A stretch of 64,000 nt of DNA from Earliella scabrosa (Eukaryota; Basidiomycota; Agaricomycetes; Polyporales; Polyporaceae): positions 310,001-374,000 of the forward strand of contig JABYQQ010000003.1 of NCBI GenBank assembly GCA_022605405.1, written 5' to 3'. Below, piece after piece: positions 1 to 64,000 of the stretch. Positions within the stretch are counted from its first letter, which is position 1. Every line of letters begins with the position of its first letter. The position numbers and the translations under genes were made by a program. The notes below the pieces were generated by a model that was given only the letters and a program-made list of their open reading frames with translations, searched no databases and had not been told where the DNA came from.

Positions 1-621
1 TTTGAGCCTAGGAAGGTGTGTTGATCCAATCCCTCGCGATTCGTGTCTCGCAATTGACAACTGTGGCGTACCAGTTCTCCTACTCGCATGGGGACAAGAG
101 TCTTGTTCTGGAGCCCCTGAAGGGTCAGATAGACCCCTCAAAGAGTGAATACTCTGTAGGCAAGGTCAAGGTTGAAGTGCGCTTCACTAAGGCCGCCCTC
201 GGAAGATGGGGTGCCCTTGTCGGTGATAGCCCCGATCGTGCGTCTCCTCATACCTACGGACCAGTTGCACAAAGTTGACCATCGTTTTGCAGCCCTTTCT
301 ACCTTCCCTACAAGCGCCGCTCCAACATCGTCTGCACCTCGTAAGCCTCGCAAGAACTGGGATGGCATCACCTCCGAGATCCTCAACTCGGAGAAGGGTG
401 TTACGTCTGACCAGGACCCGAACGCTGGCGGAGACGCTGCCGTGAACGAATTCTTCCAGAAGTTGTACGCGGACGCTGACGACGACACTCGCCGCGCGAT
501 GCTCAAGAGCTACCAGGAGAGCGGCGGAACTACGCTGAGCACCAACTGGGATGAGGTCAGGAAGGCGCCGGTTGAAGTCAAGCCACCCGAAGGTAGCGAG
601 TGGAAGAAGTGGGCGGTGTGA
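1..621 (+). CDS. SGT1: SGT1 co-chaperone, 3' part (CS and SGS domains)
   Basis: C-terminal part of SGT1, the Hsp90/Skp1 co-chaperone that acts in SCF and kinetochore assembly. The gene enters from the left edge, so the TPR region is missing. I read exons 1-15, 75-222 and 293-621, with introns 16-74 (GTGTGT...CAG) and 223-292 (phase 1). Exon 2 carries the end of a CS (p23-like) domain, including DKSLVLEPLKGQIDP, VKVEVRFTK and WGALV. The last exon carries the SGS domain: KNWDGI, NEFFQKLYADADDDTRRAM, TTLSTNWDEV and a C-terminal WKKW. The SGS domain is diagnostic of SGT1, so identity is firm. Only the 5' truncation by the window edge limits the model. Confidence 0.93.
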
Positions 622-1357
622 TCAATGCCGGCACCGTGACTTAGGGGTGCGTCGGTCATAACGGAAATCGGGAATATTCGTGCTGTTGTATCAAATTGCT
701 GTATCACGCTTCGTGGGCTTTCGATTGTACTGAAAATGTTGTTATGAATCTCGCCGAAATGCCGCGTCACCGGTAGGGTTGGGCTTGTGCTGTGTCCTCT
801 CGATCTTTTGTTGCCATGTTGACCTCGGTACGCGCTCTCTCTGCTTTGCATCCGTCTCCGCTGACGGCGGCTCGCAGGTGCGCAGTGGATAAGTATTTGA
901 ATGTTCACCGCCATGCTGTGCAGAGGATTGTACCCGGCACAGGCGCCCAGTCTCTCTCCGAGCTGCGCGGGGTCCCAGTCGGTCTGCGCACACTCGAATG
1001 CAACCGGTCGGATTTATGATCGCTCATCCTTGCCAGATGCCACCATCAACAACATCCGAGGTTTGCCTTGACCCTGCGGGCCCTATGCTTGTAAGGGCGC
1101 GCCGCAGTTCATGATCCCTTTTCCGGAAACCCACCTCGACGGCGAAAGTTTCACGATGACGAAACCCAGCGAGTAGTCGATCTCGGTACCCGGACCGCAG
1201 CATCAGTGGTACCTGCCTGCAGAAAGGGTCGTGCACTCAGGATGAGTATATAACAAGATTTGGAGTGGTCGGATACCCTCAGTTCTACGACCCAGTTTAA
1301 TCTCCTTCCTTCTACCGTCGCTTCCTCTTCTTCTCACATTCTCAAGAGCTTTGCACG
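622..1357. other. Intergenic region, promoter side of first RTA1-like gene
   Basis: No convincing gene is seen. The right part should hold the promoter of the gene starting at 1358; the only clear element is the TATA box listed separately. Confidence 0.6.
1247..1253 (+). promoter_or_regulatory. TATA box of first RTA1-like gene
   Basis: TATATAA about 105 bp upstream of the start codon at 1358, the usual spacing for a fungal TATA promoter with a leader of roughly 70 nt. A pyrimidine-rich stretch follows it at 1300-1340. Confidence 0.55.
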
Positions 1358-2817
1358 ATGGCTTCTGTCAATGTCACCGGTACGCGCTCTGCATCCAAGT
1401 GGCCCACGTTTTCGCTCATGTACGTGTCCCTCCAGACCCTGCGTTCGAACTCGACCCCGCCGAGAACAACCCGTATGGATACGTTCCAACCCTTTGGGTT
1501 TGTATCACGTTCATTGCGCTGTTTGGCGTGTCTACCTGTGCGTGAACTTTGCTATGTTGCCCGCGTACTCTACTCATAATGGACCCCTAGTCGCTCATAC
1601 GGTCCAAAGCTTCTACTTCCGCATGAGATGGCTACTACCGACTGCCTCTCTTGCGGGGATCATGGAAGTCATTGGGTGGTCCGCTCGGCTGTGGTCTAGT
1701 ATCAATCCTGCCAACCATGACCCATTCATCATGCAGTAAGTTTCAATCTCTGAGGCCGCAATTCCACGTTGCAGAAGTAACAGACGCACAGGATCTCGGT
1801 GACAATCATGGCACCATCCCCCCTCGTCGGCGCTCTCTTCATTTGCTTTGAGAAGGTCTTGGTGCGCCTCGGGGAGCAGTACAGCCGATTGCGCCCTCAG
1901 TGGTGTGAGTCTGCTCTTCTGACTCTGCACGCGACCTTCGCTTAATGGAGTTGGCTTGCAGATACTCGTATATTCCTCACATGCGTAAGTTGCTCATGCA
2001 AGCAATGATGGGATGTTGTCTTGACGAGGGTGCTCTAGGATGTCATCTCGTTGATTACGCAAGGTGTTGGCGGTGGCCTCGCGGGCTCCGCCGATAGCGG
2101 TGACAGGGAGCAAGTAGACCTGGTATGTCAAGCACTCACGATGATGAATGACCTTCCAATCCATTCTTACACTCTGTCTTGCACAGGGCGGCAACATCAT
2201 GCTTGGCGGCATTGTCTTCCAAATGGGTATGTATTTTGAGCTCGCAAGTTCGCAAGGCGACTGACTAATGCCCGTCTCAGTTTCCATCACTGTCTTCGTC
2301 GCACTCATGGTCGAGTACTTCATCCGGTATATGACCGACCGCCCTGTACGCCAGCTGAAGAACGTAGCGGTGGACGCTAGTGTCGAGACGCTGACCCCTC
2401 CTGGTCGCGGTGAGCTTAACATGCGCATGCAGCTCATGATCCTCGGTATCTGGTTGAACACCTTGTTCCTCTTCATTCGGTGCGTAGTCTCAGTATACAC
2501 AGTCCGCAATATGCGCTGACGCCCGTCCAAGGTCTGTGTATCGGACTATCGAGCTCATTGATGGCTTCGACGGAAAAATTACGCAAACGCAGATCTACTT
2601 CAGTCAGTCCCCTCTTCCGCTGAGTCTTCGTGGTGACTCACCGCATTGCTTAGATATCTTTGACGGCGCAATGATCGTGCTTGCTATGTACACGCTCAAC
2701 CTGCTCCATCCAGGATGGCTCCTAGGCCACAGGAGCTCCACCGCACAAACGTACCCGATGTCCGAAGGCAAAGTAATTGGCGGCGACTCGAGGGCAACCC
2801 TTCTTAACAGTGCTTAA
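1358..2817 (+). CDS. RTA1-like membrane protein (lipid-translocating exporter family), copy 1
   Basis: Predicted 320-residue, seven-TM protein of the RTA1 family (Rta1/Rsb1-like), plasma-membrane proteins linked to lipid translocation and resistance to toxic compounds. Ten exons: 1358-1379, 1436-1537, 1591-1735, 1792-1904, 1962-1984, 2039-2122, 2187-2226, 2281-2479, 2532-2602 and 2654-2817; phases join to one open frame. Family marks seen are NNPYGYVPTLW before TM1, RMRWLLPTASLAGIMEVIGW, LITQGVGGGL, GGNIMLGGIVFQ, RTIELIDGFDG and the late block FDGAMIVLAMYTLNLLHPG. A TATA box lies upstream. A second copy with the same intron phases sits at 6553-7926. The substrate cannot be deduced from sequence. 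Confidence 0.9.
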
Positions 2818-3906
2818 TTTCTCGTTCTCTTGTATTTCATTCGGTGGCGGACTTTTTTTTTTCCTTTCCTGATCATGGACAATCTCTTTCAATGTTACTT
2901 CTCTGCATACACCTCACGATATCTACGACCCATAGATGGACACTCTCCACACAAATGCTCCACCCCCAGAGTAGATTATGTATCAAACGCTGATCGACAG
3001 TCCTGTATCTCGACTTCGAGGCGAACGGTGACAGCCTTGGCCACGAAGGCCGTATCCGAACTTGTGCACTGCTTGCCTTCTCGGAAACGCCAGGCGTTGA
3101 CTTAGGTTGGCTCACTGGCTCGTATCTTCTCGGACTCCAGAAGTGGCCGGGGAGTTCGGGGCACGAGAATCGCGCGAGTCGAACTGACATGTGATGGACG
3201 CTTCTTACCGTGCAACATGCAATGTAACCTGGAGGTGCACTGCTTTATATGGCCCCGATCGCCGCCGGGACTATGCGGGCTGCAGTAGTGACACTGACAT
3301 TGTTTAATTCAGAGTGGTGAAGGGTCGCCCTCGTAGTATGAGCCTTGTTTGGCGTGATCTATCGGGCATTGGTCCACCGCGTAGTAGTTAAAGCGAGCCG
3401 CGTATGGCCTGAGATGGCAGTCAAGAAAGTAGTCGAGGTGACCCTTCCGCTGCTTCACCTATGGGGCACCCACGAGTCACGCAGAAGGCAGCAGACGGGC
3501 GCTCCCTTTGGGTGAGGATAGGCAACGCGGTCCGAAACAGCGATACATTGGCATCGGTCACGGTGAGACGAGATACATAGTAATACAAAGCATGCGAAAG
3601 AGGTGGAATCAATCAAAAGTGCGACGAGTACAACGTGACATCATCGTCGAAGAAGGGAGTGTCAAAGTGCCCCTCGATTTTATCGGGTCAAGCCCTTGCC
3701 GGTCTCGCGAACGTTCGGAGCAGGAGGCTGGAGCCAAAGAGAGCAGAACGAGACAGCCACCGTGGCAAAGGGAACGAACTGGAATCGGAGGCAATGGATC
3801 GGATCCGGCTTCGGCAAGACTATGTCATACAACGTCTGGAAAGATGGTCACATAAGCAACATGAACATGTCTTTTTTCTCTTCGTTCACGATCGAGAAGA
3901 GGTGAC
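2818..3906. other. Intergenic region between convergent genes
   Basis: About 1.1 kb between the 3' ends of two convergent genes. It has a T-run at 2850-2860, probably in the 3' UTR. Short open frames on both strands lack start context, splice structure and recognisable domains; I see no gene. Confidence 0.55.
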
Positions 3907-4583
3907 TCAACTCATCTCTTGGGTGAATTCGATGTAGTGTGCCCAGCCGCCTTGCATATGAGGGGTGAGCTTGTCGATCTCGATGTCAAAGAGCGGCGTG
4001 GCTGCGTAGAGGTCGTGCGCCTGAGGTGAATGAAAAGTTAACCAACGGTGCGAAAAGCAACGAATAAAAGACTAGGGCTTACCTTACGAGACTTCCATCC
4101 AAGATAATACCAAGCCAACCTGGTTTCGTTTTCTGCCAGACCCCATGCGCCACCAGTGAATCCCTTGTACGGATCATCATAGCAATCCGTGAAGGTCTTG
4201 TTCAGACTGGGCATGAGCGCCTGGATATCGCTCGTAGGCTTGACGAACACGGTGCACAACTGACACAAGGGACTGGTCAAAGCCGGCCTGGGCTGCTTGG
4301 CATCCTCGAATCGAATAAACCAATTCGTCGGCTTGTTGTGCACGTCCAACTTTGCGACGCCCTCGCGGAAGTTGGAGAGTTGAGACGGGTGAGTGGAGGA
4401 GTCGGCCGGCCATTGGATGACCCAGGAGAGATGGTCGGGTTCGCCGGTGGCAATGCCATAGTATTGCTCCTTTACGCCGGCTTGGACTGCGATGGCGCGT
4501 AAGGCGGCGAACTCTGGGCTGGAGAGTTTGAAAGAGCGGTCGACGGTGATCTTGAGTATCTCGGAGATGATAGCTTTTGACAT
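3907..4583 (-). CDS. Small ABM-like (dimeric alpha/beta-barrel-type) hypothetical protein
   Basis: Two exons, 4583-4083 and 4020-3907 (phase 0, intron GTAAGC...CAG), give 204 residues. I chose the ATG at 4583 (MSKAIISEILKITVD); an in-frame ATG at 4676 would add a low-complexity Ser/Thr-rich leader that looks like 5' UTR. The pattern is short beta strands rich in Trp and Phe (HLSWVIQWPAD, NWFIRFEDA, WYYLGWKS, WAHYIEF) that seem to repeat twice. This resembles fungal ABM-like monooxygenase-fold stress proteins, often annotated as hypothetical. No catalytic residues are assignable. The gene is convergent with the first RTA1-like gene. The fold assignment is an inference. Confidence 0.7.
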
Positions 4584-4783
4584 TTTGGTGCTAGTGCTCC
4601 TTTGGGTGCTCCTGTAGGTGATCGTTGATCGGAGAGATGGAGGAGACTCGGACGACGAGTGCGGGACGAGTGCCAACTCAAGTTCAAGTTGTCGAAGTTA
4701 TATAGAGCACTGTCATATTCCGAGTCTCCGGCTGCGACGGTGAGAAGACATGGATATCTCCGGAGCTGGGAAATTAGTCAGTC

Positions 4784-5038
4784 CATCCCCGCCCGATGGG
4801 ACACCCCCGTTCCCAATGCTGTGACATCCCCGCCCGTATGGGGCTCATTTAGCGCCCGAACAAAAACGACTCACTTACCTCGGAATCTCCAAACAGTCGT
4901 TTCATACACTGGTTCAGGAGGAGTATGCCCTTGCCTGGACACAAAGGTTTCCAGTACCCCGAGCTGAGCATATGCCCCACAGTGGCATCCCAGCGGATGG
5001 GAGCGGACGGGCCCGGTGGAGTCCATCGGGCGGGGATG
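4784..5038. promoter_or_regulatory. Three copies of CATCCCCGCCCG, two in inverted orientation
   Basis: A 16-bp element CATCCCCGCCCGATGG occurs at 4784-4799 and as its exact reverse complement at 5023-5038. A 12-bp core copy lies at 4825-4836. They sit 200-460 bp upstream of the minus-strand start at 4583. The complement contains GCGGGG, which fits the SYGGRG consensus of CreA/Mig1-type zinc-finger repressors. A regulatory role is inferred. Confidence 0.45.
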
Positions 5039-6435
5039 CACTACCGTGGTTGCCAGCGCTCTGGTGTATCCGGCGTCTACATTACCATACAGGTGCGAGT
5101 CTCTGCGCTCGTCCATCCACGTGGTTGACCATTGCAATGTCAACTCCCTTTGCGCTATAATGACGCAACAACCAAAAAAATAACTTGGTATTAATTACGA
5201 ATCGAAACTGTCATGGCAGGCAAGTGTCACAAGATCGCATCAATGGCAGTATGGCTGGGCTGTCAAGTTGCCACGACATACTCAGCCTAGTAACGTCGGA
5301 TCCCGCTACTCACGTACCTGTCTTTTCATCACGTAGGTGATAGCTACGAGCTAGTCACAATGAAATTTTTAACGCCTTCCATATGCATCCCGCTCTCCGT
5401 TCTATACCAAATTTGATATCAATCTCCTCAAGACGACGTCGACGTTTCAGCGCCCTTCAGCGGAACAAGAACGACCCCTGCATAAACATTGCACTCTGTC
5501 AATGTGACTCTTTCTTTCAAATGACCGCTGCCGCGACGCGAGTGCAATACGCTTGGCGAGTAGAAAGAAAAGGGCGGGGAAAGGGTTGCTGCTCATTCAT
5601 GAATTCCTCTTCGGGTTCACCTGTCGCGCATCACGGGCTTCTACCAAGGAGACCTATGATTCACCGTGCGCACGTACACCAACAGGAACCCCTCTATCAG
5701 TGCCAATGAGCGAGAGCTCGCCTTCAGAGTCTCAGCTGTTACAGCTGCAACGATCTGGGAGGAGTCTCGATTGTCACTTATACATGTGTCACATTGTGTG
5801 TACTGTACGTAGTCGCTACAGTATCTTTGCCCGCTGCCCTCGTCGACTTGGGCCTTGAAACTGCGGAACAGTGCTCGGAGGGCGCTCCGCACAAGATTCG
5901 GAGCGCCTCCCGAAAGTTGTGGCGGCTAATCAGGCTTACGCTTGACATTTGCCGTTCTCAGCTGTGCCGACTGCAGCTGCGATCGAAACTGCAGTGCCAA
6001 CTACTGGCAAACTTCATTTTTGTATCCGTCGCTGCGGCTAACACTATACCACTGTCTAAGGCAATATAGGAGCACGACTCTACCAGCGCACAGTGCCAGC
6101 TGTGCTGTCAACCAGCACACCGAACACGATATACTACTAGTAGTCTCTCTTTTGATGCCTACGACACACATGCGATGGCTAACAAATACCGACAGAGACA
6201 GACCTGACTGCGCAGCTGTCGATCACCTTCGATTTTCCGCTCTGTCGAGCTGCGCTATGTACTCCACTCATCTCGCGGCTGTGCTGTTTGTCCGCCCTCG
6301 ACTCAGCCCCGGGATTACACCCCTGGTAAACTGCGCTTCAACGCCTTCGGTGCTCGGTCCTTGATCTACTGTCCGGCGTGTAGCCCGCGAGCTGCACAGA
6401 ACGAGGATGCAAATATCACAGCGTCAGCCCAGTCG

Positions 6436-6443
6436 CATAAAAC
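6436..6443 (+). promoter_or_regulatory. TATA-like box of second RTA1-like gene
   Basis: CATAAAAC about 110 bp upstream of the start codon at 6553, matching the TATA-to-ATG spacing of the first copy. Confidence 0.4.
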
Positions 6444-6552
6444 CCGGCAGATGCCCATGGCCTCTTCGTGCCATCCCTCTACACTGCTGCCCTATCGAGA
6501 CCCTCCCGTCATAACCTTCCTGCCCAGAGCTTCTATTCGTACAACAGAGACA

Positions 6553-7926
6553 ATGAGTTCGAGCTCTGACAATGGTATGTCAGCCAAGCACTTGGAATCG
6601 CCTCACATTGACGTTCACGCACATCTAGATAGTGTTTTCGGTTTTGACCCGAACAAGCCGTTGTACGGCTATACTCCTACAAGAAGCGCCTGCTATATTT
6701 TCGTCATTCTCTTCAGCATCACCACCCGTGCGTCTCCATGCAGTTGCGTCAGGCCGCTGTGAACTGACATGTTGGGTAGTCCTCCACTCGTACCAAGCTG
6801 TACGTTACCGCGCATGGTGGTTGATCCCGACAGTGGTGATAGCTGGTGTAGGGGAGGTCGTAGGGTGGGGGGCGCGAGTGAAGGGCAGCTACGAGCCCTT
6901 TGCGCGCATGCCATTCATCATCCAGTGCGTGTTGAGTCGCGTTATCGCTAGAGCTCCGCTGACGGCCGATATAGGACCAGCGTCCTCGTGCTGGCACCCA
7001 CGCCCTTCGTGGCCGCACTCTTCATTGGCTTCGGACGGGTATCGGAGCGGCTCGGGGCACAATACAGCCGTCTGAGTCCTTCGATGTGTGAGTCGTACGT
7101 CCTCGCTTGTTGTGCCTCTCACTCACGGGTACTACTCCAGACTCGAAGATCTTCTTGACAGCCGTGAGCTCCCGCATACCAAATGCCCTGGTAGCAGGCA
7201 TGTGCTGATTCCTGGCACAGGATATCATCTCCCTCTTGGTACAAGGTAGCGGTGGCGGTCTCGCAGCTTCTTCCACTGAAGATCCAGATCAGGTTCGCTT
7301 GGTAAGTACCGGAGAATACCCCGCTATTTAGGCATTTGCTCATGTACCGTAGGGGAGCAACATCACGCTCGGTGGTCTCATCGTTCAGATCAGTGAGTCT
7401 GTCTTCCCTCTCATGTGCTATCATCTCTCACACCGGGGATCTGTGTAGTCTCTATGTCGATCTTCTGCTGCTTCATGGCGGAGTACGCCTGGCGGCGCTA
7501 CAACGACCGACCCTTTCGCAAGGTCGCATTCGACGAAAACGCTGAGCAGGGCATATTCGATCGTCACATGAAGCTGCTCATTGCCGGTATCTGCTTAAGT
7601 ACTATGGTCATCTACATTCGGTGTGTACCGATATCCGACGTCCTGCGTGCCCAGCTCATCTGCCTGATACAGATGCGTATACCGTGTCATCGAGTTCGCC
7701 GACGGCTTCAGTGGCTCCATCGCGCACAACGAGGTGCTTTTCAGTGAGTTCTCCTTGTGCTCAACACCTCTTGATGCTGGCTGACACGAGGTCTGCAGAT
7801 GTCTTCGACGGAGCGATGGTGACCCTCGGGTTTTACATCCTCAACTTCATGCATCCCGGCCGGCTCTTGCTTGCTACTAGGCAGACAAACAGCTATACCA
7901 TGACGGGTAGAACTCCCTCTTACTGA
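6553..7926 (+). CDS. RTA1-like membrane protein, copy 2
   Basis: Predicted 297-residue, seven-TM paralog of the gene at 1358. Ten exons: 6553-6574, 6629-6727, 6780-6924, 6975-7087, 7141-7163, 7221-7301, 7353-7392, 7449-7620, 7673-7743 and 7799-7926. Exons 1, 3, 4, 5, 7 and 9 have exactly the same lengths as in copy 1 (22, 145, 113, 23, 40 and 71 nt), and all phases agree. Family blocks include YGYTPTRSACYIF, WWLIPTVVIAGVGEVVGWGAR, LLVQGSGGGLA, SNITLGGLIVQ, RVIEFADGFSG and FDGAMVTLGFYILNFMHPG. The two proteins have diverged clearly, so the duplication is not recent. The substrate is unknown. Confidence 0.9.
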
Positions 7927-8122
7927 ACGTACTTTCCGACAAGGGGGATATTAGTGGTGCTTCTTGCGGACTCAGCGACTGGGTTTCTCATATTCCTGCA
8001 ATCCTTCCATTTAGACTGTTCAATAACACGGACTCCGGCGATCGGCGCTTGCAATCGCATACGAATACCTACTTGCCCAATATAGGCTCTGGCTGTGGTT
8101 CTACGACTCTTGTTTACGCGCC

Positions 8123-8807
8123 ATGACGTGCCTGACTCTCATCGTCGCTGCGACACGCACCAACGGCATTGGGCAGAATGGGCAGCTACCCTGGAGACTC
8201 GCGAAGGAGATGGCGTACTTCAAACGCGTCACTACAGCCGCCCCCGAAGGATCGATGAACGCAGTGGTCATGGGGAGGAATACATGGGAGAGTATTCCAC
8301 CAAGATTCAGACCGCTGGCTGAGCGGCTGAACATCGTGATCAGCACCAAAAAGCAGTATCAGCTGTGAGTAGCTGTCGCGGGGTCACAACGAAAATGCTC
8401 AGATACGCGACAGGATGCCCACCGACGCGGTCGCACCGGGCGTGCCAGTATACCTCCACCCGAACCTGGACTCGGCATTGGACAGCTTATCACAATCGCA
8501 ATTGTTGGAAGTTGCAATCCATCGTTCCTTCGTCATTGGGGGCGCATCCCTCTATCGCGACACACTGGCACTTCCGCCCACGTCAACCTCCTACGTCGAC
8601 CGCGTTCTCCTTACGCGTATACTCTCACCGACCTTCGAGAGCTGCGACGTTTTCATGCCAGACTTCCTCGCAGATACGACAGAAGGTACCCGCCCCTGGC
8701 GGCAGGCTTCACCGGAGGAGTTACAGGAGTGGGCGGGGTTCGAGGTTGCTAGCGGGACGCAGGAGGAAAACGGGGTACAGTACGAGTTCCAGATGTGGGT
8801 ACGGTAG
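8123..8807 (+). CDS. DFR1: Dihydrofolate reductase
   Basis: DHFR reduces dihydrofolate to tetrahydrofolate with NADPH and so supports thymidylate and purine synthesis. Two exons, 8123-8364 and 8414-8807, joined at phase 2 across a 49-nt intron (GTGAGT...CAG), give 211 residues, a normal fungal length. Conserved elements are LIVAATRTNGIGQNGQLPW near the N-terminus, the NADPH-binding VVMGRNTWESIP, RLNIVIS, and FVIGGASLYRDTL with the Gly-Gly nucleotide loop. A closer acceptor at 8402 would break the frame, which decides the splice site. The gene is convergent with the bL36m gene 105 bp downstream. Confidence 0.95.
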
Positions 8808-8911
8808 CATCACGAGCAGACGTCTTCTTCTATGCTCGAGGCAGAATTATGCAGATACTGGTTGTGTAGAAAGGCGTGGGGAGACTGTGTGGTAGGAGTC
8901 CAGAGGGAGCT

Positions 8912-9220
8912 CTAGCCTTGACGCTGTATGGCGTGTCAGTCTCCTCGCGCATATGGACGACTGGATGAACGCACCTGCTTGTGTTTTGGGTTCTTGGAGC
9001 ATACAATGTATATCCTCCCCTTCCTCTTCACCACACTACAACCGTCGCACATGACCTTGACCGAAGCCCGAACCTTCATTCCCCTCGCCAGAACGACGTT
9101 CGCGGCGGGTTGTGCCGACAGCGCATGGTGTGGATGGTGATGGAGGTGTGAGTGGGGCAGAGATGCTGGCCTGAAGCGTGACAAGAGTGGCCGGCTAGAG
9201 GCGAGGAGTGCGCGCAACAT
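8912..9220 (-). CDS. RTC6: Mitochondrial ribosomal protein bL36m
   Basis: 85-residue precursor: an Arg/Ser/His-rich mitochondrial targeting leader ([18 protein letters not shown]), then the bL36 body [19 protein letters not shown] with the zinc ribbon C-x2-C...C...H and KGRIYIVC. The canonical C-terminus KHKQ-RQG exists only if a short intron (8974-8924, GTGCGT...CAG) is removed, joining exon 9220-8975 to a last exon of 12 nt (8923-8912). Without splicing the protein would end in unrelated sequence. It functions in the mitochondrial large subunit. The gene is divergent from the transporter at 9567. Confidence 0.93.
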
Positions 9221-9566
9221 GATGGTCAAGTAGCACCGTGAGGTATACTTGAAGATACTTGCCACTCGTCTTGCACCAGACAAATCGGCCTCGGCGCGCC
9301 GAGTCTCCCGGCGACTCCTTTGGCACCCTCGGGCCGACCCGCTCTGACCATTGGCTCGGCACGCCGTCGGCAGTCCGGGACGAGCCAAACATGGTAATAG
9401 GGGGAAAGGGCGGCTTGAGCGTCGCCGCAGGCCGCAGAGAGCGTCGGATATAGGGCCCTGCCACTTGCTATCACCACTTTCCTGTCGAGGATACCCTAGA
9501 CTGTCTACCTTCATGCCGCCTGCGCGATAATTGCCTTCTTCTGCACCTCAACGACCTATACTATAG
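9221..9566. promoter_or_regulatory. Divergent promoter region, bL36m / transporter
   Basis: A 346-bp gap between two divergent start codons that must hold both promoters. It is GC-rich in the middle. I see no defined TATA box or coding pattern. Confidence 0.4.
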
Positions 9567-10989
9567 ATGAGCGGACACCACGCACTCATTCGCGTAGGAG
9601 GACGACCTGCCGTTGGGATCTTCATAGCCTCCCTGATTGCCTTTGTGACCGAGACGCAGCTATCGCAGGTGAGCTATCGTCATCCTAATAGGTGCCCTGG
9701 CCCTAACATGAAAGACGAGTACAGTATGTTCAAGCCCAGTTGGAGTTTAATCAGCCGTATACGCTCTTGTGAGCTAGTGCCCGTTCGCAATGCGCTCACT
9801 GCAACCTGCTCACCCAATGGTAGCTATATTGTACACTCGACGTTTGCAATCACGTTTCCTCTCCACGTCCTCTATCTATTTGCAACGAACCAGCACTCGA
9901 TCAAGGCGCTGCGCACGAGTGTTGCTGTAGCCGTACAGCGCCACCTATCCCCCAAGCCCAATCCCAATGTTCTCAAAGAGTCGTTCCCCACACGGAGGTT
10001 CATTCGCCTAGTGTCTCTTCTCACTGCCGGCATGACCTTTCCGTCGCTCTTTTGGTTCATTGCGGTTGCTCTAGCGCCGTGAGTACACAGCATGTTCTCA
10101 AGACTTGGTTCTGATCAGTTTCAATAGAGTCACTGACGTGACCGCGCTCTGGAATACAAACGCGTTCTTCGCGTATATCTTCACGGTCCTTATGACCGGC
10201 ATCAAGTGGGATCCTCGGCGCCTCCTTGCGGTTCTCATTGCTACCGCAGGGGTGCTCGCTGTTGTCTATGGCGGGTCCACTGTTGAAGTCGACGAGGCAA
10301 GCTCATCCGCGGACCACGTGCAAGAGAGCCAGAAGGCACCTCTCATAGGTGACCTGCTGACGCTCGCAGCTTCAATCATGTACGGCGCATACCAGGTTCT
10401 CTACAAACTGTACGCAGCACTGCCCAATGATCCCGAGGCACAGATCGATGGTCTGTACTCTCCCTTGGCCCACGATCCTTCTGGAGATGCCTTCGTGGAT
10501 GTCGAGGATCAAACGGACGAGGACTTGACAGTCCGGGAAGAAATCATAGACCCGCTCCCCTTCGGCCTCTACCCCAACCTGCTGACATCTGCCATCGGCA
10601 TCTGTACCTTGCTGTTCCTGTGGATTCCGATCCCCCTCCTGAATCGTATGGGTGCCGAAAGATTCGAGCTACCAAAGAGCTTCCTCACATATTGTGTCAT
10701 CTTTGGAATTGCCTTGTCTGGCTCCGTCTTCAATGCAGGTCTCATGGTATGTCCGTCTCCGTCTTCTTGTGGTCGCGTGCCTTGACTTCGGCTTCGGCAG
10801 GTCCTGATAGGTGTCTGGGGACCTATTGTGGTTTCTGTGGGAAACCTGCTCACCATCGTTCTCGTCTTCCTGTCGGACACGATATTTGGCGGCGGCGCGG
10901 ATTCGGTGACAGTCTGGAGCGTCCTGGGATGCGGCTCCATTGTTCTCGCGTTCGGCATCCTTGCATATGACATGACACGAGGAAGATAG
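9567..10989 (+). CDS. EamA/DMT-type membrane transporter (SLC35F5-like)
   Basis: 402-residue multi-pass protein of the drug/metabolite transporter superfamily, resembling SLC35F5 and yeast vacuolar YML018C/THI74-type proteins. Exons: 9567-9668, 9725-9768, 9824-10078, 10128-10746 and 10801-10989; all phases agree. Seen: an early TM (VGIFIASLIAFVTETQ), YIVHSTFAITFPLHVLYLF, the paired signature ALAPVTDVTALWNTNAFFAYIF, LAVLIATAGVLAVVYGG, a soluble acidic loop, GDLLTLAASIMYGAYQVLYK, and final TMs VWGPIVVSVGNLLTIVLVF and VLGCGSIVLAFGILAYD. Substrate and membrane (vacuole or Golgi) cannot be told from sequence. Confidence 0.88.
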
Positions 10990-12390
10990 AGGTCTGATTG
11001 ATCATTGTATGTGCGTCAAGTACCCTGACATGACTCATGTGTGGACGCTGATGTTTCCCTTCGATTCGTGCCCAGAGCCAGTACATGTCAATTGTACATT
11101 GCTTTGCACCATGTACGGTCCGGCGATAGTCATTTCTAGCCGGTCACACGTTGCGTCGCTCAAGATGTGCCGTACGTATATCGGAATGAGGAGTGGTAGG
11201 TTCTGTCAAACAATCGCTGATCAGTGGGCGCCGCTATTTTCGTTCAATCGGTCGTATCCACATCCCGCGCGGTTTGGTGTCGCCGAGACAGAGTTGCACC
11301 GCGATGCTCCTCATGGAACCCGTGGTGTTTGCTCGTCGACGAACTCAATCAGTCAGGGAGTCGATGAGCAGTCCCTCCGATAGCACGGATACAATGTACA
11401 TTGCTCCGGTATCGCGCATTGAATGTGTATCCGTGCGGTATCGTGGCAGCTTGAAGAAGTCGGCCGTCCGAAGCACCTACCACATGCTCACAAGGTTCTT
11501 GCTCGAGGTGGGATCGTCTCATCACGTCAAGCCTGTGTCCCACAGGCTCACCGAGATCAAGAGGATGAGAGGACCGTCTCAGTCTTGCGTGGCTGAGAAC
11601 GACAATCACGCCCGTGGCGACTTTCGATTGCATCATTTCATAGAATTCAACGGCACAGTATCGCACGGGTGAGTTTCGCTGGCTACTGATCATGTGGATG
11701 AACATCATTACATTCGCTTACGATTACTCATCGTCAGTGAGCACCGGTGTCAGTGAGCTCCGGCTTTCACATCGATATTCGCCATCCGGATCGCCCATTG
11801 ACTAGTTCAGAGACGGAACTCACAAGTACGCGAGCCCAATTCTAACAGACCACCTTCTGGCTGCTACAGAGGTTGTCGTTCCCTAATCAGGACGACTCGG
11901 CTGCGACCCTTCTTCGGAGGACAGGCTTCGCGCCTTGCGTTGCACGTCTGTCTTATCGCTCACTCGTCTTCCCTGCTGATACTCAACGTTTCTCTTCCCG
12001 CGCGCTGCCATCTGACCTCCATTGGCGCGCGTCCGTCCTCTTGCAACAGCTGAACGTCGCTCGAGACTTGAATGCACTCCGGCGCGAATTCAGGGACACG
12101 GGCACGGTCGGTGTTTCTCGTATTCACACCAGGCGGTCTCGGTGTCCGTGCCAAGCGCGAACCCTGAGGAGTACCGCGCGGTACAATGTACGAACCATGC
12201 CGAACGGTTCTAGGAGCCCTCTCGAATTGCCGCTCACGTCCGTGACCGGAGGCTTAAGTCAAAGTCACAGAACGGAGTGGTGAAGCATAAAGAGGCGTCG
12301 GGCTGCTGCTAGCAACTTCAGTGCTCCTGCACTTGACACGCCGGCAGCCCTACAGCCATCGCCTCCACTACAATCCGCTTGTGCACTACC
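10990..12390. other. Intergenic region upstream of first S8 protease
   Basis: 1.4 kb without a supported gene. A TATA-like CATAAAG at about 12286-12292 lies 100 bp before the protease start. Open frames around 11190-11670 on both strands overlap each other and lack family resemblance or splice structure. Confidence 0.5.
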
Positions 12391-14299
<1,909 letters not shown>

Positions 14300-15612
14300 T
14301 GGCCTGGCAAATAACAAGGGTGGGTTGAGCGGCACCATACTGTGTCCTGTCGTGCCGCAGACTGCTATACGGATAAACGTTCACAATGGGGATGGCGCAC
14401 GCTGGCTGGTATGGTTCAAATCGTTTGCCCTAGAGGCACGTCTGGCACTGTATGTTTGGAAAGAGAAAGTATTAAGGGGGTGCATGTACGTATACAACAG
14501 ATCAACGAATGGAGCCATAGGTCAATAAGCATTAGTACAGAAGGATGTCATACTTACATACCTTAACTAGTAGTGTGTGGCAATTCGGCTATCAGCGAAC
14601 GTTCGTTCAACATCCGCTTCGGCTGTCACACTCGACTTTTGACCACATTCTCAGCGACTTCGCTAGTTCACTTACAATTGCCCATCCTCTACTGGACCTC
14701 TCTGAATTGCGGCCATCAATCGTAACTGATGCTCAGCTGAGATCTGATGCAAGGCAGTCTGTAATCCGGACGCATAAGTGCAGCTCCCTGCACTGGAATG
14801 CGCTCGACGGCGAGTACCTAACTCCGGAGTTCCTGTGGATCCTCGCAAAGAAGGTCACGCATGGACGACGTGGCGTTCGATCATACCGCTTGGTGATGTT
14901 ATGTGCCCGCTCGGCGGCCGTAAGCCTCTGAGTCTGTCTGCGTCTACTCCCCCTCAGTCGAAGGAGGTACACGACAGGGTCGGAGTTTGGGATTGGACTC
15001 CCGACTTGGACAGGCTTAGTCAGCGATGTTGCAATTGTGTTCCGCCGCCTGTATCTTACCCTCATGCGTCTGCAGAGCTCAGCCAAACGCAATATCATCG
15101 TTGTTCATCGCACTCGGCTCCCCTCGCAATTCAACATGTCACACGCGAGTCCTCAGACGGGCCGCTGCGGAAGCTCTCCTGCAGCAAGACAACACCAGCT
15201 GCTGCTATATACTCAGTCTATGTTCGTCCCAATTGGGCCCACTGAACGCTGCGCCATCATCAGCAAAAGCCCGAATGGCTCATACTCGGCTCCGAGCGCC
15301 GGCGAGCGACGCAATCGCTCCCAATTGGGGGCGAGCGCGCGCATTCGAGTGTTATCTTTTTCCACTCGAGTATAATCGCGCAATCGGCCCGCAAGCCGAT
15401 TGCAATCGCTGCATGCGCGCGGGGCTCTCGCGGGCGATTGCTTCGCTCGTTTTCGAATGCGCCCTTGCCAAGGGTCGTTCGCGTCAGGACGCTTGTCGAG
15501 GGATGGGTCGAGCGGGCCACTGGACTGGGCATTTCTGGGGTTCTCGGGGCATCCAGATTCACGCAGATCATGAGGGAAGATCACGAGCATTAAATATATT
15601 CGCGACAAGAGT
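14300..15612. other. Intergenic region with CpG-rich repeat block
   Basis: No supported gene in 14300-15280. From about 15285 to 15480 the sequence is a CpG-rich mosaic of GCGAGCG and GCGATTGC words, including the perfect 12-bp palindrome CGATTGCAATCG at 15397-15408. A similar block occurs at 17222-17392. Confidence 0.5.
15285..15480. repeat. CpG-rich GCGATTGC/GCGAGCG block, left copy
   Basis: Dense short words GCGAGCG, CGATTGC and their complements with a perfect palindrome at 15397-15408. It shares vocabulary but not a simple alignment with the block at 17222-17392. Together the two bracket the candidate gene at 15613-16611. Confidence 0.4.
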
Positions 15613-16611
15613 CTACATATAATACAGGAGATTGCTGGATACAGTGATAGGGAGAAGAACGAGAACCGAAACAGGCAGTATTGTCAGGTGCCCAGAGAGT
15701 AATAGACACGAATAAGAGGAAGCGGCGCGGGGAGCAAGAGGGCGCAGCATGCAAGTGAGCGATACGAAGCGACAGGCGGGAGTGTGCAAGCGCGAGACGG
15801 AAGAGACGCCGGCAGGTGCGGTGGTTGGCGAGCAAGAGACATTGGCAGGCGCGCGAGAGACCGGGGTGCACCAGGAGGGCCACCGTTTCGAGAACATGCG
15901 ATGGAAGCAACTGGGGGCAGAAGGACCTCATTAGTGTGCGCGCATTAGGTTCACCTATATACCTGATGTCACAGCGCGTGACGAGTACGCTTTCGGGGCA
16001 GAGTCTGCCTGAGTAAGTGCGTTCATGAGTAAGTGCATAAGTGCATTTGCAGATATTTGGGTCCTTGATGTTACTCACCTCCGCGTTTATGCCCGGCTTG
16101 ACGGCCGGCGCGTAGTGAGATGTATAACCTGGGCAAGACTCTGAGCGGCCAGGAGAGCAAAGTCGGGTTTTGTCAGTGCTACAGAGTACCTATGCGGATC
16201 ACGCTTTTCATACCTCGCCCGACAGTGCGGAACATATGGCCTTGACCAACCATCTTGACTCCAAGCAGCTAGGAGAGAGCGTTAGGACTAGTGAGTGCTC
16301 CGAGAGACAACTTGCCACGGCGACGACGTGCGGACTCACCTTGTGCAAGTGCAGAGCACGGTTGCTGGAGGAGGTACAGAGTGTCCTTGCACTGGGGGGC
16401 CAATGCATGTTCGGGGTCATGCATACTCGAGAACAATCATAGCGGTCACCATAAGGGGAGTACTCACAATACGGTGTGATAGTGTCCTCACCACCAAGGC
16501 GGCACCATTGCGGCGGTAGCAATCTTCATGACGGCGGTTGTCTTGTTTGCTGTCGACGAAGCACGGGGGAGGGCAGCCTTGTCCGGGAGATGGAGGAGAG
16601 TGAGTGGGCAT
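15613..16611 (-). CDS. Candidate spliced orphan gene, reading frame uncertain
   Basis: Minus-strand unit with five well-formed introns joining segments 16611-16492, 16391-16340, 16268-16214, 16140-16079, 16008-15963 and 15910-15613. In the frame starting at ATG 16611 (MPTHSPPSPGQG) this gives 210 residues, Cys-rich (CPPPC, many spaced Cys) with a hydrophobic tail LTILPVSVLVLLP. In a second frame, from ATG 16529 (MKIATAAMVPPW), the same introns stay open for 159 residues to 15684. Codon choice looks better in the first frame for the first two segments and in the second for the next three. A TATA-like CCTATAAG near 16870 and a possible 5'-UTR intron ending at 16614 support transcription. No known family is recognised. 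Confidence 0.3.
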
Positions 16612-16625
16612 GACTTAAAGGTGAG

Positions 16626-16661
16626 TATATGCGTGATATATGCAGGTATGTCACGCATATA
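16626..16661. repeat. Perfect 11-bp inverted repeat (hairpin)
   Basis: TATATGCGTGA at 16626-16636 is followed, after 14 nt, by its exact complement TCACGCATATA at 16651-16661. It lies just upstream of the orphan gene start, inside its proposed 5'-UTR intron. Confidence 0.6.
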
Positions 16662-17221
16662 AGCTGTGTGCGGTAACTCACCGGATGTGTGTTCGGCTAC
16701 TTGCGGAGGTACAGAAGCGAGGTGTGAGGCGAGTAGCAGCGCTGAGCGATACGAGCTACAAACGTGAGAGCGGATGGGTAATGGCTGGAGCGGAGCGAGT
16801 CGGAGAGAAGGGACTTGGGGATGGTGGTGGTATAAGAGCAGGAGGGGAATTGGGCGTTGCAGGCCTCTTATAGGCGGCCGTTCACCCATGTCGCGGTTGA
16901 CAGCAAACGAGAGAAGAGGCCGGGCGGGCGGATTGATAACCCGTGTCGGTCATGTGACCGTGTCCGCACGAGTGTCAGTGACGTCAAGTTCTCTCTCGCC
17001 TCGTCATATGTACGGGGTACTTACGCCGGTTGCGGCGGACGGAGTGACTTGAAGACCTAATATTCCAGGATGGCCAGGAGGACGCGGGACTCAATGGCGA
17101 TGCTATGACGACCCGGCGATAGCACTCAGGCTGAACACTGCGCGTGGCACTACCTTTACACTACTTATACATGTTGCAAGCCTACTCAGTACGGCAACAA
17201 CATAAGTACCTCTGTGGCGCC

Positions 17222-17392
17222 TCACGAGCCCTCGCAAACGGCGACGAGCGTAAACGAAGGGCCGCGAGCGATGGGATCCGAATGCGGGCGATTGTAAATC
17301 GCTCGCCCGATCGTATTCGGTCGGACCGCGATTGCAAGCGCTTCTAAGCGCCAGCGAGCGGCGGCGCGCTTCGCAATCGCGCAAGCGTTTCG
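17222..17392. repeat. CpG-rich GCGATTGC/GCGAGCG block, right copy
   Basis: Clustered GCGAGCG, GCGATTGC and GCAATCGC words. An inverted repeat CGGGCGA...TCGCCCG spans 17285-17309. Composition matches the block at 15285-15480 and differs from surrounding DNA. Confidence 0.4.
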
Positions 17393-18307
17393 GGACTTTG
17401 CTGATGATGGAGCGTCTTCAAGTCCCGCCCTTCAAACTTCAAGTTTAGTCTCGGCGCTGACTCCTTGAAGAAATCAGTGCCAGCCATCATATGTTCAGAC
17501 TCTGCGCAACAACACGGGGGGAGCTCACTGGACGGCGAGTATGGTTCCTCGCACATCCTCCTGGAGAAGCTGTCATGACACGTATGACGCAGCATGCTGT
17601 ACAGGTACAAGCTGCCTGTCCGTCATCATCCGTTCCCCTGAGATCTGGCGGGATGTAGCTTGCGTCGCCTATGGCGCATGCATTGGGCTGGTAGGTTGCA
17701 AGTCACAAATTTCCTTGACATGCGTGGGTGGTCTGCAAACTGCGTTCATTACCCACTTCGTCATACCCTAGCTTCTGGCATATTGCTTACCAAATCGCTC
17801 GACATCTACTGTCAGACAACAGTTCTCGGGCCTGCAGGGCCAATCTCCTTGCCGCTGCTAGGTGTCATAATTCCCAGTAGGAACCGCAAATATTGCAACG
17901 CCGAATCGGTACCAGACCTTGCATCGGAACAGTTCCCGTCGGTGGCTTCTCTCTCCGAGCTGTTTCATATCGCTTTCCCGCATTCTGTCATATGCCGCCC
18001 CTGCGATATTGAATGCCCATAGTGAACGACCGGTCAGAAGCTCGGGTATGTGAGTCCGAGCTAGGTACGACGCGATCGATGCTCTTCCATCGTCATCGAA
18101 CGGAAGGGTAAAGAGAGTCCGATGAAGGCGTTGAGTACAGCGGCACAAGGTACGCTCAGTAATGCAGGGCCCTACCTCTCAGCTAACCACCCACGTGTAG
18201 CACATCATTGAGGATAAAAGGGTCTCGAGTGGTCGAGAGTATTGGGGCTCCGGTGCTCTGCAACACCTCTGCAGCAGCCTGCTCGTTAGCTACTTGCCTC
18301 TGTCACC

Positions 18308-20278
18308 ATGCTCGCCGCCATGCATACTGTCGCTGTCGTCCTGGTCACCCTCACTTTATTCGCCGTCTCAGTTGTTGATGCCCTCACCGTCCAGCTCAAG
18401 CCTATCGTGAAGTTTGCCGGGCCCACCCATCCCGACTCCTACATTGTCACGCTCAAGGAGGGTGCCTCCAAGGATGCGCATCTCGAGTGGCTCACTTCGG
18501 TCCATGGCAAATCGAGCAACATCACTCACGGCGAGTGGCAAAGCGATATTCTACACGGCTTCGCTGGTATGTATCTGGTCTCACCACGAACCATATTTAC
18601 ACTGGTTGGTCGGGATTCGTTCAATCCACAGGAACTTTCGGGAGAGACGCCCTGAACGCGCTGCGCGCCAACCCCGACGTGGAGTCCATCGCCGAGAACG
18701 GGTTGTTCTCCATATCGTGTACCCAGTATGCCCGCTATGCAGTCTAGGCTATGTGTTTCAGATTCACCGCAGATACAGAACCAATGCGCCGTGGGGCCTT
18801 CAACGGATTACTCAAGTGAACCGAACAGATAACCAGAACCCAAGCCTGCTCAACTTCAAGTACACATCCGAAGAGCCTCAAGGAGAGGGCGTCGACATCT
18901 ACATTCTAGGTATGGTCTAGACCAGCACATCAACGGTCACGCTGAATGTTCCCTTAGACACCGGGATTATGCTCTCGCACGTGAGCGACTCTCATTGATT
19001 GGGGAGGGTATGCATCTCAAGTACAGCTGGTTGACAGTCCGAGTTCGAAGGGCGCGCGACTTGGGGCATGAGTGTCGGGACTTTCCCTGTGCGTATAGTA
19101 TGTCATGTCTGTGGTCTCCCTTGTTGACACTTGAGCCAGACCCAAGACGACAACGGTCATGGAACTCACCTCGCGTTCGTTACAAGTTCATCTATAGGAT
19201 GCTAACTATTTATCATCTTCCCGTTTAGGGGTATCGCTGGGGGAGCTACCTTCGGAGCTGCTAAGAAAGCCAATCTCATTGCTGTGAAGGTTATTGGAAA
19301 ATCCGGGTAAGCTGTCTCTCCTGCTCCCTCCTTGCGAACGCTGACATGACGCTGTGATAGTGTTGGTCAGGCAGCCGACATGTAAGGACATCTTGTGCTA
19401 CGCTTGTGAGCAGATGTAACTAACACTGCCTGGACAGCATCTCTGGTCTCAACTTCGTGGCAAGACAGGCTACCGCCACTGGTCATTCTTCTGTCGCTAA
19501 CCTGAGCTTCAACGGTCCTGCGTCAGATTCAATGGATGCAGCAGTCACGGCGGTAAGCCTGCATCAGGATGAAATTCTTCATTCGTCGTTCAGCTCGCTG
19601 CTCGCTACGTAGCTCATCAACAAAGGAATCCATGTCGTCGTGAGTGCACGCCGCATAACTCGTTCGCGAGGGCAAAATTTTGATATGTGGCATACTGTCA
19701 GGCCGCCGCTGGTAACAAGAACACCGACGCAGGCCTGAGTAGCCCCGCACGCGTCGAAGCCGCCATTACCGTCGGCGCAAGCACGATCGCCGACGCAAGA
19801 CAGGCCGACTCCAACTTCGGCGCTGTCGTCGACCTGTTTGCACCTGGCGAGAACATCATCAGTGCTGGAATTGCAAGCGATACAGTAAGTGTCTGTGCGT
19901 TTGCGCTCGCGGTCCATCTGACCAGCTGATACAGGCAACCGCTGTCATGAGTGGGAGTTCGATGGTGTGTATACTCCACTTGCCAGACAACAAAGTCAGT
20001 CTTGCTCATTGGCGCCTATAATACATTAATAGGCCACGCCTCTCGTTGCAGGCATCATCGCGTATTCCATTACTGCACAAGGCCAGGCGCATCCTGGCGA
20101 TATGGCGACGAGGCTCCAGAACTTCGCCGTACCAGGTGCCCTATCCGGCATACGTGAGTCTAGCAGAAGACCCGTTCTGCAACCCTGATGGCTGATCTGC
20201 ATCCGTTCCTTCCTAGCCGCAGGGACGAATAACTGTCTTGCTCACAACCAGCCACTGCCAGACGGCATATTCTGGTGA
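18308..20278 (+). CDS. Secreted subtilisin-like serine protease (S8, proteinase K type), copy 2
   Basis: 409-residue paralog of the protease at 12391: signal peptide ([20 protein letters not shown]), I9 propeptide (SYIVTLKEG...LHGFAG) and S8A domain. Exons: 18308-18566, 18632-18725, 18779-18909, 18958-18980, 19038-19088, 19140-19174, 19229-19306, 19361-19381, 19438-19552, 19613-19639, 19702-19884, 19935-19964, 20033-20153 and 20217-20278. All twelve internal exons equal those of copy 1 in length. Triad: Asp162 (DTG), His193 (GHGTHL) and Ser348, in GSSM rather than the usual GTSM. The exon 6 donor is the weak GTTCGT. The C-terminus is extended ([13 protein letters not shown]). It is probably still catalytic, but some motifs are relaxed. 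Confidence 0.92.
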
Positions 20279-21583
20279 AATGATGCACATGACCTCGCTG
20301 CCCAAGGCTCGGGTGAGAGAGCAATCGACAATGACAGCTATTCTCCAATCATATAGCTCCAAGCCCATCGACCACGCCGGTGCGCAGTACGGGCGAAGGG
20401 CTGTTTTTGCACTCATGAGAATGATTCGGGATACGTGTCTGGTCAGCAGGTTCGGAAGCGTTCTAGGAAGCACGAATGGCAGTTGTATAGTTAGTGGATG
20501 AAATGAAATGTCCGCGGTGTCTGGACAGCATTCTCAGAAGATAAGCTCAAGCTATCTCTCAAGTTCGGTTGCCACTTCGAATTCCCTGCGCTGAAGTGTT
20601 CATCCCACCCAGCAATTCACCGGGCTGAACCAATCGCTCCCCTGGCATTATCGGACGGAAGGTATCTGGAAATAGCATGCCGCAGCTTTGCCTCGCGCCC
20701 TCCACGTGTACCGACTTTGACTGATCGTGCCTCCGCCAGTCGAGTGACCCACGACTTGCAGAAGTACAATTCCTCCCTCGAAGCTCGATCTCGCGCCGCG
20801 GACGTGCGGCGCAACGCCCGGCACCGGGGAGAAGGCATAACACGCGGCGTTTGTATGGGGCGTCCTACAAGCGTCAGGGATGGCTACTGCGGTATATGGC
20901 CGCGACGCGAATCCGCATAGAAGAGAACCCTGCTGGCTGCTGCGTCGGGTCGACATAGAACGTCACTTCTGAATAGCCACTTCTTGTGTTCGACCCGAGG
21001 GACGCCCGAGTCGCTTCACTGTCAGTGGTAATGAATCGCGCCCGCGCTTCATTTCGGGATTACCTCTCCACAGAACCTGAGCGAGATGCGCGCGTGTCGG
21101 ATGAACGCATTGCGGAATGTTGTGAGTGGCTTTTCGCAAGAGTGTGAGAGACAGTACTGCTATAGCACAGACGGGGTAACCGCGACCAGATGATGGGCGA
21201 GCGAAGTGGAGAGAGACACGAAAAGGAATGGGTGGGTGGTGCGTACGTACTAGCAAACGAAAGGGGCCGTAACTATGGAATGCAAAAGCAGCGCGCGTGT
21301 ACACAGTGGACAGTCCATGATCCCAGAGAATGGCCCGCAGCACGGAAGAGACAACTGACGAAAAGATATCTTAAGTTAGACGGGCCGCGATCGACGTCGT
21401 CGACCGCGGACGGCCGTCGCGCCTCCCTTTCTCCGAGGGCAGCTGCTAGTCGAGCCCAGCGGGAGGCGGACCGCGCCCTCAAGGGAGGCTACGACTGTCC
21501 GGGCGATGGACGTCGTTGAAGCACTCCAACGGCAATTATACTCATATAGACACCCCTCGAAGAACGATATATCATGACACGGG
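20279..21583. other. Intergenic region downstream of second protease
   Basis: 1.3 kb between the protease and the 3' end of the phosphatase gene. The segment 21370-21480 is strongly CpG-rich. Overlapping frames on both strands lack start context and domains; no gene is supported. Confidence 0.5.
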
Positions 21584-23250
21584 TCAAGTGGTGGTAGCCA
21601 TCGTGCTATAAAGGACAATGAACACGAGTGCCGTAGCCTGTCTGGGAGACTACTCACCTCTTCCGCTTGGCCTTCGTCATCTCTTTTCGTAGGGCGGGCC
21701 CGTCTAACGGTTTGAGGAGCTCGAAAGCACAGAGCAATTCTTCTGATACGCTATTTCTGACGTGAGAAAACCAAGCTGATCATCGAGGGCAAAGATATGC
21801 AAACCTCATGCATGCTCCATAATTGTCGAACTCTGCACCCTTGTCTTCAGAAGCGCGTTGACAAAGCAGCACCAATATGACTCACCTCCACAGTAATTGG
21901 GTGCGCTAAACACCGTGACCAGCGTCCTGTCATTCCAGAACTCATAGCCATCCTCCACGACCATGTGCGCTCGGCAGATGAGGTCCATGTCATATCGCAC
22001 CAGGAAGTCGTTGATCACTGCCTTTCCGAAGCAGAAGCTCACTCCTCGCTCGTTATCTTCCCAGTCCACGGCAGTGTCGGATGGATCAGACCATAGCAGG
22101 TCGTTCAACAGACCGTAGTCAGGGACATCCGTTGGCCGCTGTATCCTCTTGATCTCCTCCATGGAATGTAGGGATGGGGAAAGCCCGCCATGAACGCAGA
22201 AGATCTTGGACGCGACGATAGCAGCGATGGGGAGGCAGTTGAACACGTCGATGAACGTCTTCCACGTCTTGAGATTACACCGTCGTTTGCATTCATCGTA
22301 GAAGCCGTAGACTGAGAGCGTCAGATGAATGGACAACCCGCGCTCGCAAGAACAGGCGACGTACCTCGCGTGACATTCGCGCACTCGTGATTGCCCCGGA
22401 GCAGGAAGAAGTTCTCGGGGTACTTGATCTTGTAACAGAGCAACAGGAGGATGGTCTCCAGGCTTTGCTTGCCCCGATCCACGTAGTCGCCAAGGAACAG
22501 GTAGTTAGCGGCTGGTGGGAACCCGCACATTTCGAACAGTCGGATGAGGTCCGAGTACTGTCCATGCACGTCGCCGACGATCTTGACAGGTGGTGAGAGC
22601 TCAATGAGGGTGGGCTGGCTGAGGAACACCTCCCGCGCAGCTTGGCAAATAGCGACAATCTCCGCATTCTTGAGACAGAGCGACTTGCTCACTTTGCCCG
22701 TGTACCCGACGTCCAGCAGCCGCTGGATCATGTCGTCTATGTCCAGCTGCTTCACGGCCTCCTTCCCATTGCCCTTGCTCACCAGACTGGACGGATCTCC
22801 AGTGGAGAAGCTGGCGGCGGACCCCGGTGTGGGGTAGCCTGGGGAAGTGGAGAGGATGGTGTGCGTGATAGGAATGTCGAGCGGAGCAGGCTTTCCATGC
22901 ACCGGGGGCGAGGACTGGGGTGAAGAAGGCTTAGCTGAGGCACTTGGGAGGGATGCGCCGGGGGAAGTGCCCGGGGAACCTGGCGGTCGTGAACCACTCC
23001 CATTTGGGACGACAGTGCCGCCCTCGGGATTGGTGATAGTCATTGCGGGTGTCCCTGGGCTCGCTGCGGCCGCGTCGTGACCATTCCCTTGACCAGAGGG
23101 ATCGTGGGGCGCGGTTGCACGCGAGAGGCTGCCCTGGGGCGTGTCGTTGGCGTCGGCACCCTGTGCATCAGGAGCTACGGCGTCGCTGTTGGCATCCTTG
23201 TCCTTGTCCTTGCCGCCCTTCTTGGATTTTTTGGACTGCTGCTGGCCCAT
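21584..23250 (-). CDS. PPZ1: PPZ-type serine/threonine protein phosphatase
   Basis: 484-residue PP1-like phosphatase with a long Ser/Pro-rich N-terminal extension, the layout of fungal PPZ enzymes (salt tolerance, cation homeostasis). The N-terminus [11 protein letters not shown] fits the N-myristoylation consensus, so membrane association is likely. Exons: 23250-22365, 22311-21886, 21832-21805, 21750-21658 and 21605-21584. Metallophosphatase motifs are all present: [43 protein letters not shown] and [15 protein letters not shown]. The third exon is only 28 nt and is needed to complete [12 protein letters not shown]. The C-terminus [16 protein letters not shown] also fits PPZ. Confidence 0.95.
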
Positions 23251-23826
23251 AGGAAGCGCTGAGGGTTGTGCGTTGGGAGAGCCGGGCTGGGGAGACTGGG
23301 ACCTGGTCCTCGAGAGCCGGGAAGTGAATACGGAGAGGAGTGTTGGCGCCAGCTTGACGGATGGTGTTCGGGTGTGAAATGGTAATGGTGGGAAGCGTTT
23401 GTGTGGGGTATTGAGGCGTCGTTAAAACGTGAAAATATGGTACACAATCACCAGGACGGAAGGGGCGGAGGAGGACGAGGACGGGACAGAGACGGGGACG
23501 GGGTCGACGCAAGAGCCAACACCGCTCAGTTCGCCTCGGAGACGGGCCCAGATCCTTGTTTGGGCAATTGTTTGCTGCACCGCTCCCGTTTATCAGACCC
23601 GCTCCCATCCAGGCTTGGCGAACACCACGGGTCATCCTCGCCTGTTCCACAGATCGACGTTCTCATTGTACACTATCATACGATTCGTGCGCACCAACAT
23701 ACAGTACTCGTCTCGTCGCATGGGTGCAGTGTCATTTTGATGCAGTCATAGCACATGAGAAAGCAATAATACCATAGCCTACGCCCCCGGCCGTCGCAGC
23801 TCCACCCCGCTGCTACCTCTCCCGGC
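23251..23826. other. Intergenic region: PPZ promoter and RPS11 3' flank
   Basis: 576 bp between two minus-strand genes. On the minus strand it is pyrimidine-rich at about 23450-23520, typical of a basidiomycete promoter. No gene is seen. Confidence 0.45.
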
Positions 23827-24587
23827 TCAGAACTTGCCAAACGACTTCGACGCCGCCTTGTTCTTCGCCACCCGGAGGACGTTGAACCGCACGGTTTTCG
23901 ACAGCGGCCGGCACTGACCTGGGCGGGAATGAGAGATCCGCCCAAACGCTCCCAGGCGGCGTTGAATTGACACTTACCAACGGTAACGACATCACCAACC
24001 TCTACACGGAAGGCTGGTGATACGTGCGCCGCAAGGTTCTTGTGACGCTTCTCGTAACGGTCTGAAAGCGCGAACGCTGGGTTAGGGCGAGTCGCGCGCA
24101 TAGGGCGGGGAATGGCACGTACTGTATTTGGGGATGTAATGGAGGTAGTCTCGGCGGATGATGATGGTGCGGGTCATCTTCGTGGAGACAACGCGACCGG
24201 TCAAGATGCGGCCACGGATAGAGACATCGCCGGTGAAGGGGCACTTCTTGTCTGAACGTGCGAAGGTTTGCCTGTGTCCACAAGGCGACAGTAATGTGGG
24301 ATGAACATACCGACGTAGGTGCCCTGAATCGCCTCAGCGGGGGTCTTGAATCCAAGACCGACATCCTTGTACCACCGCTTCTCCTTGGTGGAGATCTTCT
24401 TGCCGCCTGCAGTTCGTCCCACCATGAGCACCCGACCATCGCTTAGACTCTCCCTCCCAACACATACCACGGGCCTTCGCGTTTTGGAAGATGGGCTGCT
24501 TCTGGAATGCCTTTTCAATCTGAAAGCATAGTAGGGTCAGAATACAAGTTCTCCCTACATCATTTAGGCACAAACCTGCTCGGCCAT
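23827..24587 (-). CDS. RPS11: 40S ribosomal protein S11 (uS17)
   Basis: 154-residue eukaryotic uS17, part of the small subunit body. Exons: 24587-24576, 24519-24468, 24406-24311, 24251-24123, 24061-23978 and 23918-23827. The first coding exon is just 12 nt (MAEQ), typical of highly expressed fungal ribosomal genes with an intron beside the start codon. Family motifs: [98 protein letters not shown]. The length matches other fungal S11 proteins. Confidence 0.97.
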
Positions 24588-25046
24588 GGCTGGGTCTTGA
24601 GGATGGAAGTGGTGTCGGCCGGCGTGTGGGACTACCTACAGGAGTTTCTCTGTAATGGGCGCTTAGATGGGCGAAGCAAGCCACCATCAATGAACTGTAC
24701 AGTTCGGCAACATCCGGCCAGACCTGCTAGTCTTCCACATTACCTAAGGAGGTATCTCAGACGCCCGCCGCAGCCTCATGGCAGCCTCGGCCCTCCACTT
24801 CCACTTCAACTCTCAGACTGGTAGAAACGGAACGATGGTTTAAATTACGTGTTCAATCTATGTGGCATTTTCAGTTTTCTCATCACGAACCCAAGACGAT
24901 TGCTATCACTACAACTTATATGGTGTTGCACCAAACATAATACTACAAGAGTATGGTCAATGGGGGTAACTAAGTGCGTAAACAATACAGTGGGATCACG
25001 ACAACTTCGACTGCTCCCATGGGGAGCAATATATACAACTCCGCGC
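24588..25046. other. Intergenic region upstream of RPS11
   Basis: 459 bp between two minus-strand genes, expected to hold the RPS11 promoter. The 24840-25000 part is AT-richer. I see no clear motif. Confidence 0.4.
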
Positions 25047-26926
25047 TCAACGCTTCGCAAGCCCCGAGCGCCCGAAGGTCCTCGACGACCCCGGGGTCTC
25101 AGATCTCAGGCCGGACTCCCTCGGCGCACTATCACACTGCGTTCCGGGTGTACTTGAGCTCGGTGGGCCGTCATCTGCGATGTGAAATTCACCCCCGGAG
25201 CTGGTATTGTAGTGACTTCCAACAGACATCTGACTTCCAAACGTCATCATCGATGGACCTTGGAATGGGATGCGGAAGCTTGAAGGTGTTCCCTGTTGTT
25301 CGTCCGTATAGGCTATGGTGGTTCCCTGCGCCTTCCTTCGAGGCGGTGCCGGGCTCAGGCCACTGTTCCTCCGCCGGTCGCCGTAAGATGACCGGGGATT
25401 GGACGACGACGTCAGCGGTCGTGTGAGAATCTTGCCTGGAAGCGCATGGTGCTTGAAGCTCGATGGCGCTGACTGTTCCATGTCTCTGGCAACTGTGCTG
25501 TGGATGTGGAGCGTGCGAGATGTCCCCGTCCCCTGTGTTGCTACGGCAATGCAGGGTACAAGGTTATGCACTCATCATCGCCATGGTGAGGACGGGACTT
25601 ACCATGTTGTGACAGTTGCAGGCCCTCGGGTAAGACTCCGCGATGCTTCCTTCTTGGAAGGGTAAAGACTGCGGACAGCCATCCCAGCCACGTCTCATAT
25701 ATCTCTTCCTGGGCGGCGAAGATACAAAAGAACAGTAGCGGTGTGATGGCTATGCGAAGAGGTCAGTGGACGTTCAAGTGATACCGATCGCATGCTCAAC
25801 GTACCTTCCCAGAGCACGCTCGTAAGATTCAACTTGGTAAGGACGAGATTCCTTTCCCTCCATTCCCGCGGGTTGACTTCCTTCCCTGACCATGAAAAGT
25901 GTGCCGGGATCCACAGAGCGAGAAGAACCGTGTAGAAGGTGGCAGAGATCATTGTGACGAACACCAGCCCGGCAAAACGTGCGAACCGCTTGGTCTTGAC
26001 GAAAAGCCATCCTGGGTGTTCCAGCACGGTGTCGGAAAATCTCCAAATAACGACACCCATGATCGCGGTGATGATAACAGCTATCGCAAGAGGGATTAGG
26101 GTGAATACTAGCGAGACAACGGTGAAGGCCGTGTTATCGAAGTAGCACGAATTCTGTGCCGAGGGGTGGGTTGTCAATCCATAAGCTCATGACAGCGAGT
26201 TTCTTAGCCTTACAATAGCGTAGCTGACCACCTTGGTATGCCCTCGAATCATTTGTGGGATCGGGGTAATCAAGACGGGTAGGGCCCAAACTAGACATAC
26301 TCATTGCTGAGTGATTCGTCACATTCGAACATGGCACGTACCGAACGGCGCTCCACAAAGTAGAAGGATGCTCCGTCTTGGAAGGCGAGGATAGTCATCT
26401 GCACTACGCTTTGGCTGCAGTTGCAGCAATGCGAGCGATAGGCATGGCTGACAGTAGAACCAACGAGGTCAGTGGCTTGTTCGTTAACTGTGAAGAGATG
26501 TCACAACCAATGTGAAGCTAACTGCAAATGCCGACTTCACCACCGTCACATACCGTAGCCTACGGATTATGTCAGTGAGAGGCCAGATTCGAGTTTGAGA
26601 GGTCCTCACAAGATCGAATTGGCGACGCAGAAGCTGACCATTGCTTCGAAATTCTGGAGTTGGTCTCCCAGCTGTTGAGGGACAAGCTTGTGTACAATAG
26701 GGGGTGCAATGTCCAGGATGGAGCGAAGGAGACATGAAATTATCAGTGCCGTGACCATTGAGTGCTTCGGTGCGGGAGTAGCAAGTAGGAGCGTGAAGAG
26801 GGATATATTACACAACTGGAGACGAGTTAGCACAAGGTTGAGAGAGGATAGAGACGAAGAGTATACTTCAAGCACGATGACCACCGTTGTGAGGGTGCCA
26901 ATAGTCGGCATCGCTGGGATCCGCAC
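25047..26926 (-). CDS. Multi-pass membrane protein of unknown function (model partly unresolved)
   Basis: Minus-strand membrane protein with at least six hydrophobic segments and a long Ser-rich soluble C-terminus. Well-supported exons are 26815-26610 (FTLLLATPAPKHS), 26153-25805 (TAFTVVSLVFTLIPLAIAVI, FVTMISATFYTVLLALWIP), 25749-25603 (AITPLLFFCIFAAQEEIYE) and 25540-25047. An upstream exon ending at 26867 (TLTTVVIVLE) belongs too; the start codon is not resolved. Between 26560 and 26154, plausible coding segments occupy different frames. An intact model needs a 16- or 19-nt microexon near 26559 and two weak introns. A GPCR-like or channel-like role would be speculation. Confidence 0.6.
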
Positions 26927-27815
26927 TGCACAGGGCCAGCGGGACTGGACCAGAGAAGGGTCGGTGGGAGATGTCGTGCAGCGTGTCCACCGGCTCCTAG
27001 GTATATCTCATGCTGAGTCCGCGGTGATTGATCCAGTTACACATCTTCTGCGGGCAGTACAGGCAACATATTTTGGGCGTCCCATGAGAGATCTGTCTGG
27101 GAAGAAGCGTGGAAGGCAGTTGGATGATATGGTTTGACTGTGGAGCCCTGATGAACGCCAGATGTCGGGACGGTGGTGGCCCAATACCCGACACGACGCA
27201 TGGTCCTGAGATGATGTTAACTGGCACAGTGTCGCAGCAGCTGCACGCCGCAGGGGCCAATTCTCCCGGGCCCGGCATTGACACCGACTCGGAGTAAAGG
27301 ACGCGACTTCTTACCCCGAGGCTTCTGGGTCTGAGCTGGAGCCATGCAAGCACTTGAATAAATGAGTAGCTGGTTGAATGCCCGACAGCAAGGTCGTTGT
27401 CGTACCGAGGAACACGGCGGTTCAGGTTGACGGAGACGACAAGCAACTTGCACCTGCCGCTTCTAACATCGTCACGTTCCCGGCGCGTCGGTCACAGGCG
27501 CCTGCGGAATGCAACGCGTCGTCGCGCCGTCATAGACTCATACACCACAACATCCGCTATCTACGACTTTTCACCCCTCCCCTTGCCTTCATCTTTGAAC
27601 GGGGCCTCCGATTATTTTGCACATACTCCACATTGATGATAACCTGAACTGGACAACGCCAATCGCCCACGGGAACTCACGCCAGTCGCGTGAGGTAACT
27701 CATGCTCGTCACAGTCACGGTACGCGTCAAAGCCGCGCTACGAGCCCAGTCGCGTCGACTCCCTATCCGCCTCCCACCACACCACCACATCCACATCTCT
27801 CCATCTGCCGTCGTC
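26927..27815. other. Intergenic region, divergent promoters
   Basis: It separates the membrane-protein gene from DNA ligase. A possible 5' exon of the minus-strand gene (ATG at 27345, MAPAQTQKPRG, then GTAAGA donor) lies here but cannot be joined with confidence. The ligase promoter occupies the right half. Confidence 0.4.
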
Positions 27816-30800
27816 ATGGGTCGTCAGCAAACACTGGGCAAGTGCATTGGTGAGCTAGGCTCCAGCGTATCTGATATGTGTCTTCTAGGCAAGTTCTTTG
27901 GGGGAGGAAAGACGGCGGACCCCCCTGTCCAAACCAAACTCGAGGAGGCATTCGGTGGGAAGAGGAAGCGCACTGGCAAGACGGAGGCTAAAGTGGAAGT
28001 CAAGGCTTGCGAAGGCGCGGATAGCCAACAGGATAAAGGTGTGTTGCTCACATTGCAAATGTCCCAATCGTTGACCATGTTCGCAGCGACACGGTCGCCG
28101 TCACCCGCGAAGGATGGTGAGTTTGAATATGACTCTTCGCCATCTCCTCATGCGAACCAAAAGACAGTCCGAGAGAAGCCCCCTGCCACGAAACGACGCC
28201 GAGTAATCGAGTCCGACTCTGAGGATTCGCCTGAACGTCAGTGTAACCCGTGCCGGGCGTGTTGCCGCCATTCTGAGATGTTGCCTCCCAGCTGGTCCAT
28301 CTAACTCCAAGAAGTCGGACGCGCCATCTCACAAGCCACCCTCATCTAAGGGTAAGAAAGCCGCGACCAGCATACCGTCCAAGGCGAAAGCCGAAGTGGC
28401 TGTGGCGGAAGACGAGCCGATGGACGAAGACGAAGCGGAGGCCGCAGCGTCCTCGAGCCCTGAGGATGATGTCGACGAAGGAGAGGAAGAGGTAGATGTT
28501 GATGAAGAGCTCGAGGGAGAAGATGGTGTAGCCTCCCAGAAGTGAGATCATGGCTCTCATGCCCACCCGCACACCGTTGACCAATGCTGTCTTCCCTCAC
28601 CTTGCAGCGCCGAGGCAGCTCTATTACGAGTACAGGAGGTTGACTTGCCTGGTGGCTGGAAAGCGGGAGATCCGTAAGGACTGCGATTGCGACTCGCCCA
28701 GATTGCTCCACTGATTGCTCACTATAGCGTTCCATATGCTGCACTCGCAAAGGTGTTCGCCTTGATCGAGGCTACTACGAAGCGCATTGAGAAGACTTCC
28801 CTGCTGACGTCCTTCCTGTTGCTGGTGATACGTCGTAGAGCCCAGGGAGATACCCAATCTCTCCTACAAGCCGTGTACCTGTGTATCAATAGGGTGCGTA
28901 GCCTATCATATGCAACGTGTACCCCTTGTGTTGATACTTCTGCAGCTATGTCCTGACTATGTCGGCATAGAACTCGGCATTGGCGAAAGCTTGCTCATCA
29001 AAGCTATCAGCGAATCGACAGGACGCAGCATGGCTACAGTCAAGGCAGACTTGAAGAAAGAGGGCGATCTGGGATTGGTGGCGATGGTCAGACTTCAGTT
29101 GCCTGCGGTCTGGTCTAGATGGGCACTAATACCTGAGACGAGCAGAATTCCAAGAACAGCCAGAAGACACTCTTCAAACCGAAACCGTTAACCCTTCCGA
29201 CTGTGTTCAAGAACTTGAAGGAGATCGCTCTGAGTAGTGGCCATTCGGTATGACCCGGAATCCTACCCCTCTCATCGACGGAGGCTTACGCTTTGCCTGG
29301 AAGTCACAAACAAAGAAGGTATCCATCATCACGAAGCTGTTAGCAGCGTGCCAGGGTCAAGAAGCGAAGTACATCATCCGCAGCCTGGAGGGGAAGCTTC
29401 GTATAGGCAATGCAGAGCGCACCGTGCTTGTGGCACTCGCCCATGCTGCTGTTCTCGCGGAACAAGAGAGCTGTTCGTTCCCTTCTGATGCTCCATGATG
29501 GACATAAGGACTGAAACGTTTGATTGTTCAGCGAACAAGCGAATGAACAAGGATAAGCTCGCCGCTCGGCTGGAAGAAGCTGCTGGCGTCATCAAGCAGG
29601 TGTATAGGTAACAAGGCACTCCCGGACTGCGTACTAGATGCGAGCCATCTGATAATCCCGCCTGTACAGCGAACTTCCGAGTTATGACCTCGTCATCCCC
29701 GCGCTCCTCAACGTCGGATTGGATAGGCTTCGGGAAGAGTGTAAGCTCACGCCTGGCGTCCCGCTCAAACCGATGCTGGCGAAACCCACAAAGGCTATCG
29801 GAGAGGTGCTTGACAAGTTCGAGGGCAAGAAGTTCACGTGCGAGTACAAGTATGATGGTGAACGTGCCCAGGTGCGTTCCGCTCACCGCGTGCAACAGCA
29901 CCAAGTGCCACAGCTACTCACTCGCGCATGGTTCGCTCTAGGTCCACAAGCTTGCGGACGGTACCATCGCGGTCTTCAGCCGCAACTCCGAGGACATGAG
30001 CAAAAAGTATCCGGACCTGATGGAGCAGCTGCCCCGGGTGCGTTGAATTTCTCCACGCCGCGCCGCGAGCCTGTGCCCGATCATTGAGGCCGCGTGGACT
30101 GACCGCGGCGCCCCACAGTGCGTCAAAGAGAGCACGAAGACGTTCGTGTTCGACGCTGAGGCGGTGGCCATCGACAAGGACACGGCGAAGCTGCTTCCCT
30201 TCCAGGAGCTCAGCAGGCGGAAGCGCAAGGACGTCAAGGTCGAGGACATCAAGGTCCGCGTCTGCCTGTTTGCGTTTGATCTGCTCTACCTGAACGGCGA
30301 GGTGCGTGGCGTCCCATTCCCCGCTGGTCACCGTTCATCCGCCGCCGCTCGACTGACGATCTGTTTCCGTTCCTGAATCCCCGGACGCGCACTTTACCCG
30401 GTCTTCGCCGCCCCCTGCCTCAAACGGATGCACGTACCCACGCACACAGCCGCTGCTGCAGAAGGACTTCTCGGAGCGTCGGCAGATGCTCCAGGAGCAC
30501 TTCCAGCCCGTCGAGCTGGAGTTCCAGTACGCCAAGGCGTCCGACTGTGAGACGACGGACGAGATCCAGACGTTCCTCGAGGAGAGCGTCAAAGATGGCT
30601 GCGAAGGCCTCATGGTCAAGATGCTCGACGGCGAGCTCAGCCACTACCAGCCGAGTCGGCGGACAGTGAACTGGCTCAAGGTGAGCACCACGTCCCTCGG
30701 CTAAGTCCCCGCTGACTGGTTTGGGCGCTTGGGTAGCTCAAAAAGGATTACCTCGCGGGTGTGGGCGACTCCCTCGACCTCGTAGTCGTAGGTGGATACT

Positions 30801-31386
30801 ACGGCAAGGGCAAACGGACAAACGTCTACGGCGCCTTCCTCCTCGCATGTTACGATGCGGACTCGGAGGAGTATCAGACCATATGCAAGATTGGCACCGG
30901 CTTCAGCGACGAGGCGCTCCAGTCGCATTACGAGACGCTCAAACCACTCGAGATGCGGACTCCCCGAAATGACGTCAAGGTTGGCGGGGCGAAGCCTGAC
31001 GTGTGGTTCGAGCCCAAGGTCGTCTGGGAGGTGCTCACTGCAGACCTGAGCCTGAGCCCTATCTACACCGCGGCGCAGGGTCTGGTGCGTACACGTACAA
31101 GGTCGGCGTTTCATGTGGGTTTGCGCTAATGCGTGGGATTGGGTAGGTGGAGGAGCGGGGAATCTCGCTGCGCTTCCCCCGCTTCATCAGAATTCGCGAT
31201 GACAAGAACGCGGATGACGCAACTGGGCCCGAGCAGGTAGGTTACGCGGATAGAGTCTCCTCCCTGTCGTGTCATCCCAGCTGATATATTGCCGTGCAGA
31301 TCGCAGAGATGTATAATCGCCAGGTCCTTGCCCAGACGAAAGGGAAGAAGGGCAAGGGAGGCGACGCAGACGACGGTTTCTGGTAA
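27816..31386 (+). CDS. CDC9: ATP-dependent DNA ligase I
   Basis: Replicative DNA ligase that seals Okazaki fragments. Preferred exons: 27816-27837, 27889-28038, 28087-28236, 28292-28541, 28608-28673, 28728-28893, 28946-29086, 29143-29247, 29304-29472, 29532-29607, 29670-29871, 29942-30037, 30119-30301, 30450-30680, 30737-31084, 31147-31236 and 31300-31386. This gives 843 residues. Taking the first intron as GC-AG yields the N-terminal PCNA-binding box QQTLGKFF; a GT-AG alternative inserts four residues and breaks it. The acidic linker is followed by the DNA-binding domain ([15 protein letters not shown]), then nucleotidyltransferase motif I with lysine 492 in [33 protein letters not shown] and the OB-fold. 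Confidence 0.95.
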
Positions 31387-31553
31387 CCTTAGATGTGTTC
31401 GCGGTGTTTTCGTGCTTTCGCGTGTGTCGTTCGTCGCACTGTATTTACTATTAGCGTAAGGTGGTCTATGGAGGATAACATGACAGCAAGTCCGTCATCG
31501 TCCAGACGGTGGGGAAAGTCTATGGGGAACGGGGAAATGCACTCGCAAGAGTG

Positions 31554-32169
31554 TCATTTTGAGACGGCTGTCTTGGCCGTGTCCGCGGCCTCTGCTGCCT
31601 TTGCTGCGATGGGCTGGCTGGCCTCCTTCTTGTCCTTGCCACCCATGTACCAATAGTTGACGAAGCGGGCACTTTGTATGAGTTGTGCCGTTGCGTTTGT
31701 GCCGTGGCAGGCGAAGAGCAGGTAATTCCGTGGTTGTACGCGCCATGCTGGGTTGCGAGACTCAGGATACACGGTCGGCTATGAGTGTAGTGCGTGGTAC
31801 GTACCGAAACGCATGAAGACCATGCTGATTGAAGATGGACGGGTTGAACGCGGGGTGGGGTAGATATACTGACAGGTGCACTCACGAGTAGGATGCCAAT
31901 GCCGTCGTCATGGGTCCCGAGATGACCTCCTCATCTTTGCGCAAGTCTGCGAGGGCGGCGAGGGGAAGACCCCAGTTGGCGACCTATTGTGCAGGTGGGT
32001 GAGTCGACTCATGCGCAACCCCACAGCGTCAATTACTGACTGGTCCCCAGAAATGTGTACCTGCGAGCACTCAGTGAGGAGAAGACATGGACGAGAGCAA
32101 GCATCACGTACTGAAAAAGTATTCGCGGCCCGCGGGGGACTGCAGCCAGTTGATGAACTTGGAGGCCAT
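31554..32169 (-). CDS. MPC1: Mitochondrial pyruvate carrier subunit 1
   Basis: 129-residue MPC1-type subunit of the inner-membrane pyruvate carrier. Exons: 32169-32112, 32060-32041, 31983-31886, 31824-31805 and 31747-31554; two of them are only 20 nt, yet the phases join cleanly. Family marks: [58 protein letters not shown]. The C-terminus is Ala/Lys-rich and variable. The gene is convergent with DNA ligase (167 bp apart) and divergent from the hypothetical gene at 32669. Confidence 0.93.
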
Positions 32170-32668
32170 GGTGGGAGAGAAACGGCGGTCTGACGAGCTC
32201 GAATCCGCGCAAAGTCGGGCCAGTCGAGCTGAGCGCCTCCTGCCTTATGGGGCACCCCACGTGGCCTGAGGGCGCTCTGTGTGCCGCTCTGGTCGGAGTT
32301 TGCGTGGACGGCGACGTCGAGGACGCTGGCAACGGACAGACTGGTCTCTTGCCCTCTGCTGGCTTCTGTGATCTGCTGCTGCTGCGACTGTGCTGGATGC
32401 AATCCCGAGATGCTGGGCAGAGCTGGCCGCGGCCGCTGTTGTTGCTGGAGACTGCGCTGGCGATCGACTCCAAGAACAAACTCTGGAGTGCATCTGCAAC
32501 GAGGCAGGGGCGCTAGACAGATGTGCAAAACGTAGGGCTGGCCAGTGCCCGCTGCCTGCCTGCCATCGCCCTTCTCACCCCGTCCGTCTGCTTGTCCCCT
32601 CGTCCACCTGAGCTGTCTTCTCCCTCCGTCCGGTGACCCCGCGCCCTCCCCGGCCCAAGTCTTCGATC
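32170..32668. promoter_or_regulatory. Divergent promoter region, MPC1 / conserved hypothetical
   Basis: 499 bp between divergent start codons. The right side (32545-32640) is CT-rich on the plus strand, consistent with the leader of the gene at 32669. No gene is seen inside. Confidence 0.4.
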
Positions 32669-34118
32669 ATGCAGGCCTACCACAATGGCGATCGCTTCTA
32701 CGGCCAGCAAGCCCCTCCATACGGCCCTCAGCCGCAGTACTTTCAGCAGTTCCCTGGCTATGGCTACCCCCAGTCGGGCCCGCAGCCCATTGCGGCCCCA
32801 TTTCCTGTCTATCCGAATGGCATGAATCCTGGCACCCCCGCGCCAGGCCGTCCCCGGCCGCTCGATCGCGAGCCCTCACGCTCGTCCACCCCCGGGAGGC
32901 CGGGCATGAAGCCTCTCAAATCCGCAATGAAGCGTACCAGGACTCCGGATCATGGCCCTCCTCCAGGAGAAGCACCGTCGCTGGTCCGCGGTCGTTCGTC
33001 GGATACAATCCAACGTCAGAGAACACGCTCGGGTTCACGCATGCGGTCCAACTCTATCCCCCGGTTCACTCCCAGTGCGTGCTTGTATTTGTTTTTGCTT
33101 CATATTCCTCGCCAACCGGACGCCACATGCTCGGCTAGGTCACATCATCCTCACGCTGCGATCGACCAACTTGCTGCACGTCGAGAACCTCTTTGACTCG
33201 GAGGCTGCAGCCGAGCTCACGGAGCAAGTCCTGGGGTTCTGGCAGCACGGCATCAACCGCCAATCACACAACCGGGGCAAGTGGAAAGTAGAGTTTGCTG
33301 GGAGTCCGTGGGCGTCCGTCGGGTTGGACGGAATCCTGTACGTCATAGTCACGTTTCTCCTGCCATCCCTCCTCCAATATCCCCGTTGCCTCTAGAGCGG
33401 GAAGGATGATCAACCGACTATTTCTCGTCTTGGGACGCTTGGTATGTTCAGTCTTATTCAGTGTGTGGAATGCAAGCGCTGACTCTCGCGAAGGGGTACT
33501 CGTATGCATCCACTGTGAACGTTGCGAACCCAGTACGTGCAGCATGCACCAATGGTCTTCCTGATCTCTGACAATTCTCCCCAAATAAACAGTGGAAGGC
33601 GCCGCAACTCATCTTTGCTGAGTGTGATCCTGACGTCGAAACCTACGTCTTCTCTATGATGCTCTCGAAGTCTGGAGACAGACTGACAATACTGGATGGC
33701 CCTCCTGATCTCACACAAGAGCTGGGCATCGGTCTCCGGGCCAACTTCCCCCGAAAAATTACAACGGATCGTGCTACCGAAGACGGGCTGCATATCTATG
33801 AAGTCAGGAAAGGAACCTACGGAGGTGCGCGTTACATTCCTCGTCCGCAATCCGCGTATCTTATCGCATACCACCACATCGCACCCGTACACAGTTGAAG
33901 TGGATCGAAGTCTCCTCGTGGCGTTCATCCTCCAGTTCTTCAGCGGAGCCGGCTTCGAGCTGTGCGGGAGCGTTCCCTTGGGCACCCGGGGCTTCCTGCA
34001 CCTCGGGCAGCGGCGCGAGCTGTGGGTCTTCAAGTTCCGCTCGCCGATGCGGCAGAAAGAGTTCCGACGGCCGTCGAGCCGTCAGAGCCGTCGGAGTCGT
34101 GGTGACCACGAGGCATGA
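32669..34118 (+). CDS. Conserved basidiomycete protein of unknown function
   Basis: Six exons (32669-33074, 33139-33337, 33396-33441, 33494-33532, 33593-33824 and 33895-34118) encode 381 residues. The N-terminal 135 residues are Pro/Gln/Tyr/Gly-rich (YGQQAPPYGPQPQYFQQF) and then Arg/Ser-rich; this part is probably disordered. The rest looks folded: LTLRSTNLLHVENLFDSEAA, KWKVEFAGSPWAS, QLIFAECDPDVETYVFSM, VDRSLLVAFILQFFSGAGFE, ELWVFKFRSP. The basic tail RRPSSRQSRRSRGDHEA could be a nuclear signal. I do not recognise the domain. Confidence 0.8.
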
Positions 34119-34715
34119 CACGGTGCATGAAGCGTTCACGACTTACTTTACGGTTGCATGATCTGCGATGACCGGAATGAATCCGACGAATTCTCCCGAG
34201 GCGCACGCTGGTCTGTGCTCCACCCCCCATTCTCCCTTCTCCCTCCTCCTGCTTATCGCTTGATGCTGTGCCTGTTCGTTCTGCGGCAGGAATCTGCTTG
34301 GTGTACCTTGGCTGTATATTTTACCTCGGGTGTCGACTATTGTTTCTTCGTTTGCTGGTTGTCTGTATCGATGCACGTACTGTATATGTAGCACCCCAAC
34401 ATAGATTCCGCCGCACCATCTATTCGTCTAAGTAGTCTGATTAGCTGTCGACGAGGTCTAAGTAGTGGTTTCTAGCGAGGTGTGTCTCTGTCCGGGACCC
34501 ATCGTGTTTGCTCCGGGTAATGTAGACGCACTTCGTGTCACTCGACAATACAGCCACAGCAGCGTTTCAAAGAAAACAAGTACTAGTACTGTCATGTGCT
34601 CACTCGGTATCCACCCGTTGTATCATGCAAGCTCGAGACGATTCATTCCCCCATTAAACGGCGTAGCAATTTGGAAGCGACGACGGCTCGTAACGGTGGC
34701 GGTACAGACGCAGTG
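34119..34715. other. Intergenic region
   Basis: About 600 bp between convergent ends. AT-richer around 34300-34450. No coding pattern is seen. Confidence 0.5.
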
Positions 34716-34958
34716 CTACTTCTTGGGCTCCTTGACGGGCTTGACGTCGGGCCTGGTCGGACCCTGCGTTGAACCGGTGTCCGGTCGCCCCATCATCGGC
34801 GTGGTGGAAAGGTCAATGCTTGGGAGGGTCATCCCGGAGTGTGGCAATGAGGGCTGTGCTGGCTGGGAAGGGTGTGAGCATGGAAAAGCGGAGGACGACG
34901 GCGAGCCGCGCGGGGGCTGCAGCGTACTAGGGGTGGCGTCAACTGTTGCAACCTGCAT
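34716..34958 (-). CDS. Small Pro/Ser/Thr-rich orphan protein
   Basis: 80 residues starting MQVATVDATPSTLQPP and ending KPVKEPKK. The ATG lies at a splice acceptor (TTAATGCAG), so either the intron at about 35025-34955 lies in the 5' UTR or an upstream exon (EFDLLAWEAYRP side) contributes. A TATA box at 35108-35118 sits upstream. The composition suggests a disordered protein. The TGST, GP and Lys-rich end loosely resemble the C-terminus of the orphan at 36402. No function is assigned. Confidence 0.4.
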   Translation of the reverse strand: MQVATVDATPSTLQPPRGSPSSSAFPCSHPSQPAQPSLPHSGMTLPSIDLSTTPMMGRPDTGSTQGPTRPDVKPVKEPKK

Positions 34959-35107
34959 TAATCACGGTTGAGCTGCGGTGCTCGAGGACGAGGAGGGATG
35001 ACGGCACGACCACAGAAGCACTCACAGGACGGTATGCTTCCCAGGCTAGCAGGTCGAACTCGAGAGAGCGGTGGGCTGATGGCCAGAGCTTAACGTCCCA
35101 CCTCCGT

Positions 35108-35118
35108 CCTTATATGCG
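35108..35118 (-). promoter_or_regulatory. TATA box of minus-strand orphan gene
   Basis: GCATATAAGGA on the minus strand. It overlaps the stop codon of an upstream 95-residue open frame (35397-35110), the same arrangement as at 39020-39029. Confidence 0.4.
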
Positions 35119-36401
35119 GAAACGGAGGACACGGCCACAAGGCAACCCTGAAACCGGTGTTCCAATGTCGCGCTCGTCAAATGCTCGGAGCCACTCTGCC
35201 ACGCCTCGCACAGCATGGGGCCGTGGACGTTGCCGCCAGCTATGCCAAAATCTGGCATTCCAGTCAGGCGATTCGAAAGGGGCGCTGCGCGGAGGACTGT
35301 GAATGAGGGGCGATCGATTAGATAGTAGCCGAACCCGAGTACAGCCCAAGGATCCTCGTGTTCTTCGTGCTCGTCTCCGAGACGGATTGGTGTACAAGCT
35401 TGTGTCGAAAAAGCGGATGAAGCTCCGGCTAAGAATACGGCTCCCGCGGAATGCTATGGCATGAATAATCTAGAGCATCCAGAAGCGTCCTTGGTGAGTC
35501 ACCCTTTGGGTACCATAGGGGTCCCTTGGTTCGGCGGCTGTGAGACAATGCGGCGAAAACAGGACGTCCGCTCCATTCTACCAGCGATGCTCGAACTTGA
35601 GCGGATTTGCCAGCACATCCTGTAGTGTGGAGTGGAGAGATTCAGAGACGCTACATCATTCCGCGGAATCATTTCGAGGAGAGGATCACCTGCATTCATA
35701 CTCGTCAGCGCTCACTGGCACCGCCAAAGACAAAGCAACATGGAAGCATGACGGGGGCGTCCGAGCATAGCATCCAGAAAGGCCTTCTGAGGCCTCAAGG
35801 CAGTCAACATGAGGACTGAGCTATTGCCTCGTGAGTGTCTTCTCATGCTGATGGTTTTTGGAAGTCGAAACCTCAGGTGAGAGGACAAAGTATTACCGGA
35901 CGAAGGGCACCGCCGCAGGTCACTAACCGCGTAGCTTACGTCAGCGGTTTTCCAGGTTCGCCAGCGTGCCTGGCAAGTACTCAGTCTTTCCCACTATGAT
36001 CGACGACGCGACGTCTTCTGCTCATCGCCTTCAGGCCAGATGTTCACAACATGTCATGTGCCCCCGTCTAGACTCTGACGCATTCCGTTAGTATTCAACT
36101 TCGGCCAAAGTTGTGCCAATTCAACGCTGCCACCATGTAGTGCAGTTGCCCTACATCGATGGTCCGATGACAACCGCAACAGGATCTAACCCCGAGTCCA
36201 CTGGCTCATCGAAGACTTATCCAAACGTTGTCTCATCAATCTGCAAGAAAGTATCTGCCAAAAATACATGACGCTCTCCGAGTCCATTATACTTGAGTCC
36301 ATGTCAACCCCCCACGTCAACTCCTCCATCTACAAGATATGAGCAGTACACCCAGAACTCCTCCACGTCCCCCTATGGAGCCTACTGGTGTTCCTGCCCT
36401 A
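35119..36401. other. Intergenic / unresolved region
   Basis: A minus-strand open frame 35397-35110 (95 residues, ending near RVLRFRI) may be a gene fragment, but it has no family or clear start. The rest, 35400-36400, shows no coding pattern on either strand. Confidence 0.35.
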
Positions 36402-37001
36402 TCATTTCTTCTTCTTGACGATCGGCCCCGTGGACCACGGCACAGTGGAATGTCCGGGTGTTGTCGCTGCCACAGCTGTACTGCCAGTGGTCGGCGCCGG
36501 CTTCCCACTCGCAGGCGGACCCCCCGTCGGCGATACTGACTTCTGGTCCTTCTTAACCTGGGGAACTGCTTTGGCCGGGTGTCCGACCGTCGCCTGCTCC
36601 TGTTTGCCTTTCGGGACGAACCAATCGTCGTCCGACTCATCCGAATCCTCTGATAGTGGACTGCAAGGCAGAAGTTCCGTAATCAGTCTGAGTTGTACCG
36701 TGCCAGTCACTCATTTGATGGACTCACACAGCAAGAGCGAGCAGCGGCGGCTCGTTCTCTTTGTCCATCTCGGGTGTCTGCTCCACCGCTAATACCACAC
36801 TGTCAGGCGAGACCCGCGAGTCGTCCCTGTTGTTCTCAGTTAGTGACTTTTGTATAGCAGTAATGTAGCTATGACTTACCCGGCCGCAGTGGCAGCGGTG
36901 TCCTCATCCCCGACAACATTGACGGCGGGGGGAACAGGGACGTCCACGGGCTCAAGGGGAACCCGGACAGGTGCCAAGATATCTTGAAGGCTAGGGGACA
37001 T
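36402..37001 (-). CDS. Orphan acidic protein with DDDWFVPKG motif
   Basis: Three exons (37001-36880, 36826-36728 and 36660-36402; both introns phase 2) encode 159 residues. Starts MSPSLQDILAPV. The middle has PEMDKENEPPLL. The last exon opens with the acidic box SEDSDESDDDWFVPKGKQEQ, then a Pro/Thr/Ser/Gly-rich disordered tail ending IVKKKK. A TATATAT box lies at about 37138-37144. The gene at 38480-38968 has the same intron phases and the same DDDWF(x)PKG box at the start of its last exon, so the two are paralogs. Family and function are unknown; a nuclear or scaffold role would be a guess. Confidence 0.65.
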
Positions 37002-37717
37002 TTATTCTGACTTCTGTGGGTGTGAAGGAGGCGGAGTTCGTGGTCCGGAGTTGGGGGTTTGCGAGCAAAGGTAGATGAATGGAGGTTGGTGAGAGTCGCG
37101 GAGAGTGAATTTCCTTGAGGGCCTCCAGGTCCACGATATATATTCCAAAGCCAGTCCGAGTCGTGCGTCGGCGCGGCCCTGCGCCACGCGTACGTACGTG
37201 CAGGGTCGACGAGGGCGAGCACAGGCCCATGGCGTCCTAGGATGCTTACTAGGCAGGCGGCGGTGTTGACACTTCCTTACAACTTTGGCAGGTGACACCG
37301 GGTCGCCGCCCATGTGGTTGACGGCTTGAAGCGTGGGAGGGAGCGCACTGCTCCCGGAAGTGTTCGGATGTCGCCTGTCGCATGGGGTAAGTAATGGACC
37401 AACAATGCATGAAGCTTGAAGGTCCACCGTGCTGCATCCCGCGTCGGGGCGATGTATGAGTTGACTCTTTCCAGAAGTCCGATACCGATGACCCGTTACT
37501 AGACGCACCAGCGGTGGAAGGAAGTTTGCACCTACTTACATCACAGTGATAGTGAGCGTGGAAGACGAGCGAAAAATTTGGAGGGCGGGATGCTTGGAGC
37601 CATGGGTATAGGAGCACCTTCCAACCACCACCACCGTGACTATATGGCCAAAGCTGTACGTTACGAATGAGCAATGAGGTCTTACCCGGTAAGCTTACTA
37701 GCATTTGTCCACGAACT
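37002..37717. other. Intergenic region
   Basis: It holds the TATA box of the orphan at 36402 (near 37140). A minus-strand ATG near 37608 opens a short frame (MAPSIPPSKFFARL) that closes after 20 codons just before a GTAAGTAG donor; I could not join it to a gene. Confidence 0.4.
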
Positions 37718-38253
37718 TTATAGTTGGTGCGACCTCAGGTGATCTTCAACGCCCCCAGGACATCTAGGCACTGCACGCACAATGGAATAAAAGGTACACA
37801 GCGGCGACTCCAGGTGCGGAGCTGTGCTGAGATGGTGTTCAAGGTTTGGACCATGGTGCTGGCAGTGCTCTTCATCATCATCCCGGCGGTTCGATGACGG
37901 CAGACTCGGTATTTGCAACCTGAGGAACGCCCGGCACTCAGTGACTACTACATAGGTAATCGCCTTGTCGCTCCAAACCTGAAATGAACGCGTGTTTTCA
38001 TCATGCGATTTCCCTGTCAGAGTCTTTGGGAAGGAAAGCTGGGCACCTGTACATACTGCGCTCGACGTTTGTCACAACTGAATGATGAGCCCGCCTGGTG
38101 ACCTATCGACTTGAGGCAGCAGTATGGACCTACCTGCGATTCATCGCTTGAGTTGGTCTTGAGTGCACAGCGAAGCTCGAAGGGCGCACTTGCAGGAGCG
38201 GTGAACGTGGACATCGGGTTGTAAGACCGTCCCTCTCCCTTCAATAAGTCCAT
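37718..38253 (-). CDS. Small orphan protein
   Basis: Two exons, 38253-38134 and 37978-37718, both phase 0, encode 126 residues: a start MDLLKGEGRSYNPM, then WSDKAITYVVVTECRAF, an acidic/His patch NRRDDDEEHCQHH and a C-terminus rich in Cys and His. The intron is long for this genome (155 nt) and contains a second acceptor, so an extra small exon cannot be excluded. No family is recognised. Confidence 0.4.
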
Positions 38254-38479
38254 CCAATCGTCTGTCTAATAGGGTACTAGATTGCAAGGAAGATAGTACT
38301 TACTGCCATACTACTGCCATGTCCTAAACTTAGATGACCTCACCTCAATATGGCGTGATCATCATGGAGGTACAGATGGCCCAGAAATGATATACAGTAC
38401 TATCGTGTATGGGGTATCAGATTCAAACAGACTGAGAATATGTATACAACTGAATGTCCACGGGTCTGTACGACAGATC

Positions 38480-38968
38480 CTACTTCCTGATCTGCGGCCC
38501 GGTGTTCCGAACCGCGCCTGCAGTTCCGTTCTCCTTCCTGCCCTTTGGGGCGAACCAGTCGTCGTCGTCGTCTTCTTCATCATCATCTGGGTTATAGTCA
38601 TGCTCTTGGGAGTGTGCGCTATGGCTGCTTATCAGTACGAGAGCCTACCGTCGCACAACTGAGAATGCCCTACCCAAGTGCTCCTGTTTGCAAGCCTAGG
38701 CGAGGCCGACTAATGTCTTCTTTGACGAGAGACGGAGCTTCGCGGGACCTATATATCAGGTATCAGGACCCAGATACATAACCGTGATCGTGGAGACGAA
38801 CCTCTGTAGAGGAGATCCGCCGATAGAGGAACTGGGGCTCGTGGAGGCATTGCTGCCAGGCGAGAGCGGATCGACTAGGAGGGTCGACGGGGATACACCC
38901 ACATCAGACCTCTCCTGTCCGTCGATCGACGAGGTGGGTAGGCTGTCGATATGTTGGCTGTTGCTCAT
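38480..38968 (-). CDS. Orphan acidic protein with DDDWFAPKG motif
   Basis: Three exons (38968-38802, 38748-38674 and 38624-38480; both introns phase 2) encode 128 residues. The N-terminus is Ser-rich (MSNSQHIDSLPTSSIDG). The middle is SREAPSLVKEDISRP. The last exon is strongly acidic, with YNPDDDEEDDDDDWFAPKGR, ending GPQIRK. A TATA box (GGATATAAGG) is at 39020-39029. The shared DDDWF(x)PKG box, its place in exon 3 and the intron phases mark it as a paralog of 36402-37001. The first donor is GTTCGT, weaker than usual. Function unknown. Confidence 0.62.
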
Positions 38969-39019
38969 GCTTGCTGGTGTAATGGTTGGATGTGATGGTA
39001 CAACCGTTGCCCTCGAGGG

Positions 39020-39029
39020 CCTTATATCC
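39020..39029 (-). promoter_or_regulatory. TATA box of acidic orphan gene
   Basis: GGATATAAGG on the minus strand, about 55 bp before the ATG at 38968. It overlaps the TAA stop of the preceding open frame (39022-39024). Confidence 0.5.
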
Positions 39030-39673
39030 GAGTCGGTCGAACTCTGCTGTCATGACGCGCAGCTTGAGAGCGGGACGCAAAAGTAGAGAGGAACTCCTGG
39101 TACACCTGAGCACTGCATGACAGTACAGCCATGCTATGTTCACAGCCATCCTCGTGGAGGTCAAGATGTAGGCTGTCTGCATAGGAATTCAAGAGCGAGC
39201 GAGCGGAACATTCAAGTTCCACGGGAAACCGCTGGTGCCACGGCCACGAGGCAAATACGGCCGCCATTCGTGTGGGCGATCGCGCGGCAGAACTGGGGCA
39301 GTGCGAACCCAGATACACCAGAAGGGTCGGAACTGCAATGTGGACAGATGAGCGGCGAGTGAGCGGCTGAGGCTGATTCGCTCTGCCGAAGGAAGCCTGG
39401 TAGCACTGACAGAGAAGATATTAGGGTTCACCATGCGAGGTTTAGATGATACTTAAAACCGTGCTGGTGCTTTCAGAGCTGAACGCGGCTGTTGGTTGCC
39501 CAGCGGGCGATTGACGATGAGGATGTGTAGGATCTACTTACAGGTTTGTGCGAGGTTTCGCGCACGCAACATGTGCGAGGGGAAACTCCGACGATTTGAA
39601 GCGCCGATTCAAGGCGGACTTGCCGTCTCTGGACTTCTACTGCATCTCTCTCTAACTCTATGCGAGTATCCAT
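39022..39673 (-). CDS. Possible small orphan protein
   Basis: Two exons, 39673-39542 and 39405-39022 (both phase 0), would encode 171 residues: a charged helical start MDTRIELERDAVEVQRRQV, then SRVRPTRI at the end, with WPWHQRFPVELE and LHLDLHEDGCEH between. Donor GTAAGT and acceptor CTGTCAG are good. There is no family match, and the start is one of two nearby ATGs. It could also be non-coding leader DNA of the neighbouring orphan. Confidence 0.35.
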
Positions 39674-39803
39674 CCATGCTCACTCATACCATGCTCAACA
39701 CTCCAGCGCAACAAAGATAGGGGAGAGTTTTGGATGTACTGGCATGCTGCGGATGTTACGCGGTTTACGTTGACCTTGCGGTTACTGTGATGTAACGCCA
39801 GTC

Positions 39804-40055
39804 CTAGTCGACGCGTACATCGACGTCATTCACGGAAGGTATACATCGCCTTCGATCGATGGTAGGAGGACTAGTACTGACGTCCCTTCCTCCCTGATGT
39901 ATGATATCTGAATCATCGCTCATTGAGTCGTCCGTGAGTACTTGTAACGCAGCTCTTGACTTGAGCGGTTTGCGGAAATGACAGTCACTACTCGCCTCCA
40001 TAGATACTGGTGTCACCTCATACATATTGGTATCGATAATCGGTGCCGCGCCCAT
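39804..40055 (-). CDS. Small orphan protein, possibly first exon of a longer gene
   Basis: 83-residue open frame MGAAPIIDTNMYEVTP with an acidic DDSMSDDSDIIHQ stretch. A TATA box (ACCTATAAAC, 40112-40119) is about 57 bp upstream, the same spacing as for the orphan at 38968. A GTCAGT donor after GGRD may splice it to further sequence, but no convincing second exon was found. Confidence 0.4.
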   Translation of the reverse strand: MGAAPIIDTNMYEVTPVSMEASSDCHFRKPLKSRAALQVLTDDSMSDDSDIIHQGGRDVSTSPPTIDRRRCIPSVNDVDVRVD

Positions 40056-40234
40056 GCAAATTCAAGGGTAGATTTTCCTGCCAGTATATGTTGTCGCACG
40101 CCGCGTCAGGGTTTATAGGTAATTTCCATTCGGAACGCCCGCCGATGCATGCATGAGAAATCTGAACGCACTACTTATACCACGAAGTTCAATCATTCCT
40201 AGGAGCCCTCGCACTCCTTGGTACGATTCATCCC

Positions 40235-42432
40235 ATGGCAGACCCCTCAGCACGCGCAGACCAACTGGACTACCCAAGCCTCCACAGACCCGAAACGGCC
40301 GTAATATGCACTGAAAGGTTACCCGAATACTCCCCCCAAGGACAATTGCTCCCCATGATGCCCACGCAGAACGATCGCTACGAGAGAGTGGCTCTGTATG
40401 ACTTCGACACTATTGCACACTTCCTCGTGGCACCTAACCGGCCGCCAGCGTTACTCCAGAGTACATCAAGATACCCAGGGGACTGCACACTAGCATCCAC
40501 CTTGAAGAGTACATCCATTTCCCATCAACATCTCTGATAATGCTGGAGGCTGACGTATTATCCACAGACCACCTTACTTTCCGTCGGGCTGGAAAACTTA
40601 CGTCAATCCCGAGGGCTCGCCTTTCTATGTTCATGACGTCAAGCGCATTGTCACCGATGATCCTATACAGAGGGAGGAATCATGCCAAACAATCCTTGGG
40701 GCGTACGAGGAACTCGACCTGCGCATCAAGGCGGAAGGGCTACGAATGCCTGACGATGCCGAATGCTACATCGCCGCCGACCCAGAACATGACAGATGCA
40801 AGTACTATTTCGTGGACCATACCATGCAGACCGTATTCTGGCTTGAAGATATCGACCCGGAGCGTCATGATATCCACTTATCCCCTGTCTGCTCTGTCGC
40901 ACAGATGAGTAAGTTTAGCCTCGCCTCCCGGCCAGAATATCTGGACTGCCCGTCATGCCGTTGACATGGACGTGCCTTCCTTCCTTTGTCTCCTGGCTAT
41001 CCTCGACCTGGGGTTGGTCAGGAGCATAGACCGTGCACACGACGTGACGTGCCGTCTACTGTCGGTCTCTGATATCAGAATCAGAAAAGTTGACGAGCAT
41101 GCAGAACACCTCTTACAGGAGCAGTATTGGACCCATTGCGAGTTCTTCCCACACCGCCCGGTGCCGTCGGCCTTGAGGAAGGAGCTAAACGACACGTTTC
41201 GTCAAGCAAGAGCCGGTCAGCTGCGTCGTCGAGTCATTCCCCCGCTTCCGTTGCTCACCCCAGCCGTGCAGACCAATTAACATCGGACAGTTCCACGTTC
41301 CCTTACAGTGCCGAGCAATGCAAGCAATACATGCAAATTATCAACATTGATTGTGCGTTTATTGATTGTCTGGCAGCGCTCCGCACAGAGGCCGAGACCG
41401 TCCCTTCGTTTCAGCTGAATGCAATGAACACATGACATGGATTATTGGTAAAGTCCCGTGGTGCATAAGCGGTCGAAGTGGTACTAACTCGACGGACTAC
41501 CATTTCACTGGAAGCTCGTTTATCAAGCGCAATTGGTAGGATCACTCTGAAGACCCTCATACCGTACCCTGGACTGAGATCTTGTCCAGCTCGACACAGA
41601 TACAACACGTTCTTCGGGGAAGATCACGCCAGGATCTCCCGCGATCAAAAGCGCTACGACCAGCCGGCAATCGAGAGACCGCTGGCAGTCAGGATGTGCA
41701 CTGCGTTGCTCTTCAATCTCCCCAAGGCGCGTACGGAGGAGCTCAATATGCTGCTTTCCGATGATCTCACATATGTTATACACTGGCGCGAGTTTGCAAC
41801 TGAACTGCTGCGAGGCTGGAGGGAATCGGGGTACCTGGTATGCAGTGCTTGTCTCTTGTCTTATCATCATACTCACATCCCTCGTAGTCGGCGGGTCTAC
41901 TCATGTGAGAATAGAATACTTGCCCTCTGCTGCCATTTGATGACCTCGCTCTGCTTTGCAGGATCAGCACCGTCTCAACTATGGGGCCAAACAATCCAGT
42001 GTCGGCGTGCTTGGGTTCCCTGTCCGTGGTCTTATCTCTCGCCGGAATGATCTCAAGTGGCATTCTACTACAATGGTATACTGGCGCGGACAAGTACAAC
42101 GCAGGTGCTGCGGTAAGTACATCCCTAGATATTGTGCGAGCAGTGTCTCTTCACTCATACATATCATCTCTCAGAACACTCACCTCGACCGTGTTCGTAG
42201 CCCGACTTACGGCTTTGAACCCATCGCGCAGGCGTACTCCGCGCCTCGCGCGCTGGTCCTCTGGGCCACGATCTTCCTGGCTCTGCACATGCTCAGCGCG
42301 GTCGTCGACCTCGTCGGGCTCATCGTCCAAGCCCCCGCAATCGTACTAGCATTCATACTCTTCGTTTTGTTCCTGCAAATGCACAGCGCCCTCAACAACG
42401 CTTTCTCCGTCTCGTGTTCGCCGAAGCACTGA
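40235..42432 (+). CDS. WW-like / membrane protein of a mushroom-expanded family
   Basis: Eleven exons (40235-40395, 40449-40508, 40568-40908, 41090-41215, 41272-41352, 41391-41447, 41515-41535, 41590-41837, 41888-41904, 41962-42112 and 42175-42432) encode 506 residues. The N-terminal part has a WW-like segment (SGWKTYVNPEGSPFYV) and a hallmark CKYYFVDHTMQTVFWLEDID. The middle contains AQ/EQYWTHCEFFP-type helices. The C-terminal third has hydrophobic segments VSACLGSLSVVLSLAGMI and LVLWATIFLALHMLSAVV. Such proteins are common in Agaricomycete genomes and have no known biochemical role. One exon is 17 nt and one 21 nt; phases still close perfectly. The acceptor of exon 4 is the least certain joint. 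Confidence 0.8.
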
Positions 42433-42785
42433 AGTGGATTGCTTCGTGATGTCCCGAAACATGACATAACGTATCGATATTCTCATGTATGACTGCAAAT
42501 GCTCTCCCAACGACTGCAGCAGCTGCGATAGTTTCAACATCCTCACGGCCCTGTGTATGCTTACTGTACGATGACTGCACGCCTCCTGATCACATTCTTG
42601 GTCACGAACCAGCCTGTTGTTCTCCTCTGATTTACTCCTTGCATCTGCATCCCGAGCTCCAGGGTCCTGATAGTATATATTCCTCCTCGTCCCCGCCACC
42701 CAAAATCGAGTCACAATCATCTATTCTCGTATTAGATATACAGCTTGCTCAAGCATCGAGCCCTACATATTCCCACCCGCGTGAA
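42433..42785. other. Intergenic region between convergent genes
   Basis: 353 bp of 3' flanks. Nothing recognised. Confidence 0.5.
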
Positions 42786-43933
<1,148 letters not shown>

Positions 43934-44227
43934 ATAGACCGGCGAAGCAAGGAGGAGAGTGGTCCGACAACGAGCACATCTCGACAATTATTGGCAGGTC
44001 GAACAACGCGTCCTCGGCTCAGTTCTCTTTATTTCGCTTACGTAACTCTATGCTACACTCCATACACAGCGCTCGCATCTTGTCCATGAGACTCTCATCC
44101 GATCCAGAGGTCAGCACGTCTCGGAATGCAGGGGATGGGGTCAGTACAAGCAGACAATTACCGGGGACGGTACAAGAGATCAAGCATGAGAAAATCAGCA
44201 ATCTAGCAATCCGATCGTCCGTTTCGA

Positions 44228-47200
44228 TCACTTCACCCTAATTTTCAGCACCCCGTACGGCTCCTCTTGGCGCACGCTCAACAGATTCTTCGTGGTGAGT
44301 ACTGTTCACGGGTCAACGTTACATGTGCGAGCGTACTTCGTGTTGTCACAAGGACGCACCAAGACAATGGTAGAAAGCTGCTGCAGCAACACGAGCAGTG
44401 CTCGTAGCCGTCGGCACAACATCATCGAAAGCAAGCTCATCGTCCGGATTGGGGAACGCTCTGATCTGCATCTTCGCATACCTGAGTACGAGTCATCAGC
44501 ACAAACATGTAGAAGCATAGAAAAGCCAGCTACGTACTCGAGGAAGTTGAAGGAGTTCTTCTCCAGCGTCAGGACAGACTGCTGCGATTCCTCGTGTGTT
44601 TCCTCCTCAGGGACTGGCAACCGAGAGTGATTATTATGCATGCATAGCAAGGAGCTGCAGAGCCAAAGGCACCCACCATCGAACTGGAAATCCTCGCCGC
44701 CGATCTGAGAGTGTCTATGGCCAAACTCGATCGGAGACGAGGGGACTCCACCGCCCCCTGGAACAAGGAAGCTCTCGCGCCTACTTCCAAGGGAGCTGCC
44801 TCGCTTACTAGCGGGACGCATTGCGCTGAAGATATCGCTGCCATCGCCGCCGAACGCTGCCCCGCCGACCGATGAGCTTGGGCCAGCGTGATCCCAGGGG
44901 AAGAACCCGCTTCGTTGCGAGCCCGAGATGATGTCTTGAGTAGGGCGGACGTCCATGTCGAGGTAACTGCCCATGGCAGACGGAGGTCGGGATCCTCGAC
45001 GAGCTTGACCAGGTTCCTATACCATTGTTAGAGGATGGTTCTCAGAGAGATATAAGGCGGCGACACCGTACCTCAGATGAACGCATCCTCGAGTCGAGGT
45101 TCATCTCCCCAGTATCCCCTGCAAGATGATGAGTGTGGATCGTCTTGTACGTCATTTAGTGACACGTACGGAAGTCACCAAAGCTCTTCCCGAAGTCGAG
45201 CGGTTGATCCACATCCATCCTGAAGTCGTCCCCGGGAGCAGGGGGAGATCCACCTCTCAGATCAAAGTGTTCTGATACCCTACGCCTCTTCACCGGAGGC
45301 TCTCCTGAAATGCGGTCATGGCGAGGAGCCCCATCACTAACTGTGCAATTGACATACCCTCCATGTCAAGGTGCAGTTGACCGGAACGCGCACCAACTTG
45401 CAACTTGAAGTTCTCAAGCCAGAAGTCTACCAGCACAGGAGCTTCGACTGCTCATCTCGGTCAGAAAGCTACCTCGATCATATAGTTGTAGTCTCTCACC
45501 TCCTCTGGGCGCGCCGTAGATCATTTCTTCGATGAGCCTGCTGTTCTCCCTATCCGCCTTCTTCTGAGCGACCTCTCGCTTGAGGGCCTCTTGCTCTTGA
45601 ACATAGTTGGCACGAGCCATCTGGTACAATCAACACAGGTGAACCCGTGGAATCATGCCTAAGCAGATATATGCGCACCTTTAGCTCATCGTCTGTCAGC
45701 TCAGTCCGCGCATCGAGGAGCAACCTGACTCGCTTTGCTTTCCGCTGCACCGGTTTTGCTGCTTGCCCATCTGCAGCGGCGGCAGGGTCCGAGTGCGCGT
45801 CCGACCCCCGTGGGCTAAAAGGAGCCAGGGGAACAATCACCGGACCCGTAGGCGGAAGGCTCGCTGAGGCGGGGTCAGCCTCAACCATGGTAATGGCAGT
45901 AGGCACAACATGACAAGCGCACCTCGGTCTGCGGCGGCATCTGCGGGCTGCATGTCGACCTCCTGGTTCACGTCAAAGCGGAAGTCATCACCTAGCCCTT
46001 GATCCACGTCCAGGTCAAACCCAGCATCCTGCCCAATCCGAGCCCTAACACAAGAGAGCGTGAACGTGAGTGATACGCCACTTCCACAGAAGTCCTGCTC
46101 GACATACTCATTTGCAGCACGGGAAGCCGAGCCTCCCCATCCCTCACCGAGCTCTTGAGCCAATTCATCGCCGATGTCGGCGCCGCCCATGCCATCAGGC
46201 AGTGCGAACAGGTTGTCGTCGAACCCAAACCCTCCGTCGACCTGGGACGACGACGCAGCAAACCCCGGTCCACCCTGCACGCTCCCGGTGAGTGACCCGT
46301 CGAACGCAGCTGTGAGAAGATGGTTGTGGTGTTCCTCGAGCGTGTGCAGAGCCCGGCCGTGTTCAGCGGCGGCTGACAGAGGAGGCTCCTTCTGCTTCTG
46401 CTTGCCCTTCGATTTGGGTTTCTTGGCTGTCGGGTCGAAGTCGTCGTCGGAGCCTTCGTTCTCATCCTCCTCATCTATGGACATCCCGTCAGAGACTCGC
46501 ATTTTCAGCGAGCGCAGAGGACATACCCCCTTGTTCGCGCCCTTCCCGAACCTGATAATGTGTCAATGATGGCCAGTTTACAACGGTGCATGGCACTCAC
46601 GACGAAGATGCTGTCGAAGTCGATCCCGAATGCGGTGCCCAGGTCGGCGACGAGCGTGAGGGCTTCCGGACTGTGGATAGGAAGGGTCCAGCAACACATT
46701 CGTTCCAGAACATGATACTACATACCGCATGCTCGGTTGGCCCATTTGTAGCTCCGCGGCGTTCGCTGACAGAGCGGAGAGGTCCTGAACGGCTTTCTTG
46801 AGCGCGTTGAAGCATCCTGTGACCTCTGCAAGGAAAATGTCTTGTTTGACTGGATGCGTGACGAACGATTCAGAATGAGCTGAGGCTAGCCCCGTAGTCA
46901 TCACAGACCTTTGTAAACTCTGTAGCAGCGGCTAGTCAATGGAAACGTTGGAGGTAACGCGTCGTAGTCGGATGGACGCACCGGACCACACCAATCATGA
47001 GGTTGCTGGACAACCTCAAAGCCAGTGGCTCCGGAGGCTCAGCAATGAGACCGCATAGTTGGGAAACGTCGGCCGTGAGTACGGAGCGTCTGGGGAGTTT
47101 CTTGAACGAGGACTTCGCGCCGAGGGTCGCTGCGAGCCTGGAAAAAAGCGCATATAGTCATCTCTTTCCACCGAACATGTTAGGGTACACATACCACAAG

Positions 47201-47250
47201 AGACCGTAGCCGCTATCCCTCCGCTCTAGCAAGTCGGGCGAGAAGAACAT
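44228..47250 (-). CDS. RAD21: RAD21/REC8-family cohesin kleisin subunit
   Basis: 706 residues from 17 exons: 47250-47195, 47137-46982, 46919-46909, 46849-46726, 46670-46601, 46551-46527, 46474-46108, 46044-45923, 45863-45679, 45620-45500, 45447-45358, 45304-45170, 45118-45072, 45016-44677, 44613-44538, 44481-44360 and 44301-44228. The N-terminal SMC3-binding domain reads MFFSPDLLERRDSGYGLLW, WLAATLGAK, RSVLTADVSQLCGLI, NLMIGVVRVYK, then QDIFLAEVTGCF. The middle is acidic and disordered, with RLLLDARTELTDDELK. The C-terminal winged helix ends LLSVRQEEPYGVLKIRVK. One exon is only 11 nt (46919-46909) but restores the conserved RVYKV. The N-terminus is shared by RAD21 and REC8, so mitotic versus meiotic type is not certain. 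Confidence 0.93.
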
Positions 47251-47708
47251 GGGGAGAGAGACGCACCCCGTGCAGAGGGTCGACGGAGGGCGAGGTCAGC
47301 GGGAGGGCTCGCATGCAGCCCATCCGCGCAGGACGTCCTTCGGGGAGCCTTTCCTACCATTTACGACAGGCTTCTTTGGACGAGTCGCACTTGCAGATCC
47401 TCTCGGAGGAGCGAGATGACCGGCCGTTCGCGTCAGCTTCAAGTGCAGATGACGTCAAATAGACTTCACTCTGGGTCAATAAGTCGCGGGACTCGGGGGC
47501 GAAACACGACCATAGAATGCGCCTGCACTGTCGTGTTAACCTTGGAACTGCGATTATGATGTCGACGCAGATTGATGAGAGATTCGACTGCCACTGCACT
47601 TAGGAACAGTTGGGAACGCGGTCGTTGAGTTCGTGGCGGTGTCGAGCCATTGTCGAATGCCGAGATGCCGCCAACAAGCGCCGGTATTGATGGTTTGCAC
47701 CAAGTAGT
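47251..47708. promoter_or_regulatory. Divergent promoter region upstream of RAD21
   Basis: 458 bp between divergent start codons at 47250 (minus) and 47709 (plus). No coding pattern. No defined box was recognised. Confidence 0.4.
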
Positions 47709-48253
47709 ATGTCGGTCGACTCCTATTCAAGTCCACGACTCAATCATGCTGTCTCATTTCAAGAACATATTCTCCTCTACAAGCGCACGGTCTGTGCTGC
47801 TCGTCGTCGGAAACATCGGTTGCACAGTCCACGTTCTCCACGTTCTACCCGAGGACGGCTCTGTCGAACGCTTCAGTTTCACAACCCCTTCTTCTATTAC
47901 CACCTTCCGCTACAGGGGAGCTCAAGAGCAATCCCGCGAGCAAGTTGGGGATGTCACGCTGCACGTTGGAGATGGGGAGACTGTCACCCGCTTCCTCGGA
48001 CGACATCGAGACCAAGGTTCGCAAGCTGTGGACCGATTGCACGAGCAAGGAGCAGCAAGCAGCCGGTAGTATCGAAGTGACTCAGCTGGCGCAAGACGTT
48101 CTCCGGCCGGCTGCGCTCGACGCCATCCGGGATCGGGAGGAAAGAGAACCGTCTACCAATGCGACGCAAACGTACCCCGTCTATGTCGTTCATGTCAGTC
48201 GCTCGAAGCCTGGTAGGATCATAACTGGCGACCCGACCAGCTTCCCTCAATAG
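47709..48253 (+). CDS. Small hypothetical protein
   Basis: Two exons, 47709-47789 and 47828-48253 (phase 0; intron of 38 nt, GTCTGT...CAG), encode 168 residues. The second exon has strong coding composition (DDIETKVRKLWTDCTSKEQQ, EVTQLAQDVLRPAALDAIRD, YPVYVVHVSRSK). The first exon (NHAVSFQEHILLYKRT) faintly recalls the start of LYR-motif mitochondrial assembly factors, but the rest does not confirm this. The very short intron with a non-consensus donor makes the 5' end uncertain. The gene is divergent from RAD21. Confidence 0.5.
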
Positions 48254-48577
48254 GAATCCCGTTCGTTCTCTGATAGAGTTGATGTACGTATTATTACACA
48301 TGGATGCGTTGCTGATACTGTTGTGGTTAACACCGTCACGGCCTAGGTCCCGTTTCGCGCATGTCATCTCTTTATCCTGCGCAGCGGACTTCTTGCATCA
48401 TGTAGCACGGCGGAGAGGCTGCGGCGGCTGTTTAGCAAGCACGCGCTCGACAGCTGGGTTCCATCTGGAAATACGTGTACAAACTGTGTATGCTACATGG
48501 ACTGAAGATACGCCTTACAATACTCATGTACTAAACGTTCATCGTACACTGAAGATCAGGAGAATTCCAAGACAAGC
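48254..48577. other. Intergenic region between convergent genes
   Basis: 323 bp of 3' flanks, AT-richer than average. Nothing recognised. Confidence 0.5.
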
Positions 48578-51142
48578 TCACACTCTGGCCCACCGTCTCC
48601 CACCCCAGCTGACCAGCCGTGCAAACAAGTCGCTGCGCGAGCCCACGAACATGAAGTTGGCCTCCTTCTCTTCCCTCGTCCCGTCCGGGCGCGTCTCGGT
48701 GTAATGGACGTCGATTCCCTTTGTGAGACTGGTCTTCTTTACGCCCGTGATGTCCGTCAACGGCACCGTCAAGGACGGCCGCGAGGCTAGAAGCGGCGTA
48801 AAGAAGAGGGTCGAGTGTGTGAGCGTCACGAGCCCAGGGTTCGCTTTCAGTTGTGCGGGGAACGCTGCGGGTGCAATGCTGGTGAGCGTCAACCGAGGCA
48901 GGGAAGCGCGGAAGACGGACGCACTCTGGGTCTCGATGCGCGGCTCGGGCCCGCGATGGGGCGCGACGACCTTGGGAGAAAGCGGACTGTCGATGAGCGC
49001 CTTCCAGCTGTCGACCTGCTTCCACTGGCAACGTCCCGGCAGCCAATCGCGTCAGTGCGTGTCACGCGCGACGGCTTCCATGAGAGATGCACTCGCCTGG
49101 CCGTCCTCGAACATCTGCTTGAGGTCGCCTGCGCGCTCCTTCGTTGACGCAATCCGCCCGCCCCACTTCTTCCAGTCCACCGAAGAGCTGCTCCCGCTTC
49201 CCCGCTCCCTGTCGTCTTGCTGCACGTCTGCATCGGACGACGCTCGGCCGCGTCTCCGCCGCTTGGGACGCACAGGCAGACCGCGGGCCACCCGCTGGGA
49301 GATGAGGTCCATGGCATATTCGGTGTCGGTCGGAACGATCCACAGCGGCGATGGTATCCTGGAAGCCAAGTACCACACTCAGCACGGGGCATTGGCAGGG
49401 AAGTCGCCCCACGGAGGGGCACGTACCGGCTGCGTTCTGACTCGGGGATGGCCGCGATGACAGGTACGACGTGCCAGAAGAACCCGCCAGCAACCAGCCC
49501 GACGAGTCTCATGAGACACCAGGCAGGAAGCAGACCGAGAACGAACCACCCCAGAAATACCTACACGGTATCCCGATAACTACCGAGTTAGCCATGGTCG
49601 TCGCTGGAGCGAGAAGCCACTTACAATCCCATAATACGCCGAAGCACCGGGTTGTCGCCAAAGGAATATGCTGCGATGTCCGCCATGAGCCTACGTCCGA
49701 AGCTTCCGAGTCTGAGAAGCACAACGCCTACGTACTTCTTGACACGTTCCAATGCGTCGACCGCCTCGTTCAGGAAGAACAAACCGAGACGTTTGAGATC
49801 AGCCTCCTCCTTCTCGTCGCTGGAAGCATGTTCGGTTGCCAAGAGATCCGGTGTGCTGAACGACACGCTATGTACGCTCGCGGTGTCGTCCAAGCTGGTT
49901 CGGGCTTCCGTATTCAACTCATTCTTGCCCGCCGACGCCTTCCTCGCCTTCTTCAGTTTCCGAACATGTTTGTAGTCTCCGAACAGGTCCCATATATCCC
50001 GCAGACCAAGTCCCGGTGTGGCCGCCAGACGCGTCGAGAGAATCTTGCCGAACGTCTGCGAACGGTCAATCCGACTTCGGTGTTCGCGAAGTTCGGCGAG
50101 GCTGGGATACGGATGCAGCTTTCGGCTCACAAGTTCGTATAGGAGACGCGCCATCAGCGCAGACAGCAGCAGCCCATGATACCAAAGGATCCAGTAGAGC
50201 TGCAGCACGCGCGTCAGCGCATACGTCCAGCGTGGCGATATGTGTGGTTCAGGCTTACCGCACAATATCCGAAACTTCGTCGCGTGTCTTGCCAGGTAGC
50301 GAGTTTAAGCAGTGGTATTGCGACCATGCTGTACAGAGGCTCGACCGCCACATAAAGCCTCTGCCCCGTCTGCTTCAGCCGATTGAGCGTGAACTCCGGC
50401 GGAGGGTGTCGTGGCGGAGGCAGTAGAGGCACCAGAAAGTCCTGTACACCCGGAGCATGCGATGAGCTCCACTGATACGGGTGTCAAAAGAGCTGGTGAA
50501 TGCATACCTGAGCAATGACTTCCGATATCGTGCGTGGGTTGTCTGGTGCAGCCTGAGACTGCCACGGTTTCGAGCTTGGACCGGGGGAGACAGGCTGCAC
50601 TAAAGCAGGAGCACTCGAGGCAGCAGCAGCCTGTGCGACATCGGGGCTGCTTGTGGCGGGCGAGACAGGGGCCACCCTCACTTCGCGGACGTACTGCCAA
50701 TCAACATAAATGCGGGGCGAGAGGAACAAGACGTCGATAACCCAGCTCATCTGACATACAGCGACTCACTCACACTAGAGAACAGATGCAAGAACCTATC
50801 GATCTCCTCGTCGTCGTACAGCTCCCGCAGTTGGACCTCCGACAGACCCTCCTCGTCCTTCACGCTCAGCAGGCTCTCCGAGGACGGTCCCGCACCGAGG
50901 TTGGTGTTCAGACTGGGCGTGGATAGACTTGCATATGTCCCCGATTCTGGTTCTGGCTCCGTGTCCGATTCGGATTCAGAGCCCGAGCCTGCGTCTACGT
51001 TGAGTGATATTGCTGAAGAGCCGGGTCTGGGAGGTAGTGGAGGAGGGAGGTTTGAGGTGGACCTCGCTGGCGACGGCGGTGCAGAAGGATGTGCAGGGTG
51101 CACTGGCGGGGGCATGAGCCCTCCTTGACCGCTACTGCTCAT
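48578..51142 (-). CDS. GRAM-domain membrane-associated protein
   Basis: Large protein. The N-terminus is Pro/Ser/acidic and disordered (51142-50774, followed by 50693-50508). Next come a helical region with two hydrophobic patches (50441-50259, 50199 to about 49625), a clear TM pair (49560-49427: FLGWFVLGLLPAW, LVGLVAGGFFWHVVPVIA), a basic linker (49358-49097, KRRRRGR) and a C-terminal GRAM-like domain (49024-48578: GLVTLTHSTLFFTPLL, VPLTDITGVKKT, FMFVGSRSDLFARLV). GRAM domains bind lipids at membrane contact sites. The junction between 49625 and 49560 is out of phase when the strongest donor is used. The last intron appears to start with GC (CAG/GCGAGT). Confidence 0.75.
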
Positions 51143-52441
51143 GATATCTAAGTTGGCAAGAGTGAACCGTAGACGCTTCGAGACGCAGAGAGGAGAGGAG
51201 TAGGTGAAGCCAGAAAATGTCTAGGACAGCTTGAAGTTGAAATAGCTGCTGCGCTGCTGCTATTGTCGTATAGATATCGAGTTGGTACTAGCACGGCCTG
51301 CCCTTCGTGAGGCACTGACGTATACAGAGAACCAGGTGGCGGTATTAGAGCCGCTCTATACACATGCCAGACACATGCGATGACGGTACCGCTATGAACT
51401 GCATCGTGCTCGAGGTCGACGCTGCCACAAGTGGATCCGAATCGCGTACAACCCTTGGCGCGGGAGTGCGGTCCGGACTCGCGCGCTTGACGTCACGCAC
51501 ACGTGACCAAAGGAACGCGCTTTCGAATCTCGATCGCGCAGTTGTGGCTGGAGAGCTATTCCAACCGTCGACCACGGCTCTCCTCTAGCCACCGCACCTC
51601 TCGCCCTGACTTTCGTCTGCTTCACCAAAAATGAAGGATGCGGGATGGACAGGGAGGTGAGCAAATCATGTTACATTGGATCATAACCAGCACACCGCAT
51701 GGCAGCAGGGTCGGGGGCTCCTACCACCACCGGTACTGTGAAGACTATCCGCCACTACTAAACGCTACGATCATGTAGCAAGTCACGGAATGGGGCTCTG
51801 ACGGCGTTGCAGTGGATCTTGTCGGAAGGGGTTTGTCTCCTATGGAGGCACTGCGAGAGTCACGGTGAGCTGCATCCCAACCCTTCCATCTCGTGAATCC
51901 GAAAGAGTTAGACACGATCTTTGTCGTGCACATGCGCCCTGCTTGCAGTCTATCGGGGAGCCAGGTGCTGGGGACAACGAAAGAACATCCTTGAGGTGCC
52001 TTCGTTGTCTCCGATATCCTTGGTGACCTGTGATCTACCGGTCGGGGTGGTTTCGTCGTGAATGTCCAAGAGATTCACGTTGAGCACCTACAGTGATCAC
52101 AAACGCTTCCACGCACCCAGCCACTGCATTACCCGCCGAGTCCGGATGCGGTCAAACCGACAGTGCTTGTGCCCGACCAATGCGTTCACGCAGGCTCGCA
52201 TCACTTGCTCTTTCTGAGACGACCAGTCGATGAATCGCGCCCATGTTTGTTTGGCCTCAACGTCATTGCTATTGCTATCCAATCGCTATCAAGAAACACG
52301 CAGTCCACATAGCTACCGGTATGAATGCGCGGTCTCGTGGACTACTGCACTACTCTCGCCATTGTCGGATCCTGCTGGACATGTCAGGCAGCGGATTCAC
52401 AATGGAGAGGAATGCGCTAGACGGACCTTGCTTCACGTCTT
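51143..52441. other. Intergenic region
   Basis: 1.3 kb. It should hold the promoter of the GRAM gene on its left and the 3' flank of the TPR-MYND gene on its right. Short frames lack structure or family resemblance. Nothing recognised. Confidence 0.5.
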
Positions 52442-53175
52442 TCACGCTTGTGTCGTGTCGACATTCTGAGCACGACAATACTTCTTGTGCCGTTTCCAAT
52501 CAGCCGCCTAGGTGCTCAGGTCAGTCGCGCATGTATTGGAAAGTTCAAAACCGGGTTTACTCACCTGACAAGGTCGGGAACAGTAGAGCACGGCCTACGG
52601 GACGCGTCTTTGAGTGCACGGATCTCGTTTATCGTGTAGGTGTAGGGGCGTACCTTGCACTTGCTGCACTTTGACAAATCGCTTACTCGATTTGAGAAGT
52701 TTGAACACTGATGAGCACAGTTAAGGTAGGGAGCTATAGGGGGCCTGATGTGCAAACTCACATTGTAATTGCCACAGGCGATGTTGTCTGGCGCACCCCT
52801 CATGCGCATCTCTGCCGCCGCCCGCAGATCGCCTTTCATCTCAAAGAGCCTACCCAGGTTATCGCGGGTGACAGCCAAGTCTGAGCGAGGACCCGAGTGC
52901 TCGCGGACACGCAAAGCCTTGTTGAGGTATTCCTCTGCTTTGTCGAGACGTTCCAACGTGAGGTAGAGCTCACCCAGTCCGTTATAGGAGAGGGCCGTTG
53001 TGTAATGGTCCGTGCCCAACGACGCCTCTTTGACCTGGATCGCTTGGAGATGGGCGCGTTCGGCACCAGCAAGGTCTCCTTGCCGTTCCAAGCTCAACGC
53101 ATGGTTGTTCAGGTCGACGCCGGAGGTCAGACCAACCGCCTGCCCGGCACTCGGGTTGACGTGCGCTGCGAACAT
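52442..53175 (-). CDS. TPR-MYND zinc-finger protein
   Basis: 187 residues from exons 53175-52762, 52707-52654, 52594-52565 and 52507-52442. The first exon contains tetratricopeptide-type helical repeats (LNNHALSLERQGDLAGAERA, ALSYNGLGELYLTLERLDKA, ALRVREHSGPRSDLA). The last three short exons build a MYND zinc finger: CGNYNC, SKCSKCK, YCSRPCQAADWKRHKKYC, with all the Cys and His ligands. MYND fingers mediate protein contacts. I chose the ATG at 53175 (MFAAHVNPS); an in-frame ATG at 53436 would add a basic, proline-rich leader lying in the shared promoter. Partners are unknown. Confidence 0.85.
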
Positions 53176-53521
53176 GTCGTGCGAAGGTGGAAGAGATGGG
53201 TATTCTGAAAACCGCCTTCGACTAGGAAGACGCGGATGGACCAAGGAAGCAAAGCACTGCAGCAACACTGCAGGCGGAGAACAAGACCGAAACAATACGA
53301 GGCTGGCCCACCCGGAGACGCCCGTTGTGGCCGACAGGGGAAGTTGCTCACGCTTTGTACTTGTTTCTATTGTGGCTGGGCCAGGGGAGCCAACTGGCCG
53401 CGGCTCGGTAGGCGTTCGTTCTCCAGCCACCACCAACCCATCTCTCTGCCCACACTCTCGCGCTCAGCCTCGTTCCTTCTTATATATCGCCTCTGTCCTC
53501 TCCTTCTCCTCGCCATCCAAC
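53176..53521. promoter_or_regulatory. Divergent promoter region, TPR-MYND / DCP2
   Basis: 346 bp between divergent starts. Pyrimidine-rich on the plus strand at 53440-53520 just before the DCP2 start. Confidence 0.4.
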
Positions 53522-55873
53522 ATGGCCTCATCATCATCCTCATCGCCCGAGCTATCCGCAGCCGCTACAGCATCTTTCCACGAATACGCACATGTCGACT
53601 ACTCCGACCTCAGTCGAGACGAGGTACTTGAGGACCTCTCAAGGTGTGTCCCCCGCACAGCCCGGACACGTATCCGCCACTCACGATCACCAGCCGCTTC
53701 GTTTTGAACCTTCCCGAGGAGGAGCTCGCATCGGTCGAGCGGGTCTGCTTCCAAGTCGAACAAGCGTCAGTAACCACCCTTACCCCCTTCCACACACCTC
53801 GCTCACGTCCTTTGCGAGCAGTCATTGGTACTATGAGGACTTCATCCGGGAGCAGCACCCCTCCAAGTTCCCATCATATACGCTCAAGACATTTTCAGAA
53901 GCCCTCTTCCACGCCTGCCCCCTTCTCGCCCACTGGGCGAAGGATCACGACCAGAAGTTTGCGTCCTTCATGCAGTACAAGACCCGTGTACCCGTGTGTG
54001 GCGCGATCATGCTCAACGACACCTGGGATAAGGTTCGTCGCAGCACAAATACTAGCGATTCCCTCGCTTACGTAAGACTTGTTCTTCCCCCTACCGCAGT
54101 GCATCCTAGTGAAGGGGTGGAAATCATCAGCGGGGTGGGGATTCCCAAAGGGCAAAATCAACGAGCAGGAACCTAGACATCGATGTGCCATCCGAGAGGT
54201 GAGTCTGCCCAGACTGTGTAGGTGGCGCCACCCCTCCCCCCTGCGGCTCACACGCGTGTCCCCTGTAGGTGCTCGAAGAAACCGGCTACAATTTGGAGGG
54301 CCAGCTAGTTCCCGAAAACGTGATTACCATGTCCATCAAGGACCAGTCGATTTCGTTGTACATAGTGCCGGGAGTCCCGGAAGACTTCCCGTTCCAGACC
54401 AAGACACGGAAGGAGATCAGCGTAAGTGTGGCATGTCAATGTGGTCGAAACCACTGATCTCACACTCCGATCAGAAAATCTCATGGTTCCGATTGAGCGA
54501 TCTCCCTACCTGGAAGCGCAACAGGACGGCGCCTGGCAAGTTCTACCTCATCACTCCGTTCATTGGGTGAGTGTCCCCTGTTCACGTGTCGATACCTCAT
54601 ATTCATCGATTTCCAGACCCCTGAAGGCGTTCATCCACGATCGCAAGCCCCGCAACATCGTCCGAAAAGTACACAAAGTTCTTCCCCCGACCGTGAAGGA
54701 AGAGTTGCACTCGTCCAGCGAGGAAGACGACACGACCCTCAACGACCAGTCCTCTGTAGGGAACTCCCAAGAGCTCAGCTCTCAGGCGTCTTCTGCGGAG
54801 CCGCACACGCCCTCTCCTCAATATAGCGCAGCCCGTGTCCATGCTGCGACATTTGAGTCGACGATTGATTCTGGCACCCCGGATCCCGCTCGCCAAGCTG
54901 GGAATGTGGAAAGCGAGAACTCCCACCTTGCCAACCTCCTCAGTAACCTGCAGCGCTCAGCAGCGCTTACCATAGACGATGTCCAGAAGCCCCAACTGGA
55001 GACTGTCCCTACGCATCCTGTTGCTCCGCCCCCTGAACCATTGTCCCTCGCCCCGCAGAAGCCCGCTGTTCACGGTGATCGACTCTCTCAAGCCAGGTCT
55101 CCACCGGTGCCCTCAAGGCCACAGTCTCATGAGCGTGTTCCCCCTGCTCAGCCGAGCTTTGCTACGATGTCCTCTGCAACTTCCCCGTCCCTCCGACCCG
55201 CTCCTGCCGGTGCCACCCATGGTCGCAAGGGTTCCGCCGCCACCGCGGACATCTCGCCGTACCTGGCTTCCACGCGGAACGTCACGAAGGAAATGCGGTA
55301 CATCTCCATCCTTGAGAATGTGGCCCGTGAGTCCGACAGGGCGGCTTCTCGGATGGGTCATCGTCCTGCAGCGATTCTCGCGCCTCAGGCCTTCCCTCCC
55401 CTTCCGCCACCCTCTGTTCCTCCTTCTGTTTCTTCGTTGGACCAGTCGGTCATCTACTCGTCGCCTCCTGCTCTGACCCCTCACATGCATCGTCCCACTG
55501 CGCAACATCCGATGTACCATACGCAGACGCCGAATGCGTTCCTCGGCCGCCCCCGCACTAGTCACGCATACCACAGTCCGCAGTTCGCCTCCGGTGTACC
55601 CAGGCAGAGCATGAACGAACATCAGTTGCGCGCCATCTTGCCGTTGGTCCCTCCCCAGCCCTCTCCATTCTCTGACTCCCTACAAGCGCCCGTGAGCCCC
55701 ATCCGCACCATCCCCCCTCAGTTCCCGTCCCATATTGGTGAGCTTTCTGCAGAATTATCACTGCACCTGTCTGACGTTCTTTCGATTCAGCTCATAATAA
55801 TGCCGTCCGGGCAGCTAACAACGCTCAACTACTATCTATTCTTAACACTCCGAACCCCGTATTCCGGGCGTGA
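53522..55873 (+). CDS. DCP2: mRNA-decapping enzyme subunit 2
   Basis: 649 residues; removes the m7G cap in 5'-3' mRNA decay, acting with DCP1 in P-bodies. Exons: 53522-53643, 53697-53765, 53822-54032, 54100-54198, 54269-54421, 54475-54566, 54617-55737 and 55791-55873. The N-terminal regulatory domain has RFVLNLPEEE, CFQVEQAHWYYEDFIRE and PSYTLKTFSEALF. The Nudix box reads GWGFPKGKINEQEP, then REVLEETG (residues 166-173). Box B is KISWFRLSDLPTWKR with KFYLITPFIG. The long Pro/Ser-rich C-terminus is typical of fungal DCP2 and probably holds short linear motifs. A last 83-nt exon ends VFRA. Confidence 0.96.
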
Positions 55874-56528
55874 ACCTAGTCATAACAGTACGGGTCCCTA
55901 GATAATGTCGATGGTATCTGAGCAGTGCGCTCTCATTTCGTGTATTGATATGGTTAGTCATAGTATTGGTTTTGTCCTGTCCATCATCGCATATCGCATA
56001 CATATCCACTTTCCCTCGTACCTGACCTCATCCCCTTGTCCTCGCTCTACTCTTCGTACCTGCTTAGTCTCGGACAGTGCAGCCATGGCGATCCCCTCTC
56101 ATACCTCCCGTCACTCCCGTCATTATCCTCATATCCCTTCCCTCTCTCCTACTCCTTTTTCCGTTTTGTTTTCCTGCTCCGCATAGCCAGACAGGGCTCG
56201 CGTCCCCTCTCTCCCCGATTTCTCTTCGTTTATGTTCTCACCTCCCTCCCCTACGCTCCTTTCTCCACGTTATCGTGACCTTGTTCACACAGACCACACG
56301 GCTTTCGTGCGTCTCTCTTTCCTTTCCGCCAGATTATATCGTTTTCTCTCCCTCGTTGTCGCAGTTCCTACGTCATCGCGTCGTCATCTGTAGTTTTGTA
56401 GCGTAGTGCTCAAATGTCTGCTTATGTTCGTCGACCGTCGCAAATCAAATTGTTGTGTTCACCATATCGTCCAAGTTGATCGTAGGATTCATGAAGGTTG
56501 AAGTACCCTACTGTACGTCTACGGTCGA
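55874..56528. other. DCP2 3' flank / intergenic
   Basis: Strongly pyrimidine-rich on the plus strand from about 56010 to 56370, probably 3' UTR and terminator region of DCP2. No gene. Confidence 0.45.
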
Positions 56529-58703
56529 CTACGCAGAACCTTTTCTGCACACCAGCTCGTCATCCCACTCATCGGAGCCGATTCCCTCTGCCACTACAAA
56601 CATATCGATGGGGTCATATATTCTCTTAATCCTTCTGAGTATGGTTTTATGTTCCCCGAAGAAAGCCTGCAGCGGATCCGGCTCCACCAGCGATGCCTGC
56701 ACGAGGGAGTAAGTGACAGCCTCCCCGAACGCGTGTTGCGCCACTTACTTCGTTGATGTACGCGCCGGAATTCGGGGCAAGGGCCCGCAGAGTGGTCATG
56801 TTCCGTCTCACCTGGTCGACGAGGCCGTCGATGACATCAACCGGGGTGCCTTCTGCCCACCCGGTTGCGAAAATGGCGTGCACGAGGGCGTTGCGCCAGG
56901 CGGGGTTCACCCCCATCGCGTCCGGATCCACCTGCGCCACCGTGCCGCCGGCGAATAACCTACATAGAGAAGAAAACCAAAATGGAGGGTATGTAAGTGA
57001 GTGTGTGAGATATGAGATATCGCACATGAACATCGCATCAGGGCGTGCATCAGGGTGCTGACTGAGCGATCGGCCGCGACGCTGATAAGCTCAGATGCGA
57101 GAACGATTGTTGCGCTCACCCGAGGGTTAGACCAGTCAGAGGGAGGAGCGTCTGCGCGACGCGCTCTGGCTCGCTCTCGATGACGTCGCGCGGCAGCAAC
57201 CAGGAGCCGATGGCCCCGTTCAGGCCGGCGATGCTAGGTGCGGAGAACGTTGTGGTGTACCATGAGAAGAATGAGTCGAAAGCGGTTGTAGACGCGATCT
57301 GGATGGTCAGCTCGTTGTCGCTCGCAGCTACTAGTCCCTTGGCGGTCGTGAAGAAGGGCGCGATGGTCTGATTCGCTTGCTCCATTGTGCCGTTGAACAG
57401 CACTAGTGACATGGATAGTCCCAGGTGCCCAGTGTTGGGATCGGGGACAAGGAGGGCGCTACCACCCCATCCGTCGTCAGACAACTGTGGCAGTACTTTG
57501 ACGAGGTCGGTGAGTAGGTCTTGCAATGATGCTGTCGGCGTGGATGCATTTGTGGACACCGAGAAGGTGGCAGACACCAGAGGAAGATTGGGATGCGTCT
57601 GGTATGTAACCGACGTAACGACACCATACGTGCCACCTCCGCCCCCTCGCAGGGCAAAGAACAAGTTCGGGTTGCGGTGCGCGTTCGCGACAAAGCGCGT
57701 CCCGTTCGAGCTGATCATCGTGAATTGCACAACATTGTCCACGCCTGCCACGTCGGGATGAACATCCAACCGGAGAACAGCAGACGTGTTCGCTCACCTA
57801 AGCCGAACTTCGGAGACAATACGCTGTGACCGCCCCCAAGAATCCAGCCGCCTGCAGCACCGACCGTCCCGCCTGGTGACAAACCGCCGACGAGGACCCG
57901 ATCTTTGGCATTGACGGCTTCGTATGCTTCTTGCCATTGAACGCCAGCGCCGAGCGTAATCGCTGTGTACCAAATGAGCGATGAGCGGGTCTGGGCTGCG
58001 CGGTAGATAGAGTCTCCCGACCTTTGGCAACTGTCGCCGATTTAGGTGCGCCTGTAGGCGCGAACTGATCGTGAAAAGTGATGTTCTTCATGTTATGCGT
58101 CCATATGACGAAAGAACCACGGGCGGTGCTTCGTCCAGAAAGGTCATGCCTGTGGGCGCATCACAGCATCAGTATTCTCGCTGGATACCTGGGAGAGATG
58201 CGCCGCGCTTACCCTGTCCCCTTTACGACAACACGGAGGTTGTGCGCACCAGCAAAGCGGACAGCCGCTTGAATGTCTGCGTCGTTACGCGCATCAACGC
58301 CCGCCACGGGGACGCTGCCCTGCGTGCAGGAAACGCCAAGGGCTGTGTTTATGAAACACGCGCTTGTGGTCCCATTCTTGAAGACGAAGGTCTCGAAGTT
58401 TGCGCCTTGCATCGCGCCGGGCTGCTTCGCTCGGAAGGCGCTGTCCGTCCACTCCCGTTGGGTCTCATCGCAGTCGCCGGATGGATGTCTGAGCGGGTAA
58501 CAAGGCGAGGCTGGGGGAAGCGGTTCGAGGAGGGGTTGTGAGAGCTGCTTTGCAAAACGAGCGAAGACGGAAGCGCTGGGCCAGCACGGATCGCCGAATA
58601 GACAGCGGCAGTCAGAGGTAGACGTCGCGGCGGCAGAAGCGAATGGGCGAGAAAGCGCCAGGATCGGGAGTACGATTGACCGCCAACGCATTGCAAGCTC
58701 CAT
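56529..58703 (-). CDS. Secreted FAD-linked oxidase (berberine-bridge-type)
   Basis: 595 residues from exons 58703-58213, 58149-58022, 57962-57798, 57744-57120, 56959-56749 and 56696-56529. Signal peptide near the N-terminus (IVLPILALSRPFASAAA). PCMH-type FAD domain: VAGVDARNDADIQAAVRFA, VVVKGTGHDLSGRS, AITLGAGVQWQEAYEAV, GGLSPGGTVGAAGGWILGGG, LSPKFGLGVDNV, FFALRGGGGGTYGVVTS. The BBE C-terminal segment contains SGAYINE and FFGEH. The His in GTGHDLSG (about residue 165) may bind FAD covalently; the Cys of bicovalent enzymes is absent. The substrate (alcohol, sugar or phenolic) is not predictable. There are several N-glycosylation sites. Confidence 0.93.
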
Positions 58704-59569
58704 TTCGGTCTGGCCGCGCCCCGCGCCTCGCTTGTGTCGGACGGGGAGATTGGGGAGCACGTAAAAGGGCACATCGGGTTATGTGCCTGTCGTGGTTCAA
58801 GTACCAGGCCACTCGAGCCGTTCCGAGTCCCCTTTGATCAGTTGAGGCCAGTTCGCGGGGGAGGGATTCATTCAAATTCATGAGAGCGAGAACATGCGGA
58901 GGAACGTTGAACGGCGAAGGAAGACACGAGTCGCGGAGGGATTGTCCGCGTCCCAGAGCCATTTCCTTCTGTGCGCGCATTAACCCCAGAAGCTGGCCTT
59001 GGCGGCGGCCGTTGGGAGTTCCACGAGGCGCCTTCTAGTAGCGAAGTGTCTTGCGCTCGCAACACGGGGGTCTGGATGTTGTTCAGACAATCTTCCGTGG
59101 GCGGATGTGGACCGGGTATGTGTCGCATGGGGCAGTCTATGGGATTGGTGAGTAAATTCGGACAGTGGATGTGTGAGATGGAGATGGGGTCGCTCACATC
59201 GGAAGAGGGCGAGCTCCCAGGAGACCGCGCTAGAGAATGAGAAGGGCAGCTTCGGGAAGGATGGAAGAGAGACGGCAGATACGCCGACGACTCTCGCGCC
59301 TTGTCACGCTCCTTCCACCCAACTTGCAGCACTTGCCATTCTCGGTCAACACGAGTTCGTGCGATTTCACGTGACGAGTCGGGCTTATCTAATTTCCTGG
59401 ATGTACGAATTACCCACATATGGCAGCCCGGAGCCCAGTAAATTCGCCGGCTGGGCAGAGTCTCTCCGCATCCTCGTCGGCTAAAATACTCCTCATCTAG
59501 TCTTTCCTCTCCCTTCTTGACTTGTATCTTTATTTGTTTCATGGACTTCTGCTAGACGACTCTTCTACC
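58704..59569. promoter_or_regulatory. Divergent promoter region, FAD oxidase / PRPP synthetase
   Basis: 866 bp between divergent starts. No coding pattern. The right end (59490-59540) is pyrimidine-rich before the PRS start. Confidence 0.4.
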
Positions 59570-60888
59570 ATGTTCACCGGGAACGGAATCAAAATCTTCA
59601 CTGGTGCGTGCCATACACTCAATCGATCATGTCCTGCGGACTGAACGTCCACTCGTAGGCACTAGCCACCCAGAACTCGCCGAAATCATCACTAGACGGT
59701 GCGATTCCACACCTTCAGCTCGCGAGAATACCCTTTCTAACCCCTACATCGCCCTCGTAGACTCGGCGTTCCCCTAGCAAGGGCGGAGGTCACGAAGAGC
59801 GGTGTTGGCGAGAGCCATGTCCGCATCACCGAGTCGGTCCGCGAGGACGACGTGTACATCATCAATACTGGCTGCGGCGAGATCAACACAGCACTCATGG
59901 AGGTCTGCATCATGATCCACGCATGCAAGATAGCGAGCGCAAAACGCATTACGGCCATCCTACCCCTCTACCCCTACGCCCGCCAAGACAAGAAGGACAA
60001 GAGTCGCGCACCGATTACTGCCAAGCTAGTCGCCAACATGCTCCAAAAGTCGGGATGCGACCATGTCATCGTGCGTGCACACCCTTCTGCGTGCCACCGT
60101 GCACAGTTCTCTAAGCGACTGCGAAATGCGTCATCAGACCATGGACCTCCATGCCTCGCAGATACAGGGTTTCTTCGACGTACCTGTAGACAAGTGCGTG
60201 TTTCGTCACTCGTTGGCAACGTGATCTCGGTGCTCACCTTTCTTGCACTATGTAGCGTGAGTGATTTCATTCGTCCGACCCTATCCTAGCGGCAAACATC
60301 CCTCCCATCAGCTCTACGCGGAACCATCCGCGATCCAGTACATCCGCACCAACTTCCACCTCTCCGAAATCGTGATTGTGTCGCCGGATGCGGGTGGTGC
60401 CAAGCGGTCGGTTGCCACGCGCTCGTCGTCAATTGGCCCCCCTCATGCTAATACTCCACAGTGCAACGTCCATTGCGGACCGTCTAAGTGTCGACTTCGC
60501 GTTGTTCCACAAAGAACGCAAGAAGGCCAACGAGGTCTCCCGTATGGTTCTCGTCGGTCACGTCAAAGACAAGATCGCGATCCTGGTCGACGACATGGCG
60601 GACACATGTGGGACGCTTTGCCTTGCCGCCCAACACCTGGCTGAGGCAGGAGCTACGAAGGTGTACGCGCTGGTCACGCATGGCATCTTGAGCGGCAATG
60701 CGCTCAAGAACGTGGAGGAGTCGGCACTGGAGAAGCTGATCGTGACAAATACGCTGCCACAAGCAGAGAACGTCGCCAAGTGTTCCAAGATCGAGGTCAT
60801 CGACATCGGCAACGTGCTTGCGGAGGTGATTCGACGCAGTCACTATGGAGAGAGCGTGTCGAAGCTGTTCGACGAAGTGCCGTATTAG
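59570..60888 (+). CDS. PRS: Ribose-phosphate pyrophosphokinase (PRPP synthetase)
   Basis: Makes PRPP from ribose 5-phosphate and ATP for nucleotide, His and Trp synthesis. Exons: 59570-59603, 59659-59698, 59761-60070, 60138-60193, 60256 (one nucleotide), 60312-60406 and 60462-60888, giving 320 residues, close to the usual 318. Motifs: [102 protein letters not shown] and the PRPP loop [13 protein letters not shown]. The conserved PVDN-LYAEP joint can only be made if a single C at 60256 is kept between two normal introns (60194-60255 and 60257-60311). Confidence 0.95.
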
Positions 60889-62433
60889 GGGCCACAATTG
60901 GGAATGACGTTGGTTTGTTGGCACGGGGACGTTTGATTTACCGGGCGGGGTTGGGTGAAGGGCGACGTCGGCAAGGATATAGATGGACTAGAATCTTGTA
61001 TTTTGTACCCGAAGTCATAATGATACCGCACTAACGGGAGGGCGCGGACTCAGCGGAGACGAAAGGAGGATGAAGCATACCAAGAGGACATTGGCAGTCA
61101 CTTTGTATTCCCCGCTTGTTCCCAGCCGGTGCAGATCGTGGCGGCCTCGTGGAGGGTGGGCAGGAGACAAATGGTCCAATGCCGGGGACCCGGCAAAGAC
61201 ACGGATGTGACGGGACGAGTCCTACTGGAAGGAGACTAGGAGGAAGTCAATCGCGATCAAAGTTCTCGTTCGTCTCGGGCGTGGGGAGACGAGATGGGAA
61301 ATGCTGAGAAGCAGCTGCGGGTCATCATCCGCTGATCGCGGCAAGTCACGCTGACGCATAAACAGACGAGACGAATGCGCTCCGGCGATGGGCTGGTCGA
61401 TGTGCGCGTGGTGGGCAGCGACGCCGGTGATGGCGGGCGGGCGGCGGGGCGGGGCGGGGGAGGAGGAACGGCACGGTGGGCTGGGTGGACGCGGTGACGC
61501 CGTGGCTGAAGCGAAGGGGACGCATCTGGAGCACACGTCAGGAAGGCGAAGCGCGGCCAAAAACGAACGGAAAGGTTCTATGAAGTGAGAGGCGTTCTTG
61601 TCCACGCGCACCGCGCTTCTCGTCCCATCAAGCACCTACCCAATCAGCCATCAGACTCACAGAGTCTACGCTCACTGTGGCGTTAGCGGGGTGCCGCCGC
61701 ATCTAATACTTCCTCCCGTGGCACCCACAGGCTTTTCCTCGGCCGACCCAAGCATCGACGTCGCCATCCCCGCTCGGACGTGCCAGTGCTCGAGCACCGA
61801 TATCATCTTGGACGGCGGCGAGTGTGACGCCGTCGGGGGATCCAGTGCAATGCCAACGCGGTCCGCCGATTGGCAAGACTGATGATTACCGAGCGAGTCG
61901 AGCAAAGGCGATCGGACAGCACATGCGATCCCGCACCAAGCATGGTGACTGTGGACAACGCCGTGCAGGACGCGGCGGGTGCCCAAGTGGGAGTCGAAGC
62001 TGGCCAGCCTGCGCGGGATGGGCGTACATACGAGACGACGTCGTGGGCAGCGTGGGCGTGTCCGAGTCCGGAGGCTCTATCGGGGTGGAATAGCCCCCAA
62101 AAGGGAAGAAGGGCGGATTTCGGCACCGATTGTGCGGCGGATAGGGAAAATAATGTGGAAAATAAAGGGTGATGATCGGCTGTCTGGTTTCTGTTTCTCG
62201 TCTTCCGCGCGAGAGAGCATCCCAGCGCTCGGTGCTCGCTCTCTCCCTGCCATCCTCTTCCCCTCAACGTCCTCCGCTCTCTCTCTTCCGTCTCCCCCTC
62301 CCTCCCGCCCGCTTCGTCCTCCCCACCCGCCTTCTTCCGCCCTATCTTTATTCTCTCCATCCATGCGCCTTGCCCACCACCTGCGCTTCCTCTAATTTCT
62401 TCCACCTTGGGCGATGCAAGCTACACCCATATC
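60889..62433. other. Intergenic region with pyrimidine-rich kinase promoter
   Basis: 1.5 kb. The right part (about 62236-62360) is a long CT-rich tract on the plus strand just before the kinase start, typical of a fungal leader or promoter. The middle is GC-rich, with overlapping frames on both strands and no gene-like structure. Confidence 0.5.
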
Positions 62434-64000
62434 ATGTATACACACCATGTCCACCAAGGCCATAATCCTCCAGTCCACCTCCACAACCCGTACCCAGCCC
62501 ACATGCCAAACGGCAACACCCACCAGACACACCAGAATCACGCTCCCCCACAACAACACCATCCTCCTCCGGCGAATCATCGCGCCCAAGCGCCGACGGT
62601 CAAGGAGCGCATCACCGTCCAAGCGGTCCCCTCGGTCACCGTGCAGGATGGTCAACTCGTCGTTGGCGACGCCAGAAGCAGTCAGTGTCCCCCATTAGTC
62701 TCGCGTCTTCCTTACCCCTCTTACGATTTCTTGGTGCGCGTCTTGCCCACCGATCGACGCCTCCCTGTTTCGTAGGCTCCACGCGATCATACACCCCGCT
62801 CAAGTTGGTCGGAGATGGATCATTCGGTACGGTCTGGCTCTGCGATTGGCATGGGACGCTACCGCCCAATACACCCTTGTCTGCCATGCAATGCGGTCGT
62901 GGGGCGAGGCCCGAATATGCGGGCAAGAGACTGGTCGCCGTCAAGAGGATGAAGAAGCAGTGGGAGGGCGGCTGGGACGAGTGTAAGAAGCTCAAAGAGC
63001 TCGAGGTGCGTGGCATCCCTCTCTGGTGAACCTCAGTCGATCCAACGTCATGCTATGACAGTCGCTGCGGGCGATACCATATCATCCGAACATCATCCCG
63101 CTTTACGACTTCTTTCTCCTCCCCGACACCAAGGAGCTCTACTTTGTCTTCGAGTCCATGGAGGGCAACTTGTACCAGCTCATCAAGACCCGCAAAGGCA
63201 AGCCGTTGGCGGGTGGCCTGGTATCCTCTATCTTTCGCCAGGTCGTGTCTGGTCTTCATCACATACATGAGGCCGGCTACTTTCACCGCGACATGAAGCC
63301 GGAGAACCTACTGGTCACGACTACTGGACTGTACGATTACCGCCCTGTTTCTCCTCTAGCTACCCCCAACTCCCCACCTGAGAGCGACGTCGTTGTCATC
63401 GTCAAGCTCGCGGATTTTGGCTTGGCCAGGGAGACCAAGAGCAAGCCACCTTATACCGAGTATGTGTCGACGCGATGGTATCGCGCTCCAGAAGTCCTCC
63501 TCAAAAGCAGAGACTACTCGAATCCTGTCGACATGTGGGCACTAGGGACCATCATGGCGGAGCTGGTGAACCTGAGACCGCTCTTTCCTGGGCAGGCAGA
63601 GGTGGACCAGGTGGCGAGAATCTGCGAGCTGTTGGGCGACCCTTGCAGAGACTATGGTGTCGACGCGCGCGGGAAACCTATCGGAGGAGGGAAGTGGCCT
63701 AGGGGAGTTAAGATGGCTCGGGCGATGGGCTTCTCATTTCCAGAGGTATGCATATATGCTGTCGTTGGTTGCAAAATCTGACTCTGTCTTTGCTCTAGCT
63801 CCCACCAAGAGATATCTACTCGCTTTTTGATCGCTCAGTCCCGATCAAACTTGTCGAGTGCATTGCGGATCTGCTGAAGTACGATCCTGAGGCACGCTTG
63901 ACGAGCAAGGACTGTCTCGAGCATCCCTATCTCCTTGAGACTACGCCTCTCAACAACCCCCCTGGTCCTCCAGGCGCACAAGCGAACGGTATTACGAACG
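62434..64000 (+). CDS. Serine/threonine kinase of MAK/RCK (Ime2-like) type, 3' truncated
   Basis: Exons 62434-62680, 62776-63005, 63062-63745 and 63799 to the window edge. The N-terminus is His/Pro/Gln-rich (HHVHQGHNPPVHLHNP) and probably disordered. The kinase domain shows GDGSFGTVW (P-loop), LVAVKRMKK (catalytic Lys), HPNIIPLYDFFL, FESMEGNLYQLI, HRDMKPENLLV (catalytic Asp), ADFGLARE, a TEY activation motif in PPYTEYVSTRWYRAPEVLL, VDMWALGTIMAEL and RPLFPGQAEVDQ. EGNLYQL and TEY point to the MAK/ICK/MOK branch (yeast Ime2, fission yeast Pit1/Mde3), linked to meiosis and hyphal or ciliary growth. The C-terminus lies outside the window. Confidence 0.92.

Follow-up and report, generated by a model that had tools for sequence, protein, structure and literature searches.

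The PRPP synthetase locus

The window (the whole stretch of 64,000 nucleotides of Earliella scabrosa DNA that was analysed) carries a gene for PRPP synthetase (ribose-phosphate diphosphokinase) at positions 59570-60888 of its forward strand, on which all features described below lie. When a predicted exon of a single nucleotide is included, the spliced translation gives a protein of 320 amino acids with one stop, at its end. The product matches the profile PF13793, and its residues 6-319 align with chains of human PRPS1 at an E value of about 1e-133, a full-length match to solved enzymes. PRPP synthetase has two loci in the genome (51.7 Mb in 48 contigs): that of the window, on contig 3, and a second on contig 8 (L001, 1430-3160). 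The contig 8 paralog has other introns and an unbroken Asn codon at the corresponding place (GAC AAC CTT, PVDNLYSEP).

Exons 1 to 3 occupy 59570-59603, 59659-59698 and 59761-60070. Exon 4 (60138-60193) ends in GAC AA, which completes the motif PVD and adds the first two bases of an Asn codon (60192-60193). It is followed by intron 4 (60194-60255; 62 nt, GTGCGT...ATGTAG, phase 2), by the putative exon 5, a single C at 60256 that would complete the AAC codon of Asn147 as its third base, and by intron 5 (60257-60311; 55 nt, GTGAGT...CATCAG, phase 0). Exon 6 (60312-60406) opens with the codons CTC TAC GCG of the motif LYAEP, and exon 7 (60462-60888) includes the stop codon. The coordinates, bases, phases and intron lengths that an earlier note had given for the surroundings of C60256 agree with our direct re-reading of the sequence. 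We infer that C60256 is, very probably, a constitutive single-nucleotide exon that completes the AAC for Asn147, a conserved residue of the motif PVDNLYAEP; the splicing in E. scabrosa is deduced from the DNA.

The public E. scabrosa protein (P0001) is identical, across 321 residues, to the translation obtained with a single intron at 60198-60311, whose cryptic donor is GTTTCG. It reads PVDKCLYAEP and is probably wrong at residues 147-148; we judge this single-intron model to be wrong.

A missing nucleotide between PVD and LYAEP

With PVD plus AA ending at 60193 and the conserved CTC starting at 60312, the gene is one nucleotide short of frame. We enumerated the frame-keeping solutions made of single introns (GT-AG or GC-AG) or of pairs of GT-AG introns, with introns of at least 40 nt, and obtained 18 single-intron and 8 two-intron solutions; among the solutions enumerated, only the pair 60194-60255 and 60257-60311 around C60256 gives PVDNLYAEP without an indel. 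C60256 is thus needed for the frame and supplies the conserved residue, and it stands alone between the AG of one intron and the GT of the next (ATGTAG-C-GTGAGT, 60250-60262).

Each of the two flanking introns is plausible when taken alone (length, ends, branch site): both have canonical ends, and their lengths of 62 and 55 nt compare with 55-67 nt for the other introns of the gene. A branch-site-like element, CTCAC, is present in intron 4 at 60233-60237, its A lying 19 nt before the intron's 3' end, and the branch-site candidates in intron 5 are weak. Two other introns of the gene do no better in the same scan, which gave only TCCAC, very near the end, for the first intron and no candidate for the third.

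Skipping C60256 shifts the frame and leads to a stop after 167 amino acids. If intron 5 is kept, the protein stops after 157 amino acids, which bears out the earlier statement that reading on past 60256 without the second intron meets a stop. Every such error, whether the C is skipped or either intron kept, ends the reading frame within 156 to 167 codons, which would make mis-spliced RNA unproductive.

As a chance test we shuffled the 118-nt interval 20,000 times by dinucleotides and counted junction-like motifs. The pattern YAG[CT]GTRAGT, so placed that each of the two introns left was 45 nt or longer, occurred in one of the 20,000 shuffles, the looser YAG[CT]GTRNGT in 14 and the bare YAG[CT]GT in 618. 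Over both strands of the whole window YAG[CT]GTRAGT is found three times, the C60256 site included.

Transcript-like sequences of relatives

Three protein searches, from which the best 120 of 7993, 2288 and 879 matches were taken, together yielded 210 distinct proteins. The first was queried with the model containing Asn, and the second and third with anomalous proteins, so that anomalies are enriched in the combined set; the second query, of the type PVDKC, would rank transcripts of that type first. As transcript-like we counted 103 proteins, taken only from unlabelled lgn/jgi contigs with an uninterrupted open reading frame (contigs of 916 to 2976 nt, and one of 6274 nt); an RNA origin of these contigs is presumed from these features, and 15 of the 103 proteins are partial (fewer than 300 amino acids).

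Among the matches listed, 102 of the 103 transcript-like proteins read PVDN followed directly by L[YF], and one reads PVDS followed by L; no indel at the Asn147 site was found in any of them. The exception, P0066, has Ser in place of Asn (PVDSLY).

Genome annotations at the same junction

The proteins with a public annotation name (107 among the matches listed) present a different picture. Only six of these read exactly PVDN-L, and 101 deviate; in the first search alone, with its Asn-containing query, the figure is 6 of the 67 annotated matches listed. The deviations among the listed matches comprise PVDK-L (37/107), PVDK[CWY]L (37/107), PVDN-V... (9/107), P-L with VDN lost (5/107) and other readings (13/107). 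At four control junctions in the same set of listed proteins, indels were found in 1 of 104, 0 of 104, 2 of 106 and 3 of 107, versus 63 of 107 here; because the control junctions are nearly free of indels, the annotation trouble is specific to the Asn147 junction.

The deviations are, as expected, what software unable to place a single-nucleotide exon would produce. The K[CWY]L footprint, of which the public E. scabrosa protein is an exact case, would arise at AA/GTNNGT when the software takes instead the GT that follows 4 nt further on and so restores the frame, and the P-L footprint would correspond to a donor 8 nt upstream. In K-L, the AAC of an aligned transcript may have been forced onto a genomic AAG, the single-nucleotide exon being absorbed as a mismatch. 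N-V-S/C/G would result when the C is included and the reading runs on into the second donor; in Lyophyllum shimeji and Tricholomella constricta the protein continues N-V-S-D, with letters identical to the read-through in the window.

Ten annotated proteins among the matches listed have a transcript-like partner that agrees with them by at least 98% outside the site. All ten partners read PVDNLY, and nine of the ten annotations deviate; in the tenth pair, from Laccaria bicolor, the annotation and the transcript-like partner both have Asn. P0031 (Postia placenta; Postia/Rhodonia) differs from the transcript-like P0030 only at residue 147, with Lys in the former and Asn in the latter. The sole difference between two proteins of Moniliophthora roreri is an insert of 25 residues (V...Q) placed exactly between N147 and L148; it has the look of a complete phase-0 intron (GTN...CAR) that was left in. 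M. roreri may be without the first intron, so that the insert marks the position of the second intron only.

Some annotated proteins fall outside these patterns. P0025, P0026, P0046, P0054, P0090 and P0096 read the expected PVDN-L; in their species one of the two introns may be gone, and such losses would help to date when the introns came and went. In P0069, P0094 and P0099 (Macrolepiota and Leucocoprinus) the residues YS stand right before LYAEP, unlike in other relatives, and their transcript-like partners read PVDN-L; the intron boundaries of these genes may be different.

Alternative explanations

Two of the single-intron models that compete with C60256 as an exon, 60194-60289 and 60198-60311, were absent from the alternatives in the earlier note. 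The first (GTGCGT...CCTATCCTAG) has canonical ends, stays in frame without a stop and keeps the Asn; it would turn the 22 nt at 60290-60311 into coding sequence and insert seven residues, GKHPSHQ, into the protein, and a few annotated relatives do have other inserts here. Those inserts vary from species to species, however, and no insert of any kind occurs at the site in the 103 transcript-like proteins among the matches listed. The intron would also have to bypass ATGTAG 34 nt upstream and, at 96 nt, would be long beside the 55-67 nt of the gene's other introns. We therefore judge the 22 nt to be unused and this model to be very unlikely. A single intron with another donor is improbable to a still greater degree. 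Donors at 60198 (GTTTCG, PVDKCLYAEP) and 60186 (GTAGAC, VP-LYAEP with VDN deleted) both keep the frame, and the former reproduces the public protein exactly; the earlier note had correctly pointed to GTAGAC as an alternative donor but had placed it at about 60184. Both donors are poor, and neither Lys plus an extra residue nor a deletion was found at the site in any of the 103 transcript-like proteins among the matches listed, even though the anomalous queries, the KC-type one included, favoured such transcripts. In Fomes fomentarius the annotated protein P0005 has KW where the transcript-like P0002 has N, the two being identical at 318 of 321 positions; apart from the site, a single residue differs.

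A single non-canonical intron (TG-AG or GT-CA) would leave AAG, and hence Lys, at residue 147. The frame works here, PVDK-L stands in 37 of the 107 annotated relatives among the matches listed, and in some of these species a true Lys after AAG/GT could in principle be encoded. Yet the transcript-like partners of K-L annotations have Asn (P0031/P0030, P0149/P0059 and P0148/P0113), two proteins of Dichomitus squalens that differ only in K versus KW suggest a genomic AAGTGG and not AAG/GT, and K-L may simply record the mismatch described above, so that we give this reading scarcely any credence. The faintest prospect of all is that an assembly or sequencing indel, or decay of the gene copy, lies behind the missing base: an indel would look like a one-nucleotide discrepancy, but in 101 of the 107 annotated relatives among the matches listed it is this very codon at which the annotation fails, and elsewhere the gene is intact and its product agrees fully with the public protein. 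The single-nucleotide exon proposed in the earlier note is thus supported, as the sole indel-free canonical solution found, by PVD(N/S)-L in all 103 transcript-like relatives among the matches listed and by annotations that fail as it predicts; the splicing step in E. scabrosa is deduced from these.

Proposed order of splicing

On either side of the single-nucleotide exon there would be an ordinary U2-type intron: intron 4, which follows AA in phase 2, and intron 5, which precedes CTC in phase 0. The two would most likely be removed sequentially, since a distance of one base separates the acceptor of intron 4 from the donor of intron 5 and these sites could not be engaged together. Were intron 4 to leave first, the C would join the upstream exon and AAC/GTGAGT would form an ordinary donor; the reverse order is also possible, in which removal of intron 5 would give ATGTAG/C CTC. 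If this scheme is true, slow or ordered splicing could serve as a control point, because either error (skipping or retention) leads to a premature stop.

Taxonomic breadth

The gene structures of relatives were read from protein footprints. By taxonomy look-ups, strong footprints (K[CWY]L or N-V...) occur in Polyporales, Agaricales, Boletales, Russulales, Atheliales and Sistotremastrales, and the weaker footprint, K-L only, in Jaapiales, Gloeophyllales, Hymenochaetales and Geastrales. Searches for fungal DNA of relatives gave 21 loci in GTDB contigs, all titled as bacteria, and one weak locus in IMG/VR. Because the annotation footprints span Agaricomycete orders, the arrangement appears old: the single-nucleotide exon looks conserved across Agaricomycetes, and this distribution suggests an age close to that of the main Agaricomycete radiation.

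Relation to known systems

Single-nucleotide exons are already known. The first to be considered here, in Arabidopsis thaliana APC11 (Guo and Liu 2015, PMC4674806), was the one known case given in the earlier note, a picture now out of date: Nelson and Syed (2026, PMC12940212) report a single-nucleotide exon in Fusarium CYP621A, confirmed by 18 SRA reads, and describe it as the second example and the first from a fungus. A further case is reported for placozoan mitochondrial cox1. In the open-access PubMed Central literature we found no report of a single-nucleotide exon in a PRPP synthetase gene or in Basidiomycota.

APC11 resembles the PRPP synthetase gene in having one frame-essential nucleotide between two spliceosomal introns and in having been mis-annotated until cDNA was examined (PMC4674806). 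It differs in being a plant gene with the nucleotide A, located 333 nt into a 422-nt interval and tested with reporters, and its rice paralogs are without introns (PMC4674806); here the organism is a fungus, the nucleotide C and the interval 118 nt, with footprints in many orders. The resemblance to CYP621A extends to a fungal host, a phase mismatch inside a conserved motif, an intronless relative that serves as a length marker and public models that are wrong at the motif (PMC12940212). CYP621A is, however, described there from one genus (20 orthologs) as a poorly expressed P450 of unknown function, with the nucleotide G in an interval of 139 nt in F. graminearum (PMC12940212), whereas the PRPP synthetase exon belongs to primary metabolism in Basidiomycota and has class-wide footprints; it is deduced from genomic and protein sequence, and the CYP621A exon is confirmed by reads.

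The arrangement also recalls fungal stwintrons (spliceosomal twin introns), pairs of neighbouring introns that are spliced out one after the other. In a stwintron a splice signal of one intron is split by its partner, and no sequence between them is kept, whereas here one coding nucleotide is kept; a stwintron was rejected, since nothing would be retained and removal of all 118 nt frameshifts the gene. Recursive splicing with RS-exons is similar in that removal of the first intron puts a new donor at the junction. A zero-length ratchet site has the form AG/GT and nothing of it is retained. Such a site, in which GT follows AG directly, was likewise rejected, the order here being AG-C-GT with one coding nucleotide retained.

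Significance

What is new is apparently the PRPP synthetase case itself and a conservation far wider than that of the published exons. We consider it likely that an obligatory single-nucleotide exon in an enzyme of primary metabolism has been kept across the class Agaricomycetes, with splicing in two steps, and that public annotation nearly always misreads it; if true, it would be the most widely conserved exon of this size known. If true, the reading also exposes a systematic error: 101 of the 107 annotated proteins listed, the public E. scabrosa protein among them, have a conserved residue that is either wrong or open to doubt, and the three signatures (Lys, Lys plus one residue, and the N-V insert) could reveal other single-nucleotide exons from protein databases alone. 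If it is true, species across the Agaricomycetes would form a natural series for studying intron order and the working of the spliceosome on an exon too small to carry acceptor and donor complexes together. One of the smallest possible exons would then be no mere curiosity of a single plant gene or a single fungal genus, but a stable feature of a basic metabolic gene, inherited by many species.
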